64,000 bases of DNA. Origin: Primorskyibacter aestuariivivens. GTDB taxonomy: Bacteria > Pseudomonadota > Alphaproteobacteria > Rhodobacterales > Rhodobacteraceae. The number at the start of each line of letters is the position of its first letter. Within the stretch, counting starts at the first letter, position 1. The notes under the pieces are model-generated. The model did not search any database and was not told the origin of the DNA. It saw nothing but the letters and a program-made list of their open reading frames with translations. The DNA lies in assembly GCF_028023675.1 (NCBI RefSeq), contig NZ_JAQIOZ010000020.1, positions 1 to 64,000 on the forward strand, in the 5' to 3' direction. The translations under genes were made by a program, and so were the position numbers. Shown one piece after another: positions 1 to 64,000 of this stretch.

Positions 1-72
1 CTTGTCGCCACGCAACGCTTCCAACGCCACCTTGGCTTTAAACTGATCCGTAAAATTCCGGCGCTTCGCCAT
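1..72 (-). CDS. IS3-family transposase OrfA, N-terminal fragment
   Basis: The first 24 codons of a minus-strand ORF are visible, starting at the ATG at 72 and running off the window. The translation begins MAKRRNFTDQFKAKVAL, the usual start of the helix-turn-helix OrfA (HTH_Tnp_1) protein of IS3-family elements, which binds the IS ends and normally joins OrfB by programmed frameshifting. The start is preceded by GAAGGGATACGAG, which can act as a ribosome site. Nothing can be said about whether the transposase is intact. Confidence 0.75.
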   Translation of the reverse strand, partial: MAKRRNFTDQFKAKVALEALRGDK

Positions 73-138
73 TCTCGTATCCCTTCAAAGGTTTGGGATA
101 CACCTTAGCTGACTGTCCAGTTTTCCGGGACCACTTCA
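1..138 (-). mobile_element. Right-hand end of an IS3-like insertion sequence (partial)
   Basis: Read on the minus strand, the element begins TGAAGTGGTCCCGG at 138, with a short leader followed by the transposase start at 72. The TG terminus, the sequence GGAAAACTGGACA just inside it and the HTH-type first ORF are typical of IS3-family elements. The rest of the element lies off the left edge, so the second inverted repeat and the target duplication cannot be seen. The insertion has cut a DUF411 gene whose 3' part starts at 139. Confidence 0.75.
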
Positions 139-345
139 ATCATTGAAGGCTATGTCATTGAAGGCCATGTTCCGGCATCGGATATTCAGAGGCTTCTGGC
201 AGAGCGACCCGACGCGATTGGCCTGACCGTGCCCGGAATGCCGATTGGATCGCCGGGTATGGAAATGGGCGATCAACGCGATGCTTTTGACACGCTGCTT
301 GTTCTGCGCGATGGCAACACGGTGGTGTTTACGAGCCATACCTAG
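139..345 (+). pseudogene. DUF411 metal-binding protein, 3' fragment interrupted by the IS
   Basis: The open frame from 139 to the TAG at 343-345 encodes 68 residues, including VEGH-like IEGHVPASDIQRLLAERP and then VPGMPIGSPGMEMGD. This is the conserved C-terminal half of DUF411 proteins, small periplasmic proteins found in copper and silver resistance clusters. The frame is open right up to the IS terminus at 138 with no start codon, so the 5' half must lie beyond the IS. It converges on copZ, which fits an original membership of the same copper island. Confidence 0.8.
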
Positions 346-390
346 ATTAAATCGGATCAGGTCACTGCAGATCTGGACTAGGCCAAAACC

Positions 391-588
391 TCAAACTGGG
401 GTGGCGGGGTAACCGGCCTCGGCAAGAGCAGCCTGCACTTTTGCAACTTCCATGACGCTATCCAGCGCGATCCGTCTAGCTTCCATGTCGAAATTGATAT
501 GGGCTTCGGGGTCGAGGACTATGATAGCCTTTTCAACCGTCGCCTTGCAGTGGCCGCAACTCATGTCGGGGATGTGGAATGTCGTCAT
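391..588 (-). CDS. copZ: CopZ-like copper chaperone (heavy-metal-associated domain)
   Basis: A 65-residue cytoplasmic protein consisting of one HMA (ferredoxin-like) domain. It has the Cu(I)-binding motif MSCGHC near the N-terminus (residues 9-14) and the C-terminal AALAEAGYPATPV strand typical of CopZ. CopZ binds cytosolic Cu(I) and hands it to the CopA ATPase. The gene begins 21 bp after the copA stop codon on the same strand, so the pair is almost certainly co-transcribed. The ATPase lacks an N-terminal HMA domain of its own, which makes this chaperone its likely metal donor. Confidence 0.9.
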   Translation of the reverse strand: MTTFHIPDMSCGHCKATVEKAIIVLDPEAHINFDMEARRIALDSVMEVAKVQAALAEAGYPATPV

Positions 589-609
589 GCGTTTCTCCTT
601 TCTACCCAG

Positions 610-2943
610 TTACAGGTCAACACGTCTAAGACGCAACGCATTCGAGATAACCGAGACGGACGAGAGGCTCATCGCCGCGGCCGCGATCATCGGCGACAGG
701 AGAAGCCCGGTCACGGGATAAAGCAACCCGGCAGCAATCGGCACGCCAAGGGAATTGTAGGCGAAGGCGAAAAACAGATTCTGCTTGATGTTGCGCAGGG
801 TCGCCCGCGCCAGTTTGCGCGCCCGCACGATGCCCATCAGGTCGCCGCCCAGCAGCGTGATGCCGGCGCTTTCCATCGCCACGTCGGCACCGGTGCCCAT
901 GGCGATACCGACGTCGGCGGCGGCCAGCGCGGGCGCGTCGTTCACGCCGTCGCCCGCCATCGCGATCTTGTGGCCGTCACGGCGCAACTGGTCGATCAGG
1001 TCCTTCTTGGCTTCGGGCAGGATGCCGGCGCGCACCTCACCGATGCTGAGCTTGCCCGCCACGGCCTGCGCCGTGCGTTCGTTGTCGCCCGTCGCCATGA
1101 TCGCCCGCAGCCCTTGCGCATGGAGTTCCTTGATGGCCTGCGCGGTGCTGTCCTTGATCGGGTCGGCCACCGCCACGATGCCCGCCAGCGCCTCATCAAC
1201 CGCGATGAACATCGCTGTCTTGCCCTCGGCGCGCAGGGCATCGGCCTGTGTCTCGGCCTCGGCCGTATCGAGCCCCATCTCCTGCATCATCGCCGTGTTG
1301 CCGAGCGCCACGGCGCGTCCGCCGATCTGTCCCCGCACACCCTTGCCGGTGACCGCCTCGAAGTCGGTGGCTTCTTGCCGCGTGGCACCCGCCGCTTCAG
1401 TCCCTTCCACGATCGCTTCAGCAAGAGGATGCTCGGACCCGCGTTCCAGCGCTGCGGCCAACGACAGAAGGTCAGCCTCGGCCACATCCTCCAGCGCCAC
1501 CGTGTCGGTCAGCTTCGGCTTGCCCATGGTCAGCGTGCCGGTCTTGTCGACGATCAGTGTGTCGACGCCCGCCATGCGTTCCAGCGCCTCGGCATCCTTG
1601 ATCAGCACGCCCGCCTGCGCTCCGCGCCCCGCTGCCGTGGTGATCGAGATCGGGGTCGCCAGCCCAAGCGCGCAGGGGCAGGCGACGATCAGCACCGAAA
1701 CGGCGGCCGCCATGGCAAAGACGAGCACGGGTTCCGGGCCGAAGATCATCCAGACGGCAAAGGCGAGGATCGCCACCCCGACCACGGTCGGCACAAAGAC
1801 TGCCGAGACCCGGTCCGCCAACCCCTGGATCGGGGCGCGCGACTGCTTCGCGTTCGACACCATCGCCACGATCTGCGCCAGCACTGTATCGGCACCGACC
1901 TTGCTCGCTTCGATCACGAGGCTGCCGTTCTTGTTGATCGTGGCGCCGGTCACCGCATCGCCCGGACCTTTTTCCACCGGCATCGACTCGCCCGTCAGCA
2001 TGCTTGCATCTATAGAGGACCGCCCCTCGATCACCACGCCATCGACCGGGACCGCATCGCCGGGTCGCACACGCAGGCGATCGCCCTCCACGATGGAGTC
2101 CAACGGAACGTCGCTTTCGGAGCCATCTGCCTCGATCCGCCGCGCGGTCTTTGGCGCGAGGTCAAGAAGCGCTCGGATCGCATCGCCGGTGCGTTCGCGC
2201 GCGCGCAGTTCCAGCACTTGGCCGAAAAAGACCAGCGCCACGATGACGACCGACGCTTCAAAGTATGTGCCGACGCCAGCGCCCATGCGATACTGTTCGG
2301 GGAAAAGGCCCGGCAGGAACGTCGCGAAGATCGAATAGAGATAGGCCGCCCCGACGCCGAGGCTGATCAGCGTCCACATGTTGGGCGAGCGGTTCACGAG
2401 CGAGTCCCAGCCGCGCTTGAAGAACGGCAGCGCCGCCCAGAGCACGACGGGCGTCGCCAGCACGAACTCCAGGTAGCTGGCCGTCTGGTGTCCGATCCAG
2501 TCGCGCACCGGCAGGCCGACCAGCCCGCCCATGGTCAGGATGATCAGCGGCACAGCGGCCGCGGCCGAGATCCACATCCTCCGCGTGAAGTCGGTCAGTT
2601 CGTGGCTGGGTTCATCGGATGGCACCATCGGCTCAAGCGCCATGCCGCAGATCGGGCAAGCGCCGGGGGCGTCGCGGACAATCTCGGGGTGCATCGGACA
2701 GGTGTACTGGACGTTCGCAGGGGCCGCTTTCGGGCGTCCAGCGGCGCGGCCCGAGGCGTAAAACCACGGATCGGCCTTGAACTTCGTCTGACATTTTCCA
2801 GAGCAGAAGTGGAAAGTCTCGCCTTGGAACTCTGCGTGGCGCGTGTCGGATTGGACCGCGACCGTCATCCCGCAGACCGGATCCTTGGCCGTCTCTGCTC
2901 CCGCCGGAATGTCGGGCGCTGCGTGATTATGATCGTGCTCCAT
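610..2943 (-). CDS. copA: Cu(I)-translocating P-type ATPase (P1B-1), CopA type
   Basis: A 777-residue inner-membrane copper exporter. The N-terminus is His-rich (HDHNH), followed by a YHS-type domain (DPVCGM, about 21-65) and a second metal-binding segment with CPMHPEI and CPICGM (about 82-101) in place of the usual HMA domain. The pump core is complete: TGES at 317-320, the membrane CPC at 422-424, the phosphorylated Asp in DKTGT at 466 and GDGVNDAP from 664. The distal helices carry FAYNSLG and MSLSS, the YN and MxxSS signatures of Cu(I)-specific P1B-1 pumps. It lies 68 bp after the TVP38 gene and directly before copZ, in one apparent minus-strand operon starting at DUF302. Confidence 0.95.
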
Positions 2944-3010
2944 GAGGTGCCAGCCTTTCGGTATTTCGTTTCAGCTTGCGGCCTCCAGCCGTTGGAAGCT
3001 CAAGCGCTTT

Positions 3011-3693
3011 TCAATCGTGATCGTGAGCGCCTTCTTCAGGCCTTCTCAGCATCGCCACCCAAAGCAGCGGCAATCCGGTGACCAGGCCGAGGCCAAGCAC
3101 CGCCCATGTCGCCCGCCCGGGGTCCCCGCTAACAGCCTCGCCACCGAAATGCGCGAGCAAGACGCTCGCTGGAACGATACCCGCCAGTGTCGCAAGCGCG
3201 AAGCGCCAAGCTTGCAGTCGGCTGAGCCCCGCCGCGTAGCTGATCATGTCGAAGGCCACGAAGGGCATCAGGCGGCTGGCAAAGACCGTTGCCGTCAACG
3301 CGGTCTGCGAGCCGAGCAGACCGGCATCGACCCGGTCACCGAACACACGTCGCAAGACGTCATGACCCAGAACTCGCGCGAGGCCGAACGCGATCAACGC
3401 CCCGAGCTCTGCGCCGATCACGACCTGGACGGTCCCCCAGAGATGCCCGTAGGCAGCCCCGGCGGCCAGCGCGATGGGCGCGCTCGGGATCGGGCTGGCC
3501 ACGACCGCGAGGGTCATCAGCGTGACGATCACAACCGGCCCCAGAGGCCTGCGCGCGCCACCAGCATATCGAGGCGCTCACCGTCCATCAGCCCGCGCGC
3601 CGCTGCGAACGCCGATGGCGCGAACTGCCATACGCCGAGAAGGGCGATCCCGAGGATCGCAAGCGCCGCGAAGATGGCGCCGCGCAGGCTCAT
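3011..3693 (-). pseudogene. TVP38/TMEM64 (VTT domain) membrane protein gene with a -1 frameshift
   Basis: The ATG at 3693 overlaps the stop of the upstream DUF302 gene as ATGA, and the first codons encode a membrane anchor (MSLRGAIFAALAILG). This frame stops at a TGA right after GLWGRL, near 3533. One base later the frame continues as VIVTLMTLAVVASPIPSAP and then a full VTT (SNARE-associated/DedA-like) domain to 3011. Restoring one C in the GGGGCC run near 3536-3541 would give the expected GLWGPVVIVTLM. The gene is therefore broken here or carries a sequencing error. A truncated product could start at the GTG at 3532. Members are polytopic inner-membrane proteins often found beside metal-resistance genes; the function is not established. 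Confidence 0.8.
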
Positions 3694-4061
3694 CTCAGAT
3701 CGCCTCGACGGCCTTCGCCCGCGACGGACGTTAGTTCAGCGTTTTTGATCGCCTGCATCGACGCCACCGGGTCGATGGCGCTGACCTCAACGCCGCCATC
3801 TACCTCGCGCAGGATGACGTTGCAGGGCAGCATCGCTCCCACCCGCGGCTCGATCCCGATCGCCTGATGCGCCATCTTGGGGTTGCAGGCGCCGAGAATA
3901 CGATAGGCCGACATCTCGACGTCGAGCTTCTTTTTCATCGTCGCCTTGACGTCGATCTCGGTCAGCACGCCGAATCCGTTATCAGAGAGGGCGGCTCGGA
4001 TGCGGGCATCGATGTCTTCAAGTGTGGCGTCCTTGAACATGCCGTTGATCGTATAGCTCAC
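3690..4061 (-). CDS. DUF302 domain protein
   Basis: A 123-residue soluble protein matching the DUF302 fold (about residues 25-90), with the family-like segment ACNPKMAHQAI, then a hydrophobic GAMLPCNVILRE strand. DUF302 proteins are common in metal and redox stress clusters but their biochemical role is unknown. The gene heads the minus-strand unit DUF302-tvp38-copA-copZ, overlapping tvp38 by four bases (ATGA). Its start lies opposite the SHOCT gene, with 243 bp between the two starts holding the regulatory region for both directions. Confidence 0.85.
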   Translation of the reverse strand: MSYTINGMFKDATLEDIDARIRAALSDNGFGVLTEIDVKATMKKKLDVEMSAYRILGACNPKMAHQAIGIEPRVGAMLPCNVILREVDGGVEVSAIDPVASMQAIKNAELTSVAGEGRRGDLR

Positions 4062-4211
4062 TGAAAAGGAATCCTTGGTTTGGGGCTTGCGAGACGCTGA
4101 CTACATGCGGCGGCGCTGAAATCGGCCTTGCGCGGCCAAATCAGAGATGTCGTACTACAATCCACGCCTGCGTATCTGCGCAGCATGCTATAGTATTTTG
4201 CCGCTGCCGTC

Positions 4212-4225
4212 TTGATGCAGATCAG
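4212..4225. promoter_or_regulatory. FNR/FixK-like box TTGAT-N4-ATCAG
   Basis: TTGATGCAGATCAG differs at one position from the palindromic FNR-family consensus TTGAT-N4-ATCAA used by FnrL in Rhodobacteraceae. It lies in the divergent region, about 80 bp upstream of the SHOCT start and about 150 bp upstream of the DUF302 start. This would link the copper island to oxygen limitation. It is a motif match only; no promoter could be assigned with confidence. Confidence 0.4.
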
Positions 4226-4304
4226 GGCTTAGGCGCCCTTTTTCCCATATGATTAAGTACTTAGTGGGTGGCCGCAGTCGATGCCATGCCGAGGGAGTCA
4301 AAGG

Positions 4305-4676
4305 ATGGAATTCAGGAACAGGGCGATTGTCCCGAGCATGGCGGGCGCACTCTGCCTCGCCGCGAGTTCGGCGATGGCACAGGTCGGGGAAATCCCGGAT
4401 CGAAACGGCCTTTATTATCATGGCCATGACATGATGTGGGGCAGCAGCCAGTGGGGAGGCTTCGGGATGGTCCTTGGGCCGATCTTCATGATTCTGATCG
4501 TCGTCGGGATCGTTGCCGGGATCATATATCTCCTGCGCCTGTTCGGCGTGGCCGGACCCGCCGCCAGCAGTCATGCCGCGCACGACAGAGCTTTGGCGCT
4601 TCTGAAAGAGCGCTATGCCAAGGGCGAGATCGACTCGACCGAGTTCTCCGAACGCAAAAAGCTGCTGGCAGACTGA
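4305..4676 (+). CDS. Small exported/membrane protein with C-terminal SHOCT domain
   Basis: A protein of 123 residues counted from the ATG at 4305, chosen because GAGGGA lies 8-14 bases upstream. An alternative ATG at 4281 adds eight residues. It has a signal-like N-terminus (IVPSMAGALCLAASSAMAQ), a His/Met-containing stretch (YYHGHDMMWG), one strong transmembrane helix (MILIVVGIVAGIIYLLRLF) and a C-terminal SHOCT motif (LKERYAKGEIDSTEFSERKK). SHOCT segments mediate oligomerisation in many small membrane proteins. Its place before the multicopper oxidase and the His/Met cluster suggest a role in periplasmic copper handling; that is inference. Confidence 0.8.
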   Translation: MEFRNRAIVPSMAGALCLAASSAMAQVGEIPDRNGLYYHGHDMMWGSSQWGGFGMVLGPIFMILIVVGIVAGIIYLLRLFGVAGPAASSHAAHDRALALLKERYAKGEIDSTEFSERKKLLAD

Positions 4677-4688
4677 TCCCCGGCGCAT

Positions 4689-4707
4689 CGTGTCCTTTGA
4701 GGACACG
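4689..4707. other. Perfect 7-bp inverted repeat between the SHOCT and oxidase genes
   Basis: CGTGTCC, a five-base loop, then GGACACG. It lies 13 bp after the SHOCT stop and 120 bp before the oxidase start. There is no T-tract, so it could be an operator or a weak attenuating hairpin. Confidence 0.35.
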
Positions 4708-4827
4708 CGAGGCTCTGGTCGCGCCTACAGGCAGCTGCGATGGTTTCAGTCTCGTGTTCCGTCATACCCCACTGCCAAAGAAGGGTTTGCCATGGCGACG
4801 CTTCCAGCCAAACCTTGAAAGATCAGA

Positions 4828-6237
4828 ATGAAGAGACGCCAGTTCCTGACTTCGACCTCCGCAGCGATCCTGTCCGCTGGCGTCCTTTCGCAAACGTCAG
4901 TCCGACAAGCCTGTGCGCAGGGACAAACGCCGCAAACGCGGCTCGCCATGCCGCCGCTTCTCGATACGCGGGACACGGGGCGTTTGGCGCTGACGGCGAC
5001 GTCGGGGAGCACCGCCTTTGCCGGTGGTCCCGGCATGCCGACCGCCGGCTTCAATCAGGCGTATCTGGGCCCGACCATCCTGATGCAGAACGGTGAACTG
5101 GCCGCCGAAGTGAAGAATACTCTTGGTGAACCCATCAGCACGCACTGGCACGGCCTTCTGGTGCCGGGTGAACATGACGGCGGTCCGCATCTCGCAATTG
5201 CGCCCGGCGCCACATGGCAACCGGAGATGTCCATTGGGCAGGACCCGGCAACCATCTGGTATCACTCGCATATCCACGAGCGAACTGCGGAGCAGGTCTA
5301 TTTCGGACTGGCCGGGGTCATCCACGTGACGGACGGGCAGGACGACGCGCGCGGGCTGCCGTCTACATATGGCCTCGACGATCTGACACTGGTTTTGCAG
5401 GATCGCCGGTTCGATGCCTCCGGGCGTATGGTTTATGACCCGTCGATGATGGACATTATGCACGGGTTTGCCGGGAACCGGATGCTGGTCAATGGTCAGG
5501 TGGGCGCGACTGCGGTCGTGCCGCAGGGGATCGTGCGGCTGCGCCTGCTCAACGGCTCGAACGCGCGCATCTATACGCTGTACCTCGACGATACGCGGCC
5601 CATGCACCTGGTGGCAACGGATGGCGGCTTCTTGCCTGCACCCGTCGCGCTGGATGTGCTGCGCCTGGCACCTGGTGAACGGGCCGAGGTGCTTGTGGAT
5701 TTCTCGTCGGGCGGAACGCCGGTGCTGATGAGCGATCCGGGCCAAGCCTATGGCGTCCTGCAGTTCGCCACCGACTCGGCGCTGTCCGCTCGGATCACCC
5801 GCCTGCCTGATCAGTTGGATGGCGCGCCCGCGGATTTGTCAGGCGCCGAGGTCGCTACGAGGCAGTTCACGCTCGACATGGGCATGGGCGGCATGATGAT
5901 GGGCGGCGGTGGCTTTGCCATCAACGGTCGCCCTTTCGACATGCGCCGGATCGATTTCGAGGTCGCCCTCGGATCGGTAGAACGCTGGCAGATCCGCAGC
6001 ACCATGGTGGCGCATCCTTTCCACGTCCACGGCGTACGCTTCCGGGCGGTCACTGAGAACGGTGGGCCCCCGCGCCCCGAGAACACCGGCTGGAAAGACA
6101 CAGTGCTGGTGCCCGGCGAGGCCGAGATACTCGCTCGGTTCGACCAGCCCGCCAGCCGCGAGACACCGTTCATGTTTCACTGCCACATCCTCGAACACGA
6201 GGATGCGGGCATGATGGGGCAGTTCACTGTCACCTGA
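4828..6237 (+). CDS. Tat-exported multicopper oxidase (CueO/CopA-type cuproxidase)
   Basis: A 469-residue periplasmic oxidase expected to oxidise Cu(I) to the less toxic Cu(II) with reduction of O2 to water. The N-terminus KRRQFLTSTSAA is a twin-arginine signal with cleavage near ACAQG (about residue 32). All copper ligand motifs are present: HWH at 106-108, HSHIH at 146-150, HPFHVHG at 396-402 and HCHILEHEDAGMM at 451-463, giving the type 1, 2 and 3 sites. A Met/Gly-rich loop (MGMGGMMMGGGG, about 351-362) resembles the Met-rich cuprous-binding region of CueO but is much shorter. It follows the SHOCT gene on the same strand and is the last gene of the island. Confidence 0.92.
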   Translation: MKRRQFLTSTSAAILSAGVLSQTSVRQACAQGQTPQTRLAMPPLLDTRDTGRLALTATSGSTAFAGGPGMPTAGFNQAYLGPTILMQNGELAAEVKNTLGEPISTHWHGLLVPGEHDGGPHLAIAPGATWQPEMSIGQDPATIWYHSHIHERTAEQVYFGLAGVIHVTDGQDDARGLPSTYGLDDLTLVLQDRRFDASGRMVYDPSMMDIMHGFAGNRMLVNGQVGATAVVPQGIVRLRLLNGSNARIYTLYLDDTRPMHLVATDGGFLPAPVALDVLRLAPGERAEVLVDFSSGGTPVLMSDPGQAYGVLQFATDSALSARITRLPDQLDGAPADLSGAEVATRQFTLDMGMGGMMMGGGGFAINGRPFDMRRIDFEVALGSVERWQIRSTMVAHPFHVHGVRFRAVTENGGPPRPENTGWKDTVLVPGEAEILARFDQPASRETPFMFHCHILEHEDAGMMGQFTVT

Positions 6238-6360
6238 CGCCTGCTCCGCATCAGCAGTCGTGGTCGACCGATGCAGGGGCTTCTGCAGGGGCTTCGTTCA
6301 GAGGGCTATTTTTTATATAATAAAATTCAATAGGTTAGGGTGGAGAAGGTTCGACGCCAA

Positions 6361-6377
6361 ACCCATCCCCTCCGCCA
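6361..6377 (+). other. tRNA-Ser 3'-end-like sequence, possible attachment-site remnant
   Basis: ACCCATCCCCTCCGCCA contains a plausible 3' acceptor arm (CCCCTCC), a G discriminator and CCA, which is the pattern of a tRNA-Ser 3' end. TTCGA occurs 14 bases before. No folded tRNA can be drawn, because the T arm does not pair. It follows an AT-rich stretch (6310-6335) just past the copper island, where an att remnant of an integrated island would be expected. This is a low-confidence inference. Confidence 0.22.
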
Positions 6378-6431
6378 CGTCCACCTTTTGCGAAGCATAG
6401 AAAATCGAAGTCCTGTCATTTGGCCGGGATG

Positions 6432-8351
6432 TCAGCGGACCAGGAGTTCCTCGTCGCAGACCACTTCCAATTGACGGATGTACTCTTCGTCCGGTGTCTC
6501 GTCGGTGCGAGACGGTTCAGCGACGATGTCCGAACCTGCGCCGACAACCAGACGCTCGCGGAAGACCCGCATCACATGTGCCACGCCTTTGGGTTTGACG
6601 GATCGCAAATCATCCTCGAAATAGGCACCGCGATTGAAGCCTCCGGTGATGATTTCGTAGGACGGAAAATACAGCACATTGTCGAAACCCTGTGCCAGAT
6701 CGCCTGCAACCGCCCGCAGGACCGATTTCGAGTAGGTCGTCGCGCTCAGCGCGTCCGTATCGGTATAAGTCGCGATCAGCGGGACGGGGGACACAGTGAG
6801 GATCACCTTTGCCGTCGGATTGATGCGGGCGAGTTCGACCAGAAACGCCGACATCTCTGATGTCACGGCCCCAAAGTTCGCATTCACGAATTCATAATGA
6901 TCCGGATTGATCCTAGACGTGATCGCGGCTGGCGCGACCGGGAAATTGGCCCCGTCGCGACGATCCACCCAGCCTTCGGTCAGGCCCATGGTAAAGACAA
7001 AGACATCGAGGCTTTCGAACATCTCGCGCACGGACGCCAGATGCTCTGTGCGCGCCGCATCCACGGCCTCGGGGCTTTCAAAGACCTCGCCGATATTCGG
7101 CCTGAACGGATCGACGAAACCGCCTTCGACCTCCCAGGCGGTTTCAACCGGTTGAAAACGCCCATAGGCGCGGCGGATGAGCTGAAGCAGCTGGCGTGCG
7201 CAATAGATGTTGCCGTAGCGCGCCGAAAACAGCCCGTAGCCCCGCGCGTCCGCCACCTCGGCGGGCATGTCCTCGGGCGCGGTTTCGGCCACATAGTAGG
7301 TCAGGCCGTCGGCAACCATGGCGCGCGCGACATGTTGGGCAAAGCAGCTGCCCGCCGTTGCCACCTTGGTGTCCGGGGCAATCACGGGCTGCGTGTGGCC
7401 GATCGGGCATACGTCCTGTGTGGCGGGGCGCGCCACGGCGCGCGTCCAGAACGCATGGTTGGGTTGGCTGCGATAGGGATTGCGCGCCGCCTCGGGCGCG
7501 TTTTTCCCCTTCCAGAGCCGGAGCGCCTTGTCGAACTGCGCGTTGGAGGCGTCATTGAACGTCAGTTGGCCCTTGTTCGCCTGAAGAATATCGTAGCAGA
7601 AATCCACGAAGTCCCTGCAACTGATCAGCTTGCCCCCCAGATGCGCCCCCAGTTTGCGCACATGGTTCGGATCGGAAATCAGGTTTTGCGCCGCAGGATG
7701 GTTGGCTTGCGGAGAAATGGCGAATTTTTGCAGCGGATCCGTGCAAAACGCGGCCAGTCCTGCGGGCAGGTCCAGACCGGCGTCGCGCCGCAGGATTTCG
7801 CGCAGGACATCCTCGACAACGGTGAGTTTGGGGTGATTTCCGGTATGAAAGAAAACACCCTCCGCGTACCATTTGGAGATGAGCTGATCTATGTCGGCAA
7901 TGTAGGGTGACACGCGGCGTGCCATGTTTTTCCGCGCGCGATGCAGGGCCTGTTTGTAGCCCATCAGATCGCAGAATTCGGGTGTGTAAAGTGCCTTTGC
8001 CTCTTTTCGGGTCAAGCCATTGCGGAACGCGCCAACCGCAATCCGCGACATCGGTGCCATTTGGCGACCGTCTTGATAGGCAATGTTGATCTCGTCATCG
8101 GGGGTAAAGCCGTCGAAGAACAAGACGGGCATAAGGACCAGTTTGGGGTGATCTTTCAAGGCGGTCTTGAGTTCCGCCCGCTTTTTATAGGTTTCATGCG
8201 CGATGACCATGTCAAAGCCGCGAATGTAATCCTGTTCCAGATGTTCGGGATCGATTTTACCAAACAGATGCGTGCTGACCTCATGCCCGGCCATTTCGAG
8301 AAGTTCGGCAGCGGAAAGCAGCTGACAATTTCCGAATTGCAGTATTTTCAC
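6432..8351 (-). CDS. WcbI-like / GSCFA two-domain protein, likely surface polysaccharide modification
   Basis: About 639 residues from the GTG at 8351, chosen because AAAGGA lies just upstream and the protein then starts directly with the domain (VKILQFGNCQLL). An upstream ATG at 8381 is less likely. Residues 1-100 resemble the WcbI family, implicated in capsule biosynthesis, with the QFGNCQ motif. From about residue 320 there is a GSCFA domain, whose namesake motif is visible as AGSCFAQHVARAM, followed by FTMGLTEGW and the TVSPVPLIATY block. GSCFA belongs to the SGNH/GDSL-like hydrolase group. No signal peptide is seen. It is a lone gene with gaps of 194 and 279 bp on its sides. Confidence 0.8.
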   Translation of the reverse strand: MKILQFGNCQLLSAAELLEMAGHEVSTHLFGKIDPEHLEQDYIRGFDMVIAHETYKKRAELKTALKDHPKLVLMPVLFFDGFTPDDEINIAYQDGRQMAPMSRIAVGAFRNGLTRKEAKALYTPEFCDLMGYKQALHRARKNMARRVSPYIADIDQLISKWYAEGVFFHTGNHPKLTVVEDVLREILRRDAGLDLPAGLAAFCTDPLQKFAISPQANHPAAQNLISDPNHVRKLGAHLGGKLISCRDFVDFCYDILQANKGQLTFNDASNAQFDKALRLWKGKNAPEAARNPYRSQPNHAFWTRAVARPATQDVCPIGHTQPVIAPDTKVATAGSCFAQHVARAMVADGLTYYVAETAPEDMPAEVADARGYGLFSARYGNIYCARQLLQLIRRAYGRFQPVETAWEVEGGFVDPFRPNIGEVFESPEAVDAARTEHLASVREMFESLDVFVFTMGLTEGWVDRRDGANFPVAPAAITSRINPDHYEFVNANFGAVTSEMSAFLVELARINPTAKVILTVSPVPLIATYTDTDALSATTYSKSVLRAVAGDLAQGFDNVLYFPSYEIITGGFNRGAYFEDDLRSVKPKGVAHVMRVFRERLVVGAGSDIVAEPSRTDETPDEEYIRQLEVVCDEELLVR

Positions 8352-8630
8352 AATGGTTCCTTTGAATTCACGCGGCAGCACCGGCCAGAAATTTCAGTCC
8401 CATTATAGCCGTGGCACCCGAAACCTCCAGATCAAGCCTTGCGCCAGGAGTGGTCGCGACAGAAAGACGCCTGCCTTGATTACTTTATTGGCGGCCATGC
8501 GCAGCGCCAATCCGGTTGCATCATCGGGGCGCGTTTGCGCCGTCCGGCACAGAGCGGCTGGAGACGGAAAGGTCCCGGTCGCCCCACCATGCAGGATATG
8601 TTGGACAGGTCACAAAACACGCGGCCCGGA

Positions 8631-9944
8631 TCAGGCCAGCAATGCCATCGGATTTTCCAGCCCGTCCTTGATTGCGGCCAGCAGTTCCGCCCCAAGCGCG
8701 CCATCAATGACCCGGTGATCAACGCTGAGCGTCACGGACATGACCGTGGCGACGGCCAGTTCGCCATCTTCGCCCACCACCGGTTTCTTGACACCAGCCC
8801 CGACAGCAAGGATCGCGCCATGAGGCGGGTTGATCACGGCGTCGAAATTGTCGATGCCGAACATGCCGAGATTGGAGATGGCAAAGCTGCCGCCCTGATA
8901 TTCATGCGGGGCAAGCTTGCGGTCGCGGGCGCGGGTGGCGAGGTCTTTCATTTCCGCCGAGAGCGCGGAGAGCGATTTCTGATGTGCGTCTTTCAGGACC
9001 GGAGTGAACAGCCCGCCTTCGATGGCGACGGCGACGGCGACGTCCGAGGGGGTCAGTTTCAGGATCCGGTCACCGGCCCAGACTGCGTTGGCGTCGGGCA
9101 CTTGTTGAAGCGCGGCGGCGCAGGCCTTGATGATGAAATCATTGACCGACAGTTTCACGCCGCGGGACTCGAGCTGCTTGTTGATCTGGCTGCGGAACTT
9201 GAGCAGCGCGTCCAACTGAATGTCGCGGCGCAGGTAGAAATGCGGGATCTGCTGCTTGGCCTCGGTAAGCCGTGCGGCGATGGTCTTGCGCATGCCGTCA
9301 AGCGGCATTTCCTCATACTCACGGCCCTCATACATGGCGGCGATCTGGCTGGCAGAGGCGGGTTTGGGCGCGGGGGCCGCGGCTTGCGGGGCCGCGTCCG
9401 ATGCGGCGTGGGCCGGGGCCTCGGCTTTGGGTGCGGCGCTGGGGCTGGCCCCCTCCACATCCGCCTTGACGATGCGACCGCGCGGGCCGGAGCCTTTGAT
9501 CCGGCTCAGATCCAGCCCCTTGTCGGCGGCGATCCGGCGGGCCAGAGGCGAGGCGAAGATGCGGCCGCCGTCGGCGGAGGCGGGGGCAGGGGGTGCGGCT
9601 GTCTCGGAGCCCCCTGCGGGGGCCGCCTCGTCAGCCGCCTCGGCGGGCTGCGCCGCCTCGGGCGCTGGTGCGGATGCCTCGCCAATGTCATCGGCACTTT
9701 CACCCTCCTCCAGAAGCACTGCGATGGGCGTGTTCACCTTCACCGCCTCGGTGCCCTCGGAGACCAGCAATTTGCCGATCACGCCTTCGTCCACGGCTTC
9801 GAATTCCATCGTGGCCTTGTCCGTCTCAATCTCGGCCAGAAGGTCGCCGGAGGCCACGCTGTCGCCTTCCTTGACCAGCCATTTGGCAAGCGTGCCTTCT
9901 TCCATGGTGGGGGAAAGGGCGGGCATCAGGATTTCGGTGGGCAT
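8631..9944 (-). CDS. pdhC: Pyruvate dehydrogenase complex E2, dihydrolipoamide acetyltransferase
   Basis: 437 residues. E2 forms the core of the complex and transfers the acetyl group from lipoyl-lysine to CoA. It has one N-terminal lipoyl domain with the modified Lys43 in ETDKATM, an Ala/Pro/Glu-rich linker, a peripheral-subunit-binding domain ([17 protein letters not shown], about 131-165), a second Ala/Pro linker, and a catalytic domain ending in DHRVIDG with the active-site His near 410. It is the last gene of the pdhA-orf-pdhB-orf-pdhC unit. Its lipoyl domain is nearly identical to that of PdhB. Confidence 0.97.
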
Positions 9945-9980
9945 GGTCTTGTCTCCAAGTGCGGCGCGTGTGGCGGGGAC

Positions 9981-10035
9981 GGGGGCGAGGGGCCAGCCCC
10001 TCGCGCTCCCCGAGGTATTTTCAAACAGAAGAAGG
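9981..10035. repeat. CCCCGAGGTATTTT-type intergenic repeat, copy a
   Basis: On the plus strand an inverted repeat GAGGGGC-ca-GCCCCTC (9987-10002) is followed by CTCCCCGAGGTATTTT and CAAACAGAAGAAG. Related copies lie near 34350, 55110 and 62150. Here the CAGAAGAAG end overlaps the last codons of the 83-aa gene, so the repeat supplies that protein's C-terminus. It sits between that gene and pdhC. Confidence 0.7.
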
Positions 10036-10272
10036 GATCAGGGTGATCGTATCATAGGGCGGTTTCGGCGTCTGGCCGCTGGCCAGTTGGGTAATGGCGG
10101 TCTCGATTTTGCGTTTCTGCTGGGCGATGCCTTCATAGGCCTGCTGGTGTGACGGGCGGGTGCCGCGCTCGGAAAACAGCCGTTCGGGCACAAGCGCGCG
10201 CACCGGCGCGCCCGCCACATCAATCGCGATGCGATAGCTCTCGGTGTAGATATCGCGGCCCATGATCTCCAT
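10021..10272 (-). CDS. Conserved-looking 83-aa protein inside the pdh operon, function unknown
   Basis: I do not recognise the family. The protein is 83 residues, soluble, with an N-terminal [24 protein letters not shown] segment predicted as strands and a charged central helix ([18 protein letters not shown]). Its ATG overlaps the pdhB stop (ATGA), indicating translational coupling, and pdhC follows 76 bp later, so it is made with the complex subunits. The last residues (IPSSV) are encoded by the intergenic repeat that begins here, so the natural C-terminus may be slightly recent. Confidence 0.7.
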
Positions 10273-11654
10273 CAGCGATAGGTGACCTTTTTCACCGCCT
10301 CGATCACCTCGGCGGTGGAGGTGAGGGCAAGTTTCTCAAGATTGGCGGCGTAGGGCATGGGCACGTCCTTGCCCGTGCAGTTGATGACGGGCGCATCGAG
10401 ATAATCAAACGCCTGTTCCATCAGCACTGCCGAGATGTGGTTGCCAATCGAGCCGACCGGGAAACCCTCTTCGACGGTGACGCAGCGGTTGGTTTTCTGC
10501 ACCGAAGAGATGATGGCGTCGGTGTCCATCGGGCGCAGGGTGCGCAAGTCGATCACTTCGGCGGAGATGCCCTCTTCGGCAAGCTTTTCCGCGGCTTCCA
10601 GCGCGTAAGTCATGCCGATGCCAAAGCTGACGATGGTCACATCCTCGCCTTCGCGCCAGATACGTGCCTTGCCGAAGGGGACGGTGTAATCGTCCAGTTT
10701 CGGCACGTCGAAGCTCTTGCCGTAGAGGATCTCGTTTTCGAGGAAGATCACCGGGTTCGGGTCGCGGATGGCGGATTTCAAAAGGCCTTTGGCGTCAGAG
10801 GCCGAATAGGGCATCACCACCTTGAGCCCGGGGATATGCGCGTACCAGGCGGCGTAATCCTGGCTGTGCTGGGCACCAACCCGGGCCGCCGCGCCATTGG
10901 GGCCGCGGAACACCATGGGCGCACCCATCTGGCCGCCCGACATGTAGAGCGTCTTGGCCGCCGAATTGATAATCTGGTCAATGGCTTGCATGGCGAAGTT
11001 AAACGTCATGAACTCGACGATCGGCCGCAACCCGCCAAAGGCGGCGCCGACAGCAATGCCGGTAAAGCCATGTTCGGTGATCGGCGTGTCGATCACCCGT
11101 TTGCCGCCGAACTCGTCCAGCAGCCCCTGGCTGATCTTGTAGGCACCCTGGTATTCGGCCACCTCCTCGCCCATCAGGTAGACGCTGTCATCGGCGCGCA
11201 TTTCCTCGGCCATGGCATCGCGCAGCGCCTCGCGCACGGTTTGCTGGGTCAGTTCGGTGCCCTCGGGCCAGTCCTGTTCGCGGTCAGGGGCCGGGGCGGC
11301 GGGGGCGGCTGCGACGGGTTCGTCGGGTGCGCGGGAGGGCGTGTCATCATCTGACGCGTCACCGTTGTCACCGCTTTCAGCGGAGCTGGACGATTGATCC
11401 TCCACCTCCTCCCCCTCTTCGACCAGAACGGCGATGGGGGTGTTGACCTTGACGGCTTCGGTGCCTTCGGAAATCAGCAATTTGCCGATAATGCCTTCGT
11501 CCACCGCCTCAAACTCCATCGTGGCTTTGTCGGTTTCGATCTCGGCGATGATGTCACCGGAAGAGACGGTGTCGCCCTCCTTGACCAGCCATTTGGCGAG
11601 CGTGCCTTCTTCCATCGTGGGCGACAGGGCGGGCATGAGGATTTCAGTAGCCAT
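10272..11654 (-). CDS. pdhB: Pyruvate dehydrogenase E1 beta subunit with N-terminal lipoyl domain
   Basis: 460 residues, about 130 longer than a plain E1 beta because residues 1-80 form a lipoyl domain with Lys43 in ETDKATM. An acidic, Ser/Pro-rich linker follows (about 80-125), then the transketolase-like pyrimidine-binding domain (from [12 protein letters not shown]) and the C-terminal domain. With PdhA it decarboxylates pyruvate using thiamine diphosphate and reductively acetylates lipoyl groups. A lipoylated E1 beta is known in several alphaproteobacteria. The gene lies 18 bp after a small membrane-protein gene and overlaps the next gene by four bases. Confidence 0.96.
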
Positions 11655-11672
11655 GGGTCACACCGTATTTGT

Positions 11673-12137
11673 TCAGTTTAAGACTTGCGATAGTTGCGGC
11701 GGGATGCCGCCCAAGATCAACATCTTTACCAGCAGGAACACCAGCGAGATCAGAATGTAGATCAAGAATTCGACGATCTCGACCATGAGCCAGCGCCACA
11801 TGGCGATCATGTCGCCGTCTTCGTTGGCGACAAACAGCGTCAGCAAGATCAGCTTGAGCGCCGTAGACCCCACGGACAGCAACAGCAAGGGAACCATCGG
11901 CAGGGTTTCGACAACCACCGGGTCGAGAAAGCCCAGATAGGCCATGCCCACGATCATGATAAGCGCGTGCAACACATGGACGAAGAGCAGGATCCAGAAA
12001 GATACCTTGATATTGTAGATCGCCGACATCAGCCATTTCAGCACCAGCGACGGGATCAGCGAAGAAATGACCGCGCCGATGGCCATGAAAGCCAGAAGCG
12101 GCGAGGCCAGCAACTGGTCTAGCTCTTGTGCCGTCAT
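11673..12137 (-). CDS. Four-helix membrane protein inside the pdh operon, function unknown
   Basis: A 154-residue polytopic protein with hydrophobic stretches near 14-32, 45-70, 80-100 and 120-145, and a polar loop VANEDGDMIAMWRW before the last helix. No signal peptide or catalytic motif is visible and I do not recognise the family. It sits between pdhA (31 bp upstream) and pdhB (18 bp downstream) on the same strand, so it is co-transcribed with the pyruvate dehydrogenase genes. A membrane protein is an unusual guest in such an operon; a functional link is inference. Confidence 0.75.
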   Translation of the reverse strand: MTAQELDQLLASPLLAFMAIGAVISSLIPSLVLKWLMSAIYNIKVSFWILLFVHVLHALIMIVGMAYLGFLDPVVVETLPMVPLLLLSVGSTALKLILLTLFVANEDGDMIAMWRWLMVEIVEFLIYILISLVFLLVKMLILGGIPPQLSQVLN

Positions 12138-12168
12138 GGAAATGAAACCCCGGGTTCAGCACAGCAGA

Positions 12169-13164
12169 TCATGCTTCTGCGTAGATATCCGTCCAGAGCT
12201 CGCTCAGGTCGGGTTCGGGGCTTTCGCGGGCGAAATCGGCACTGGCATTGACCACCTGCTTGATCTCTTTGTCGATGGCCTTGATATCCTCCTCGGAGGC
12301 ATGTTTGCCCTGCAAGAGCATCTCGCGCACATGTTCGATGGGGTCGCGCTCTTCGCGCATTTTCTGCACCTCTTCGCGGGTGCGGTATTTCGCCGGGTCC
12401 GACATCGAGTGGCCGCGGTAGCGGTAGGTCTTGATCTCAAGGATATAGGGACCCTTGCCGTCACGACAGTGTTTGACGGCCTTGAGACCTGCATCACGCA
12501 CGGCCAGCACATCCATCCCGTCCACCACCTCGCCGGGGATGCCAAAGGCCTCGCCTCGGATGTAGAGATCGGGGGTGGAGGTGGAGCGTTTCTGGGCGGT
12601 TCCCATGGCGTACTGGTTGTTTTCAATGACGAAAATCACCGGCAGGGACCAGAGTGCGGCCATGTTGAATGTCTCGTAGACCTGGCCCTGGTTGGCGGCA
12701 CCATCGCCGAAATAGGTAAAGGTCACACGACCATTTTCGCGGTACTTGTCGGCAAAGGCCAGACCCGCACCAATCGGCACCTGCGCGCCGACGATGCCGT
12801 GACCACCATAGAAATGTTTCTCTTTCGAGAACATGTGCATGGAGCCGCCCTTGCCCTTGGAATAGCCGCCCTCGCGGCCCGTGAGCTCGGCCATCACGCC
12901 ATTGGGGTCCATGCCGCAGGCCAGCATATGACCGTGGTCGCGGTACGAGGTGACACGCTTGTCGCCCTCCTCGGCGGCGGCTTCCAGCCCCACCACAACC
13001 GCTTCCTGACCGATATAGAGGTGACAGAAACCACCGATCAGCCCCATGCCATAGAGTTGTCCGGCTTTCTCCTCGAAGCGGCGGATCAGCAGCATATCCC
13101 GATAATACTGCGTCAGATCTTCACTGGAGACGTTGGGTTTTTTCGTCGCTTTGCGCGCGGCCAT
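12169..13164 (-). CDS. pdhA: Pyruvate dehydrogenase E1 alpha subunit
   Basis: 331 residues from the ATG at 13164, chosen because GGAGG lies six bases upstream; an upstream in-frame start at 13203 would lie within the palindromic operator. E1 alpha binds thiamine diphosphate. The motif GDGAANQGQVYE ... IENNQYAMGT is present, as are the phosphorylation-loop region TYRYRGHSMSDP and the N-terminal YYRDMLLIRRFEEKAGQLYGMG. It is the first gene of the pdh operon and its promoter region contains a LacI-type palindrome at 13186-13203. Confidence 0.96.
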   Translation of the reverse strand: MAARKATKKPNVSSEDLTQYYRDMLLIRRFEEKAGQLYGMGLIGGFCHLYIGQEAVVVGLEAAAEEGDKRVTSYRDHGHMLACGMDPNGVMAELTGREGGYSKGKGGSMHMFSKEKHFYGGHGIVGAQVPIGAGLAFADKYRENGRVTFTYFGDGAANQGQVYETFNMAALWSLPVIFVIENNQYAMGTAQKRSTSTPDLYIRGEAFGIPGEVVDGMDVLAVRDAGLKAVKHCRDGKGPYILEIKTYRYRGHSMSDPAKYRTREEVQKMREERDPIEHVREMLLQGKHASEEDIKAIDKEIKQVVNASADFARESPEPDLSELWTDIYAEA

Positions 13165-13185
13165 ACGGCACCTCCCCATGACGTT

Positions 13186-13203
13186 TTGTTTAGCGTTAAA
13201 CAA
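13186..13203. promoter_or_regulatory. LacI-family-like palindromic operator upstream of pdhA
   Basis: TTGTTTAGCGTTAAACAA has perfect 7-bp arms around GCGT. It begins 22 bp before the pdhA ATG. Its core resembles the GTTAGCGCTAAC sites upstream of zwf and eno in this window, pointing to a common carbon-metabolism regulator of the CceR type known from Rhodobacter sphaeroides. Confidence 0.5.
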
Positions 13204-13337
13204 TAGCCTAGCCCAAGGAGGGGGGATGGGGGAAGAGGGTAATTTTGCCGTCAGGTTCGGGTGCGAGCCGGGCTGTGCTACACTTGTTCAGGATGTTTTG
13301 AACCGCGACGCGCGCCGAAACGCAACAGGGGGACGCC

Positions 13338-14813
13338 ATGAACCAGCCAATACAGAACGCGCATGAAGAAACACTGGACCCGCAGGATTGGGACGCGGTC
13401 GAACGGCTCGGGCTGCAGATCATGCGCGAGGCGGTGGCCCATGTTCGCGACGTCCGGGACCGTCCGATCTGGCGCAATCCGACCGAAGAGATACGCGCGG
13501 GTTTTGCCGCGCCGCTGCCGCGGTCCGGCACCGCACTTGAGACGGTCTATGGTGAACTGACCGAGACGCTGTTGCCCTATCCGCTGGGCAATATCCATCC
13601 GCGCTACTGGATGTGGTACATGGGCGCGGGCACCTTTGGCGGCGCGCTGGCGGATTTTCTGGCGGCGATTGACGGCTCCAACCTGGGCGGCGGCAATAAC
13701 GCGGCGGCCTTGATGGACAATCAGGTCATCGCATGGCTCAAGCAGATGATGGGGTTCCCCGAAAGCGCCTCGGGCACACTGACCAGCGGCGGGTCGATGG
13801 CCAATATCATCGGTCTCACGGTGGCGCGCAACGCCAAGGCCGGGGTGGATATCCGCGAGGAAGGCGTCGCCGCCATGCCCCAACCGCTGCGCTACTACGC
13901 CTCGGATCAGGTGCATTCCTGCCACCAGAAGGGAATGGAACTGCTCGGGCTGGGGAACAAGACGCTGCGGCGAATCCCCTCGGGGGCGGATCTGCGCATG
14001 GATATGGCGGCCCTGCGCGATGCTATCGCCGAGGATCGCGCTGCGGGCTATCGCCCGGCCTGTGTCATCGCCACTGCCGGGACGGTGAATACCGGCGCGA
14101 TCGACCCTCTGACAGAGATCGCAGATCTCTGCGCGGGCGAGGACATGTGGTTTCACGTGGATGGCTGCATCGGGGCGCTGATTGCCATTGCGCCGCGGTA
14201 TCGGCACCTGATGGCCGGGCTGGAGCGCGCGGATTCCATGGCGCTTGATCCGCACAAGCTCCTGCATGTGCCGTTCGAGGCGGGCTGCGCGCTGGTGCGC
14301 GACGCCGACCGGCACCGCGGGACCTTTGCCGTGCATCCCGAATATCTCGAAGACAAGCCGCGCGGCATCGCTTCGGCGGAATATCTTCAGGATTACGGCG
14401 CGCAGACCTCGCGCGGGTTCCGTGCGCTCAAGGTCTGGATGACGCTCAAGGAGCATGGCGTCGACAAACTGGGTCGTCTGATCGACCAGAATATCGATCA
14501 GACCCATGCGCTGGCGGCGCTGATCGATGCGGAGCCGCTGCTCAAACGGGTGAGCGACGTGGCCGTGGACATTGTCTGTTTCCGCTATGAGCCGGAGCCG
14601 AGGATGAGCGATGAGGCGCTTTGTGATCTGAATACCGAAATCATGCTGCGCCTTCAGGAAGAGGGGATTGCCGCCTTTTCCGACACGCGGGTCAAGGGGC
14701 GCCATTGCCTGCGCGTGGCAATCTGCAACCACCGCACGACGCGGACGGATCTGGAGCTTGTCGTGCGCGAGATCTGCCGGATCGGGGCAGAGCTGCGGGC
14801 AGAAACGCGTTAG
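13338..14813 (+). CDS. PLP-dependent group II decarboxylase (aromatic/acidic amino acid decarboxylase family)
   Basis: 491 residues of the fold-type I group II decarboxylase family (DOPA/tyrosine/glutamate decarboxylases). The PLP lysine is in DPHKLLHVP at Lys307. Upstream are the substrate loop HPRYWMWYMGAG, the TSGGSMAN phosphate-binding segment (near 150-160) and HVDGCIGA, equivalent to the HVDAA motif that holds the pyridine ring. Substrate cannot be assigned from sequence. The start follows CAGGGGGACGCC. The stop overlaps the ftsB stop on the other strand by four bases. Confidence 0.88.
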   Translation: MNQPIQNAHEETLDPQDWDAVERLGLQIMREAVAHVRDVRDRPIWRNPTEEIRAGFAAPLPRSGTALETVYGELTETLLPYPLGNIHPRYWMWYMGAGTFGGALADFLAAIDGSNLGGGNNAAALMDNQVIAWLKQMMGFPESASGTLTSGGSMANIIGLTVARNAKAGVDIREEGVAAMPQPLRYYASDQVHSCHQKGMELLGLGNKTLRRIPSGADLRMDMAALRDAIAEDRAAGYRPACVIATAGTVNTGAIDPLTEIADLCAGEDMWFHVDGCIGALIAIAPRYRHLMAGLERADSMALDPHKLLHVPFEAGCALVRDADRHRGTFAVHPEYLEDKPRGIASAEYLQDYGAQTSRGFRALKVWMTLKEHGVDKLGRLIDQNIDQTHALAALIDAEPLLKRVSDVAVDIVCFRYEPEPRMSDEALCDLNTEIMLRLQEEGIAAFSDTRVKGRHCLRVAICNHRTTRTDLELVVREICRIGAELRAETR

Positions 14814-15112
14814 CGAATGACGATCTCGTCGGTGCGGATCAGCCCCAGCACATCGCGGGCCTGCTGATCCAGCAGGTCCAGATCAAGATAGGCGTCCGAC
14901 AGGCGGTGGGTGAGGTTTTCCATTCGGGTCACCTCGGCGCGCAACTGATCGCGTTCTGCGGTGAGGCGCGCCGCCTCGTCGAGGATCTCGGCACGTCGGA
15001 ACAGGCCGTAATCCCCTTGCACAGCGGCAAAGGTGAAATAGGCACCCAAGGTAAAGGCCACGGCAAAAACGCCGAGCGGGACAAGATTTCGGTGGGTACG
15101 ACGCTGGGTCAT
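14810..15112 (-). CDS. ftsB: FtsB/DivIC-type septum formation initiator
   Basis: A 100-residue bitopic protein: short cytoplasmic start, one transmembrane helix (LVPLGVFAVAFTLGAYFTFA, about 11-30), then a periplasmic coiled coil (about 38-70, RAEILDEAARLTAERDQLRAEV) and a C-terminal YLDLDLLDQQARDVLGL segment typical of FtsB. In the divisome FtsB forms a complex with FtsL and FtsQ. In related genomes this gene lies between eno and pdhA; here it is near pdhA but separated by the decarboxylase, and eno is 17 kb away. Confidence 0.88.
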   Translation of the reverse strand: MTQRRTHRNLVPLGVFAVAFTLGAYFTFAAVQGDYGLFRRAEILDEAARLTAERDQLRAEVTRMENLTHRLSDAYLDLDLLDQQARDVLGLIRTDEIVIR

Positions 15113-15306
15113 CTGCTGCCTCTTCGCATCTCTCTCGGATGCTGTTCGCAGACTATGTCACATGCAATTTGTCCTGTGAAACCCGTTTTGCGTGACGGCG
15201 GAAAATATGTGATCTTTTGGCCATCCCCTGGGCGCCGTTGCGCTCTTATGCCGGGGCAGATGCGATCCCGCTTTTGGTTGGTCATGCCCCGCGCTACACG
15301 TGGGAC

Positions 15307-16302
15307 ATGAAACATTTGATATGTGTTCTTTTGTGTGTCGCGGCTGTTGCGGGCTGTGCGCCGCGCGGCTTTCTGCAGCGCGTGCCCGAACCGGTTGCGG
15401 TCCCCGCGGCCGAGGCCGTCGTGCAGCCCGTGTTTGTCGCGTCGAACCGCATGGCGCTGGTTGAAAACGGGGTGCAGTTCGGGCCGCTGCGCTCCGACAG
15501 GACGCATTTTTCCCGGCTTGATATTTCGATCCCGCCGCTGCACGAGTCGGGCCGCATCGAATGGCCCGAGGGACAGGCCGCGAGTCCAGAACAGCATTTC
15601 GTGCTGAAATCCGCCGTAAGCTACGGAAACACAAAGACATTTGACAACGCATTGTCCGCGGCGCCCGGCGGGCGGGACGAGGTCATCCTGTTTGTGCATG
15701 GCTACAATGTGAACCATGCCGAAGCGGCCTATCGGTTGGCCCAGATTGCCCACGATTACGAGGCAACCGTGCCGGTTATCTCCTTCTCATGGCCGTCAGA
15801 GGGCTCGGCGGGGGGGTACGTCTATGACCGCGACAGCGTGATCTATTCCCGCGACGCGTTGGAAACCCTGCTGCTGGAGTTGACGGGCAGCGGTCGCAAG
15901 GTACTGCTGGTCGCCCATTCCATGGGCTCGCAGTTGGTGGTGGAGACCCTGCGGCAAATGTCCATTGGCGGGCGCGGCGCGGTGTTTCGTCATCTGTCGG
16001 GGGTGGCGCTGATTTCGCCGGATATCGATCCGGAGGTTTTCATGCGACAGGCGCAGCGGATCAAACCGTTTCCGCAGCCCTTTGTGCTGGCCGTGTCAGC
16101 ACGCGACCGTGTTCTGGGGCTATCCGCGTGGCTGGCGGGAAAACCCCGCCGTCTGGGTGCAATCACCTCGAGCGACGGGCTTGAGGGGCTGCCGGTGCAG
16201 ATTGTCGATCTGACTCCGTTTACCGGGTTGCGCGCCGGGGGACATGACGCGGCCTTTACAGCCCCCAAGGCGATTGCGCTGCTGCGTGGGCTGTCGCGCT
16301 GA
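15307..16302 (+). CDS. Lipoprotein alpha/beta hydrolase (DUF900 family)
   Basis: 331 residues from the ATG at 15307; earlier in-frame starts would place the signal sequence internally. The N-terminus MKHLICVLLCVAAVAGC is a lipoprotein signal with the lipidated Cys at residue 17. The mature part is an alpha/beta hydrolase of the DUF900 type: the oxyanion region FVHGYNVNHAEA, then VISFSWPSEGS, the nucleophile elbow VAHSMGS and a late His in GGHDAAF. It is likely an envelope-anchored serine hydrolase of unknown substrate. Confidence 0.88.
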   Translation: MKHLICVLLCVAAVAGCAPRGFLQRVPEPVAVPAAEAVVQPVFVASNRMALVENGVQFGPLRSDRTHFSRLDISIPPLHESGRIEWPEGQAASPEQHFVLKSAVSYGNTKTFDNALSAAPGGRDEVILFVHGYNVNHAEAAYRLAQIAHDYEATVPVISFSWPSEGSAGGYVYDRDSVIYSRDALETLLLELTGSGRKVLLVAHSMGSQLVVETLRQMSIGGRGAVFRHLSGVALISPDIDPEVFMRQAQRIKPFPQPFVLAVSARDRVLGLSAWLAGKPRRLGAITSSDGLEGLPVQIVDLTPFTGLRAGGHDAAFTAPKAIALLRGLSR

Positions 16303-16423
16303 CACGGCGGCGGGGCGCTGAACAGGCAAGGTTGACGGTGGCCGTCACAAGGCTTGGAATGCGCGCGATTTGGGATCGGGGCCGCAGATGTGCTATTCTC
16401 CGAATTTTATCGGAGGGATAGCT

Positions 16424-17293
16424 ATGTCACTGGACGAGTCGACCGATACAGAGTTCGTGCGTTTCTGGAACGAGGTACTTGGACCGAAATTTACCAAATA
16501 TCGCCATATCCTGCAGGGCGGGCTGTCGCGCCATTCGGCGGCAGTGATCCCGGAACTTCCGCTTGAAACGGGGATGTCGGTTCTCGATGTCGGATGTGGC
16601 TGGGGCGATTTGTCGATACAGGTGGCCGAGATTGTCGGCCCCGATGGCCGTGTGCTGGGCATGGATTGTGTAGATGCTTTCCTTGAGGAGGCCCGCAAGG
16701 ATGCACACGCTGCAGGTCTGACGAATGTCACGTTTGAGCGGGGCGATGCCGAGATTGCCTTGCCCGAAAATGCATTTGATTATGTCGTGTCCCGTTTCGG
16801 GACCATGTTTTTTGCAAACCCCGTGGCCGCGCTGCGGCGCATGCGCCTTGCGTTGAAACCGGGCGGTCAGATGACCCATATCGTCTGGCGCCGTCGCGAG
16901 GATAACCCAGCATGGCAGGCGGCCAAGGATATTGCGCTCAGGCACCTGCCGGAGCCGGGGGCGGATGCTGATACCTGCGGTCCTGGCCCGTTTTCCATGG
17001 GCAATCCCGAGATCGTGGGCTCCATGATGAAAAGCGCAGGCTACGAGGATACGACGTTCACGCGCGTGGATGAGAAGATCATGGTTGGCACCACGCCGGA
17101 CGAATGTATCGAGTTTGCGCTGGCGATTGGACCGGCAGGCGAAGTCTATCGCGAGGCTGGTGATCTGGCCGAGGAAAAGCGTCCCGGGATCGTTGCCGAT
17201 ATGAAAGCCTTTTTCGAAAGCCAGGAACGCGATGATGTCGGGATATGGGTGCCGACATCATCCTGGGTGATCACGGCGCGCAACCCCGGATAA
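16424..17293 (+). CDS. Class I SAM-dependent methyltransferase
   Basis: 289 residues from the ATG at 16424, which has GGAGGGA eight bases upstream; an upstream start at 16370 is less likely. Motif I is VLDVGCGWGDL, followed by the acidic residue of strand 2 (VLGMDCVDAF), FERGDAEIALPENAFDYVVSRFG (motif II region) and a post-motif LKPGGQM. This is a UbiE/Methyltransf_25-like enzyme. The substrate is not evident and the neighbours give no clue. Confidence 0.85.
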   Translation: MSLDESTDTEFVRFWNEVLGPKFTKYRHILQGGLSRHSAAVIPELPLETGMSVLDVGCGWGDLSIQVAEIVGPDGRVLGMDCVDAFLEEARKDAHAAGLTNVTFERGDAEIALPENAFDYVVSRFGTMFFANPVAALRRMRLALKPGGQMTHIVWRRREDNPAWQAAKDIALRHLPEPGADADTCGPGPFSMGNPEIVGSMMKSAGYEDTTFTRVDEKIMVGTTPDECIEFALAIGPAGEVYREAGDLAEEKRPGIVADMKAFFESQERDDVGIWVPTSSWVITARNPG

Positions 17294-17398
17294 GCTTAAA
17301 GCGCCGCGTTGCTGCAGCGTTCCTCGGCGTCTGCCATGGAGCCGGTGTTTGCCGGTTGCTCACGGGCCGCCGCTGGTCGTGGACGACTCATACGGAGC

Positions 17399-17668
17399 TC
17401 ATACGGGGCCGTCTCGTGGTATGTCACGATTTCGCAACATGTGGTCCGTTGCACAGTACGGGCCCATTTTTTCTTTGTGACACCGGTCTCCGCTCTGACC
17501 CTCTTCAAGGGGCATATGTGCCAGCGTCATCACCGGCACCTCGCGTTTCAGTTTGCCCTCAAATTCGGCAAAGACGGGGTCCACGTCTTCGGTGAGTGCC
17601 TCGTGAAGTTCGGAAAAGTCGCGGCTGACAAAGGGCTTGCTGCCCTCAAGGATGAATAATCCATACAT
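17399..17668 (-). CDS. Small hypothetical protein downstream of a YdcH-like gene
   Basis: 89 residues from the ATG at 17668 (one base after the stop of the DUF465 gene, GGGGAG ten bases upstream). The N-terminal half (MYGLFILEGSKPFVSRDF ... EFEGKLKREVPVMTLAHMP) looks like a genuine small domain. The second half has less typical codon use and composition, so the true 3' end could be altered by a frameshift. I do not recognise the family. Confidence 0.5.
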   Translation of the reverse strand: MYGLFILEGSKPFVSRDFSELHEALTEDVDPVFAEFEGKLKREVPVMTLAHMPLEEGQSGDRCHKEKMGPYCATDHMLRNRDIPRDGPV

Positions 17669-17669
17669 G

Positions 17670-17915
17670 TTATGCGGTCTCCCCATGCGAGCGGTGGCCC
17701 GAAAGCCGTTGTCCCAGCGCGCGCAAGATTCCCTCATAGCGCGCCATCTCGTCCTTGATCATCAGCTTGTGCCGCTTGAGACGGCCCAGCGTGGCGCTGT
17801 CCGGCGCGGGGCGGGACAATTCCTTGCCAATCCGCGTGTCCAGCTCCGAATGACGTTGACGCAGCGCTGTGATCCGGGCGGCGAGCGACGCGGTCGAGGA
17901 CGGTGTCTTGGGCAT
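17670..17915 (-). CDS. YdcH-like DUF465 protein
   Basis: 81 residues from the ATG at 17915. The sequence is a helical hairpin with the DUF465 pattern: RITALRQRHSELDTRI, then LGRLKRHKLMIKDEMARYEGIL. These are small basic cytoplasmic proteins of unknown function, common in alphaproteobacteria. It is divergent from the LysR regulator (107 bp between starts), and the 89-aa ORF follows one base after its stop. Confidence 0.85.
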   Translation of the reverse strand: MPKTPSSTASLAARITALRQRHSELDTRIGKELSRPAPDSATLGRLKRHKLMIKDEMARYEGILRALGQRLSGHRSHGETA

Positions 17916-18005
17916 GAAGCGGTCTCCTGTCTTGGGTTTGATGTTTACAGCATTGAAAATGGCGGCGGTGGGCGCAGATAAAAGACAAAGCAAACTGAAG
18001 TTTCG

Positions 18006-18020
18006 ATAGGAAAAACCTAT
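18006..18020. promoter_or_regulatory. OxyR/LysR-type half operator ATAG-N7-CTAT over the regulator's ribosome site
   Basis: ATAGGAAAAACCTAT is a perfect inverted repeat matching one ATAG-N7-CTAT unit of the OxyR consensus. It ends two bases before the ATG of the regulator gene at 18023, so it could serve autoregulation. A second unit in the expected spacing was looked for upstream and is not convincing. Confidence 0.5.
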
Positions 18021-18022
18021 TC

Positions 18023-18967
18023 ATGTCTGCTCATCCCGAACCCACTTTGCGCCAGTTGCGCTATCTCGTGACTTTGGCCGAGACAGGACAATACCGGCGT
18101 GCGGCGGCGGCTTTGGGCATTGCCCAGCCGTCTCTCAGTCAACAGATCGCGACGCTGGAAGACGTCCTGGGGCTGCGGCTGTTCGAGCGGGGGCGGGGCG
18201 GCGTGCTCCTGACGCCGCCGGGCCGCGAGGTGGCGCTGCGCGCGCGCCGGATCCTTGACGAGGTCGCGGCGCTTGGCGATCTGTCTGCCGAGTTGCAGCG
18301 CGGGCTCAGCGGGACGCTGCGGCTGGGGTCGACCCCGACCATCGGGCCCTATTTCCTGCCCTCGGTGCTGCGCGACCTGCATCGTGATTTCCCCGATCTG
18401 CGGCTGGTGCTGCGCGACGCGCCGCCAGCGGCGCTGTTTGCGGGCCTGCAGGACGGGACTTTTGATCTGGTGCTCACGCAACTGCCCGCGGGCGGCGACC
18501 TGGTGCGCGTGCGGCGGTTGTTTCGCGAACCGCTGCTGCTGGCGGTATCGCGTGATCACCCGCTGGCAGCAAAGGCCGAGATCACCGCTGCGGACCTCAA
18601 GGGCCACGACATCCTGTCGCTCAGCCCTGATTATGCCCTGCACGCTCAGACCGCGCGGCTCTGCGAGGAAACCGGCGCGGTGCTGCGCCGCGACTACGAA
18701 GGCACCAGTCTCGACGCGCTGCGCCAGATGGCGGCGATGAACATGGGCGCGGCGCTCTTGCCGCGTCTTTACACCCGGTCCGAGGTGCGCGGTGCGGATG
18801 CGGATGTGCGTCTTCTGCCGTTCAGGAGCCGTGGCCCGTGGCGCTCGGTCGGGTTGGCCTGGCGCGAAGGGGCAGGGCGGCAGGCCGCGTTCGAACATTT
18901 CCACGCGGCATGCGCGGCAAGCCTGCGCACCGCCTTTGCGGGCGAGCTGGTGACCGAGGACGGCTGA
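18023..18967 (+). CDS. OxyR-like LysR-family regulator lacking the peroxidatic cysteine
   Basis: 314 residues: an N-terminal winged HTH (LRQLRYLVTLAETGQYRRAA ... QPSLSQQI, 9-60) and a LysR effector domain. The region around ALHAQTARLCEETGA aligns with E. coli OxyR so that Cys214 here corresponds to resolving Cys208, while the peroxidatic Cys199 position is Ala205. It is OxyR-like in sequence but should not form the regulatory disulfide. It is divergent from the DUF465 gene rather than from a catalase or peroxiredoxin gene. Confidence 0.85.
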   Translation: MSAHPEPTLRQLRYLVTLAETGQYRRAAAALGIAQPSLSQQIATLEDVLGLRLFERGRGGVLLTPPGREVALRARRILDEVAALGDLSAELQRGLSGTLRLGSTPTIGPYFLPSVLRDLHRDFPDLRLVLRDAPPAALFAGLQDGTFDLVLTQLPAGGDLVRVRRLFREPLLLAVSRDHPLAAKAEITAADLKGHDILSLSPDYALHAQTARLCEETGAVLRRDYEGTSLDALRQMAAMNMGAALLPRLYTRSEVRGADADVRLLPFRSRGPWRSVGLAWREGAGRQAAFEHFHAACAASLRTAFAGELVTEDG

Positions 18968-19023
18968 GGAGCCAAAGGCCCCCCTCCCAGTGGGTTGGCG
19001 CGGGTAAGGCCCGCCTCGAAAAC

Positions 19024-19052
19024 AAAAAAGGGCGATCCCGTGAGACCGCCCT
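19024..19052 (-). terminator. Rho-independent terminator of fbaB
   Basis: On the minus strand, AGGGCG, a partly paired 12-base centre and CGCCCT are followed directly by TTTTTT. It lies 23 bp after the aldolase stop codon. Confidence 0.8.
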
Positions 19053-19074
19053 CAAACTATGTCGGCAAAGATGT

Positions 19075-19968
19075 TCAGCCCGCTTTCGACGCCTCGTAGA
19101 TGCTGTCGATCGTGGCGGCGAGCGTGGCGTTGAACTCCTCGTCGCTTTGCTGCGCCGACAGCCCTTCGGTGGTCGCGCGCGAGAAGCTGGCGATCATGCC
19201 GGTGTTTTCGGCCAGCTTGGCGTTGGCCTCGTCGCGCGAATAGCCGCCCGAAAGCGCCACAACGCGCATCACCTTGGGGTGATCGACCAGTGATTTATAC
19301 TGGTTCGCCTTGCTGGGCAGCGACAGTTTCAGCATGATCTGCTGACCCTCGGGCAGGGTGTCGAGCTGCTTGGTGATTTCCTCCAGAAGGATGTCCTCGG
19401 CCTCGGCCTTGTCCTCAATCGTGATGGTGACTTCCGGTTCGATGATCGGCATCAGCCCGTGGGACAGGATCTGGCGACCGACCTCGAACTGCTGCGCCAC
19501 ATTGGCGGCGATGCCCGCCGGGTTGGCCGCGTCGATGACCGAGCGCATCTTGGTGCCGAACACGCCCTTGGACACGGCGCGGGCGCAAAGCGCGTCGAGA
19601 TCGGGCATTGGTTTCATCAGTTTCACGCCATCGGTTGGCTCTGCCAACCCCTTGTCGACCTTGAGGAACGGCACCACGCGGCGTTCGTTCCAGAGGTATT
19701 CAGCGGTGGGTGTGCCGTCGATCTCGCCATCCATTGTCCGCTCGAACAGGATCGCGCCCATCACCTTGTCACCGGTAAAGGCGGGCGATTTGATGATCCG
19801 CGCGCGCATCTCGTGGATCAGGCCGAACATCTCTTCGTCATTCGAATAGGCGTCTTCCTCGATGCCATACAGCTTGAGCGCCTTGGGGGTGGAGCCGCCC
19901 GATTGGTCCAGCGCCGCGATGAAGCCGTCTTTTTCAGCGGCCTGTTTGGCCATTTCCGGGTTGGTCAT
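19075..19968 (-). CDS. fbaB: Class I fructose-bisphosphate aldolase
   Basis: 297 residues from the ATG at 19968. The N-terminus (MAKQAAEKDGFIAALDQSGGSTPKAL) and the GTPTAEYLWNERRVVPFLKVDKGL block are those of the short class I (Schiff-base lysine) aldolase found in many proteobacteria. It interconverts fructose 1,6-bisphosphate with glyceraldehyde 3-phosphate and dihydroxyacetone phosphate. It lies 417 bp downstream of pgk, with structured DNA between, and a LacI-type half-palindrome 68 bp upstream of its start suggests shared control with zwf and eno. Confidence 0.93.
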   Translation of the reverse strand: MTNPEMAKQAAEKDGFIAALDQSGGSTPKALKLYGIEEDAYSNDEEMFGLIHEMRARIIKSPAFTGDKVMGAILFERTMDGEIDGTPTAEYLWNERRVVPFLKVDKGLAEPTDGVKLMKPMPDLDALCARAVSKGVFGTKMRSVIDAANPAGIAANVAQQFEVGRQILSHGLMPIIEPEVTITIEDKAEAEDILLEEITKQLDTLPEGQQIMLKLSLPSKANQYKSLVDHPKVMRVVALSGGYSRDEANAKLAENTGMIASFSRATTEGLSAQQSDEEFNATLAATIDSIYEASKAG

Positions 19969-20035
19969 GGGGAATCCTGTTTGAAAGAGTATCGTTGGCA
20001 GGTGTTTAGGCCAGTGTCGGCAGCGGCGCAATTCT

Positions 20036-20047
20036 GGTGGCGCTAAC
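20036..20047. promoter_or_regulatory. Degenerate LacI-type operator upstream of fbaB
   Basis: GGTGGCGCTAAC matches 10 of 12 positions of GTTAGCGCTAAC, the perfect palindrome upstream of zwf and eno. It lies 68 bp upstream of the fbaB ATG, close to the spacing seen for eno. The right half-site is intact and the left is degenerate. Confidence 0.35.
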
Positions 20048-20087
20048 CGTGCGGGATTGGCTTGGTGTTGTGTGTGCCGAGCGCGAG

Positions 20088-20237
20088 GCGAATGGCAAAT
20101 TTGGGACCATTCGCGACGCTCGTTCGGAGCGCCGGGCCGGTTAACAGCCGCGAAGCGGCCCGGCCATCCATTGCCCGGCAGGCGAATTGGCATGGCCAAT
20201 TCTGCCGAGAGTGGGCCAGCCCCTCCCAAGGGCTGGC
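20088..20237. other. Cluster of five inverted repeats between pgk and fbaB
   Basis: Five perfect stems follow one another in 150 bp: GCGAATGG/CCATTCGC (20088-20114), CGCTC/GAGCG (20117-20131), CCGGGCCG/CGGCCCGG (20132-20163), GAATTGGC/GCCAATTC (20184-20202) and GCCAGCCC/GGGCTGGC (20215-20237). No T-tracts follow. The 417 bp between the fbaB and pgk reading frames hold nothing else recognisable except the operator-like site at 20036. This may be a structured leader, a terminator array or a repeat composite. Confidence 0.6.
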
Positions 20238-20385
20238 GATTTGGTTGATGATCGCGCGAGCCTTATTCTGATGCAGTATTTGGCAGGCATAAAGTGCTTT
20301 GAATCGCCCGTTGGATCGCCACCCCAGGGGCTGACGTTGCGAAAGGTAGCTTGTCCCGCAAATCAAACACCCTTTGCCCCGCACC

Positions 20386-21561
20386 TCACCCCAGCGCCGC
20401 CACGCCCGGCAGCGTCTTGCCTTCCATCCATTCAAGGAACGCCCCGCCCGCGGTGGAGATATAGGTGAAATCCTCCGCCGCACCGGCCTTGTTCAGCGCG
20501 GCCACCGTGTCGCCGCCGCCCGCCACAGAGATCAGCTTGCCCGCCTTGGACAGCTCTGCCGCCTGTTTCGCCGCCGCATTGGTGGCCGCATCAAACGGCT
20601 CGATTTCAAACGCGCCCATCGGTCCGTTCCAGATCAGCGTTTTGGCGGTTTCCAGCACACTGGCCACCTTGGCCACGGTCTCCGGTCCCGCATCTAGGAT
20701 CATCGCATCCGCCGGGCAGGCATCGGCGGCCACGACCTCATTCTCGGCGCCTGCCTTGAATTCCCGCGCGACAACCACATCCACCGGCAGGATGATCTCG
20801 CAGCCCGCCACTTTGGCCTTCTCCATGATCTCCAGCGCGGTGCCGGTCATGTCATGTTCGGCCAGCGATTTGCCCACGTCGATGCCCTGCGCCGCCAGAA
20901 ACGTGTTGGCCATGCCGCCGCCAATCACCAGATGATCGACCTTGCTCACCAGATTGCCCAGGAGGTCCAGCTTGGTCGACACTTTCGCACCGCCCACTAC
21001 GGCCACCACGGGGCGTTCGGGATTGCCCAGAGCGGCCTCAAGTGCCGAAAGCTCCGCCTGCATCAACCGGCCCGCGCAATTGGGCAGCAGTTTCGCCACG
21101 CCTTCGGTCGAGGCATGCGCGCGATGCGCGGCGGAAAACGCGTCATTGCAATAGATATCGCCCAGCGAGGCGAGGAACCCGGCCATTTGCGGGTCATTGG
21201 CCTCTTCCATCGCGGTGAAGCGGGTGTTTTCCACCAGTACAACCGCGTCGGCGGGCAGGGCATCAAGCGCATCGCGCGACGGGGTCTCGACAAAGGTCAC
21301 CTCGCGGCCCAGCGCCGCCTCCAGCGCGGGCAGCACCTGGCGCAGCGACATCTCCGGCACGACCTGGCCCTTGGGACGTCCGAAATGCGCCAGCAGCACC
21401 GGCTTGCCCCCGGCGGACAGGATATCGCGAATGGTGGGCAGGATACGCTGGATGCGGGTATCATCGGTGACGACGCCATCCTTGACCGGAACGTTGATGT
21501 CCACGCGGGTCAGCACGATCTTGCCCGAAAGGTCCATATCGTCGAGAGAATTCCAGCCCAT
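20386..21561 (-). CDS. pgk: Phosphoglycerate kinase
   Basis: 391 residues from the ATG at 21561, chosen because [29 protein letters not shown] is the usual alphaproteobacterial start. It transfers phosphate between 1,3-bisphosphoglycerate and ADP. Visible are the RVDINVP and HFGRPKG substrate loops, [16 protein letters not shown] and the C-terminal nucleotide segment GPMGAFE ... [12 protein letters not shown]. It is transcribed towards fbaB. Confidence 0.96.
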
Positions 21562-21692
21562 GTCGCGGCTCCTGTGATTGTAATCGGATTTGGCCCCGTG
21601 TTTGACCCCAAAGCACGCATTGGTCAACTGGCCTTGCCCGCGCCTGTCCGGCCCATTAGGTATCTGGGCAATCAAACCGACAGGAGCGCCAA

Positions 21693-22199
21693 ATGGCCGA
21701 GATCAAAGACCCCGAAAACACCATCCTGATGGAACTCAAGGACGGCACCGTCACCATTGAGTTGCTGCCCGACGTGGCCCCCGAGCACACCAAGCGCATG
21801 AAGGAACTGGCCCGCGCCGGTGAATATGACAACGTGGCTTTTCACCGGGTGATCGACGGCTTCATGGCCCAGACCGGCGATGTGCAGCATGGCGATATGG
21901 AAGACGGGTTCAACATCCGCATGGCAGGCACCGGCGGTTCGTCCCTGCCGAACCTGCCTGCGGAGTTCTCCAAGCTGCCCCATGACCGCGGCACGCTGGG
22001 CGCGGCGCGCTCGCAGGCGCCCAATTCGGCCAATTCGCAGTTCTTCATCAACTTCAAGGACAATCATTTCCTGAACGGGCAATACACCGTCTATGGCCGT
22101 GTGATTTCCGGTATGGAACATGTGGACGCCATCACCCGGGGCGAGCCGCCTGCGAACCCTGATCGCATGATTTCCGTCAAGGTGGCCGCCGATGCGTAA
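21693..22199 (+). CDS. ppiB: Cytoplasmic cyclophilin-type peptidyl-prolyl isomerase
   Basis: 168 residues without a signal peptide. The cyclophilin core is clear: [16 protein letters not shown] carries the catalytic Arg and Phe, [20 protein letters not shown] the substrate wall, and [14 protein letters not shown] the last strand. It accelerates cis-trans isomerisation of prolyl bonds. It is divergent from pgk, and its last eight bases overlap the next gene. Confidence 0.93.
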
Positions 22200-22746
22200 G
22201 CTGGCGCTGGCATTGACCCTGTTGGCCGGTCCCGCATTCGCGACCGGCCTTCAGATCGAGGTGGCGGGCGAGGCCAATGGGACCATCACCATCGACCTGC
22301 TCGAAGATGTGGCCCCGGGCCATGTGGAACAGATCACCGCGCTGGCGGGCGAGGGGGCCTATGACAACGTGGTGTTCCACCGCGTGATCGACGGCTTCAT
22401 GGCGCAGACCGGTGATGTGCAGTTCGGCGACATGACGGATGAGGCATTCTCGATGGAGCGGGCGGGTCTCGGCGGATCCGAGCGCGATGATCTTGCGGCG
22501 GAGTTTTCCTCGGAGAGCTTTGACCGCGGCGTCGTGGGCATGGCGCGCAGCCAGAGCCCGAACTCCGGCAATTCGCAGTTCTTCATCATGTTCGCCCCTG
22601 CGCCACATCTGAACGGGCAATATACCGTTGTGGGCCGCGTGACCGAGGGCATGGAGGTGGTTGACGCGATCAAGCGCGGGGCCGGGCGCAACGGCGCTGT
22701 TCTGGGCGAGCCGGACCGCATGGTGTCGGTTACCGTGACGGACTAA
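22192..22746 (+). CDS. ppiA: Exported cyclophilin-type peptidyl-prolyl isomerase
   Basis: 184 residues with an N-terminal signal peptide ([17 protein letters not shown]) and the same cyclophilin core as its upstream neighbour ([44 protein letters not shown]). It is therefore expected in the periplasm, helping to fold exported proteins. The start overlaps the upstream ppiB coding end by eight bases, so the pair is translationally coupled and looks like a duplication in which one copy gained export. Confidence 0.93.
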   Translation: MRKLALALTLLAGPAFATGLQIEVAGEANGTITIDLLEDVAPGHVEQITALAGEGAYDNVVFHRVIDGFMAQTGDVQFGDMTDEAFSMERAGLGGSERDDLAAEFSSESFDRGVVGMARSQSPNSGNSQFFIMFAPAPHLNGQYTVVGRVTEGMEVVDAIKRGAGRNGAVLGEPDRMVSVTVTD

Positions 22747-22994
22747 AGCTGTTGCCGCGTCCCTGGAGCTTTCCGGGGCGCGGAGACCGCTTGCGTATCC
22801 TTTGGCAGACTTTCCGCTGTTCTTTCGGCCCGCTGTCGGAGCGTAGATACATAAGATGATGACTTGGCAGACTCTGCTTTGCCGAATGCTTGGACCGCTG
22901 AGTTTGGCGCGGAGCTGCGTGCCTCCCGGTTCGGCGTGTTTGGTGGTGGCTGGCACCTCTGTTATCCTTGTCCGGGCGACTCAGGAGATGACGG

Positions 22995-23648
22995 ATGGCA
23001 GAATTTTACTCCGATGCGCACAGATCGTTACAGGACCGGTTTGACACGCGACGGCTGGCCGACGCGCTGCATGACAACGTCATGCGATCCGAACTGGCCA
23101 AGATGGACAAGCGCTTCATTACCGCCAGCGATTTCTTTTTCCTGTCAACCGTCGACCACAATGGCTTTCCAACGGTGTCCTACAAGGGCGGACATCCGGG
23201 GTTCGTGTCGATACTCGACGACAAGACGATCGCCTTTCCCGTCTATGATGGGAACGGGATGTTCTATTCCATGGGGAACATCGAGAATATGCCGAAAGTC
23301 GGAATGCTTTTTATCGATTTCGAACGCCCGCGCCGGTTGAGGCTCCATGGCCGGGCGGTCCTGTCGGCGGACGATCCGCTGAAGGCGGATTGTGCCGGCG
23401 CCTTGATGATCGTGCGGATCGAGCTTGAGAGCATCTTTACAAACTGTCCCCGCTATATTCACAAATACCGACGCGTTGAAAGTTCCGAATTCGTCCCGGT
23501 GGAAGGCAAGGAGCCTCCCGTTCCCGAATGGAAACGCGTAGATTACCTGCAGGAAAACCTTCCTGCGCGGGATCGGGAAATTGCCCGGCAATCCGGCGAG
23601 GTGGTGACCGAGTCGGAATACCGCAAGAACTTTTGGAAGGGGCTGTGA
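22995..23648 (+). CDS. Pyridoxamine 5'-phosphate oxidase-family flavoprotein
   Basis: 217 residues with a split-barrel FMN-binding domain (about 45-150): DFFFLSTVDHNGFPTVSYKGG, AFPVYDGNGMFYSMGNI and VGMLFIDFERPRRLRLHGRA are the typical strands. The start has CAGGAGA seven bases upstream. It is a family-level assignment (PPOX class); the length and the VPEWKRVDYLQENLPARDR tail do not point to genuine PdxH. It is a single gene with about 250 bp of non-coding DNA on each side. Confidence 0.82.
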   Translation: MAEFYSDAHRSLQDRFDTRRLADALHDNVMRSELAKMDKRFITASDFFFLSTVDHNGFPTVSYKGGHPGFVSILDDKTIAFPVYDGNGMFYSMGNIENMPKVGMLFIDFERPRRLRLHGRAVLSADDPLKADCAGALMIVRIELESIFTNCPRYIHKYRRVESSEFVPVEGKEPPVPEWKRVDYLQENLPARDREIARQSGEVVTESEYRKNFWKGL

Positions 23649-23872
23649 TCAAACGGCACCGGCCCTGTCAGCACAGGTGATGCAGATGCAAGGCGCGGGG
23701 GGATTTTTCATTCTTTTCAGCCTTAGCCTGTCTTGTTTTGAAGTTGGCCGAAGCTTCGGTAGGACAGACTTGGATAATTTATCGGGGCACGGGCGATCAA
23801 ACCCGCGTGGGGTGGACTATGCAGAGGGCGGCGGATCGCGCAGGCTTGGATCACCCCAAGGAGTGAGCGCCC

Positions 23873-24844
23873 ATGTTTCTCAGACCGATCATTTTCGCCT
23901 TTGCCGTGACATGTTCCGGGAGTCTTGCCAGCGCCAGCCCGGAATTCTGGGCGCGGGAATGGCCGAACACGAATTTCGGGAAAACCAGCGTGGAGAATTG
24001 GGTCGAGATCCTGTCCGGGGGCCCGCCCAAGGATGGCATCCCGGCGCTGGATGACCCCGCGTTCAAACCGGTGGCGGAGGAAACCCGCATCGATGACCGC
24101 GAACCAGTGATCACGGTCGACATTGAGGGGGCCACCCCGCGCGCCTATCCGATCCGCTACCTCACCTGGCATGAGATCGTGAATGATGAGGTGGGCGGCG
24201 TGCCCGTTGCGGTGACCTTTTGCCCGCTGTGCAATTCCGGCCTCACCTTTGACCGGCGCACGGAGCATGGTGTGCTGAGCTTTGGTGTCTCGGGCAAGCT
24301 GCGCAATTCCGACATGGTCATGTATGACCGCGAGACCGAAAGCTGGTGGCAACAGGCCATGGGCGAGGCCATCGTGGGTGATCTGCTTGGGACCGAGTTG
24401 AAACAATTGCCCACATGGATGGAAAGCTGGGCGCAGTTCACCGCGCGCAATCCAGACGGGCTGGTCATGGAGGAACCGGACTGGCCACGCAGTTACGGGC
24501 AGAATCCCTATCGCAACTATGACAGCTCGCACCGGCCGTTCCTTTATTCCGGGGAAATGCCGCCCCATGGCATTCCGGCGTTGATGCGCGTGGTGCGGGT
24601 GGGGGACCGGGCCTGGCCCCTGTCCCGGTTCGATGCGGCGCAGGAGATTTCCGAGGCGGGCGTGACCCTCACATGGGAAAAGGGGCAGGCCTCGGCACTG
24701 GATTCGGCCAGGATCGGTGATGGGCGCGAGGTGGGCACGATCCGGGTTCGGGACGGGCAGGGGCGGGATGTGCCCCATGACGTGATGTTCGCCTTTGCCT
24801 TTCACGCCTTCTGGCCGGATGGGACGTGGATGGTGGGGCGCTAG
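23873..24844 (+). CDS. Exported DUF3179 protein
   Basis: 323 residues with a signal peptide (MFLRPIIFAFAVTCSGSLASA). It shows the DUF3179 hallmarks: PAYPI-like PRAYPIRYLTWHEIVND, the Cys pair in FCPLCNSGLTF, and DRETESWWQQAMGEAIVGDL. The Cys-Pro-Leu-Cys motif suggests metal or redox chemistry, but the family has no established function. The ribosome site AAGGAG is well placed. A pair of strong palindromes follows the stop at 24849-24892. Confidence 0.85.
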   Translation: MFLRPIIFAFAVTCSGSLASASPEFWAREWPNTNFGKTSVENWVEILSGGPPKDGIPALDDPAFKPVAEETRIDDREPVITVDIEGATPRAYPIRYLTWHEIVNDEVGGVPVAVTFCPLCNSGLTFDRRTEHGVLSFGVSGKLRNSDMVMYDRETESWWQQAMGEAIVGDLLGTELKQLPTWMESWAQFTARNPDGLVMEEPDWPRSYGQNPYRNYDSSHRPFLYSGEMPPHGIPALMRVVRVGDRAWPLSRFDAAQEISEAGVTLTWEKGQASALDSARIGDGREVGTIRVRDGQGRDVPHDVMFAFAFHAFWPDGTWMVGR

Positions 24845-24848
24845 CGGA

Positions 24849-24892
24849 CAAATCTGTTCCAACAGATTTGCAAATGCCTTGGAAGGCATTTG
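24849..24892. repeat. Tandem double palindrome after the DUF3179 gene
   Basis: Two adjacent hairpins, each with 10-bp perfect arms and a two-base centre: CAAATCTGTT-cc-AACAGATTTG and CAAATGCCTT-gg-AAGGCATTTG. They begin five bases after the stop codon, so they likely act as a terminator. The architecture matches the double hairpins at 53522 and 57647, although the arm sequences differ. Confidence 0.6.
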
Positions 24893-24897
24893 GTCAC

Positions 24898-24945
24898 GCT
24901 GAACAACTCGCCCCGCCCAACACGCAGAATTTCGCACAGTGGGGA
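24898..24945. repeat. 48-bp direct repeat: detached copy of the radical SAM gene 3' end
   Basis: This 48-bp block is identical to 25023-25070, which encodes the last residues of the radical SAM protein on the minus strand. The detached copy also reads through the Cys-rich end (PHCAKFCVLGGASCSA) to its own TGA stop. The copies are offset by 125 bp, which is not a multiple of three. Confidence 0.9.
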
Positions 24946-25018
24946 GTTTGATCCGGTCCGCCAAAGGCGGCAAAGCCTCCGGGGGAGGGTTTGAGGATCA
25001 GACGGGCGGAGCCCTTGT

Positions 25019-25972
25019 CTAGGCTGAACAACTCGCCCCGCCCAACACGCAGAATTTCGCACAGTGGGGATGATTCAACGCCACGTCGCGCTCGGCTTCT
25101 TTCAGCGTCGCGCCCATATCGAACTCGGGCTCATAGGGCAGCAGGGTACAGGCCACGACCGTGGGGCTGTCGGCCCTTTTGCGTTTCACCACCATGCGTG
25201 AAGAGGCGCACATGACATCCTGGGGCGATTTGCCAAGGATACCCCAGCAGGCGGTGGTGATTTCCGGCACTTCGACGGACATGTCCATCTCGGGGAACAG
25301 GACCGTCATGCCAGGGTCCTGCGCGTCAGTGTCAAAGCCTTCGCGGGCAAAAAGCTCAGCATAGCCAGCCCGCGCCGCCGCCTCGCTTTCGGCCCAGACG
25401 ATGCGCCCCGCCACTGCCATGCGAATACCGGCATCGCGCAGCCAGCGCATGCCCTCAAGCGTGCGTTCAAAGGCGTCCTTGCCGCGTTCGGCGTCGTGAA
25501 TCTCGGGGGACCAGTGATCGACCGAAATCCGCAGGGTCAGCTTGTCACCAAACTCGGCCTGCAAGTCCTGCAGCCCGGCGCGCACGCGCTTGCGCATCAT
25601 CGGGCGCATGGCATTGGTGAGGATCAGAACCTCGTAGCCCCGTGCCAGCGCAGCGCGCGCCATTGCGATCATCTCGGGGTTCATGAATGGCTCGCCGCCG
25701 GTAAACCCGATCTCGCGCACATTCCAGTTCCGGGCGTCCAGCTGGTCGAGATAGGACACCACCTCTGCCTCGGTCAGGTAGACCAGCGCGTCATTCGTGG
25801 GGGAGCTTTCGATGTAACAATTGGCGCATTCGATATTGCACAGCGTTCCGGTGTTGAACCACAAGGTCTGCGGGTTGCTCAGCGCCACACGCGCGCGGTC
25901 CTCCCCCTTGGCGGTTTTCAGCGGATCGCGGAACCTGCCCGCATTGGCATCTGTAACAGTCTGATCTTTCAT
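25019..25972 (-). CDS. Radical SAM protein with C-terminal cysteine cluster
   Basis: 317 residues from the ATG at 25972. The cluster motif is CNIECANC (CX3CX2C, near 45-52), followed by GFTGGEPFMNPEM, which provides the SAM-binding GGEP element, and a partial TIM barrel. The C-terminus has additional cysteines (MCASSR, VACTLLPYEP, HCAKFCVLGGASC) that could hold a second Fe-S cluster, as in SPASM-type enzymes. The substrate is unknown and no peptide precursor is visible nearby. Its last 48 bp are duplicated downstream at 24898-24945. Confidence 0.82.
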   Translation of the reverse strand: MKDQTVTDANAGRFRDPLKTAKGEDRARVALSNPQTLWFNTGTLCNIECANCYIESSPTNDALVYLTEAEVVSYLDQLDARNWNVREIGFTGGEPFMNPEMIAMARAALARGYEVLILTNAMRPMMRKRVRAGLQDLQAEFGDKLTLRISVDHWSPEIHDAERGKDAFERTLEGMRWLRDAGIRMAVAGRIVWAESEAAARAGYAELFAREGFDTDAQDPGMTVLFPEMDMSVEVPEITTACWGILGKSPQDVMCASSRMVVKRKRADSPTVVACTLLPYEPEFDMGATLKEAERDVALNHPHCAKFCVLGGASCSA

Positions 25973-26126
25973 GAACTTGTCGCTACCCCGCACATATAGT
26001 TCCGGAGTTAAAGACCTGTGCCGCGCTTGCCAATGGGCGGGCAACATGGCTGACGCCATTGTGAAGCGGCTTTGGCGTGTTAAGATTTGCCCGGGTGATG
26101 TAATCCGCGCCGTATGGATGAAAATT

Positions 26127-26138
26127 GTTAGCGCTAAC
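26127..26138. promoter_or_regulatory. LacI-family-type operator GTTAGCGCTAAC upstream of zwf
   Basis: A perfect 12-bp palindrome in the context TTGTTAGCGCTAACTTG, 84 bp upstream of the zwf ATG. The identical 12-mer lies upstream of eno at 33396. CceR, a LacI-type regulator, controls the same pathway genes in Rhodobacter sphaeroides. Confidence 0.65.
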
Positions 26139-26221
26139 TTGAATATGCGCGCGCACAGGTATATGCGCTGAGGCAACGCCAAGTCGGTGCACATGCCGAC
26201 ACAACCTGAAGAGGGCTTCTT

Positions 26222-27673
26222 ATGGTATCGCGTGTCATTCCCGTCGAGACATTCGACCTTGTCATATTCGGCGGCACCGGGGATCTGGCGCGCCGCAAGA
26301 TCTTGCCCGGCCTGTTTCGCCGTTTCTGCTCGGGGCAGATGCCCAAGGAGGCCCGCATCATCGGCGCGGCGCGCTCCGAGATGGACGATGCCGGGTTTCG
26401 CGAGCTGGTCCGCGACGCCATCCACGAGTTCGACAGCAAGCGGCCCGATGATTGCCCGGAGCTGAACGGTTTCCTTGAGTGCCTGGCCTATGTCGCGGTG
26501 GACGCCAAGGGCGATGGCGGCTGGAACGAGCTGTCGGCGCTGATGCGCGAGGGTACGGTGCGAGCATTCTACCTGTCCGTGGCACCGTCGCTTTTCGGGG
26601 ATATCGCCGAACGGTTGCACACCCGTGGGCTTGCCCTGCGCGACAGCCGGATCGTGGTGGAGAAACCCTTTGGCCGCGATCTGGCCTCGGCCCGCGCGCT
26701 CAACGAAACGCTGGCGCTGCATTTCCACGAAGACCAGATCTACCGAATCGATCACTACCTGGGCAAGGAAACGGTTCAGAACCTGATGGCCGTGCGGTTC
26801 GGCAACATGCTGTTCGAGCCGCTGTGGAACAGCCAGTATATCGACCATATCCAGATCACCGTGGCCGAGACCGTCGGCGTCGGTGGCCGCGGCGCCTATT
26901 ATGACAAATCGGGTGCCATGCGGGATATGGTGCAGAACCACCTGATGCAGCTTTTGTGCCTGATCGCGATGGAGCCTCCCTCGCGGTTCGAACCGGATTC
27001 GGTGCGTGACGAGAAACTCAAGGTGATCCGGGCGCTGGAACCGGTGGATTACCACCACATCGTCCGGGGTCAATATGACAAGACCGATACCCAGCCGGGC
27101 TATCGTGAGCATGCCGAAAACCCCCGCTCTCATACCGAAAGCTACATTGCCATGAAGTGCCATATCTCCAATTGGCGCTGGGCAGGCACGCCGTTTTACA
27201 TGCGCACCGGCAAGCGCCTGCGCGCCCGCGCGAGCGAGATCGCCATCGTGTTCAAGGACACACCGCATTCGATCTTTGACGAGGATGCGGGGCGGCACCG
27301 CAACACGCTGGTCATTCACCTGCAACCGAAAGAGGGCATGGAGCTTGGTGTCACGATCAAGGAACCGGGGCCGGGGGGTATGCGCCTTATTGATGTGCCG
27401 CTGGACATGACCTTTCAGGAGGCTTTGGGCCCCGATGTCGAGGATGTGCCGGACGCCTATGAGCGGCTGATCATGGATGTGATCCGTGGCAACCAGACCC
27501 TGTTCATGCGCGGTGACGAGGTCGAGGCCGCCTGGGCCTGGACCGATCCGATCATCGAGGGCTGGGAAGCGCGCAAGGAAGTGCCTAAACTCTACGACAG
27601 CGGGTCGAGCGGCCCGGAGGATGCGCTGATGCTGATGCATCGGGACGGGCGCAAGTGGCGGGAGATCAAGTGA
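26222..27673 (+). CDS. zwf: Glucose-6-phosphate 1-dehydrogenase
   Basis: 483 residues, full length for the family. It oxidises glucose 6-phosphate to 6-phosphogluconolactone with NAD(P)+. The nucleotide-binding GGTGDLARRKILPGL is at about 14-28, and the active-site motif RIDHYLGKETVQN is present with VEKPFGRD before it. It is the first gene of zwf-pgl-pgi; the stop overlaps the pgl start (TGATG). In Roseobacter-type bacteria this feeds the Entner-Doudoroff pathway. Confidence 0.97.
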   Translation: MVSRVIPVETFDLVIFGGTGDLARRKILPGLFRRFCSGQMPKEARIIGAARSEMDDAGFRELVRDAIHEFDSKRPDDCPELNGFLECLAYVAVDAKGDGGWNELSALMREGTVRAFYLSVAPSLFGDIAERLHTRGLALRDSRIVVEKPFGRDLASARALNETLALHFHEDQIYRIDHYLGKETVQNLMAVRFGNMLFEPLWNSQYIDHIQITVAETVGVGGRGAYYDKSGAMRDMVQNHLMQLLCLIAMEPPSRFEPDSVRDEKLKVIRALEPVDYHHIVRGQYDKTDTQPGYREHAENPRSHTESYIAMKCHISNWRWAGTPFYMRTGKRLRARASEIAIVFKDTPHSIFDEDAGRHRNTLVIHLQPKEGMELGVTIKEPGPGGMRLIDVPLDMTFQEALGPDVEDVPDAYERLIMDVIRGNQTLFMRGDEVEAAWAWTDPIIEGWEARKEVPKLYDSGSSGPEDALMLMHRDGRKWREIK

Positions 27674-28344
27674 TGGATTTCGTGACATATGCCGATCAGG
27701 AGATGTTGGCCATCGACCTGGCCAACCAGATCGCAGGCGAGCTGACCGCAGCGCTGGAGCATGAAGACCGCGTGCTGATGGCCGTGCCGGGCGGCACCAC
27801 GCCGGGCCCGATCTTTGACGATCTTTGTGCTGCGGATCTCGACTGGTCGCGGGTGGATGTGATGCTGACAGATGAGCGTTGGGTCCCGGAGGATCACGCG
27901 CGCTCGAACACACGGCTGATCCGCGAACGCTTGCTGGTGGATCGCGCGGCGGCGGCCCGCTATATCCCGCTTTACATGCCCGGTGAGACACCCGAGGAGC
28001 GCCTGGCCGATCTGGAAACAAATATCGTGCCGCGCCTGCCGATCTCGGTCCTGCTGCTGGGCATGGGTGCGGATATGCACACCGCGTCGCTGTTTCCGGG
28101 CGCGGACAAGCTCGCCGAGGCGCTGGATGCGGACGCGCCGGTGTTGATGCCCATGCGGGCCCCCGGCGCGCCAGAGCCGCGCATTACCCTGACCGCGCGG
28201 GTGCTTGATGGGGCGCTGTCCAAGCACATCGTCATCTTTGGCGAAGACAAGAAAGCGGCGCTGGAACAGGCCCGCACACTCAAGCCGATTGATGCGCCGG
28301 TCTCGGCGGTCCTGGCCGAGACCCGGGTGCATTGGGCACCGTGA
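27673..28344 (+). CDS. pgl: 6-phosphogluconolactonase
   Basis: 223 residues starting at the ATG that overlaps the zwf stop; an in-frame start six codons earlier is less likely. The glucosamine/galactosamine isomerase-like fold is seen in MAVPGGTTPGPIFDDL, VMLTDERWVPEDHARSN and LLGMGADMHTASLFPG. It hydrolyses 6-phosphogluconolactone made by Zwf. The coupled overlap fits their consecutive steps. Confidence 0.95.
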   Translation: MDFVTYADQEMLAIDLANQIAGELTAALEHEDRVLMAVPGGTTPGPIFDDLCAADLDWSRVDVMLTDERWVPEDHARSNTRLIRERLLVDRAAAARYIPLYMPGETPEERLADLETNIVPRLPISVLLLGMGADMHTASLFPGADKLAEALDADAPVLMPMRAPGAPEPRITLTARVLDGALSKHIVIFGEDKKAALEQARTLKPIDAPVSAVLAETRVHWAP

Positions 28345-28371
28345 TACTATTCAGAATTGAGGAGTTCACCA

Positions 28372-29973
28372 ATGTGGGCTGATTTGCAGGAACATGCCAA
28401 GGGCGTGACCGACCGGAAAATCACAGAGTTGTTCGAAAAACCCGCGCGCGCTGCGGAATTTTCCACAGAATTCGATCAATTATTGTTCGATTACTCCAAA
28501 ACAAACATTGATGACACTGCGCGCGACATGCTCCTGAAGCTGGCCAGAGAGCGCAATGTCGCCGCCCGCCGCGACGCCATGTTCGCGGGCGACAAGATCA
28601 ACGAGACCGAAACCCGCGCCGTGCTGCATACCGCCCTGCGCAACCTCGATGGCGGCCCTGTGATGGTCGATGGCGAGGATGTCATGCCCGGTGTTATGGA
28701 CACGCTGGCGCGGATGGAGGCGTTTGCCGGGGATGTGCGCAGCGGGCGGTTCACGGGGCAGGGCGGTGCCATCACCGATGTGGTCAATATCGGCATCGGC
28801 GGCTCCGATCTTGGCCCCGTGATGGCCTGCGCCGCGTTGTCGCCCTATGCCGACGGGCCACGCACGCATTTCGTCTCGAACGTGGACGGCGCGGATATTG
28901 CCGACACGTTGCGCGGGCTGAACCCGGAAACGACGCTGGTGATTGTCGCCTCCAAGACGTTCACCACGATCGAGACCATGACCAATGCGCGCACGGCCAA
29001 GGCCTGGATGTCCGAGCGCGTCAGCGACCCGGCGGCACAGTTTGCCGCGCTCAGCACGTCGGATGAGAAAACCGCTGCGTTTGGTATCGATCCCTCCCGC
29101 GTTTTCGGCTTCGAGGATTGGGTTGGCGGGCGCTACTCAATGTGGGGGCCGATTGGGCTATCCATCATGATTGCCATCGGTGCGGATGCGTTCCGCGCCT
29201 TCCTGCGCGGCGCGCAAGCCATGGACCGCCATTTCCGTTCGGCGGAGTTCCACGAAAACATGCCGGTGCTGTTGGCGCTGGTCGGCATCTGGCACAATCA
29301 GGTGCTGGGCCATGCCACGCGCGCGGTGCTGCCTTATGACAACCGGCTGATCCGGTTGCCTGCCTATCTGCAACAGCTTGAGATGGAGAGTAACGGCAAA
29401 TCCGTCTCCATGCACGGCGCGGACTTGCCGTATGATTCGGGTCCCGTGGTCTGGGGCGAGCCGGGCACCAATGGCCAGCACGCGTTCTACCAGTTGATCC
29501 ATCAGGGCACCCGCGTGATCCCTTGCGAGTTTCTCGTGGCTGCCGAGGGTCATGAACCGGACCTGGCACATCATCACGAACTTCTGGTCGCCAATTGCCT
29601 TGCCCAATCCGAGGCGCTGATGCGCGGCCGCACGCCGGACGAGGCGCGTGAAAAAGTGCGCGGCCAGTTCGAAGGCGAGGAGCTGGAGCGTCAGGCCCGC
29701 CACCGTGTCTTCCCCGGCAATCGTCCGTCGACCACGTTGATCTACCCGAAACTGACGCCCGAGGTTCTGGGCCAGATCGTGGCGCTCTATGAGCATCGCG
29801 TCTTTGTCGAAGGCGTGATCCTAGGCATCAACTCCTATGACCAATGGGGCGTGGAACTAGGCAAGGAACTGGCCACCGCGCTGGGTCCGATTGTCGCCGG
29901 TGAGGAAAGCGCCGAAGGCAAGGACGGCTCGACCCAAATGCTTGTGGAGTATGTATTGAAAAACCGGGGCTGA
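28372..29973 (+). CDS. pgi: Glucose-6-phosphate isomerase
   Basis: 533 residues from the ATG at 28372, with GAGGAG well placed. It interconverts glucose 6-phosphate and fructose 6-phosphate. Family signatures are visible: [15 protein letters not shown], the sugar-phosphate site [13 protein letters not shown], the segment ESNGKSV, and [18 protein letters not shown]. It is 27 bp after pgl, so the three genes form one operon, with a double terminator after pgi. Confidence 0.97.
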
Positions 29974-30030
29974 GGCCCCGGTTTCCCAGAGACGTGTTGG
30001 CCCGCCGAAACGCTCGGCGGGCTGTTTTCA
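29961..30030 (+). terminator. Two consecutive hairpins ending the zwf-pgl-pgi operon
   Basis: First, AAACCGGGGC-tgag-GCCCCGGTTT (29961-29984) overlaps the pgi stop codon. Second, CCCGCCGA-aacgc-TCGGCGGG (30001-30021) is followed by CTGTTTTCA, a standard Rho-independent pattern. The T-tract reaches the stop codon of the convergent doxX-like gene. Confidence 0.8.
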
Positions 30031-30429
30031 TGCGGTGGCTGCGCGGGCCGACGATCCGGTCCAGGCATCCACCGACCATGCGCCTGCGCCAGTCAGGGCA
30101 AGGGCGATGTAACCCCCTGTCAGCGCAAGGTTCTTCATGAACATGGTCATTTGCATCTGGTCGGCCGGCACGAAGTGATAGAGCACGCCCGAGGCCAGAC
30201 AGAACGCGCCAAGCGCCAGCGCCACAAGCCGGGTCTGAAAGCCCACAAGCAGCGCGACGCCGCCCAGGATTTCAAACGCGATTACCGGCCAGGCCAGAAA
30301 GCCGGGCACGCCGCCCGATTCCATGAAACCGGCAAAGCCTTCGACATTTCCAAGCTTGCCGATCCCGGCCATGATGAACAGAACGGCCAGCAGAACGCGG
30401 GCCACGAGCGGTGCAATCGTTTGGGTCAT
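30028..30429 (-). CDS. DoxX-family membrane protein
   Basis: 133 residues from the ATG at 30429, with four hydrophobic helices: PLVARVLLAVLFIMAGIGKL, VPGFLAWPVIAFEILGGVALLVG, LALGAFCLASGVLYHF and LALTGGYIALALTG. The FIMAGIGKL and EILGGVALLVGF segments are typical of DoxX proteins, inner-membrane proteins of poorly defined redox or quinone-linked roles. It ends at the pgi terminator and lies downstream of a DUF985 cupin gene on the same strand, 118 bp apart. Confidence 0.88.
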   Translation of the reverse strand: MTQTIAPLVARVLLAVLFIMAGIGKLGNVEGFAGFMESGGVPGFLAWPVIAFEILGGVALLVGFQTRLVALALGAFCLASGVLYHFVPADQMQMTMFMKNLALTGGYIALALTGAGAWSVDAWTGSSARAATA

Positions 30430-30547
30430 GATGCGTATCCTTGTAGTTTGATCATTGACCCGCTTATGCCGATGTGCGGTGGTGTCGGTAATTCCAATAT
30501 TTGAAACAGGCCTTGTGCAATTTTGCACTGAATGGTTGGGTGTGGGA

Positions 30548-30964
30548 TCAGGGAATATCAAACCCCGGCGAAGCCAGTTCGAACCCTTCGAATTGAAACC
30601 CCGGGCTGACCGTGCAGCCCACCAAAGTCCAGTCTCCGGTGCTCACCGCGCTTTGCCAGTGATGCGCGGGCACGATCCGTTGTGGCAACTGGCCGGCGGC
30701 AAGGTCCGGCCCCAGCATATGATCGGTTTTCGGCCCGGCATCGGTGTCCGCCATGGACAGGATCAACGGCGCACCGGCATAGAAATGCCAGATCTCCGTG
30801 GCGTCCACCCGGTGCCAATGGCTGCGCTCGCCCGCGGGCAGAAGGAAATAAATACAGGTGCCGCAAGGCCGCCCATTGCCATCCGCCACCCAGGTCTGGC
30901 GGAAATACCCGCCCTCGGGATGCGGGGCGAGGTTCAGGTGGGCGATGATCTCGTCTGCGGTCAT
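30548..30964 (-). CDS. DUF985 cupin protein
   Basis: 138 residues, a single cupin barrel. It carries the DUF985 N-terminal motif LNLAPHPEGGYFRQTW, the ERSHWHRVDATEIWHFYAG metal-site strand with conserved His residues, and QWQSAVSTGDWTLVGCTVSPGF near the end. The role of the family is not established. The start has AAGGTG eight bases upstream. Confidence 0.88.
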   Translation of the reverse strand: MTADEIIAHLNLAPHPEGGYFRQTWVADGNGRPCGTCIYFLLPAGERSHWHRVDATEIWHFYAGAPLILSMADTDAGPKTDHMLGPDLAAGQLPQRIVPAHHWQSAVSTGDWTLVGCTVSPGFQFEGFELASPGFDIP

Positions 30965-31173
30965 GGGGGCACCTTAACCCCGGTCACAAACCCGTGAAAG
31001 ACCATAGGTGCGCGCCAATTTCTTTGGTATATAAGCAAGACTTCGCCGGGACCCGGCAAGAAGGCGCTGGAATCCCGGCGTCCTGCTCAAAGGGGATGTT
31101 GCGCCCTGATCCGTGCCTATCTGTTGAAACGAGTGCCCCACATTGGGCGCGTATGCGACCACAGGAGGAAGAC

Positions 31174-31449
31174 ATGACATTTCGATTTTTGATCCCGGCC
31201 GTGCTTGCCGGTTTTACGCTGTCGGCCTGCGATACGCTGACCACGGAACAGCGCACCGTGGCCGGTGTGGCGGGCGGGGCCGCCGCCGGTCTGATCGCAG
31301 CCTCGGTACTGAAAGCCGACAACAACTGGCGCATCATCGCGGCTCTGGCCGGGGCCGCCGCAGGCACGGTCGTGGCCCAGAACACGGCCACCGGGCGTTG
31401 CGCCTATTCCAATGGTGACGGCACCTATTACACCGCACCCTGCCGCTAA
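31174..31449 (+). CDS. Small lipoprotein with glycine-rich hydrophobic segment
   Basis: 91 residues from the ATG at 31174, chosen for AGGAGGA at seven bases upstream. The signal FLIPAVLAGFTLSAC is a lipobox with Cys at 19. Two Gly/Ala-rich helices (VAGVAGGAAAGLIAASVL and IIAALAGAAAGTVVAQ) resemble glycine-zipper segments, and the C-terminus has two Cys residues (GRCAYSNGDGTYYTAPC). The function is unknown. The stop overlaps the convergent GNAT gene by four bases. Confidence 0.8.
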   Translation: MTFRFLIPAVLAGFTLSACDTLTTEQRTVAGVAGGAAAGLIAASVLKADNNWRIIAALAGAAAGTVVAQNTATGRCAYSNGDGTYYTAPCR

Positions 31450-31958
31450 AGCCGCATCTCAAAGAACAACAAGTGCCCCTCTGCAATGGGGGGCACTTCC
31501 TGATAGGGGCCGCGCGGGCGAAATCCCATGGTGGTATAAAGCCGCTGCGCAGCGGTCAGCGGTTTGGACGTGTCCATCAGGATGCGGGCAAAACCCAGAT
31601 CCCGGCAGCCCTCGATCAGCGCGGACATGAGCGCAAAACCTGCACCGGTGCCGCGCGCGTCCTCATTGACATAGACCCGCTTGATCTCGGCATCTTCCGG
31701 GGACAGGCGATGCACCATACCGCAGCCCACAGGCTCCCCATCACGGAGCGCGAGACTCATGAACCCGTCGGGGGGCGCATGTTCCTCGGCCAGCCGCTCC
31801 ATGAGGGCGGCGTATTTTTTCGCAGGGTAAAACATGTCCACGATCTCCGCATCAAAGGGCGAGAGCGCCCGGAGGAAGCCGTGATACTCCCAGCACAGCG
31901 TGCGCACGGCCGCGATATCGGCCTCGGTGTCGGGTGTGATGATGCGCAGATCGCCCAT
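31446..31958 (-). CDS. GNAT-family N-acetyltransferase
   Basis: 170 residues with the GNAT fold: VGCGMVHRLSPEDAEIKRVYVNEDARGTGAGFALMSALI contains the acetyl-CoA pyrophosphate loop (RGTGAG), followed by LDTSKPLTAAQRLYTTMGFR. The acceptor substrate is unknown. It starts only 91 bp after eno, and its ribosome site GGGGGA lies in the 3' arm of the eno terminator hairpin, so its translation from eno read-through would be blocked. Confidence 0.87.
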   Translation of the reverse strand: MGDLRIITPDTEADIAAVRTLCWEYHGFLRALSPFDAEIVDMFYPAKKYAALMERLAEEHAPPDGFMSLALRDGEPVGCGMVHRLSPEDAEIKRVYVNEDARGTGAGFALMSALIEGCRDLGFARILMDTSKPLTAAQRLYTTMGFRPRGPYQEVPPIAEGHLLFFEMRL

Positions 31959-31992
31959 GAAAAAGTCCCCCTGAACGGTTCAGGAGGACTTT
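31959..31992 (-). terminator. Rho-independent terminator of eno, overlapping the GNAT leader
   Basis: On the minus strand AAAGTCC-t-CCTGAAC pairs with GTTCAGG-g-GGACTTT around a single C, then TTTTT leads straight into the GNAT ATG. The two 7-bp stems are separated by one mismatch. Confidence 0.85.
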
Positions 31993-32048
31993 ATCGATTT
32001 TTCCGGGCGGCACGAATTATGTTTCGTGCCCCCTTTGATCACGACCGC

Positions 32049-33359
<1,311 letters not shown>

Positions 33360-33395
33360 CTATAGCAGAGTGCTTTGACGGAGGGAACCGTCTTT

Positions 33396-33407
33396 GTTAG
33401 CGCTAAC
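33396..33407. promoter_or_regulatory. LacI-family-type operator GTTAGCGCTAAC upstream of eno
   Basis: The same 12-bp perfect palindrome as upstream of zwf, here 73 bp before the eno ATG and 31 bp after the stop of the upstream transporter gene. It supports joint control of eno, zwf-pgl-pgi, pdhA and possibly fbaB. Confidence 0.65.
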
Positions 33408-33437
33408 GTTTATCCGCCCACATGGTTGCGCAAACAC

Positions 33438-34316
33438 TCATGCGGCGGATGGCCGCTGTCGGACGTGGCGCTCACGCCAAAGCGTGTAAAGCCCCGAGGC
33501 CATGATGATGCCCATCCCGGCCCATGTTGCCGCGTCGGGCCGCTCGCCAAACACTGCCATGCCAATGGCCAGCGCAAAGATCATCCGCGAATAGCGAAAT
33601 GGTGTGACAAAAGACACCTCGCCAATGCGCATCGCGGTGACGATCATGAAATAGGCCACCAGCCCGACCGAAATCGCGGCCAGAAGGATCATCCCGATCC
33701 GCAGATCCACCGGGGCAGGGGCATCGCCTGCCAGCGCCATGAGGATGGCGCCCGTCGGGATGAGCATCAGGAAAGCCTGAAAACTCACCTGCATCGAGGT
33801 GATATCGGCGGTGACCCGGCGCGTCGCCAGATCGCGCAGGGCCAGCCCCAGCATGCCGATCACGGCAAAGAGCGAGGCAGGCACAAACCCCTCCAGCCCG
33901 GGCCGGATAATCACAAGCACGCCCGCAAATCCAACAAGGATCGCCGACCAGCGCCGCCAGCCCACCACCTCGCCCAGAAACAGCGCCGCGCCCAGCGTCA
34001 CCACCAGCGGCGTGGCCTGAAGGATGGCCGAGGCCACCGAGAGATCGATGGTGGTGATGGCGGTGACAAATCCCAACGTGCCGATCACCTCGGCCCCGTT
34101 GCGCAGCAAAAGCGGCGCGCGCAGCATGGCGCGCGGAAACAGCCGCCGCCGCTGCGCGATGCAGACCCCGCCAAAGGCAAGCGCGCCACCCGCCCCCAGA
34201 AGGATCAGGATCTGCCCCACCGGCAGAGCCCCGGCCATCAACTTGATGCACATGTCCTCGATCGCAAACCCGGCCATGGCCAGCACCATCAAAAGCGCAC
34301 CGCGCAGATTTTCCAT
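33438..34316 (-). CDS. DMT-superfamily (EamA) transporter
   Basis: 292 residues with ten predicted membrane helices in two EamA repeats: the first from LLMVLAMAGFAIEDMCIKL and the second from LFAVIGMLGLALRDLA. Internal EamA-like segments such as LGAALFLGEVVGWRRWSAILVGFAGVL and MAVFGERPDAATWAGMGIIMASG (the conserved GE of each half) are visible. The substrate is unknown. GAGG sits five bases before the start, and a CCCCGAGGTATTTT-type repeat lies directly upstream. Confidence 0.87.
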   Translation of the reverse strand: MENLRGALLMVLAMAGFAIEDMCIKLMAGALPVGQILILLGAGGALAFGGVCIAQRRRLFPRAMLRAPLLLRNGAEVIGTLGFVTAITTIDLSVASAILQATPLVVTLGAALFLGEVVGWRRWSAILVGFAGVLVIIRPGLEGFVPASLFAVIGMLGLALRDLATRRVTADITSMQVSFQAFLMLIPTGAILMALAGDAPAPVDLRIGMILLAAISVGLVAYFMIVTAMRIGEVSFVTPFRYSRMIFALAIGMAVFGERPDAATWAGMGIIMASGLYTLWRERHVRQRPSAA

Positions 34317-34344
34317 CGCGACCTCGGATCACAGCACGGATCCC

Positions 34345-34404
34345 GTGCTTCTTCTGTTTGAAAATACCTCGGGGGAGTCCCGAAGGGACGGGGGCGGAGC
34401 CCCC
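34345..34404. repeat. CCCCGAGGTATTTT-type intergenic repeat, copy b
   Basis: Read on the minus strand: GGGGGC-tcc-GCCCCC, GTCCC-ttc-GGGAC, then TCCCCCGAGGTATTTTC and AAACAGAAGAAG. The two hairpins follow the Fur gene 3' end by 17 bp and can act as its terminator; the AAACAGAAGAAG end lies about 30 bp before the transporter start. Confidence 0.7.
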
Positions 34405-34420
34405 AACTTCCCTTGCGGCC

Positions 34421-34831
34421 TTACTTGCGGATCGGCACGCCGTAAAGCTCCAGCCGATGTCCGATAAGCTTGTATCCCAGCTTTTCGGCGATCTTTTCCT
34501 GTAACGCTTCGATTTCAGGATCGACGAATTCGATCACCTCGCCGGAATGCATGTCGATGAGGTGGTCGTGATGGTCGCGCTCGGCATCTTCGTATCGTGC
34601 GCGCCCGTCGCCGAACTCCAGCTTGTCGAGAATGCCCGCCTCCTCAAAAAGCTTCACCGTGCGATAGACCGTGGCGATGGAAATATCCGCATCACGCGCC
34701 GAGGCGCGGGTATAAAGCTCTTCCACATCCGGGTGATCGTCGCTGTCCTCGATCACGGCGGCAATCACCTTGCGCTGGCCGGTCATGCGCAGGCCCTTGG
34801 CCTCGCATCTCTCCAGAATGGTCTGCCCCAT
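34421..34831 (-). CDS. Fur-family metalloregulator (Fur/Mur type)
   Basis: 136 residues from the ATG at 34831 (GGGCGAG eight bases upstream); a GTG three codons earlier is in frame. The winged HTH is at about 10-80 (GLRMTGQRKVIAAVIE ... ISIATVYRTVKLFEEAGIL), followed by the metal-sensing segment RDHHDHLIDMHSGEVIEFVDPEIE. The Cys pairs of classical Fur are absent, as in alphaproteobacterial Fur/Mur proteins, which respond mainly to manganese or iron. Which metal it senses cannot be told from sequence. Confidence 0.88.
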   Translation of the reverse strand: MGQTILERCEAKGLRMTGQRKVIAAVIEDSDDHPDVEELYTRASARDADISIATVYRTVKLFEEAGILDKLEFGDGRARYEDAERDHHDHLIDMHSGEVIEFVDPEIEALQEKIAEKLGYKLIGHRLELYGVPIRK

Positions 34832-34840
34832 GATCGCCAC

Positions 34841-35169
34841 TCGCCCCGTTTCATGACCCCGGTCGTTCCGGCTCCGGGTCTAGGCGATTTGCCGGGCCAC
34901 GAAAAGACCAAGCTGGGGAGCGGGACTTGACTTTATGTCGCAAAGCGCGCACATGCCCCACAGCGAAGTCCACTGCCGCGTGAGCAGAGGGTGCCACAGA
35001 CGCACCCGCAATATGGACCGCGACTGTTCCCAAAATCACGCGTGGGGCCAAGGTTTCTGACGATTGCGGGACATTCGGTTCCGTGAAAGGTCGGCGGCCC
35101 ACCACGATGCTCCGCGAGAAACGGGGCGACCTGCGTCTGGGCCAATGCCCCGGCGCGAAAGGACATATT
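34841..35169. other. Non-coding stretch between the Fur-family gene and rhlE
   Basis: These 329 bp separate divergent genes and should hold both promoters and the long rhlE leader. I see no convincing Fur box, tRNA or small ORF. A GC-rich imperfect inverted repeat (GACCC...GGGTC) lies at 34855-34880, close to the fur-like gene start. Confidence 0.5.
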
Positions 35170-36459
35170 TTGACTCAATTCGACATGATGGGCCTGCCCA
35201 AACATCTGCAGACCCGCCTGGCCGCCATGGGCCTGACTGAACCCACTCCGATCCAGAGCCGCGCCATCCCGGTTGCGCTTGACGGGCGCGACGTGATGGG
35301 CCTGGCCCAGACCGGCACCGGCAAGACCGCGGCCTTTGGCCTGCCGCTCATGGCGCAGCTTCTGCAATACGGCAAGAAGCCCGAGCCCAAGACCATCCGC
35401 GCGCTTGTTCTGGCCCCTACACGGGAGCTGGCCAAGCAGATCACCGAGACCATGCGCGCACTGGCCGAAGGCACAGCGATCAAGACCGGCATGGTCGTCG
35501 GCGGCCAATCCATCAACGCCCAGATCAACCGCCTGTCGCGCGGCACCGACCTTTTGGTGGCCACGCCCGGCCGTCTCATCGACCTGATGGACCGCCGCGC
35601 GCTGACGCTTGAGGAGACCGCCTTTCTGGTGCTGGACGAGGCCGACCAGATGCTGGACCTTGGCTTTATCCACGCGCTGCGCCGCATCTCGGAAATGGTA
35701 CCGGCGGATCGCCAGACCATGCTGTTCTCGGCCACCATGCCGAAACAGATGAACGAGATCGCGCAATCCTACCTGCGCAATCCCCAGCGGATCGAGGTCA
35801 CGCCTCCGGGCAAAGTGGCCGACAAGATCACGCAGGCCGTGCATTTCGTCCCCAAATCGCACAAGGCAACGCTTCTGGCGGAACTGCTCGACGGGCACCG
35901 CGATGAACTGGCGCTGGTGTTCTGCCGCACGAAACACGGCGCGGAAAAGCTGATGAAGGGGCTCGCGGGACAGGGCTTTGCCGCAACTTCGATCCACGGC
36001 AACAAAAGCCAGGGCCAGCGCGACCGTGCTCTGGCGGCGTTCCGCGCGGGCGACATGCGCGTGCTGGTGGCCACCGATGTGGCCGCGCGTGGCATCGACA
36101 TCCCTGATGTGCGTCATGTCTACAATTTCGACCTGCCCAATGTGGCCGACAACTACGTGCACCGCATTGGTCGGACCGCCCGCGCGGGCCGTGACGGCGC
36201 GGCGATTGCGTTCTGCGCGCCCGAGGAAATGGGCGAGCTGAAAGCCATCCAGAAAGTGATGAAGCTTTCCATCCCGGTGGCCTCCGGTCGCCCGTGGGAG
36301 GACATCACCCCGCCCGAAGGCGGCAACAAGCCCAAGGGTCGTGGTCGTGGTCGCGGCCGTCCGGGCGGCGGTTTCGCTGGCAAACCCGGCGGTAGCGGCA
36401 AACCTGCCAATCGTCGCCGCAAACCCGGTCAAGGGCGCGGCAAACCGCAAGCGGCCTGA
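35170..36459 (+). CDS. rhlE: DEAD-box RNA helicase, RhlE-like
   Basis: 429 residues from a TTG start at 35170, chosen because AAAGGA lies six bases upstream and the protein then begins MTQFDMMGLP, the Q-motif phenylalanine region. Helicase motifs in order: PTPIQ (Q motif), AQTGTGKT (I), APTRELA (Ia), TPGRL (Ib), DEAD (II), SAT (III), ATDVAARGID (V), HRIGRTARAG (VI). The C-terminus is a basic Gly/Arg/Lys-rich RNA-binding tail (KGRGRGRGRPGGG). It probably remodels structured RNA or assists ribosome assembly and cold adaptation. Confidence 0.94.
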   Translation: MTQFDMMGLPKHLQTRLAAMGLTEPTPIQSRAIPVALDGRDVMGLAQTGTGKTAAFGLPLMAQLLQYGKKPEPKTIRALVLAPTRELAKQITETMRALAEGTAIKTGMVVGGQSINAQINRLSRGTDLLVATPGRLIDLMDRRALTLEETAFLVLDEADQMLDLGFIHALRRISEMVPADRQTMLFSATMPKQMNEIAQSYLRNPQRIEVTPPGKVADKITQAVHFVPKSHKATLLAELLDGHRDELALVFCRTKHGAEKLMKGLAGQGFAATSIHGNKSQGQRDRALAAFRAGDMRVLVATDVAARGIDIPDVRHVYNFDLPNVADNYVHRIGRTARAGRDGAAIAFCAPEEMGELKAIQKVMKLSIPVASGRPWEDITPPEGGNKPKGRGRGRGRPGGGFAGKPGGSGKPANRRRKPGQGRGKPQAA

Positions 36460-36480
36460 TCCGAACCGAGTGGCCGAAAT

Positions 36481-36516
36481 CGCCGCGCAGCCAGACATAA
36501 AACTGGCTGCGCGGCG
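36481..36516. terminator. Perfect 14-bp hairpin after rhlE
   Basis: CGCCGCGCAGCCAG, an eight-base loop acataaaa, then CTGGCTGCGCGGCG. It lies 21 bp after the helicase stop. No T-tract follows, so termination is inferred from stem strength and position only. Confidence 0.55.
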
Positions 36517-36598
36517 CGCCAAACTGGCTGACCCGGCCACTCTGGTCATTCCGGGTCCAAGCGCCTAGATGTGAGCCTCGCATAGCAAGGCCCGTCAG

Positions 36599-38443
36599 AT
36601 GACCAGTTCCCAGACCAATCCCGATCCGTCTCAAACAAATCAGGCCCCCGATGCGGCGCAGATCGCGGCTGAAGAACGCCGGTCGGGATGGCGCACCATT
36701 CGTCGGGTGGCCCCCTATCTCTGGCCCGAAACGCGCCGCGACCTGCGTGTGCGCGTGGTGCTGGCCATGCTGACGCTGGTGCTGGCCAAGGTCGTGACGA
36801 TGCTCACGCCGTTTCTGTATAAATACGCGGTGGACACGCTCTCGGGCGAGGCGTCCGACCTGCTTTTGGGCGCGGTCGGGCTGACCGTCGCCTATGGCAT
36901 GGCGCGGCTTTTCATGAACGGCTTCAACCAGTTGCGCGACGCGCTTTTTGCCGCCGTGGCGCAACAGGCGCTGCGCCGTCTGGCGCTCGAGACCTTTACC
37001 CATATTCACCGCCTGTCGCTGCGCTACCACATCACGCGCAAGACCGGCGGGCTGTCCCGGATCATTGAACGGGGCGTCAAGGGCGTGGAATTCCTTCTGC
37101 GCTTCCTGCTGTTTTCGGTGGGGCCTTTGGCGCTGGAACTCATGCTGACGTCGCTGGTGCTCTTTTTGTGGTTCGATGTCTGGTATCTGGCGGTCATCGT
37201 GCTGACCATCGCGGCCTATGTGCAGTTCACCTTCAAGGTCACCGAATGGCGGGTGAAGCTGCGCCGCGAGATGAACAAGCAGGACACCGATGCCAATCAA
37301 AAGGCCATCGACAGCCTGCTCAATTTCGAAACGGTCAAGTATTTCGGGGCCGAGGCGCGCGAGGCGCGGCGCTATGACATCTCCATGGCGGGATATGAGC
37401 AAGCCGCGCTCAAGACCTCTTATTCCTTGGCCTTCCTGAATTTCGGGCAGGCGCTTCTGATCAATGGCGGGCTGGTCGCGGTGATGGTCATGGCGGCGAT
37501 GGGCGTGCAGCGCGGGGAACTGACCGTGGGCGATTTCGTCATGGTCAACGCCTACATGATCCAGATCACCATGCCGCTGAATTTCCTTGGCACCGTCTAT
37601 CGCGAGATCCGCCAGGCGCTGGTGGATATGGGCGAGATGTTCGACCTTTTGGAACAACCCGCAGAAGTCACGGACAAGCCCGGTGCAAAAGACATCGACA
37701 TTCGCGGCGGCGAGGTCCGGCTGGACAATGTGGCCTTTGGCTATGATCCGGCGCGGCCCATCCTCAAGGGCGTCAGCCTGACCGCAGGTGCGGGGCAGAA
37801 CGTGGCCATTGTCGGCCCCTCGGGTTCGGGCAAAAGCACCATCGGGCGGCTCTTGTTCCGGTTCTACGATGTGTCGGGTGGGTCGCTGAGCATTGACGGG
37901 CAGGATGTGCGTGACATCACCCAGGACAGCCTGCACAAGGCGGTGGGCGTGGTGCCGCAGGACACGGTGCTGTTCAACGATACGATCCGCTACAATATCG
38001 AATATGGTCGCGAAGGCGCGAGCGAGGAAGAGATCATTGAGGCCTCCAAATCGGCGCAGATCCATGACTTCATCACCTCGCTGCCCGAAGGTTATGACAC
38101 GATGGTGGGCGAGCGCGGGCTGAAACTCTCTGGCGGTGAAAAACAGCGCGTGGGCATCGCGCGGACCCTGCTCAAGAACCCGCCGATCCTGCTTCTGGAC
38201 GAGGCGACATCGGCGCTCGACACCGAAACCGAACAGGAAATTCAGGGCGCGCTGGCCCGCGCGGCCGAGGGGCGCACGGTGCTGATGATCGCGCACCGGC
38301 TGTCTACCGTGGCGGATGCGGACCTGATCGTGGTGTTGCAGGACGGCGAGATTGTCGAGCGCGGCACGCATTCCGACCTGCTGGCCCGCGACGGACGCTA
38401 TGCCAGCCTGTGGCGGCGGCAGCAGGCCGAGGAAGCGGCGTAA
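36599..38443 (+). CDS. Atm1/HMT1-like ABC exporter (fused permease-ATPase)
   Basis: 614 residues: a six-helix ABC transmembrane domain (about 40-320) and a nucleotide-binding domain (about 365-600). Walker A is GPSGSGKS, the Q-loop PQDTVLFNDTIRYNI, the signature LSGGEKQRVGIARTLLKNP, Walker B ILLLDEATSALD and the H-loop IAHRLSTV. NETVKYF-like NFETVKYFGAEAREARRY and YRIRQAL-like YREIRQALVDMGEMFDLL are characteristic of mitochondrial Atm1 and bacterial relatives, which export glutathione-linked sulfur or metal compounds. Its exact substrate here is inferred only from the family. Confidence 0.9.
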   Translation: MTSSQTNPDPSQTNQAPDAAQIAAEERRSGWRTIRRVAPYLWPETRRDLRVRVVLAMLTLVLAKVVTMLTPFLYKYAVDTLSGEASDLLLGAVGLTVAYGMARLFMNGFNQLRDALFAAVAQQALRRLALETFTHIHRLSLRYHITRKTGGLSRIIERGVKGVEFLLRFLLFSVGPLALELMLTSLVLFLWFDVWYLAVIVLTIAAYVQFTFKVTEWRVKLRREMNKQDTDANQKAIDSLLNFETVKYFGAEAREARRYDISMAGYEQAALKTSYSLAFLNFGQALLINGGLVAVMVMAAMGVQRGELTVGDFVMVNAYMIQITMPLNFLGTVYREIRQALVDMGEMFDLLEQPAEVTDKPGAKDIDIRGGEVRLDNVAFGYDPARPILKGVSLTAGAGQNVAIVGPSGSGKSTIGRLLFRFYDVSGGSLSIDGQDVRDITQDSLHKAVGVVPQDTVLFNDTIRYNIEYGREGASEEEIIEASKSAQIHDFITSLPEGYDTMVGERGLKLSGGEKQRVGIARTLLKNPPILLLDEATSALDTETEQEIQGALARAAEGRTVLMIAHRLSTVADADLIVVLQDGEIVERGTHSDLLARDGRYASLWRRQQAEEAA

Positions 38444-38546
38444 TTCCGCGTGTAATGCGCGTCATTAAACAATTTTAGCGCGAATCGTGGTATCCTGCGC
38501 GCGGGCACCTGATATTTTTTGCCCGTTTTTTTGACAGGAGATTACC

Positions 38547-38975
38547 ATGAACAGATTTTCCCTCGCCATCTGCGCGGCGGCGTTTTCCATTGGGTCCGTA
38601 GCCCATGCCGACATGATCGACGATTTCGGCAGCATCGAAGACAGCGTCAATGACGTGATGCTCGAAGAGATGGAGCGCATCGTCGTCGATCTCAACGAAC
38701 GTATTCCGATCCTCGATTGTGGTTGCCCGCATCTGTGCGAGATGCTGGGCGTTCTCGCCCGCAGCGGGGCCACCGGCGACCGGGCGCAGGGCGGGCTGCT
38801 CAAGGCGCTGGTCAAGGATCAGGCCGGTGGCATCGAAATGGCCATCGACAATGGCGGCAAATTCAATGCCGAGATCATGGGATCGGTGTCGGTCAAGATG
38901 GATTATTCCGAGAAATTCGACCCCGAGGCCGTGACCGGGTTGCTCAAGAAAGCCGGGCGCGCGGTGCTGCGCTGA
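38547..38975 (+). CDS. Small exported protein of unknown function
   Basis: 142 residues with a signal peptide (MNRFSLAICAAAFSIGSVAHA, cleavage near 21) and AGGAG at the expected spacing. The mature protein is acidic and has a cysteine cluster LDCGCPHLCEM (near 57-66) followed by a helical region. I do not recognise the family. It is transcribed in the same direction as its neighbours but has about 100 bp on each side. Confidence 0.7.
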   Translation: MNRFSLAICAAAFSIGSVAHADMIDDFGSIEDSVNDVMLEEMERIVVDLNERIPILDCGCPHLCEMLGVLARSGATGDRAQGGLLKALVKDQAGGIEMAIDNGGKFNAEIMGSVSVKMDYSEKFDPEAVTGLLKKAGRAVLR

Positions 38976-39085
38976 CATGACAAACGCCTTGCGCGGCTCA
39001 CGTCCGCGCGAGGCCCACTTGCGCCGACCCGCGGCCCATGTGTTATCCTCGGACCTGGCAGGGGCCTGCCAATTCGAGGATTGTC

Positions 39086-39499
39086 ATGTTGAAATTCTTT
39101 CCCATCGCGCTCATTGCTCTGGGCATCTCCGCCGCCGCGGCACAGGCGACCGACCGCTATGTCGACGGGCCAAGCTTTCCCTGTGGCGGGCGGCTGACCC
39201 CGTCCGAACACGCGATCTGCCATGATGCCTATCTGTCCGAACTGGATCGCACCATGGCGCGTCATTATTATATCAAACGCGATCTGTCCGGTCACCGCGC
39301 GCGCAAGGCGCTGCAAAGCGATCAGAAGCTCTGGCTGCGCTGGCGCGATACCTGTGGGGCCGGGGTCGGCTGTCTGGCGCGGCGTTATGAACAGCGTATT
39401 CTCGACCTCGTGCCACGCGACCGGCTGCCGCCGGGCTTTGGCTGTGGCGGGGCGGGGCGGTTGACCGGGAGGCATATGTTGTTGCCGCCCAAAGGGTGA
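39086..39499 (+). CDS. LprI-like (DUF1311) exported protein
   Basis: 137 residues from the ATG at 39086, with GAGG six bases upstream. After a signal peptide (MLKFFPIALIALGISAAAAQA) comes the LprI-type motif with four Cys residues: PCGGRLTPSEHAICHDAYLSELDRTM ... SDQKLWLRWRDTCGAGVGCLARRYEQRI. Relatives include the mycobacterial lysozyme inhibitor LprI. An anti-lysozyme role here is possible but not shown; the neighbouring murein amidase fits an envelope context. Confidence 0.82.
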   Translation: MLKFFPIALIALGISAAAAQATDRYVDGPSFPCGGRLTPSEHAICHDAYLSELDRTMARHYYIKRDLSGHRARKALQSDQKLWLRWRDTCGAGVGCLARRYEQRILDLVPRDRLPPGFGCGGAGRLTGRHMLLPPKG

Positions 39500-39593
39500 C
39501 CGCGGGTGACCGCGATTTGATCGCCAAAGCGGATGCAGAGCCAAGCTGGCGCTGCTATACTGGCGGCAGAATCCATAAGCCGAAAAGAGGCAC

Positions 39594-40820
39594 ATGAGCA
39601 GTTCCTTCCTCAGAGCGTTTGCGCTCTTGCTTTGCATTCTGCTGGCACCGGTGGCCCGGGCGCAGACCCAGGAGTTTGGCGCGCTGGCCCGTGTGATCCC
39701 CGATGAGACATCGGTGCGCGACCGGCGCGGCGGCGCGGTTGAGCTGAGCTTTGGGCTGAGCCAGGGGGTGCCATGGCGCGCTTATACGCTGGCCAATCCG
39801 GACAGGCTTGTGCTGGATTTTCAAGAGGTTGACTGGACCGGCCTCTCACCTGACAACTTCTCGTCCGAGACCATCGCAGCGGTGCAGTTTGGCGTGTTGC
39901 GCCCCGGCTGGTCGCGCTTTGTGGCCGAGCTGTCCGGCCCGCTGGGCGTGGAGACCGCGGCGCTCTTCGTGTCCCCCGAAACTGCTGCCGCGCGGCTTGA
40001 GATCCGTTTGGAAGAGCTTGACCGCGCGACGTTCAACGCCCGGACCGGGGCCGCGCCCGATGCGCGCTGGGTCCTGCCCGAACCGGGGATGCGCGCCGCG
40101 CCGCAAGCCGGGCGCGACCGGCTGGTTGTCATGCTTGATCCGGGTCACGGCGGTATTGATCCCGGTGCCATCCGCCACGGCCAGTCCGAGGCCGACCTGA
40201 TCCTGCAACTGGCCTTTGATATCGAAGAGGCGCTGCTGCGCGCGGGGGGGATCGACGTGGTCATGACCCGGCGTGATGATGTCTTTGTCTCGCTTGAGGG
40301 CCGCGTGGCCATGGCGCGCGACAGTGGCGCGCATCTGTTCATCTCGCTGCACGCCGATGCGCTTCAGGAGGGCGTGGCGCATGGGGCCAGCGTCTACACT
40401 CTGTCCGAGACCGCCACCGACGAAGCGACCGCTGCGCTGGCCGAACGTCATGAGCGCAGCGACCTGCTGGCGGGCATTGACCTGAGCGGGTCGGACGATG
40501 TGGTGGCGCAGGTGCTGATGGATCTGGCGCGGCAGGACAACGCGCCGCGCTCGACCATGCTGGCCAAGGCGCTGATCGGCGGGATCGAGACCGAGGTCGG
40601 CCATGTCCACAAACGCCCGCTGCGCTCCGCCGGATTTTCGGTGCTGAAAGCGCCCGATATCCCGTCCGTGCTGGTCGAGGCCGGGTTCCTGTCTACCGAT
40701 GAGGACCTGAAGAACCTTCAGGACCCCGGTTGGCGCGCCTCCATGGCACGTGGCATTCGCGACGGCATCCTGGCCTGGAGCTTGGCTGATGCAGCCGTCG
40801 CGCCGCTGAGGCGGAAATGA
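39594..40820 (+). CDS. amiC: N-acetylmuramoyl-L-alanine amidase (AmiC-like)
   Basis: 408 residues with a signal peptide (FLRAFALLLCILLAPVARA). An AMIN domain (about 35-125) that binds the cell wall is followed by a zinc-dependent Amidase_3 domain from VVMLDPGHGGIDPGAI, where the His is a zinc ligand. The second ligand region DLILQLAFDIEEALL, HLFISLHADAL and the catalytic Glu in VLVEAGFLS are present. It cleaves peptide stems from murein during daughter-cell separation. It lies 110 bp before mrcA. Confidence 0.92.
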   Translation: MSSSFLRAFALLLCILLAPVARAQTQEFGALARVIPDETSVRDRRGGAVELSFGLSQGVPWRAYTLANPDRLVLDFQEVDWTGLSPDNFSSETIAAVQFGVLRPGWSRFVAELSGPLGVETAALFVSPETAAARLEIRLEELDRATFNARTGAAPDARWVLPEPGMRAAPQAGRDRLVVMLDPGHGGIDPGAIRHGQSEADLILQLAFDIEEALLRAGGIDVVMTRRDDVFVSLEGRVAMARDSGAHLFISLHADALQEGVAHGASVYTLSETATDEATAALAERHERSDLLAGIDLSGSDDVVAQVLMDLARQDNAPRSTMLAKALIGGIETEVGHVHKRPLRSAGFSVLKAPDIPSVLVEAGFLSTDEDLKNLQDPGWRASMARGIRDGILAWSLADAAVAPLRRK

Positions 40821-40930
40821 TGGGCAAGCTGCGACGCCATGGGCTGAAAACAGCCCAAGATGACAGGTCTTGTGTTTTGACGCGGGCGACCCCCGGTCTT
40901 ATATAGAGCGCCTAACCAGAGGAGCCCTGC

Positions 40931-43447
40931 GTGCTACGGTTCATCCTTTCTTTCTTCGGCGGTATCTTCACGCTTGTGACCATGGGGCTTGGCGTCGTGG
41001 CGCTGTCCATTGGGGCCGTGTTCTGGATCTATGGCCAGGACCTGCCCAGTCACGAATCCCTGTCGCAATACAAACCGCCGACGATCAGCCGAATCTATTC
41101 CACCGAAGGGCGCATCATCGACGAATTTGCCAAGGAACGGCGCCTTTTCACCCCGGCCGATGAGATCCCCGATCTGGTCAAGCACGCCTTTATTTCGGCC
41201 GAGGACAAGAATTTCTATTCCCATGCGGGGTATGACGCGCGCGGCATCATCGCCGCCGCAGTGGAGGCCGTGCAGTCGCGCGGGCGCAATGTGCGCGGCG
41301 CCTCGACCATCACGCAGCAGGTCATGAAGAACTTCTTGCTCTCCGGCGACCGGCGGGTCGAGCGCAAGATCAAGGAGATCATCCTCGCCACGCGGCTTGA
41401 GGAGAGCCTGCCAAAGGACCGCATTCTGGAGCTGTACCTGAACGAGATTTTCCTCGGTCAGAACTCCTATGGCGTGGCCGCTGCGGCCCAGACCTATTTC
41501 AACAAGACTTTGGGTCAGCTCGAACCGCATGAAGCGGCGTTCCTTGCCTCGCTGCCCAAAGCTCCGTCCGATTATCACCCGGTGCGGCGCAAGGAGCGGC
41601 TCTTGCAGCGCCGCAACTTCGTTCTCAAGGAGATGATGGAGAACGGCTATATCTCCAACGCCGTCTATGCACAGGAAGTGGCCCAGCCGCTGCGCTCGGT
41701 GCAGAATGGCGATTTTGAGAGCTTCAAGACCGCGCTGCCGCCGCGCGACTATTTCACCGATGAAATCCGCCGCCAGCTGTCCGAGGATTTTGGCGAGGGT
41801 GAGTTCTTTTCCGGCGGTCTGACAGTGCGTGCCACCATCGACCCCGAGATGCAGGTGATCGCGGCCCATGCGCTGCAAAAACAGCTTGAGGATTATGACC
41901 GGGGGCTGGGCGCATGGCGCGGCACCGGCAAGAAGATCGATGCGGGCAAGCTGGACAACTGGCAAGAGGAGCTGGCCAATGTGAAAGTCGCCCGCGACAT
42001 CACGCTGGATAGCCAGTGGTATCCCGCCGTGGTGCTGGAGGTGCAGGATCAGTCACTGCGGCTGGGCATCGAAGATGTGGACCCCAACGAGAACGCCCCG
42101 CATGTGGTGCCGCGCAAGGACATTGCCTGGATCAAGGGCGATTTCTTTGACAATTTCGAACCCGGCGACGTTGTGCATGTGCGCAAAATGACCGAGGGCG
42201 ACAATGGCGAGGGCGCGTTCATCCGCTGGACCCTGCGTCAGGTGCCCGAGGTGCAGGGCGGGTTCATGGCGATGGACGTCAATACCGGCCGTGTGATCGC
42301 GATGCAGGGCGGGTTCTCCTATCAGAACTCAGTCTTCAACCGCGCGACACAGGCCCAGCGTCAGCCCGGCTCGTCCTTCAAACCCTTTGTCTATGCCTCG
42401 GCGTTGGACAGCGGCTATACCCCCGCGACCATCGTGATCGACGCACCCATTGAGATCGACACACCCCAGGGCGTCTGGCGGCCCAAGAACGCGTCGAACC
42501 AGTTCTATGGCCCGACACCGCTGCGCACCGGGATTGAACGGTCGCGGAACCTCATGACCGTGCGTCTGGCACAAGAGGTCAGCATGGAGGTGGTCGGCTC
42601 CTACGCGGAACGCTTTGGGGTCTATGATTACCTCAACCCTGTGCTGGCCAATTCGCTGGGTTCTCAGGAAACCACGCTTTTCAAGATGGTTGCGGCCTAT
42701 GCGATGTTTGCCAATGGCGGCGAACGTGTGGAACCCACGCTTGTTGACCGTGTGCAGGACCGCTACGGCAAGACGGTCTACCGTCATGACCCGCGCGACT
42801 GCACCGATTGCGACGATCCCACCATTGCCGAGACCCGCAGCCCCCGTATCGTGTCCGACCGCGAACGGGTGATGGATGCGGTGACCGCCTATCAGCTCAC
42901 CTCGATGATGAGAGGGGTGGTGGACCGCGGCACCGCTTCGCGCCATGTGAACCTTCCGGTGCCTACGGCTGGCAAGACCGGCACCACCAACGACGCCAAG
43001 GATGTGTGGTTCGTGGGCTTCACCTCGAATATCGTCGCGGGCTGCTATATCGGCTATGACCGCCCGCGCTCCTTGGGGCGCGGCGCGTCGGGTGGCGGGT
43101 TCTGTGGCCCGGTGTTCCAGCGCTTCATGAGTGAGGCGATCAAGAGCTATGGCGGCGGCAAATTCCGCGTGCCGGAGAATTGCGAATTCATCAAGATCGA
43201 CCGTTTCTCGGGCGCGCGCCTGTCTCCGGATGCAAGTGGCGACAACGTGGTCACCGAATGTTTCCGCGAGGGCGAAGAGCCGGTGTTCGGCATCATGTTC
43301 GACGGTGGTTTTGCGATGGGGTCCAACTTTGACCTGATCGTGCCGGACGGGCAGGGGCCCAAACAGGTCACCACCTCGACCGGCAAAAAGGCCATCGTTG
43401 GCCCCAAAGCCAGCTTTGGCACGCTTAGCTCGGGCGGGCTGTACTGA
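40931..43447 (+). CDS. mrcA: Penicillin-binding protein 1A (bifunctional murein synthase)
   Basis: 838 residues from a GTG start with GAGGAG six bases before. One N-terminal membrane helix is followed by the GT51 glycosyltransferase (FISAEDKNFYSHAGYD, RGASTITQQVMKNF, NEIFLGQNSYGV), an OB-like insert (about 300-430) and the transpeptidase with the serine in QPGSSFKPFVYAS, SRN in ERSRNLMTVR and KTGTTNDAKD. It polymerises and cross-links peptidoglycan. Its position directly after the amidase gene matches other alphaproteobacteria. Confidence 0.96.
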   Translation: MLRFILSFFGGIFTLVTMGLGVVALSIGAVFWIYGQDLPSHESLSQYKPPTISRIYSTEGRIIDEFAKERRLFTPADEIPDLVKHAFISAEDKNFYSHAGYDARGIIAAAVEAVQSRGRNVRGASTITQQVMKNFLLSGDRRVERKIKEIILATRLEESLPKDRILELYLNEIFLGQNSYGVAAAAQTYFNKTLGQLEPHEAAFLASLPKAPSDYHPVRRKERLLQRRNFVLKEMMENGYISNAVYAQEVAQPLRSVQNGDFESFKTALPPRDYFTDEIRRQLSEDFGEGEFFSGGLTVRATIDPEMQVIAAHALQKQLEDYDRGLGAWRGTGKKIDAGKLDNWQEELANVKVARDITLDSQWYPAVVLEVQDQSLRLGIEDVDPNENAPHVVPRKDIAWIKGDFFDNFEPGDVVHVRKMTEGDNGEGAFIRWTLRQVPEVQGGFMAMDVNTGRVIAMQGGFSYQNSVFNRATQAQRQPGSSFKPFVYASALDSGYTPATIVIDAPIEIDTPQGVWRPKNASNQFYGPTPLRTGIERSRNLMTVRLAQEVSMEVVGSYAERFGVYDYLNPVLANSLGSQETTLFKMVAAYAMFANGGERVEPTLVDRVQDRYGKTVYRHDPRDCTDCDDPTIAETRSPRIVSDRERVMDAVTAYQLTSMMRGVVDRGTASRHVNLPVPTAGKTGTTNDAKDVWFVGFTSNIVAGCYIGYDRPRSLGRGASGGGFCGPVFQRFMSEAIKSYGGGKFRVPENCEFIKIDRFSGARLSPDASGDNVVTECFREGEEPVFGIMFDGGFAMGSNFDLIVPDGQGPKQVTTSTGKKAIVGPKASFGTLSSGGLY

Positions 43448-43627
43448 GACAGGCCAGCGGGGCGCAGGGGTATGGCGGCTTTAAGGGATGGAGCCGACAC
43501 TGAAGCGAAGAACACAGGGCCGCGCCCGGCGTTACGCAGATGGGGGGCTTCGCCCCATGCTCGCGTCTTGTTCCCACCCGGCAGGCTTGATATCAGGCAA
43601 TCCTTACTCTTTGGAGCCGAATACACC

Positions 43628-44755
43628 ATGCGCGCGGAAATCGAAAACAAAGTCGCCGAGATCGAAAAATCGCTTGAGCTGCTCGCCCAACGGATGGACT
43701 ACGAAACCGCCCCGCATCGGCTTGAGGAATTCAACGCCATGACCGAGAATCCGGATCTGTGGAACGATCCGGACAAGGCGCAGAAACTCATGCGCGACCG
43801 GCAGGCGCTGATGGACAAGGTGTCGACCTACGAGACGATCAAGCAGGATCTCAGCGACAATATCGAGCTCATTGAACTGGGCGAGATGGAAGAGGACAAA
43901 GAGGTCATCGCCGATGCCGAGGCGGCGATCTCGGCGCTGGCCGTCACCGCCGCCGCGAAAGAGCTTGAGGCGCTGCTCGATGGCGAGGCGGACAGCAACG
44001 ATACCTTTCTTGAGATCAACGCGGGCGCCGGCGGTACTGAGTCCTGTGACTGGGCCTCCATGCTGGCGCGGATGTATGTGCGCTGGGCCGAATCCAAGGG
44101 CTACAAGGTCGAGCTGCAATCCGAGCAATCGGGTGACGAGGCGGGGATCAAATCCGCCGCCTACAAAATCTCGGGCCATAATGCCTATGGCTGGCTGAAA
44201 TCGGAATCGGGCGTGCACCGGCTGGTGCGCATCTCGCCCTACGATTCGGCGGCCAAACGGCATACGTCCTTCTGTTCGGTCTGGGTCTACCCGGTGGTGG
44301 ACGACAATATCGAGATCGAGGTGAACCCGGCCGATATCCGCATCGACACCTACCGGTCCTCCGGCGCTGGCGGCCAGCACGTGAACACCACCGACTCGGC
44401 CGTGCGGATCACCCACCACCCGACGGGCATCGTGGTGACCAGTTCCGAGAAATCCCAGCACCAGAACCGCGACATTGCCATGAAGGCGCTGAAATCGCGG
44501 CTCTATCAGTTGGAACTGGACCGGCGCAATGCCGATATCAATGCCGCGCATGAGGCCAAGGGCGATGCGGGCTGGGGCAACCAGATCCGGTCTTACGTGT
44601 TGCAGCCCTACCAGATGGTCAAGGACTTGCGCACCGGGCACGAGACCTCGGATACCAAGGGCGTGCTCGATGGCGATCTGGACGCGTTCATGGCTGCCAC
44701 GCTGGCGATGGATGTCTCGGGCAAGAGCCGCGCCGAGGCGCAGGGCGAGGAGTAG
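43628..44755 (+). CDS. prfB: Peptide chain release factor 2
   Basis: 375 residues from the ATG at 43628. RF2 recognises UGA/UAA stop codons. The GGQ motif is in [18 protein letters not shown]. The reading frame is continuous from the ATG; the CUU-UGA programmed frameshift site of E. coli prfB is absent. A palindromic repeat begins inside the stop codon. Confidence 0.97.
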
Positions 44756-44806
44756 AGCATGTCGCGCAAAAGTGGGAACCGGTTTTGCGCTCCTCGGACA
44801 TGCTCT
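44754..44806. repeat. Palindromic repeat unit at the end of prfB
   Basis: Outer 10-bp arms AGAGCATGTC / GACATGCTCT and an inner 8-bp stem GCGCAAAA / TTTTGCGC enclose GTGGGAACCGG. The outer arm includes the last two bases of the prfB stop codon. This type of interspersed palindrome, with the GCGCAAAAGTGGGAACCGG core, is common in alphaproteobacterial genomes; here it likely also serves as a terminator. Confidence 0.75.
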
Positions 44807-44817
44807 AGGCCCGCGTT

Positions 44818-47019
44818 CTAACTGTTGGCGACCTCTTCGAGAAACAGGTCAAGATCGGCCATGTTGATCGGTTTGTTCAGCAGGGTCACGTCCATCCGTC
44901 TGCAGGTCTCCTGCAACACCTCGCAGCGCAGGGCTGAAATGATGCGCACCGGCAAGCGTCCGTAGCGTTCGGTGATTTCGCGGAACAGTACGGTGCCGGT
45001 CATCCTGCCGCCCAACTGCTCATCGAACAGCAGTGCGTCAGGCGTGATTTCCAGCTCTTCAAGAAGTTCCAGTGCGGTTTCGGCGTTGGGCGCTTCGATC
45101 ACGTCTGCACCGCTGTTTTCCAATGTCATGCTCAGCGCGCGGCGCAGGTTTTCATCATTCTCGACAAGAAACACCACCCGCCCCTTGACCGTGGCCGGGC
45201 TGCGCACGGCGCGCTGCGGTGGCTTGAACACGGTGCCCAGGACAGTGCCGACCATCGGCACCGTCACGGCAAAACAGGTGCCGCGCCCGGGTTGCGAAGT
45301 TAGCGAAATCTGGTGGCCCAGCCCGGCGCAGGCGCGCTCCACGATGGCCAGCCCCAGCCCCAGCCCCTCGGAGGCAGAGGCCGGTGCATCCAGCCGCGCG
45401 AATTCCCGGAACACCTCGTCCTGGAACTCTTCGGGAATGCCGGGGCCGGTGTCCCGGACCTCGATGCGCAACGCGTCGCCGTCGCGCCGCGCGCCCATCA
45501 GGATCTTGCCGGTCTGGGTATAGCGCACCGCATTGCCCAAAAGGTTCTGCAGGATGCGGCGCAGATAGCTGGCATCGGACATGACCGTGGCTCGGGTGTC
45601 CACAATGCGCAGGCCAAGCCCCTTTTGCGCCGCCAGCGGTTCCAGTTGGTGACGCAACCCGTCGAACAGGGTCTGCAACGCAACGGGACGCACCTCGAAC
45701 GCGGCTTGTCCGCTTTCGAGCTTGGAGATGTCGAGCAGTGCTTCGATGATGTTCTCGACCGAGCCCAGCGCCGACATCACCTTGTCCAGCGTCACTTCGT
45801 TCGCGACGTTGCTTTGCGTCCCCTCCAGCGATCCCAGGAACAGTTTAGCGGCCGAGAGCGGTTGCAGCAGGTCGTGACTGGCGGCGGCGACAAAACGGCT
45901 TTTGGAGGCATTGGCACGCTCGGCAGCGCTCAGTGCGGCGGCAAGCTCGGTGGTGCGCTCGGCCACCCGCGCCTCCAGCCGCTCGTTCATTTCCTGCAAC
46001 ACGCGCGCCGCGTTGCGTTCGGCGGTGACGTCGGTAAAGCTGATCACAAAGCCGCCATCCGGCAGGCCTTGGGCAAAGGCGTCGAGCACCAGCGCATTGG
46101 CCTGTGCGACCTCAAAGCGCAGCGCGCCGCGATTTATCCGGCGCGTGGCCCAGTCCAGCAGGCGCTTGCGCGACATGCCCTGAGACAGGGTGAAATCCTG
46201 CGGCAGATGCCCCACCAGCGTGGCAAACCGCGCGCCCAGCTGGATGCGGTTCATCGGGATCTTGAGCAGTTCCGCCACCCGCGCATTCCAGCCCAGAAGC
46301 TGCGCCTCTTCGTCAAAGATGCAGACTCCCTGATGCAGGTGCTCCAGCGTCGCTGCGATCAGCCGGGCCTGTTTGTCCTGCAACCGCGCGCGTTCCTCGC
46401 GCTCCAGCCGAATGAGGTCGGTCACGTCGGTTTGCAGCACGACGGTGCCCTGCGATTCCGTGCGCCGCTCGGACACTTGTAACCACATGTCCTGTTTCAG
46501 CCGGACATTGAACATGGCGTTGCGGTTGCGATGGCGGCTCTTGCGCATCGCGGCCCAGCCAGCAGAGGTTTCCCCGTCCGGCAGGGCGAGATAGGCGCTC
46601 TGGCTGACAAGTTCCACATAGCGGTCAAAGGCGATGCCGGGGACCAGCTTGCCCGCGATATCGCGCATGTCCTGGCAAAAGCGCGAGTTGCACAGCACCA
46701 ACGTGTCGGTGTTGTCGAACAGCGCAAAGCCTTCGTTCACCGACTCGATCGCCTCGGTCAGATAGGCGCGCGCGGCCTCGGTCTCGGCGTTTGCCTGTTC
46801 CAGCCGCAGGTTGCTTTCCTGCAAAAGGTTGAGCGCCTGTTCCAGATCGCGGGTGCGGCTGCGTACCTGGTCTTCCAAAAGCGCCGCGCGTTCGAACTGC
46901 GCATAGGCAAGGCCGGACGGGTCCTTTTGCCGCTCCACGCGCCGCATGAGTGACTGCGCGATGCGCATCAGCTTTTCGTTCTGGCGCTCGAGGCTGTCGT
47001 TGTTGTTAATCAGGGTCAT
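44818..47019 (-). CDS. Hybrid sensor histidine kinase (PAS-PAS-HisKA-HATPase-REC)
   Basis: 733 residues from the ATG at 47019. No transmembrane segment is seen, so it should be cytoplasmic. An N-terminal coiled coil (about 8-88) precedes two PAS domains (about 88-200 and 218-332), a second coiled coil, the HisKA domain with His382 in ASHDLLQPLSAAK, the ATPase domain (N box QNLLGNAVRY, DTGPGIP, LGLGLAI) and a C-terminal receiver with Asp666 in LLFDEQL. The start overlaps the upstream FIST gene by 14 bp, so the two are translationally coupled. Confidence 0.93.
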   Translation of the reverse strand: MTLINNNDSLERQNEKLMRIAQSLMRRVERQKDPSGLAYAQFERAALLEDQVRSRTRDLEQALNLLQESNLRLEQANAETEAARAYLTEAIESVNEGFALFDNTDTLVLCNSRFCQDMRDIAGKLVPGIAFDRYVELVSQSAYLALPDGETSAGWAAMRKSRHRNRNAMFNVRLKQDMWLQVSERRTESQGTVVLQTDVTDLIRLEREERARLQDKQARLIAATLEHLHQGVCIFDEEAQLLGWNARVAELLKIPMNRIQLGARFATLVGHLPQDFTLSQGMSRKRLLDWATRRINRGALRFEVAQANALVLDAFAQGLPDGGFVISFTDVTAERNAARVLQEMNERLEARVAERTTELAAALSAAERANASKSRFVAAASHDLLQPLSAAKLFLGSLEGTQSNVANEVTLDKVMSALGSVENIIEALLDISKLESGQAAFEVRPVALQTLFDGLRHQLEPLAAQKGLGLRIVDTRATVMSDASYLRRILQNLLGNAVRYTQTGKILMGARRDGDALRIEVRDTGPGIPEEFQDEVFREFARLDAPASASEGLGLGLAIVERACAGLGHQISLTSQPGRGTCFAVTVPMVGTVLGTVFKPPQRAVRSPATVKGRVVFLVENDENLRRALSMTLENSGADVIEAPNAETALELLEELEITPDALLFDEQLGGRMTGTVLFREITERYGRLPVRIISALRCEVLQETCRRMDVTLLNKPINMADLDLFLEEVANS

Positions 47020-48211
47020 CGGGGTGGTCCGTCTGTTCCGGATCATCCGGGGCCGGGGGATAGATGGCAACGCCGGTCATCGTATGATTGACGTGCAAAC
47101 CACCCGATTGCTCGCCATAGGTGCTGAAGCCGCGTACATTATGCGCCCTGAGCACCTCTGAGACCTTGTGCAATTGCTGGCGCTGGCCCGCTTCCAGCCG
47201 TCTCAGGATGCAGTCACAGCCCAGAATGGCCTGCGGTTCCTGATCCTCGGACAGCCGCGACAGTTCCCGGTCCAGATGGCTCGCCATATCCTCGGACTCC
47301 GCCAGCGTCAGCACCATGCCGTCATCGATGGCGGAAAAGAACACCAACTCGCCGGCTTCGTTGACCCGTTGAATGGCCCGGACATGGTGGCGCGCGCCGA
47401 CCTGTACGACCACCGGATGCGCGGCAAAGGTGAACTGGTCAAGCTGCTCGGGCATCTTGCCGACGATGCGGGCATATTCTCGCGCCGCAGGTTCGGCGTT
47501 GATCTCGCGCACGATCCGGTGGCGCGGGTCGGCATCGGTCACCACCATTTTCACATCCGTGGGCGACAGGTGATTGAGGCTGAAGACCTTGATCGGGCAG
47601 GCGCTGCGCACCACCGACATGATGGCCGCGTTTTCCATCACTTCGCCGTCCAGCGCGATATAGGTGTGCCGGAACTCCGTCCCATCACCGGCAGAGCCGC
47701 CAAAAAGCTGCATGCTGCCAAGTCCCGGTGCCAATGCCCCGGTCAGTTCGTCCTCGCGCAGCGACAGGCCATCCACCACGACAAAGGCGAATTCAGACGC
47801 GAAATCCGGCGCCTCTTCTTCCAGCGCAACGCGGGTCCGGATCAACCGGTCGGTTTCGGATTGCGGGTTGTCCCAATTGCCCAGGTCAATGGCATAGCAG
47901 CAGGTCCTGAACTGCGACGTGCCAAAGGCCAGCGCGACGATCTGGTCCTCTTCATATCCCGTTTCGCCGATCTCACCGGCGGTGGTGCAGGCCACCACGT
48001 GTTTGGCGCGCAATTGCGCACTCGCCTCACGTGCAAGGGCAGGGAAATCCGCCCGGTTGTTGATGAACAGCAACACAAGTTCAAAGGGCCCGGGGCCGAG
48101 CCCTGAGCGAAGTGCGCCAACGGGGTCCGCGACATCTATCCCAACCTGCGTGCGGCACAGGTCGGCCTTGTCTCCTCCCTTGGCGGTCGTTGGTTTTGTG
48201 TGACCGTCCAA
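47006..48211 (-). CDS. FIST-domain sensory protein
   Basis: 401 residues, starting at a TTG at 48211 (AGAGG about ten bases before); this start is uncertain. It contains an N-terminal FIST domain (LLFINNRADFPALAREASAQL ... VVACTTAGEIGETGYEEDQIVALAFG) and a C-terminal FIST_C region (about 225-370; VNEAGELVFFSAIDDGMVLTLAE, LGCDCILRR). FIST proteins are proposed intracellular ligand-binding sensors that partner with two-component systems. It lies between the response regulator (91 bp) and the hybrid kinase (14-bp overlap). Ligand unknown. Confidence 0.9.
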   Translation of the reverse strand: MDGHTKPTTAKGGDKADLCRTQVGIDVADPVGALRSGLGPGPFELVLLFINNRADFPALAREASAQLRAKHVVACTTAGEIGETGYEEDQIVALAFGTSQFRTCCYAIDLGNWDNPQSETDRLIRTRVALEEEAPDFASEFAFVVVDGLSLREDELTGALAPGLGSMQLFGGSAGDGTEFRHTYIALDGEVMENAAIMSVVRSACPIKVFSLNHLSPTDVKMVVTDADPRHRIVREINAEPAAREYARIVGKMPEQLDQFTFAAHPVVVQVGARHHVRAIQRVNEAGELVFFSAIDDGMVLTLAESEDMASHLDRELSRLSEDQEPQAILGCDCILRRLEAGQRQQLHKVSEVLRAHNVRGFSTYGEQSGGLHVNHTMTGVAIYPPAPDDPEQTDHPDDPD

Positions 48212-48302
48212 TTCATCCGACCTCTGGGATCAGTTGCCAAAGCTTAATGCGCCGATGCGCACAAGACAATGCACTGCTTTGCCGTCAGGCGAGGCCCGCC
48301 CG

Positions 48303-49001
48303 TCAGGCGTGGCGCGCCTCGGCGGTGGGCAGGATTTCGGAAAACCGGGCTTCCTGGGCGACCAGTACGGCCTGTGTCCGGCTTTGCACGCCAAGCTTGC
48401 GCATGATCGCGGTCACATGGGCCTTGACCGTGGTTTCGGCAATCGACAGGTCAAAGGCGATCTGCTTGTTCAGCTTGCCCTCGCAGATCAGTTGCAGGAT
48501 GCGCGATTGCTGATTGGTCAGCGAGGCCAGCCGGTCAAAGGCGTCATTCTGCCCGCCTTGCTCGGCACTGCCGGGCACAAAACTGTCAGGGGTAAAGGTT
48601 TCGCCATTGCTGATCGCGGTCAGCGCGCGGTGGAATTCCTGGCGCTGGCTGTGTTTCGGCACGAAACCCGACGCTCCGGCGGACAGGGCCTGTGCGATCA
48701 TCTTGTTGTCGGCCATGGAGGAAACAACCACCACGGGGCATTGCCCCAGCGCGCTTTTCAGCCGGATCAACCCGTCCAGCCCGTTCACGTCAGGCAGGTT
48801 CAGGTCCAGCAGGACCAGTTTCGGCCGAAAGCCGGCTTCGATTTGTTCGATTGCTTGTCCCAGGCTGGCGGCGGTGCGCACATCGGTCTTGTCGCACAGG
48901 GACCGAAGCGTCAGAACCAATGCATCGCAAAACAACGGATGGTCATCCACGACCAGCGCCTGTGACGGACAAGCGGAGGCGCTCAGCGTTTCCTTGTCCA
49001 T
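48303..49001 (-). CDS. LuxR/NarL-family response regulator
   Basis: 232 residues: receiver domain (about 14-130) with the phosphorylated Asp66 in VLLDLNLPD, the acidic pair in VVDDHPLF and the late Lys in FVPKHS; then a LuxR-type HTH (about 165-225, LTNQQSRILQLICEGKLNKQIAFDL ... TTVKAHVTAIMRKLGV). It is first in the minus-strand unit with the FIST protein and the hybrid kinase, and is the likely output. AGAGAGG precedes the start. Direct and inverted repeats upstream may be its own binding sites. Confidence 0.93.
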   Translation of the reverse strand: MDKETLSASACPSQALVVDDHPLFCDALVLTLRSLCDKTDVRTAASLGQAIEQIEAGFRPKLVLLDLNLPDVNGLDGLIRLKSALGQCPVVVVSSMADNKMIAQALSAGASGFVPKHSQRQEFHRALTAISNGETFTPDSFVPGSAEQGGQNDAFDRLASLTNQQSRILQLICEGKLNKQIAFDLSIAETTVKAHVTAIMRKLGVQSRTQAVLVAQEARFSEILPTAEARHA

Positions 49002-49045
49002 GTTACCTCTCTCCCTCTGCGTAGTTTAGTCTAGGATGGGAAAAT

Positions 49046-49115
49046 CCAAAGGTCATTTGGCCAAAGGTCGCATAAATTGTGGGAAATAAGGGCTTTGCGG
49101 TCACATCGCGTGACC
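49046..49115. promoter_or_regulatory. Repeats upstream of the response regulator: candidate operators
   Basis: Two direct copies of CCAAAGGTC (49046-49054, 49061-49069) flank a TTTGGCCAAA palindrome (49056-49065). Farther up, GGTCAC-atcgc-GTGACC (49099-49115) is a perfect 6-bp inverted repeat. All lie in the 191 bp between gap and the response regulator start. The last could alternatively be the gap terminator stem. Confidence 0.35.
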
Positions 49116-49192
49116 TTGCCTTTTCTGGGAAATGGGGCGCAGGCCTTTGTTCTCCGGTGAAATTTTCGGAATTTTCTCCGTCGGACCGTTCA

Positions 49193-50176
49193 TCAGCGCA
49201 TCGCGCCCATGCGTCGCGCCATATCCAGCATGCGCGCTGAAAAGCCCCATTCATTGTCATACCATCCAAAGATGCGCAGCACGCCGCCCAGCGAAACCGA
49301 TGTCTCGCGGCCCGACACGATCAGGCTCTCCGGCCGGGCGCGCAGGTCGGTCGAAACAAGCGGCATCTCGGTATATCCAAACAGGCTAGGATCAGCGGAT
49401 CGCACCAGCGCATTGAGCGCCTCCACGGTGACCGGATCGCGGGTCTGCACGGTCAGGTCGATGGCCGAGACGCTTGCGGTGGGCACGCGGATGGCGCGTG
49501 CCTCGATGCGGTTTTTGAGATGCGGCAGCACCACGCCGATCAACTGTCCTGCGCTTGTGGTGGTGGGCACCATGGACATGGCCGCCGCGCGCGAGCGCGA
49601 CAGCGATCCGCGCGGCGCATCCACCGTGGGCTGGGACCCGGTATAGCAATGCACCGTCGTCATATGGCCGGACAAAACCCCCGCCGCCTCATCCAGCAGT
49701 CGCAAAAGAGGCGCCAGCGCGTTGGTGGTGCAGGAGGCGTTGGAGATGACCGGCTGATCGCGCAACAATTCCTGATTGGCCCCCAGCACGATCGTGTCAT
49801 CGGCGGCGGGCGAGGGGCCCGAGATCAGCACCCGGCCCGCGCCCGCGCGCAGGCCCCGCTCGGCCACCGCGCGCGTATTGGCCTTGCCGGTGCATTCCAT
49901 CACGATATCCACCCCTGACAGATCCAGATCGCTCAGATCGGCGGCGTGATACACCGGGATGGAACGGCCCGCGGCCTGCAACTGACCGTCACGCCCCTCA
50001 ACGCCGCCGGGAAAGGGGCCGAAGACGCTGTCATAACCGAACAGGTAGGCACAGGTCTCAAGCGGGGCGATATCATTGATGCCGGTGATCTCGATATCGG
50101 TCTCGCCGTTCAACACCATGCGGGTGATCGTGCGTCCGATCCGGCCAAAACCGTTGATAAAGATGCGCAGGGCCAT
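49193..50176 (-). CDS. gap: Glyceraldehyde-3-phosphate dehydrogenase
   Basis: 327 residues, full length. It converts glyceraldehyde 3-phosphate to 1,3-bisphosphoglycerate with NAD(P)+. The Rossmann motif INGFGRIGR is at the N-terminus, the catalytic Cys in SNASCTTNALAPL, and the HCYTGSQPTVDAPRG and WYDNEWGFSARM blocks are present. Several usually fixed positions differ (for instance AAAMSMVPTTTSAG in place of the common AAA-NI-PTSTGAA), so it could be a paralogue with gluconeogenic or other preference. GGAGA precedes the start. Confidence 0.9.
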   Translation of the reverse strand: MALRIFINGFGRIGRTITRMVLNGETDIEITGINDIAPLETCAYLFGYDSVFGPFPGGVEGRDGQLQAAGRSIPVYHAADLSDLDLSGVDIVMECTGKANTRAVAERGLRAGAGRVLISGPSPAADDTIVLGANQELLRDQPVISNASCTTNALAPLLRLLDEAAGVLSGHMTTVHCYTGSQPTVDAPRGSLSRSRAAAMSMVPTTTSAGQLIGVVLPHLKNRIEARAIRVPTASVSAIDLTVQTRDPVTVEALNALVRSADPSLFGYTEMPLVSTDLRARPESLIVSGRETSVSLGGVLRIFGWYDNEWGFSARMLDMARRMGAMR

Positions 50177-50258
50177 GATGTGTCTCCGGTCAGGTCAGCA
50201 CCTGTGACTTAACCGAAGGTCACGGGGCATCGCCAGCCCCTGATCTGCCTCTGAAATG

Positions 50259-50274
50259 AAATTTGATCAAATTT
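50259..50274. promoter_or_regulatory. Perfect 16-bp palindrome upstream of the TRAP operon
   Basis: AAATTTGATCAAATTT lies between the divergent gap and dctP genes, 128 bp before dctP. The form resembles operators of GntR-family regulators of transport genes. No regulator gene is adjacent. Confidence 0.5.
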
Positions 50275-50402
50275 ACACGCGGGGCGTCGCTCGGTTTTGA
50301 CCCTACGTCAATAGGGCGGGCACAACACTTGCCAGACCGGGCATGGGTGATGCGATCACGCATACAACGGCGGGCAAACCGCCACCCAAGGGAGGAAAAT
50401 TC

Positions 50403-51420
50403 ATGAAACATGTCACGGCCAAACTGGCCGCTACCGCCATTATTGCGTCGATCGGTGCCGAAGCTGCGGCCACGGAATGGAATGTCTCGGTCTGGGGCAA
50501 GCGGCGCGCGTTTACCGAACATATTGAAAAGCTTGCCGAACTGGTCTCCGAGAAAACCGGTGGCGAGTTTACCATGAATGTGAGCTATGGCGGGCTGTCC
50601 AAGAACCGCGAAAACCTCGATGGCATCTCCATCGGCGCGTTTGAAATGGCGCAGTTCTGTGCCGGCTATCACCGGGACAAGAACCGCGCGATCACCGTGC
50701 TGGAACTGCCCTTCCTCGGCGTTGAGAACCTTGATCAGGAAGTGGCGGTGAGCCACGCGGTCTATGAGCATCCGGCGGTCAAGGAAGAGATGGCGCAATG
50801 GAATGCCGAGATCATCATGACCTCGCCCATGCCGCAATATAACCTTGTCGGCACCGGCGAGCCGCGCGACACGCTGGCCGCCATGGAAGGCATGCGGGTG
50901 CGCGCCACCGCTGGTCTGGGCGAGGCGTTCAAGGCCGTGGGCGCGGTGCCAACCTCTGTGACCGCGACCGAGGCGAATCAGGCGATGGAATCCGGTGTCG
51001 TGGACACCGTAGCCTTTGCCCAGCACGCGCATCTGTACTTTGGCACGATCAATCAGGCCGATTGGTGGACTGCAAACCTCAACCCCGGCACGGTGAATTG
51101 CCCCGTGGTGGTGAATATCGACGCTTACGAGGCGCGTCTCGGACGCCGAGCGCGAGGCGCTGGACAGCTCGATCCCCGAGGCGATTGATCATTACCTCGC
51201 AAACTACGCCGAGCTTCTGGGCCGCTGGGATGCGGTGCTGGAGGAAAAGGGTGTGCAGAAGGTCACGATCTCGGATGAGGTGCTGTCCGAGTTCCGCGCC
51301 AAGGCCGCCGATCCGGCGCGCGAGGCCTGGATCGCGGACATGAGCGCACAGGGGCTGCCCGCGCAGGAGCTTTATGACCTTGTGACCTCGACGCTTGAAA
51401 AAGCCAAGATGAGCAACTGA
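50403..51420 (+). pseudogene. dctP: TRAP transporter substrate-binding protein (DctP type), frameshifted
   Basis: From the ATG at 50403, a signal peptide (MKHVTAKLAATAIIASIGAEAAA) and a DctP domain (WGKRRAFTEHIEKLAELVSEKTGGEF ... MRVRATAGLGEAFKAVGAVP) read normally to about residue 244 (NIDAYEA). A one-base insertion, most simply the G at 51136, then shifts the frame and gives a stop at 51186-51188. In the next frame the protein resumes as SDAEREALDSSIPEAIDHYL to KMSN at 51420. It is either a recent pseudogene or a sequencing error. The protein would capture an organic anion for the DctQM permease. Confidence 0.88.
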
Positions 51421-51485
51421 TCACAGTTGCCGAATGACGGGCTGCCCGAATGGGTGGCCCGTTTTCAGAACAGGGAGGGGCAGGC

Positions 51486-52115
51486 ATGGCAGGATCATCA
51501 CCGGTCTTGGAAGACGACAGCCTGATCAGCCGTCTGGACAGACGTCTGTTGGTGCTGGAGCGGTTCTTTGCGCTTCTCTCGGGCATTGCAATCTTCATGC
51601 TGATGGTGCTGGCCGTGCGGTCTGTGGGCGGGTGGGCATTCTTCAATGCGCCCCTGTCTGGTTACGTGGACTGGATCGAGGCGGCGATGCCTCTGATTGC
51701 CTTCATGGGCATCTCTTATGTGCAGCGCGACGGCACCCATATCCGCATGGACATCCTTGTCAGCCAGCTCCGGGGGCGGGCGCTGTGGCTGTTTGAGCTG
51801 ATCTCGATGGTGCTGGTGCTGCTCTTGATGATCGCGCTGGTCTGGGGCAGCTGGGCGCATTTCCAGCGCAGTTTTGATTTCGGCGCACCGCTCTGGAGCC
51901 GCGACAGCTCCATCGACATCGGATTGCCGATCCGGCCCGCCAAGCTTTTGGCACCAGTGGCGTTCAGCGTGCTGTGCCTGCGGCTGGCATTGCAGGTCTG
52001 GGGCTATGGCCGCGCGCTGGTCAAGGGGCTGGAGGCCCCGGTGGCGGTGCCGCTGGTGATGGATGCGGCGGCGCAGGCACGGGCCGAAGCCGAACAACTG
52101 GCCGAGCGGGAGTAG
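51486..52115 (+). CDS. dctQ: TRAP transporter small permease
   Basis: 209 residues from the ATG at 51486, with GGAGGGG upstream. Four transmembrane helices: FFALLSGIAIFMLMVLAV, YVDWIEAAMPLIAFMGISYV, LWLFELISMVLVLLLMIALVWG, LLAPVAFSVLCLRLALQVWG. The motif QRDGTHIRMDIL is the DctQ signature. It joins DctM in a Na+-coupled importer. It lies 65 bp after dctP and five bp before dctM. Confidence 0.9.
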   Translation: MAGSSPVLEDDSLISRLDRRLLVLERFFALLSGIAIFMLMVLAVRSVGGWAFFNAPLSGYVDWIEAAMPLIAFMGISYVQRDGTHIRMDILVSQLRGRALWLFELISMVLVLLLMIALVWGSWAHFQRSFDFGAPLWSRDSSIDIGLPIRPAKLLAPVAFSVLCLRLALQVWGYGRALVKGLEAPVAVPLVMDAAAQARAEAEQLAERE

Positions 52116-52120
52116 GGCGC

Positions 52121-53518
52121 ATGGATCCGATCGAGATTGGCCTCTGGGTCACGGGCGGCATGCTGCTCATGGTGGTGCTGGGCATGCGGGTGGCCTTTGC
52201 CGCCGCATTGGCCGGGCTGGTGGGGCTGTTCCTTGTGTTCTGGGCCAAACGCGACTTTGACCCCGAGCGGATCGGCTGGGCGATCACTGTCGCAGTCAAA
52301 ACCGCCGGACAGGTGCCGCATTCCAAGGTCGCGTCACAAGCGCTGTCGCTGATCCCGACCTTCATCCTGATCGGGTATCTGGCCTATTACGCCGGGCTGA
52401 CCCGGGCGCTCTTTGAGGCGGCGAAACGCTGGATCGCATGGCTGCCGGGCGGGCTCGCGGTCTCCACCGTGTTTGCCACGGCGGGATTTGCCGCCGTGTC
52501 GGGCGCGTCGGTGGCCACGGCGGCGGTGTTCGCCCGCATCGCCATCCCCGAGATGCTCAAGATCGGGTATAACAAGCAATTCGCCGCCGGTGTGGTGGCG
52601 GCGGGCGGTACGTTGGCCTCGCTTATCCCACCCTCTGCCATCCTCGTGATCTACGCTATCATCGTCGAACAGGACGTGGGCAAGCTCTTGCTTGCGGGAT
52701 TCATCCCCGGTGCGTTTTCGGCCATCATTTATGCGATGTTGATCGTGGGGATTGCGGTGATCTTCACGAATGTCGGCCCGCCAGTGGGCGGTTTCACATG
52801 GCGCGAACGTTTCGCGAGCCTGCCCGAAGCGCTGCCCATCGTGATGGTCGTCGTGATCATCATTTTCTTTGTTTACAACCCCTTTGGCGACGCCTGGGGC
52901 ACGCCGACCGAGGGCGGCGCAGTGGGCGCGTTCATCGTGTTCTGCATGGCGCTGTGGAAGGGCATGCGCTGGAAAGAGCTGAAATCGGCGCTTCTGGAGA
53001 CCGCCAAGCTCACCGTGATGATCTTTACCATCATCTGGGGCGTGCTGATCTATGTGCGCTTTCTGGGCTTTGCCGACCTGCCGGGGGCGTTTTCCGACTG
53101 GATCACCTCGCTCACCGTGTCGCCGATGCTGATCCTGATCTGCATCCTTCTGGCCTATGCGGTGCTGGGCATGTTCATGGATGCGATCGGCATGCTGCTC
53201 TTGACCCTGCCGGTGGTTTACCCGGCGGTCATGGCATTGAATGGCGGTGAATATGTGTCCGCCGCGGACAGCGCCTTTGGCATGTCGGGGCCGATGTGCG
53301 CGATCTGGTTCGGGATTCTGGTGGTGAAAATGGCCGAGTTCTGCCTGATCACGCCGCCCATCGGGCTCAATTGCTTCGTGGTGGCGGGGGTGCGCGACGA
53401 TCTGAGCGTGCAGGACGTGTTCAAAGGCGTCACGCCGTTCTTTATCGCGGACGGGATCACCATCGCGTTGCTGGTGGCGTTTCCGGCGATTGTGCTGTGG
53501 CTGCAGTCACTGGCGTAA
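52121..53518 (+). CDS. dctM: TRAP transporter large permease
   Basis: 465 residues from the ATG at 52121. About 12 membrane helices; family motifs include SLIPTFILIGYLAYYAG, AAVSGASVATAAVFARIAIPEM, GTLASLIPPSAILVIYAIIVEQ and EFCLITPPIGLNCFVVAG. It forms the translocation channel. The substrate is not evident from sequence. The double-hairpin repeat begins four bases after its stop and probably terminates the operon. Confidence 0.94.
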   Translation: MDPIEIGLWVTGGMLLMVVLGMRVAFAAALAGLVGLFLVFWAKRDFDPERIGWAITVAVKTAGQVPHSKVASQALSLIPTFILIGYLAYYAGLTRALFEAAKRWIAWLPGGLAVSTVFATAGFAAVSGASVATAAVFARIAIPEMLKIGYNKQFAAGVVAAGGTLASLIPPSAILVIYAIIVEQDVGKLLLAGFIPGAFSAIIYAMLIVGIAVIFTNVGPPVGGFTWRERFASLPEALPIVMVVVIIIFFVYNPFGDAWGTPTEGGAVGAFIVFCMALWKGMRWKELKSALLETAKLTVMIFTIIWGVLIYVRFLGFADLPGAFSDWITSLTVSPMLILICILLAYAVLGMFMDAIGMLLLTLPVVYPAVMALNGGEYVSAADSAFGMSGPMCAIWFGILVVKMAEFCLITPPIGLNCFVVAGVRDDLSVQDVFKGVTPFFIADGITIALLVAFPAIVLWLQSLA

Positions 53519-53521
53519 AAA

Positions 53522-53567
53522 CGATTTCTTTGGAAGAAATCGGTCCGAAATCTTTTAAAGATTTCGG
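53522..53567. repeat. Tandem double hairpin after dctM
   Basis: CGATTTCTT-tgg-AAGAAATCG followed two bases later by CCGAAATCTTT-t-AAAGATTTCGG. The same order and nearly the same arms recur at 57647-57692. It lies between convergent dctM and yciB, as a bidirectional terminator would. Confidence 0.75.
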
Positions 53568-53571
53568 TGAT

Positions 53572-54180
53572 TTATGCTTCGTCGTCCTCAAACTCCATAT
53601 GCTTGTGCAGGGCGGCGAACTGCGCCCAGATGAACAGGAACATGGCGATGGGAAAGCCGAAGGTTTCGATCTTGACCCAAAGGTCCGTGCTGAGCGTGCG
53701 CCAAACGATCTCGTTGCCGATGGCCAGCACAAGGAACATCAAGGCCAGTCGTCGGGTCAGGATCATCCATCCCTCATCCGACATGGGCACCGCGTCCGAG
53801 AGCACATAGGCCAGGTAGCTCTTGCCGCGCACCAGCCCGATGCCGAGCAGCAGCGCGAAGAAGCCGTAAACCAGCGTGGTCTTCATCTTGAAGAACCGCT
53901 CGTCATTGAACCAGGCGGTGAGCGCGCCGAAAAAGATCACCATGATCGCGGTGAAGACCTGCATGCGGCTGAGTTCCCGGGTCAGCGCCCAGAGCACACC
54001 CATGGCGGCCAGCATGATCGGCACAAAGACCACCGTGGCGACGATAAACCCGGAATATTCCGTGCCGCCAAAGGTGAAGACCTTGTCCTTCCACAGCAGA
54101 TAAAGGCCGAAAAACGCCAGCGGCGGGCCCAGTTCGAGCACCTGTTTCAGGAACGGGTTGATCTGTTGTTTCTCGGCCAT
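53572..54180 (-). CDS. yciB: Septation protein A (YciB/IspZ)
   Basis: 202 residues from the ATG at 54180 (GAGGA before it). Five to six membrane helices, including LELGPPLAFFGLYLL, FIVATVVFVPIMLAAMGVLW and LALMFLVLAIGNEIVWRTLSTDLWV. The pattern MQVFTAIMVIFFGALTAWFNDERFFKMKTT is diagnostic of YciB, an inner-membrane protein implicated in septation and envelope integrity. It overlaps no other gene; the EamA gene ends 14 bp upstream. Confidence 0.93.
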   Translation of the reverse strand: MAEKQQINPFLKQVLELGPPLAFFGLYLLWKDKVFTFGGTEYSGFIVATVVFVPIMLAAMGVLWALTRELSRMQVFTAIMVIFFGALTAWFNDERFFKMKTTLVYGFFALLLGIGLVRGKSYLAYVLSDAVPMSDEGWMILTRRLALMFLVLAIGNEIVWRTLSTDLWVKIETFGFPIAMFLFIWAQFAALHKHMEFEDDEA

Positions 54181-54193
54181 CTGGATCCTCGGT

Positions 54194-55096
54194 TTATCCG
54201 CCCATCTCAACTATCACAGCCCCCGCTGCAATCAACGCCATAAGCGCGATCCTGCGTGGCCCCACGGTTTCGCGCAGCACCAGCCAGCCGATGAGCGCGG
54301 CAAAGACGGTGGAGGTCTCGCGCAGCACCGCCGCCTCTCCCACCTTGTCCAATCGCGTGGCCAGCATGATCGAGCCAAAGCTGGCAAAGGCGATCAGCCC
54401 GCCGATCCCGCCGCGCAGGAGCAGCGGCGGCAATTCCGGGCGATGGGTCATGTTGCGCCAGCGCAAAGCCGCGAGGACCGGCATGGCGATCCCGTCGATC
54501 ATGAAAAACCAGGCCAGAAAGGTGAAAGGATCGGCGGTGGCGCGGATGCCATAGGCGTCATAGGTCGTGTAGAGCGCCACGAAAAGCCCGGTGGCCAGCG
54601 CCAGCATCAGCGCCGCGGGCAGCGTGTCACGCGCGGTTTCGAGGAAAATCAGGTTATAGACGGCGAGGCCGAAAATGCCCGCGAGCAGGACCGCGACGCC
54701 CAGCCATTGGATGGGGGTAAAGGTCTCGCCAAAGATCAGGTAGGCACCGATCACCGCAAAGAGCGGCCCGGTGCCACGGACCACCGGGTAGACGACCGTA
54801 TAAGCGCCCTTGGTATAGGCCTGCGCCTGCAGGAGTTTATAGGCGGTGTGGATCACGAAAGCGCCTGCAAAGATCACCCACATATGCGGCTCGGGCCATG
54901 GCACGACAAAGAGCGCGAAGGGCGCGGCCATAAGCCCGTAAGAGGCATCAATCGCGCCGCGCGACAGCCAAGGGTCGTGACGGCCCTTTTGCAGCGCGCC
55001 GAAGACCGCGTGCAGGAAGGCGGCGGACACCGCGAGGATCAGGGCCAGTTGGTGGCCGTCTGCGGTGCCTTCCAAAGAGATCAGCCAGGCGCTCAT
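54194..55096 (-). CDS. EamA-type (DMT) transporter
   Basis: 300 residues from the ATG at 55096. About ten membrane helices in two EamA halves; conserved segments include VYPVVRGTGPLFAVIGAYLIFGETFTPIQWLGVAVLLAGIFG and SIMLATRLDKVGEAAVLRETSTVFAALIGWLVLRETVGPRRI. The substrate is unknown. It is followed 13 bp later by yciB, and a CCCCGAGGTATTTT-type repeat separates it from ftsY. Confidence 0.87.
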   Translation of the reverse strand: MSAWLISLEGTADGHQLALILAVSAAFLHAVFGALQKGRHDPWLSRGAIDASYGLMAAPFALFVVPWPEPHMWVIFAGAFVIHTAYKLLQAQAYTKGAYTVVYPVVRGTGPLFAVIGAYLIFGETFTPIQWLGVAVLLAGIFGLAVYNLIFLETARDTLPAALMLALATGLFVALYTTYDAYGIRATADPFTFLAWFFMIDGIAMPVLAALRWRNMTHRPELPPLLLRGGIGGLIAFASFGSIMLATRLDKVGEAAVLRETSTVFAALIGWLVLRETVGPRRIALMALIAAGAVIVEMGG

Positions 55097-55110
55097 GGTA
55101 TATTGCATTT

Positions 55111-55172
55111 GGGGGCGCTGCCCCCGTCGCGCGGTCGCGCGACTCCCCCGAGGTATTTTGAAACAGAAGAAG
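55111..55172. repeat. CCCCGAGGTATTTT-type intergenic repeat, copy c
   Basis: Plus strand: GGGGGC-gct-GCCCCC (55111-55125), GTCGCGCG-gt-CGCGCGAC (55126-55143), then TCCCCCGAGGTATTTTG and AAACAGAAGAAG. It sits between ftsY and the EamA gene, in inverse orientation to copy b relative to its neighbours. Confidence 0.7.
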
Positions 55173-55193
55173 CAGGGAGGTGCCGCATCATGC

Positions 55194-56468
55194 TCAGCGG
55201 TCGAGCCCGGTGAGCGCGGCGGCGAATTCTTCGGGATCAAAAGGTGCCAGATCGTCGATCTGTTCGCCCACGCCGATGGCATGGATCGGCAGGCCGAATT
55301 TGTCGGCCAGCGCCACCAGCACGCCGCCCTTGGCGGTGCCGTCGAGCTTGGTCATGACGAGGCCCGAGACATCGGCCAGTTCCTGGAATGTCTTGACCTG
55401 TGACAGCGCGTTTTGCCCTGTCGTGGCGTCCAGAACGAGCAGGGTGTTATGCGGCGCATCGGGGTCTTTCTTGCGAATGACGCGCACGATCTTGGCCAGT
55501 TCCTCCATCAGGTCCTTGCGGTTCTGCAGCCGCCCCGCCGTGTCGATCATCAAAAGGTCCGCACCGTCGCGCGCGGCCTGTTCCATGGCGTCAAAGGCAA
55601 GGCTCGCGGGGTCCGAGCCCTCGGGCGCGGTCAGCACTGGCACGCCGGCGCGTTCGCCCCAGACCTGCAGTTGTTCCACCGCGGCGGCGCGGAACGTGTC
55701 GCCCGCGGCGATCACCACATTCTTGCCCGCGGCGCGGAACTGGCTGGCCAGTTTGCCGATGGTTGTGGTCTTGCCCGAACCGTTCACACCGACCACCAGT
55801 ACGACCTGCGGCTTCTTCGCATAAAGCGGCAGGGGTTTGGCCACCGGCTCCATCACGCGGGTGATTTCCTGCGCCAATGCGCCCTTGATTTCATCCACCG
55901 AGAGTTTCTTGCCATAGCGCCCCTCGGCCATGTTGCCGGTGACGCGCAGCGCGGTGTCCACGCCCATATCCGAGGCGATGAGCAGTTCTTCGAGCTGTTC
56001 GAGCATGTCGTCGTCCAGCTCGCGGCGCAGCACTTCTTTCTGCGCGCCACGCCCCAGAAGACGGCCCAGAAGGCCGGGTTTGGGCGCGGGCGTCTCTGCC
56101 GGGGTCGTGTCGGGAATTTCGATCGGGGTCGGGGCGGGCGTTTCCCGCGGCGGTTGCGGTGCCTCCTCCGGCACCTCGGCGGGGGCTGGAATCTCCACCG
56201 GAGCCTCAGGGGCCGGGTCCGGTTCAGGCTGAGGGACCGGGACAGGCGTCGGTTCCGGCTCTGGTTGCGGTTCCGGTTCCGGTTCCGGCGCGGGGTCGGG
56301 GACCGGCGTTGGCGCAGGATCGGGTTCGGGAGCCGGGGCAGGATCTGGCGTGACCTCGGGATCGGCGGCGCTTACCTCGCCCCCATCCTCGACAATCGCT
56401 TCCAGCCCCTGATCCAGCTTGGACGAGGACTTGAACAAACGGTCCTTGAGTTTCCCGAAAAACGACAT
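55194..56468 (-). CDS. ftsY: Signal recognition particle receptor FtsY
   Basis: 424 residues from the ATG at 56468 (AAGGAGA before it). After an amphipathic N-terminus (MSFFGKLKDRLFKSSSK) there is a long Pro/Glu/Asp/Ala repeat tract (about 40-130, with alternating PEP and PDP), then the NG domain: helical N part, G1 GVNGSGKTTT, DTFRAAA, DTAGRLQN and TKLDGTAKGG. It docks ribosomes carrying membrane proteins at the inner membrane. The tract replaces the acidic A domain of E. coli FtsY. Confidence 0.96.
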   Translation of the reverse strand: MSFFGKLKDRLFKSSSKLDQGLEAIVEDGGEVSAADPEVTPDPAPAPEPDPAPTPVPDPAPEPEPEPQPEPEPTPVPVPQPEPDPAPEAPVEIPAPAEVPEEAPQPPRETPAPTPIEIPDTTPAETPAPKPGLLGRLLGRGAQKEVLRRELDDDMLEQLEELLIASDMGVDTALRVTGNMAEGRYGKKLSVDEIKGALAQEITRVMEPVAKPLPLYAKKPQVVLVVGVNGSGKTTTIGKLASQFRAAGKNVVIAAGDTFRAAAVEQLQVWGERAGVPVLTAPEGSDPASLAFDAMEQAARDGADLLMIDTAGRLQNRKDLMEELAKIVRVIRKKDPDAPHNTLLVLDATTGQNALSQVKTFQELADVSGLVMTKLDGTAKGGVLVALADKFGLPIHAIGVGEQIDDLAPFDPEEFAAALTGLDR

Positions 56469-56558
56469 GGGCGGTCTCCTTTGTCCGTGACGTATAACTT
56501 TCCTGTCACAAGGAAAAGGCCCGGTTGACTTGAGGTCTGCGCTCTTCACAGTAAAGCC

Positions 56559-57509
56559 ATGAAAATCTGGGTGGCCTGTTGTCTGGTTCTGGGCCTTTTG
56601 TCCGGCCCTGTTTTTGCGCGCCCGAGTGAGGATGCGCCGGGTAAGCTCTGTTCGCGCGGTGCGTTCGGACCGGTGGAATGTATCCGCGCCGCGCATTTCG
56701 TGCATGATGTCTGCCAGTCCATCGAGGTTCAGGCGCTGCGCCACGGGCTGGACCCGGCGTTTTTTGCGCGGCTTTTGTGGCAGGAAAGCCGGTTTGACCA
56801 GAATGCGCTGAGCCATGCCTATGCCATGGGGATTGCCCAGTTCATCGCCGCAACGGCGGAGAAACGCGGGCTCCGGGACCCGTTCAACCCGGCGCAGGCC
56901 ATTGAACATTCGGCACAATATCTGGGTGAGCTGACCCGGCGCTACGGCAATCCCGGGCTTGCCGCGCTGGCCTATAACGGGGGCGAAGAGCGCGCCGACT
57001 TGTTCCTCAAGGGCAGGGGGCTGGCGCAGGAAACGGTGGATTACGTGATCATCATCACCGGGTTGCGCGCCGAGGACTGGCGCGACGACCCGCCCGGGAT
57101 TCGCGATTACCGGCTCGATCCTGTGCTGCCGTTCCGCGAGGCCTGTCACGAACTGGCCACGGGGCGGCGGGTGACGCCCTTGACCGATATCGTCTTTGAG
57201 CCCGACAAATCCGCCCGCAGCCTGCGCCCGCGCGCGCGACCGGTGCCGAAACTGGCCAAATGGGGCGCGCAGTTCGCCTTTGGCAAGACCGAGGACCGCG
57301 CGCAGTCCAATTACGACCGTGTCACGCGCGCCTGCCGCCGCACGCTGACCGGCAAGCGCCCGGATATCATCTATGTCAAGAGCCGGGTGCGCGGGCGGCC
57401 GGGTTATTACATGGCGCGGGTCAGTTCCATGGATCGGGACGAGGCGGATGATATTTGCGATGCGGCGCGTAAACAGGGGTGTACCTGCGCGGTGTATAAG
57501 AATTGGTAG
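56559..57509 (+). CDS. Lytic transglycosylase (SLT domain)
   Basis: 316 residues with a signal peptide (IWVACCLVLGLLSGPVFA). The SLT domain (about 55-170) has the catalytic Glu in LWQESRFDQNA, followed by AYAMGIAQFIAATAEKRGL and LAALAYNGGEERAD. The C-terminal 130 residues (PARPVPKLAKWGAQFAFGKTEDRAQSNYD..., ending CDAARKQGCTCAVYKNW) look like a SPOR-type or otherwise murein-associated tail. It cleaves glycan strands to 1,6-anhydro ends. It is divergent from ftsY. Confidence 0.9.
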   Translation: MKIWVACCLVLGLLSGPVFARPSEDAPGKLCSRGAFGPVECIRAAHFVHDVCQSIEVQALRHGLDPAFFARLLWQESRFDQNALSHAYAMGIAQFIAATAEKRGLRDPFNPAQAIEHSAQYLGELTRRYGNPGLAALAYNGGEERADLFLKGRGLAQETVDYVIIITGLRAEDWRDDPPGIRDYRLDPVLPFREACHELATGRRVTPLTDIVFEPDKSARSLRPRARPVPKLAKWGAQFAFGKTEDRAQSNYDRVTRACRRTLTGKRPDIIYVKSRVRGRPGYYMARVSSMDRDEADDICDAARKQGCTCAVYKNW

Positions 57510-57917
57510 CGCGTGGGCGCCTCCGGGGACTTGAGCCGTATGAGGTGGGTGCTGCGGGGTATGTCTTCAGGGGCTGAATGTCTGGAAAGAGCCCAGGATG
57601 CCAGCCCACCATTCGATGTGCCCACGCCCGCCAGCGTCCAAGAGCCCGATTTCTTCAAAAGAAATCGGTCCGGAAACTTTGAAAGTTTCTGGCGCATTGG
57701 TCCGCTCCTTCCGCACTATCGTCATCGCCCCCCGCATGCCAGACGATCTCAGGAGACGCGGCATGAGACCGGATTGCGAACAAACCGGTCCCGGACGGGA
57801 GGGTTTCGCACAGGGTGCGACCAATTTGGGGGTGCGCTGGCGAAAAGGTGACTTAAATATTCACGTGCGACGCATTAGGAGTGTTGCATATATTTCCTGC
57901 GACGTTAGGGAGGCCGC
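57510..57917. other. 408-bp non-coding stretch before ccmF
   Basis: It contains the double-hairpin repeat at 57647-57692 and presumably the ccmF promoter. A minus-strand frame crosses the stretch but has no credible ribosome site or codon bias. GGGAGG upstream of the ccmF start is its ribosome site. I see no tRNA or other RNA gene. Confidence 0.5.
57647..57692. repeat. Tandem double hairpin between the transglycosylase gene and ccmF
   Basis: CGATTTCTT-caa-AAGAAATCG, then CCGGAAACTTT-g-AAAGTTTCTGG (one G-T pair). The first stem and the junction AAATCGGTCCG are shared with the copy at 53522. Confidence 0.75.
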
Positions 57918-59909
57918 ATGATCCCCGAACTTGGACAATTCGCACTGGCACTGGCATTGGGCCTTGCGCTTGTGCAATCCATCGTACCGATGATGGGGGC
58001 CGCGCGCGGCAATCTGGTCTGGATGCGCTCGGCGCAATCCACCGCGCTGGGTCAGCTGGTTTTTGTTGCCGTGGCCTTTGGCGCGCTGATGTGGGCCTTT
58101 GTGGTCAGCGATTTCACCGTCAAGAACGTGGCGGACAACTCCAACTCGCTCAAGCCGATGATCTACAAGGTCGCCGCCACATGGGGCAGCCACGAAGGTT
58201 CGCTGCTTTTGTGGACGCTGATCCTCACGCTGTTTGGCGCGGGCGTTGCGGTGTTTGGCGCGAATATCCCCCATGCGCTGCGGGCGCGGACGCTGGCGGT
58301 GCAGGCGTGGATTGGCGTGGGCTTCCTGAGCTTCATGATCTTTACCTCGAACCCGTTTGACCGGCTGTCGCCCGCGCCGGTGGATGGCTCTGACCTGAAC
58401 CCGCTGTTGCAGGATATCGGCCTCGCCCTGCATCCGCCGCTGCTTTACGTGGGCTATGTGGGCTTTTCCATCGTGTTCAGCTTTGCCGTCGCTGCGCTGA
58501 TCGAGGGCCGGGTCGATGCGGCATGGGCGCGCTGGGTGCGGCCATGGACGCTGGCGGCGTGGATGAGCCTGACCGGGGGGATCGCGCTGGGGTCCTGGTG
58601 GGCCTATTACGAGCTGGGCTGGGGCGGCTGGTGGTTCTGGGACCCGGTGGAAAACGTGTCCTTCATGCCCTGGCTTCTGGGCACGGCACTGTTGCATTCC
58701 GCCATCGTGACGGAAAAACGCGGCGCGTTCAAAAGCTGGACGATCCTGCTGGCGATCCTGACCTTTTCGCTGTCTCTGCTGGGCACCTTCATCGTGCGCT
58801 CGGGGCTTTTGACCTCGGTGCATGCGTTTGCCGTGGACCCCGAACGCGGCGTCTACATTCTTGCGCTTCTGGGCATTTCCATCGGTGGCTCGCTCACGCT
58901 TTATGCCTGGCGCGCGCCCGCGATGGAGGGCGGCGGGCTGTTCACGCCCATCAGCCGCGAAGGCGGGCTGTTGATCAATAACCTTCTACTGGCCACGGCC
59001 ACCGGCACCGTGCTGTTCGGCACGCTCTACCCGCTTTTCCTTGAGGCGATCACCGGCGAGAAAATCTCGGTCGGGCCGCCGTTTTACAACATGTCCTTCA
59101 ACCCGCTTATGCTGCCCCTGATCTTTGTCATGGGGCTGGGGCCGTTCCTGTCGTGGAAACGCGCGGATTTGCGCGGCGTGGCACAAAGGCTTTGGCTGGT
59201 GTTTGGCGTCAGCTTCGTAGCCATGCTGGTGGTCTGGTACATCGTCACCAAAGGCCCGGTGATTGCCATTCTGGCCTTTGGTCTGGCGATCTGGCTCATG
59301 CTGGCGACGCTTCAGGAATGGGGCGCGCGCATCAAGCTGTTCCGCGCGCCGTTTTCCGAAAGCTGGCGGCGGATGAAGAACCTGCCGCGCGCCTCGCATG
59401 GGATGACCATGGCCCATCTGGGGCTGGCGGTCTGCATCTTTGGCTTTGTCGGCTCGTCGGCCTGGAAAGACGAGGTGGTGACCTTTGCCGAGCCGGGGAC
59501 GAAGATCGTCGTGGCAGGCTTCACCGTGGAGTTTGAGGGCGTTGAGCGGGTGCGCGGGCCGAACTATATCGCCAGCCGTGCCACGCTGGACGTGACCCGT
59601 GACGGCGAGTTCATCACCAAGCTTTACCCGGAACGGCGCAACTACCCTGTCGCGCAAAGCTCCACGACTGAAAGCGCCATTCGCCACACGCTGGCGGGGG
59701 ACCTCTATGCCTCCATCGCCGCCCCGGCCTCGGAACAGGCGGGCAATGCCTGGACCTTGCGCGTGCTTTATGAGCCTCTGGTCAATTTCATCTGGCTGGG
59801 CTCGTTCATGCTTGTCCTGGGTGGCGCGCTGAGCCTGTCTGATCGTCGCCTGCGCGTGGGCGCCCCAAGACGGGCCAAGACGCCAGCAAATGTTCAACCT
59901 GCGGAGTAA
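57918..59909 (+). CDS. ccmF: Cytochrome c haem lyase subunit CcmF
   Basis: 663 residues, about 14 membrane helices. CcmF with CcmH/CcmI attaches haem b to apocytochromes c in the periplasm. The tryptophan-rich WWD motif is GWGGWWFWDPVENVSFMPWL (about 235-255), and conserved His residues occur in WGSHEGS, ALHPPLLYVGYVG and LLTSVHAFAVDPERG. It is the first gene of ccmF-ccmG-ccmH-ccmI. Confidence 0.97.
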   Translation: MIPELGQFALALALGLALVQSIVPMMGAARGNLVWMRSAQSTALGQLVFVAVAFGALMWAFVVSDFTVKNVADNSNSLKPMIYKVAATWGSHEGSLLLWTLILTLFGAGVAVFGANIPHALRARTLAVQAWIGVGFLSFMIFTSNPFDRLSPAPVDGSDLNPLLQDIGLALHPPLLYVGYVGFSIVFSFAVAALIEGRVDAAWARWVRPWTLAAWMSLTGGIALGSWWAYYELGWGGWWFWDPVENVSFMPWLLGTALLHSAIVTEKRGAFKSWTILLAILTFSLSLLGTFIVRSGLLTSVHAFAVDPERGVYILALLGISIGGSLTLYAWRAPAMEGGGLFTPISREGGLLINNLLLATATGTVLFGTLYPLFLEAITGEKISVGPPFYNMSFNPLMLPLIFVMGLGPFLSWKRADLRGVAQRLWLVFGVSFVAMLVVWYIVTKGPVIAILAFGLAIWLMLATLQEWGARIKLFRAPFSESWRRMKNLPRASHGMTMAHLGLAVCIFGFVGSSAWKDEVVTFAEPGTKIVVAGFTVEFEGVERVRGPNYIASRATLDVTRDGEFITKLYPERRNYPVAQSSTTESAIRHTLAGDLYASIAAPASEQAGNAWTLRVLYEPLVNFIWLGSFMLVLGGALSLSDRRLRVGAPRRAKTPANVQPAE

Positions 59910-59911
59910 GC

Positions 59912-60469
59912 ATGCAACGCATTCTGGTCTTCATTCCCATCGTCGTGGTGGCAATTCTTGGCGGCTTCTTTCTCTGGGGGCTGAATCCGGATCGGGACCC
60001 AAATGCGATCCCTTCGGTGTTGATTTCCAAACCGGCACCGCAGTTCGATCTTGGCCCCATCGCTGGCGTGGACAGCCCCGGGCTGAAGACCTCAGATCTG
60101 GCCGCTTCGGGCGAACCCGTAGTGCTCAATGTCTTTGCCTCCTGGTGCGTGCCGTGCCGGGCGGAGCATGGCGTTCTGACGCGTCTGGCGCGGGACGAAG
60201 GCTTTGACCTGATGGGCATCAATTACAAGGACAAGCCCGAGGATGCGCGCGCATGGCTGGAAGAACTGGGCAATCCTTACGCGCGCATTGGCGCGGATGA
60301 GACCGGGCGCGCTGGGATCGAATGGGGCATCTCCGGCGTGCCCGAGACCTTTGTCGTCGACGGCTCGGGCACCGTGGTCTGGCGTTATGTCGGCCCGATT
60401 GCGACCGAGCAGTCGCAAGACGAGCTGCGCGCGGCGCTGGCCGAAGCACGGGGCGGGGCGGGATCGTGA
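59912..60469 (+). CDS. ccmG: Thiol:disulfide interchange protein CcmG/DsbE
   Basis: 185 residues: an N-terminal membrane anchor (ILVFIPIVVVAILGGFFLWGL), then a periplasmic thioredoxin domain with the redox site ASWCVPCRAEH and the cis-Pro region GISGVPETFVVDGSG. It reduces the CXXCH cysteines of apocytochrome c before haem attachment. It begins two bases after the ccmF stop and overlaps ccmH by four. Confidence 0.96.
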   Translation: MQRILVFIPIVVVAILGGFFLWGLNPDRDPNAIPSVLISKPAPQFDLGPIAGVDSPGLKTSDLAASGEPVVLNVFASWCVPCRAEHGVLTRLARDEGFDLMGINYKDKPEDARAWLEELGNPYARIGADETGRAGIEWGISGVPETFVVDGSGTVVWRYVGPIATEQSQDELRAALAEARGGAGS

Positions 60470-60948
60470 AACATCTGCTGAGCCTGATCTTTGTGCTGCT
60501 GGCGGGTATCGCTCTGGCCGTGGAACCGGATGAAATCCTCGACGACCCGGAGCTTGAGGCACGGGCACGGGCAATCTCCAAGGATGTGCGCTGTGTCGTG
60601 TGTCAGAACGAACCGATCGACAGCTCCAATGCGGGCGTGGCGCGCGACCTGCGCATCCTGATCCGCGAACGGCTGGTGGCCGGGGATAGCGACGACGAGG
60701 TGCGCGATTTCCTGGTCGAGAAATACGGCGATTACGTACTGTTCAAACCGCCCTTCAATGCCAAGACCTATGCGCTCTGGCTGGCGCCTTTGGCACTCTT
60801 GGGATTGGGCGGGCTGGCGGCGGCCACGGTCTTCTCGCGGCGACGCGGTGCGGCGGATGCACAGGCGGGGTTGTCGGACGAGGAAGAAGCGATAGTGGCC
60901 GAGCTGATGCAGCGCTTCGGGCAGGACAGACAAGACAAGGACGGCTGA
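60466..60948 (+). CDS. ccmH: Cytochrome c maturation protein CcmH (Cys-pair subunit)
   Basis: 160 residues from a GTG that overlaps the ccmG stop. A signal peptide (KHLLSLIFVLLAGIALA) precedes a periplasmic three-helix domain with the redox pair RCVVCQNEPIDSS, then a C-terminal membrane helix (TYALWLAPLALLGLGGLAAATVF). It works with CcmG to keep apocytochrome cysteines reduced. This is the short form; the TPR part is the separate ccmI gene. Confidence 0.95.
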   Translation: MKHLLSLIFVLLAGIALAVEPDEILDDPELEARARAISKDVRCVVCQNEPIDSSNAGVARDLRILIRERLVAGDSDDEVRDFLVEKYGDYVLFKPPFNAKTYALWLAPLALLGLGGLAAATVFSRRRGAADAQAGLSDEEEAIVAELMQRFGQDRQDKDG

Positions 60949-60951
60949 GCC

Positions 60952-62100
60952 ATGATGTTCTGGATACTTGGCGCCGCGATGGCGCTTGTGGCGGCTGTGA
61001 TCGTGGTGCTGCCCCTTTGGCGGCGCGGTGGGGCGCAGATCGGTCATACCGAGGGCGCGCTGGCCATTTTTGTCGATCAGCTCAAGGAAATCGAGGATGA
61101 GCGCGTGCGCGGTCTGATCTCGGACGAAGAGGCCGCGGCGGCGGCGGTCGAGATCAAGCGGCGCATGCTGAATGTCGAGAAACAGGGCGGCGCGCGCATC
61201 GTCAGCAAAGGCGGGGCGCTGGCGCTCATGGCCTCCGCTGTGCTGGTTCCGGCGCTGGCCGGTGGGGTGTACGTGCTCAATGGTGCGCCGGGCTTGCCCA
61301 GCCAGCCCTTTGCCGAACGCGCCGATGAACGCGAAGAAGACCGGCGCATCGCCGATCTGACAGAGCGGCTTCGCGCGCGGCTTCTGGCCGAAGAGAATGG
61401 CGGCGCGACCGAGGGCTGGGTGTTGCTTGGGCAGACCTATATGCGCATGGGTCGCTACGGCGATGCGGTCTGGGCTTTTGAGCGGCTGGAGGAGCGCGAA
61501 GACGTGACGGCCGGTATTCTCACGCAATTGGCCGAGGCGCTGATCGCCGTCGATCAGGGCGCGGTGACGGTGCGCGCCAATGCCCTGCTGGACCGGGCGT
61601 TGCAGATGGACCCGCTGAGCCCGGCGGGCAGCTATTACAAGGCGCAATGGCTGGAACAGGATGGCCGCCCAGCCAAGGCGCGGGAATTGCTGATGCTCCG
61701 CATGCGGCAGGAGGATAGTTTCCAGCCCTGGATGGAGAGTTTCCTGGCCCAGATCAACCGGCTTGGCGCAAGCATTGGCGAGGCGCCGGTGACCCTGGCC
61801 GATTTCGTCGACATGCCGCGCGGTCCCAGCGCCGAGGACGTGGAAGCGGCGGGCGAGATGTCTGAGGAGGATCGGGGCGCCTTTATCCGGCAGATGGTCA
61901 GCAATCTGGCTGAGCGGATGGAGGAAGAGCCGGAGAACCTCGATGGCTGGTTGCAGCTGGGCCGGGCTTATGGGGTGCTGGGCGAGCGTGAGAATGCGCT
62001 TGCGGCCTATCGTGCAGCCGAAGGTTTGCTGGACGGATTGGCGGCGGATGATCCGCGCCGGGGTGTTGTGGCACAGGGGCTGGCCGCGAACGGCGGGTAA
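60952..62100 (+). CDS. ccmI: Cytochrome c maturation protein CcmI (TPR apocytochrome chaperone)
   Basis: 382 residues with two N-terminal membrane helices (MFWILGAAMALVAAVIVVLPLW and GGALALMASAVLVPALAGGVYVL) separated by a cytoplasmic leucine-zipper-like loop, as in Rhodobacter CcmI. The periplasmic part holds TPR-like repeats (WVLLGQTYMRMGRYGDAVWAFERL, LDGWLQLGRAYGVLGERENALAAYRAAE). It binds the C-terminal helix of apocytochromes c. It follows ccmH by three bases. Confidence 0.94.
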   Translation: MMFWILGAAMALVAAVIVVLPLWRRGGAQIGHTEGALAIFVDQLKEIEDERVRGLISDEEAAAAAVEIKRRMLNVEKQGGARIVSKGGALALMASAVLVPALAGGVYVLNGAPGLPSQPFAERADEREEDRRIADLTERLRARLLAEENGGATEGWVLLGQTYMRMGRYGDAVWAFERLEEREDVTAGILTQLAEALIAVDQGAVTVRANALLDRALQMDPLSPAGSYYKAQWLEQDGRPAKARELLMLRMRQEDSFQPWMESFLAQINRLGASIGEAPVTLADFVDMPRGPSAEDVEAAGEMSEEDRGAFIRQMVSNLAERMEEEPENLDGWLQLGRAYGVLGERENALAAYRAAEGLLDGLAADDPRRGVVAQGLAANGG

Positions 62101-62110
62101 TCCAATTGAG

Positions 62111-62203
62111 TGCCTTCGGCACACTGTATTCAGCCGCTTCGCGGCGGTTTGGGGGCTCTGCCCCCGCCTTCGGCTCCCCCGAGGTATTTGCAAACAGAAG
62201 AAG
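62111..62203 (+). terminator. Hairpin array after ccmI with CCCCGAGGTATTT-type repeat, copy d
   Basis: Stems GTGCC-ttc-GGCAC (62111-62123), GCCGC-ttc-GCGGC (62133-62145) and GGGGGC-tct-GCCCCC (62151-62165), then GGCTCCCCCGAGGTATTTG and CAAACAGAAGAAG. It separates convergent ccmI and dsbD and probably ends both transcripts. Confidence 0.65.
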
Positions 62204-62217
62204 TGTGATGTGCTCGG

Positions 62218-64000
62218 CTAGTTTCCCGAGGCGTCGTTGACTGCGGTCAGGATCGCGTCCTTGCTCAGCAATTCGGGCAGCGCGATGCCATTGGGCGCGG
62301 CGGGGCCGTAGACCGCGTTGAACGGGATGCCGAAGCGGTTGAAGCGCTCCAGATAGGCCGAGATCGAGGGGTCCGGGCGGGTCCAGTCGGCCTGCATCGC
62401 GACGATGCCCTCGCTGGCCAGCAGGCTGGCAATGGGATCGCGGTCGAGTACGAGCGCCTTGTTGGCCTTGCAGGTCAGGCACCAGTCGGCGGTGACATCG
62501 ACGAACACGGTTTTGCCGCTCGCGACATGGCCCGAGATGGAGCTTTCGCTGAATGCGGCCCAGCGGGTTGCGCTGGCCGGAGCTTCGGGGGCAGGGCCTG
62601 AGAGGCGGGGCAGGGCAATGGCCAGTGCTGCGACAGCACTGACAAATGTCGCGCGCGCGGGCAGGCGGGGCAGGGCCAGCAGGATCAGGATCAGCGCCAT
62701 GAGCCCCGCCACGATCGCCGTCAGCGGCCAGCCCGCCACGCCCCAGAGCACGAAGAACAGCCAGAGCGCGGTGAGCGCCAGGAGCGCGCCCATCAGCCAT
62801 TTCAGCCCCAGCATCCAGCGTCCGGGCTTGGGCAGGAAGGCAACTGTGCCGGGGAAGAGCGCGATGGCGAGATAGGGCAACGCGAGGCCCACGCCAAGCG
62901 CGGTGAAAATCACCGCGATCTCCAGCGCGCCACCGGACATGGCATAGGCCACGGCGGTGCCAAGGAAGGGCGCGGAGCAGGGCGTGGCCAGCACGGCGGC
63001 AAAGGCACCAGTGGCGAAATCGCCCAGATGGCCGCTGCCGCCCGCAACCGACAGGCGGCTTTGCAGCGCCGAGGGCAGGGCCAGGTCGAACAATCCCGCC
63101 ATATTGGCCGCAAAGATCAGCAGTATGGCGATCATCGTGGTCAGAAAGACCGGGCTTTGGAATTGCAGCCCCCAGCCCACCGCGTGGCCCATGCTTTGCA
63201 GGGCATAGGTGGCCGCCGCCAGAACCCAGAAGAAGCTGATGATCCCGGCGGCTGAAAGCAGGAACCCCGTGCGCACCCGGGCGCGGCCTTTTTCGGCCTT
63301 TTTCATCGCCCCCATCAGCTTGATCGACAGGACCGGAAGGACGCAGGGCATGACATTGAGGATCAGCCCGCCCAGCACCGCGATCAGCGCGGTCCAGAGC
63401 AGCCCGGCATCTGGCGTGCGCGCAGGGGCCGGCGGTGGTGCATCAGACAAGAGTGCCGGCAGCGTGGCAGCAAACCCGCCATCGGTGGCGGTGAGGTGCA
63501 GATCGGGCGTGTCCTCGGGCAGGTAGAGCGCGGGGAAGCGCGCCCAGAGCCGGGTGCCGTCTCCGGAGAGACGGATCTCGGGCTTGCCGAAGGAGGCGTC
63601 GCCCAGTTCGGGGAAAACGTCGGGCGCGGCGAAGCCCGTGGGTTTGATCAGCGCCACGGTCAGCGCGTCATCGGACAGGTGCGCGGCCTCAAGGGTCATA
63701 TCCGTTTCGGCAGCATCAAGCGGTACCTGCGCCAACGCAACAGCCACCAGGCTTGCGGCCTCAGCATCGATCCCGGTGCTTTGGGGCAGCGCCAGCGTCA
63801 GGGTGAAATCCTCGGGGATGCAGATATCCTTGCAGACCAGAAGGCGGGCCTGAGTGGTGAGGGTCGCGGCCTCGCCCGGTTGGTCCAGTGCCACGCGGAT
63901 GGGAAAGACCACCTGGTCGCCATAGCCAAAATTTTCGATGTCAAAGGCGGTGAAGCGTGTGGGCGCGGGGTAGAGGAATTCGGTTTCGGCCACATTGTCC
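62218..64000 (-). CDS. dsbD: DsbD-family thiol:disulfide interchange protein (5' end outside window)
   Basis: At least 593 residues, with the N-terminus beyond 64000: the frame is open to the edge (DNVAETEF...). An N-terminal periplasmic domain has the cysteines of LLVCKDICIP. Eight or so membrane helices follow with the redox Cys of NVMPCVLPVLSIK and ATPCSAPFLGTAVAY, then a C-terminal thioredoxin domain with VTADWCLTCKANK. It moves electrons from cytoplasmic thioredoxin to periplasmic partners such as CcmG, which fits its place beside the ccm operon. The N-terminal domain looks closer to the ScsB-like type. Confidence 0.93.
   Translation of the reverse strand, partial: DNVAETEFLYPAPTRFTAFDIENFGYGDQVVFPIRVALDQPGEAATLTTQARLLVCKDICIPEDFTLTLALPQSTGIDAEAASLVAVALAQVPLDAAETDMTLEAAHLSDDALTVALIKPTGFAAPDVFPELGDASFGKPEIRLSGDGTRLWARFPALYLPEDTPDLHLTATDGGFAATLPALLSDAPPPAPARTPDAGLLWTALIAVLGGLILNVMPCVLPVLSIKLMGAMKKAEKGRARVRTGFLLSAAGIISFFWVLAAATYALQSMGHAVGWGLQFQSPVFLTTMIAILLIFAANMAGLFDLALPSALQSRLSVAGGSGHLGDFATGAFAAVLATPCSAPFLGTAVAYAMSGGALEIAVIFTALGVGLALPYLAIALFPGTVAFLPKPGRWMLGLKWLMGALLALTALWLFFVLWGVAGWPLTAIVAGLMALILILLALPRLPARATFVSAVAALAIALPRLSGPAPEAPASATRWAAFSESSISGHVASGKTVFVDVTADWCLTCKANKALVLDRDPIASLLASEGIVAMQADWTRPDPSISAYLERFNRFGIPFNAVYGPAAPNGIALPELLSKDAILTAVNDASGN

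Follow-up and report, generated by a model that had tools for sequence, protein, structure and literature searches.

One palindromic repeat inside another downstream of pgk in Primorskyibacter aestuariivivens: a dispersed, structured repeat family of Rhodobacteraceae

Introduction

REP and BIME sequences, which go with RAYT (Y1) transposases, are dispersed imperfect palindromes at the 3' ends of genes and have RNA-level effects on mRNA 3' ends; a REP unit measures about 20-40 nt and carries a 5' tetranucleotide. MITEs are non-autonomous, have terminal inverted arms with a target-site duplication, and share their ends with a parent transposon. The Rhizobium-specific intergenic mosaic elements (RIME) of the Rhizobiaceae, which Osteras reportedly described in 1995, are said to be intergenic, ~100-180 bp long and built of large palindromes. 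In Bradyrhizobium, Br-REP1 and Br-REP2 are palindromic intergenic repeats in 3'-UTRs; Br-REP1 was originally noticed as a set of three stem-loops separating convergent genes, the copy number is strongly species-dependent, and the Br-REPs are part of larger composite repeats (PMC5082802, available part of the text).

Here we analyze a 64,000-nt stretch of the Primorskyibacter aestuariivivens genome (the window; contig NZ_JAQIOZ010000020.1, positions 1 to 64,000), in which a preliminary description had noted five consecutive perfect stems between pgk and fbaB. Most of this array belongs to a degenerate copy of a dispersed palindromic repeat and to a second, smaller palindrome lying inside it. 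Related genomes and loci are referred to by G and L numbers where they have to be told apart.

Results

The hairpin array between pgk and fbaB

The array lies between pgk (phosphoglycerate kinase; 20389-21561, minus strand; its NCBIfam match is with a bifunctional model and falls short of the cut-off) and fbaB (fructose-bisphosphate aldolase; 19075-19968, minus strand; NF003784, 500 bits, above cut-off). Because both genes are on the minus strand, the transcript that matters is that of the minus strand. All five perfect stems of 5-8 bp are found exactly where the preliminary description had placed them: 8 bp at 20088-20095/20107-20114, 5 bp at 20117-20121/20127-20131, 7 bp at 20132-20138/20157-20163 (9 bp when extended to 20131-20139/20156-20164), 8 bp at 20184-20191/20195-20202, and 8 bp at 20215-20222/20230-20237. 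The 5-bp stem at 20117 is of a length freely expected from chance. Apart from it the array is not a chance product, and its density is above chance: 20088-20237 contains four stems of 7 bp or more that do not overlap, whereas 1000 dinucleotide shuffles average 0.32 and none reaches four. Among the 150-bp tiles of the window, 344 have no such stem, 74 have one, seven have two, and the only tile with three is that of the array. In addition, 20060-20260 folds with z=-4.4 on the minus strand, which none of 200 shuffles equals, and with z=-3.2 on the plus strand.

The five stems are distributed over three or more separate units, and the largest part belongs to a unit that extends to ~20335, beyond the interval 20088-20237. 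The stems at 20088 and 20117 both lie outside this main unit, element 1. The stem at 20088 is part of an additional hairpin (20081-20121, minus strand), to which we assign no origin; its outer pairs take the arm that had previously been paired at 20117, and it has no other copy in its own genome beyond short chance-level matches.

Simple termination had been held not to explain the array, and we see no convincing terminator: 3 kb contain 3 terminator-like sites compared with 2.8 expected by chance. An intrinsic terminator, with a GC stem and a T tract, is not found here, and the copies of element 1 end without a T tract.

Element 1 and its copy in the window

A blastn search with the pgk-fbaB spacer gives many other matches in the same genome and in relatives, and their alignment yields one composite unit. 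From 11 uninterrupted copies we built an alignment (A1), from this a 31-pair consensus hairpin, and from this a covariance model, R1. Element 1 consists of a 31-bp imperfect hairpin with a ~75-nt loop, which is unpaired and carries a conserved box (CACUUUAU, then GCCA), followed by a 3' hairpin.

The minus strand of 20129-20335 is a degenerate copy of this dispersed ~170-nt element. Its recognizable core (20215-20335, minus strand) comprises the upper helices and the loop with GCACUUUAUGCC.GCCA, begins some 50 bases past the pgk stop, and includes the stem at 20215 in the element-1 helix. The cmsearch score of the core with R1 is 79.8 bits (E 3.1e-10 in its own genome, 8.7e-12 over 30 loci). 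The match is confined to positions 16-136 of the 172 in R1, and the long helix has decayed in its lower 5' arm. The 3' terminal hairpin (20129-20167, minus strand), made up of the stem at 20132 and its inner stem, was placed by alignment with 21 other extracted copies, and it occupies the position taken by GCGCGGCGGCCTTCGGCCTTGATTCCGCGC in other element-1 copies. This copy is degraded and interrupted; it may have no function, and an effect on pgk and fbaB is no more than possible.

A second palindrome interrupts element 1

The interruption is a ~47-nt palindrome, element 2 (20168-20214, minus strand; identified by its exact pattern and its contexts), which consists of the stem at 20184 and an outer stem and separates the long helix from the 3' hairpin in this copy of element 1. 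The ends of element 2 are constant, and its center is variable and always paired. Its exact pattern occurs at 12 places, spread over 7 of 101 genomes; the reversed control occurs nowhere. Three of these places are at the same element-1 junction (P. aestuariivivens, G012, and G079), and two more copies, in G002 and a second in G012, sit at the element-1 junction but escape the exact pattern. Of the 12 places, six or more are in or beside transposase genes, and the fragments adjoining element 2 match rve, HTH_21, HTH_Tnp_1 (twice), IstB_IS21, and DDE_Tnp_1; one copy is inside an IS21 istB gene, with positions 151-198 of the IstB profile before the insert and 206-238 behind it. Eight other element-1 copies of the P. 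aestuariivivens genome (L088, L089, and L091-L096) carry other extra hairpins, of the CATGCCGAAGGCATGCC type and the GTCGCCATTGGAGCGCCATTGG type, at approximately the same junction, indicating that the junction is a hot spot. The suggestion of a composite of mobile palindromes is thus supported, in that one palindromic repeat lies inside another and each of the two has copies at other sites of this genome and in related ones.

Distribution of element 1

In the P. aestuariivivens genome a search with R1 yields 20 matches at E<=4.5e-4, two of which (L097 and L098) are a divergent variant. These two appear as a second element type, similar to element 1 in layout and different in sequence. Among the 101 related genomes 29 have matches, all within the same family (29/61 family members), compared with 0/40 genomes from other alphaproteobacterial families. 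Eight other genomes contain from 18 to at least 27 copies each. In a family-wide sample, where at most 14 candidates were scored per genome, at least 88 of 198 genomes contain element 1. An exact loop pattern is present on nine named contigs, all titled as Rhodobacterales (Roseovarius, Lentibacter, Rhodophyticola, and 'Rhodobacteraceae bacterium'), and the element is also present on plasmids of Salipiger and Pseudosulfitobacter. Full-length R1 matches measure about 165-195 nt, and the span with shared flanks reaches ~240 bp in one recent pair. Like REP/BIME sequences, element 1 is a dispersed intergenic imperfect palindrome with many copies per genome.

The 4227 covariance models of Rfam 15 give no match at the gathering threshold in the window, and at a permissive threshold there is one chance-level match among five loci. 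A viral origin was rejected on the basis of a single loop-region pattern, which has no exact match in viral contigs. We found no earlier description of element 1 in Rfam 15 or in the literature searched (mostly papers outside subscription), and the available parts of PMC5082802, PMC2873474, and PMC4809877 do not describe it. Judged by these comparisons, the family appears undescribed, and its kind, the dispersed palindromic intergenic repeat, is known.

Compensatory changes and alternative pairing

In 108 copies, 95.6% of the pair cells are standard pairs, compared with at most 45.5% when the partners are slid; sliding by 1-3 columns abolishes the pairing signal. Both sides of the pair change at 23 of the 31 pairs, and the cells with changes on both sides number 435, compared with 133 after shuffling. 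The preliminary description had proposed to look for conservation of the stems in relatives. This conservation is missing at the pgk-fbaB locus itself, whereas the dispersed family shows it strongly, with compensatory changes.

One segment is shared by the two hairpins: it is the 5' strand of the 3' hairpin, where it pairs with the 3' tail, and it can instead pair within the foot of the long hairpin. At columns 9/241/273 both alternative pairs are kept in 102 of the 108 copies (G-C-G in 60, C-G-C in 32, and U-A-U in 10). At columns 7/243/271 the tail keeps C in the 19 copies with an A-U pair and thus does not follow, so that alternation is supported at a single column.

Selection on RNA or on DNA

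A G-U pair on one strand is an A-C mismatch on the opposite strand, and a palindrome selected as DNA should therefore show both equally. The structure-fitted alignment contains 88 G-U and 39 A-C cells, with 17 of the A-C cells at the loop-closing pair. With this pair left out (30 of 31 pairs used, as in the sequence-only counts) and one count per pair, genome, and type, the numbers are 69 G-U and 20 A-C. We also counted on a sequence-only alignment (first 112 of 142 rows), whose model realigned 100 loci, with L196-L215 left out and 18 family-wide and five exact-pattern loci added. This alignment gives 89 G-U and 23 A-C cells; 33 genome or locus groups have a G-U excess and three an A-C excess, and counting by pair position gives only 16 for G-U and 10 for A-C. 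The G-U excess favors selection at the RNA level, on the modelled strand, with some ascertainment bias remaining because the initial detection of the loci used a structure model, which favors G-U.

Genomic position of the copies

Element-1 copies lie at the 3' ends of genes, mostly some tens of bases from the stop codon. We classified the neighboring genes of 100 of the 108 copies, which include three weak extra matches, after setting aside four inside a predicted reading frame and four with a missing neighbor. The copies lie between convergent genes in 52 cases, codirectional genes in 42, and divergent genes in six, compared with seven, 33, and 20 for other gaps in the same loci (n=60) and four, 22, and six for the gaps in the window. 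These counts are approximate, because the simple gene caller used recovers 36 of 43 annotated 3' ends and makes 12 extra calls. In publicly annotated sequences, all four copies examined on Salipiger abyssi plasmids are between convergent genes, and in Pseudosulfitobacter pseudonitzschiae one copy is between codirectional and two are between convergent genes. Among the codirectional copies, 25 are in the sense of the genes and 17 opposite; this difference is not significant, which weakens a strand-specific 3'-UTR role.

Spread and persistence

For the nearest-neighbor analysis the three weak matches were excluded (105 copies used). Genomes with three or more copies contribute 91, of which 66 have their nearest relative in the same genome, compared with a mean of 11.5 and a maximum of 33 after shuffling. 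Two copies of G076 are 99.4% identical and share a flank of ~35 nt on each side. This clustering by genome, together with the near-identical pair, indicates recent multiplication. As a separate observation, the copies of G021 (L156-L168 and L101) are mostly preceded by a palindrome, CGTAGGGTGGGTTTCCAACCCACC, as if the two were co-spreading.

A few sites are common to different genera with the structure kept: behind gyrB, G000 (the P. aestuariivivens genome), G002, and G079 carry a copy at an identical site, and G062 also has one behind gyrB (gyrB and pyrG were identified from translated flanks). The gyrB copies of G000 and G002 are nearest relatives of each other, as are the pyrG copies of G001 and G002. 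At the pyrG end, element 1 is reversed in P. aestuariivivens (L085) relative to the congeneric G001 and G002 (L104/L209), and the same is true at the pgk end relative to a contig-end match in the congeneric G002 (L051). Opposite orientations at the same gene ends fit repeated arrival, or inversion, at favored ends.

Element 1 has long inverted arms, and in its flanks, when compared, neither a target-site duplication nor sharp ends were seen. We also considered a REP-type Y1 transposase (PF01797) as the mover and rejected it, because its presence does not track the copy number of element 1; it is absent in the copy-rich genomes G005, G012, G013, G014, and G021.

The pgk-fbaB locus in relatives

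We compared 30 pgk loci of the P. aestuariivivens and related genomes. An fbaB-like gene is within reach downstream of pgk in nine of them. The pgk-fbaB spacers of all eight relatives with this adjacency lack the stems and give no match with R1. A different sequence is common to most of the relatives' spacers, as judged by eye (L052, L059, L077, L067, L070, and L071): a GTTAGCGC(C/A)ACCA..ATTG-like motif, which lies at 20028-20049 (minus strand) in the window, closer to fbaB than the stems are and just upstream of the gene. It is probably the gene's own control region, and we presume a resemblance to a LacI-type, CceR-like operator.

Discussion

We favor, with a probability of about 0.6, the reading that element 1 is a non-autonomous REP/RIME-like repeat of the Rhodobacteraceae/Roseobacteraceae acting as a transcribed 3'-UTR structure. 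The element has multiplied within many genomes, presumably moved by an enzyme supplied in trans, and its copies are retained chiefly just past stop codons and between convergent genes. Its structure appears to be held by selection as RNA, in one orientation, and the hairpin, transcribed behind a gene, would mark or protect the mRNA 3' end, as REP elements do, and might limit read-through into the neighboring gene. An RNase-resistant or processing element, which the preliminary description had considered, would be compatible with the data, the position behind stop codons and the G-U excess giving it indirect support. In the window, a degenerate copy lies after pgk and is broken by element 2, a putatively mobile hairpin. 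More tentatively, element 1 may be a mobile structured-RNA family that has been co-opted as a 3'-UTR module able to adopt either of two folds, which would punctuate convergent genes and receive insertions of smaller mobile hairpins.

A conserved structured leader of fbaB, as proposed in the preliminary description, would explain why the array is upstream of fbaB and on the same strand. The comparison of the pgk-fbaB spacers eliminates it unless the structure is strain-specific, since none of the eight relatives with the adjacency carries the array and the conserved sequence before fbaB is on the fbaB side of the stems; in addition, the element-1 family is found mostly behind genes, which makes this explanation extremely improbable. 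A more serious rival holds that the elements are purely selfish DNA palindromes of the MITE/REP type, with hairpins that serve single-strand transposition and a 3'-end location that reflects least-harm insertion. The clustering of copies by genome, the near-identical copies with shared flanks, the scarcity of copies between divergent genes (6/100), the presence of element 2 inside transposase genes, and the lack of a significant orientation bias all agree with it. However, an excess of G-U over A-C of about 4:1 is unexpected for a DNA palindrome, the orthologous gyrB copies persist across genera with the structure kept, and the box in the unpaired loop is conserved, and we therefore consider pure selfishness rather unlikely.

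The conserved loop box and the triple covariation at columns 9/241/273 could belong to a trans-acting small RNA family or a conditional RNA switch, in which the 3' hairpin and the long hairpin would be alternative folds. This explanation is improbable, because good support for the alternation comes from a single column, the copies lack a T tract and have no common regulated gene that we noticed, and they lie at 3' rather than 5' ends.

The presence of recent and old copies together, with reversed orientations in congeneric species, offers a test of selfish palindromes becoming mRNA 3'-end elements. With strong covariation, occurrence in more than two fifths of the Rhodobacteraceae genomes sampled, and no Rfam match, the family could readily be proposed as a new RNA-family entry, and it may also serve 3'-end annotation in marine bacteria.

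Among known systems, MITEs are likewise non-autonomous and have inverted arms; no target-site duplication was seen in the flanks of element 1 that were compared, and no parent transposon was found in the search, which was that for PF01797. REP/BIME sequences are likewise dispersed 3'-end palindromes, but the matches of element 1 are far longer than a REP unit and a Y1 transposase does not track them; on size and transposase we therefore file element 1 as a new family of dispersed palindromic intergenic repeat and not as a REP. RIME and element 1 are both intergenic, palindromic, and alphaproteobacterial, and are set apart, by description, by the host family. Compared by description with the available part of PMC5082802, the Br-REP units are short (consensus of about 20 and 40 nt) and differ from element 1 in sequence and in bacterial family, and no counterpart of its conserved loop domain is reported there. 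Br-REP1 and Br-REP2 nevertheless resemble element 1 in being palindromic and intergenic, in their 3'-UTR location, and in their convergent-gene setting, and on that partial text they are the nearest description of it that we found (PMC5082802).
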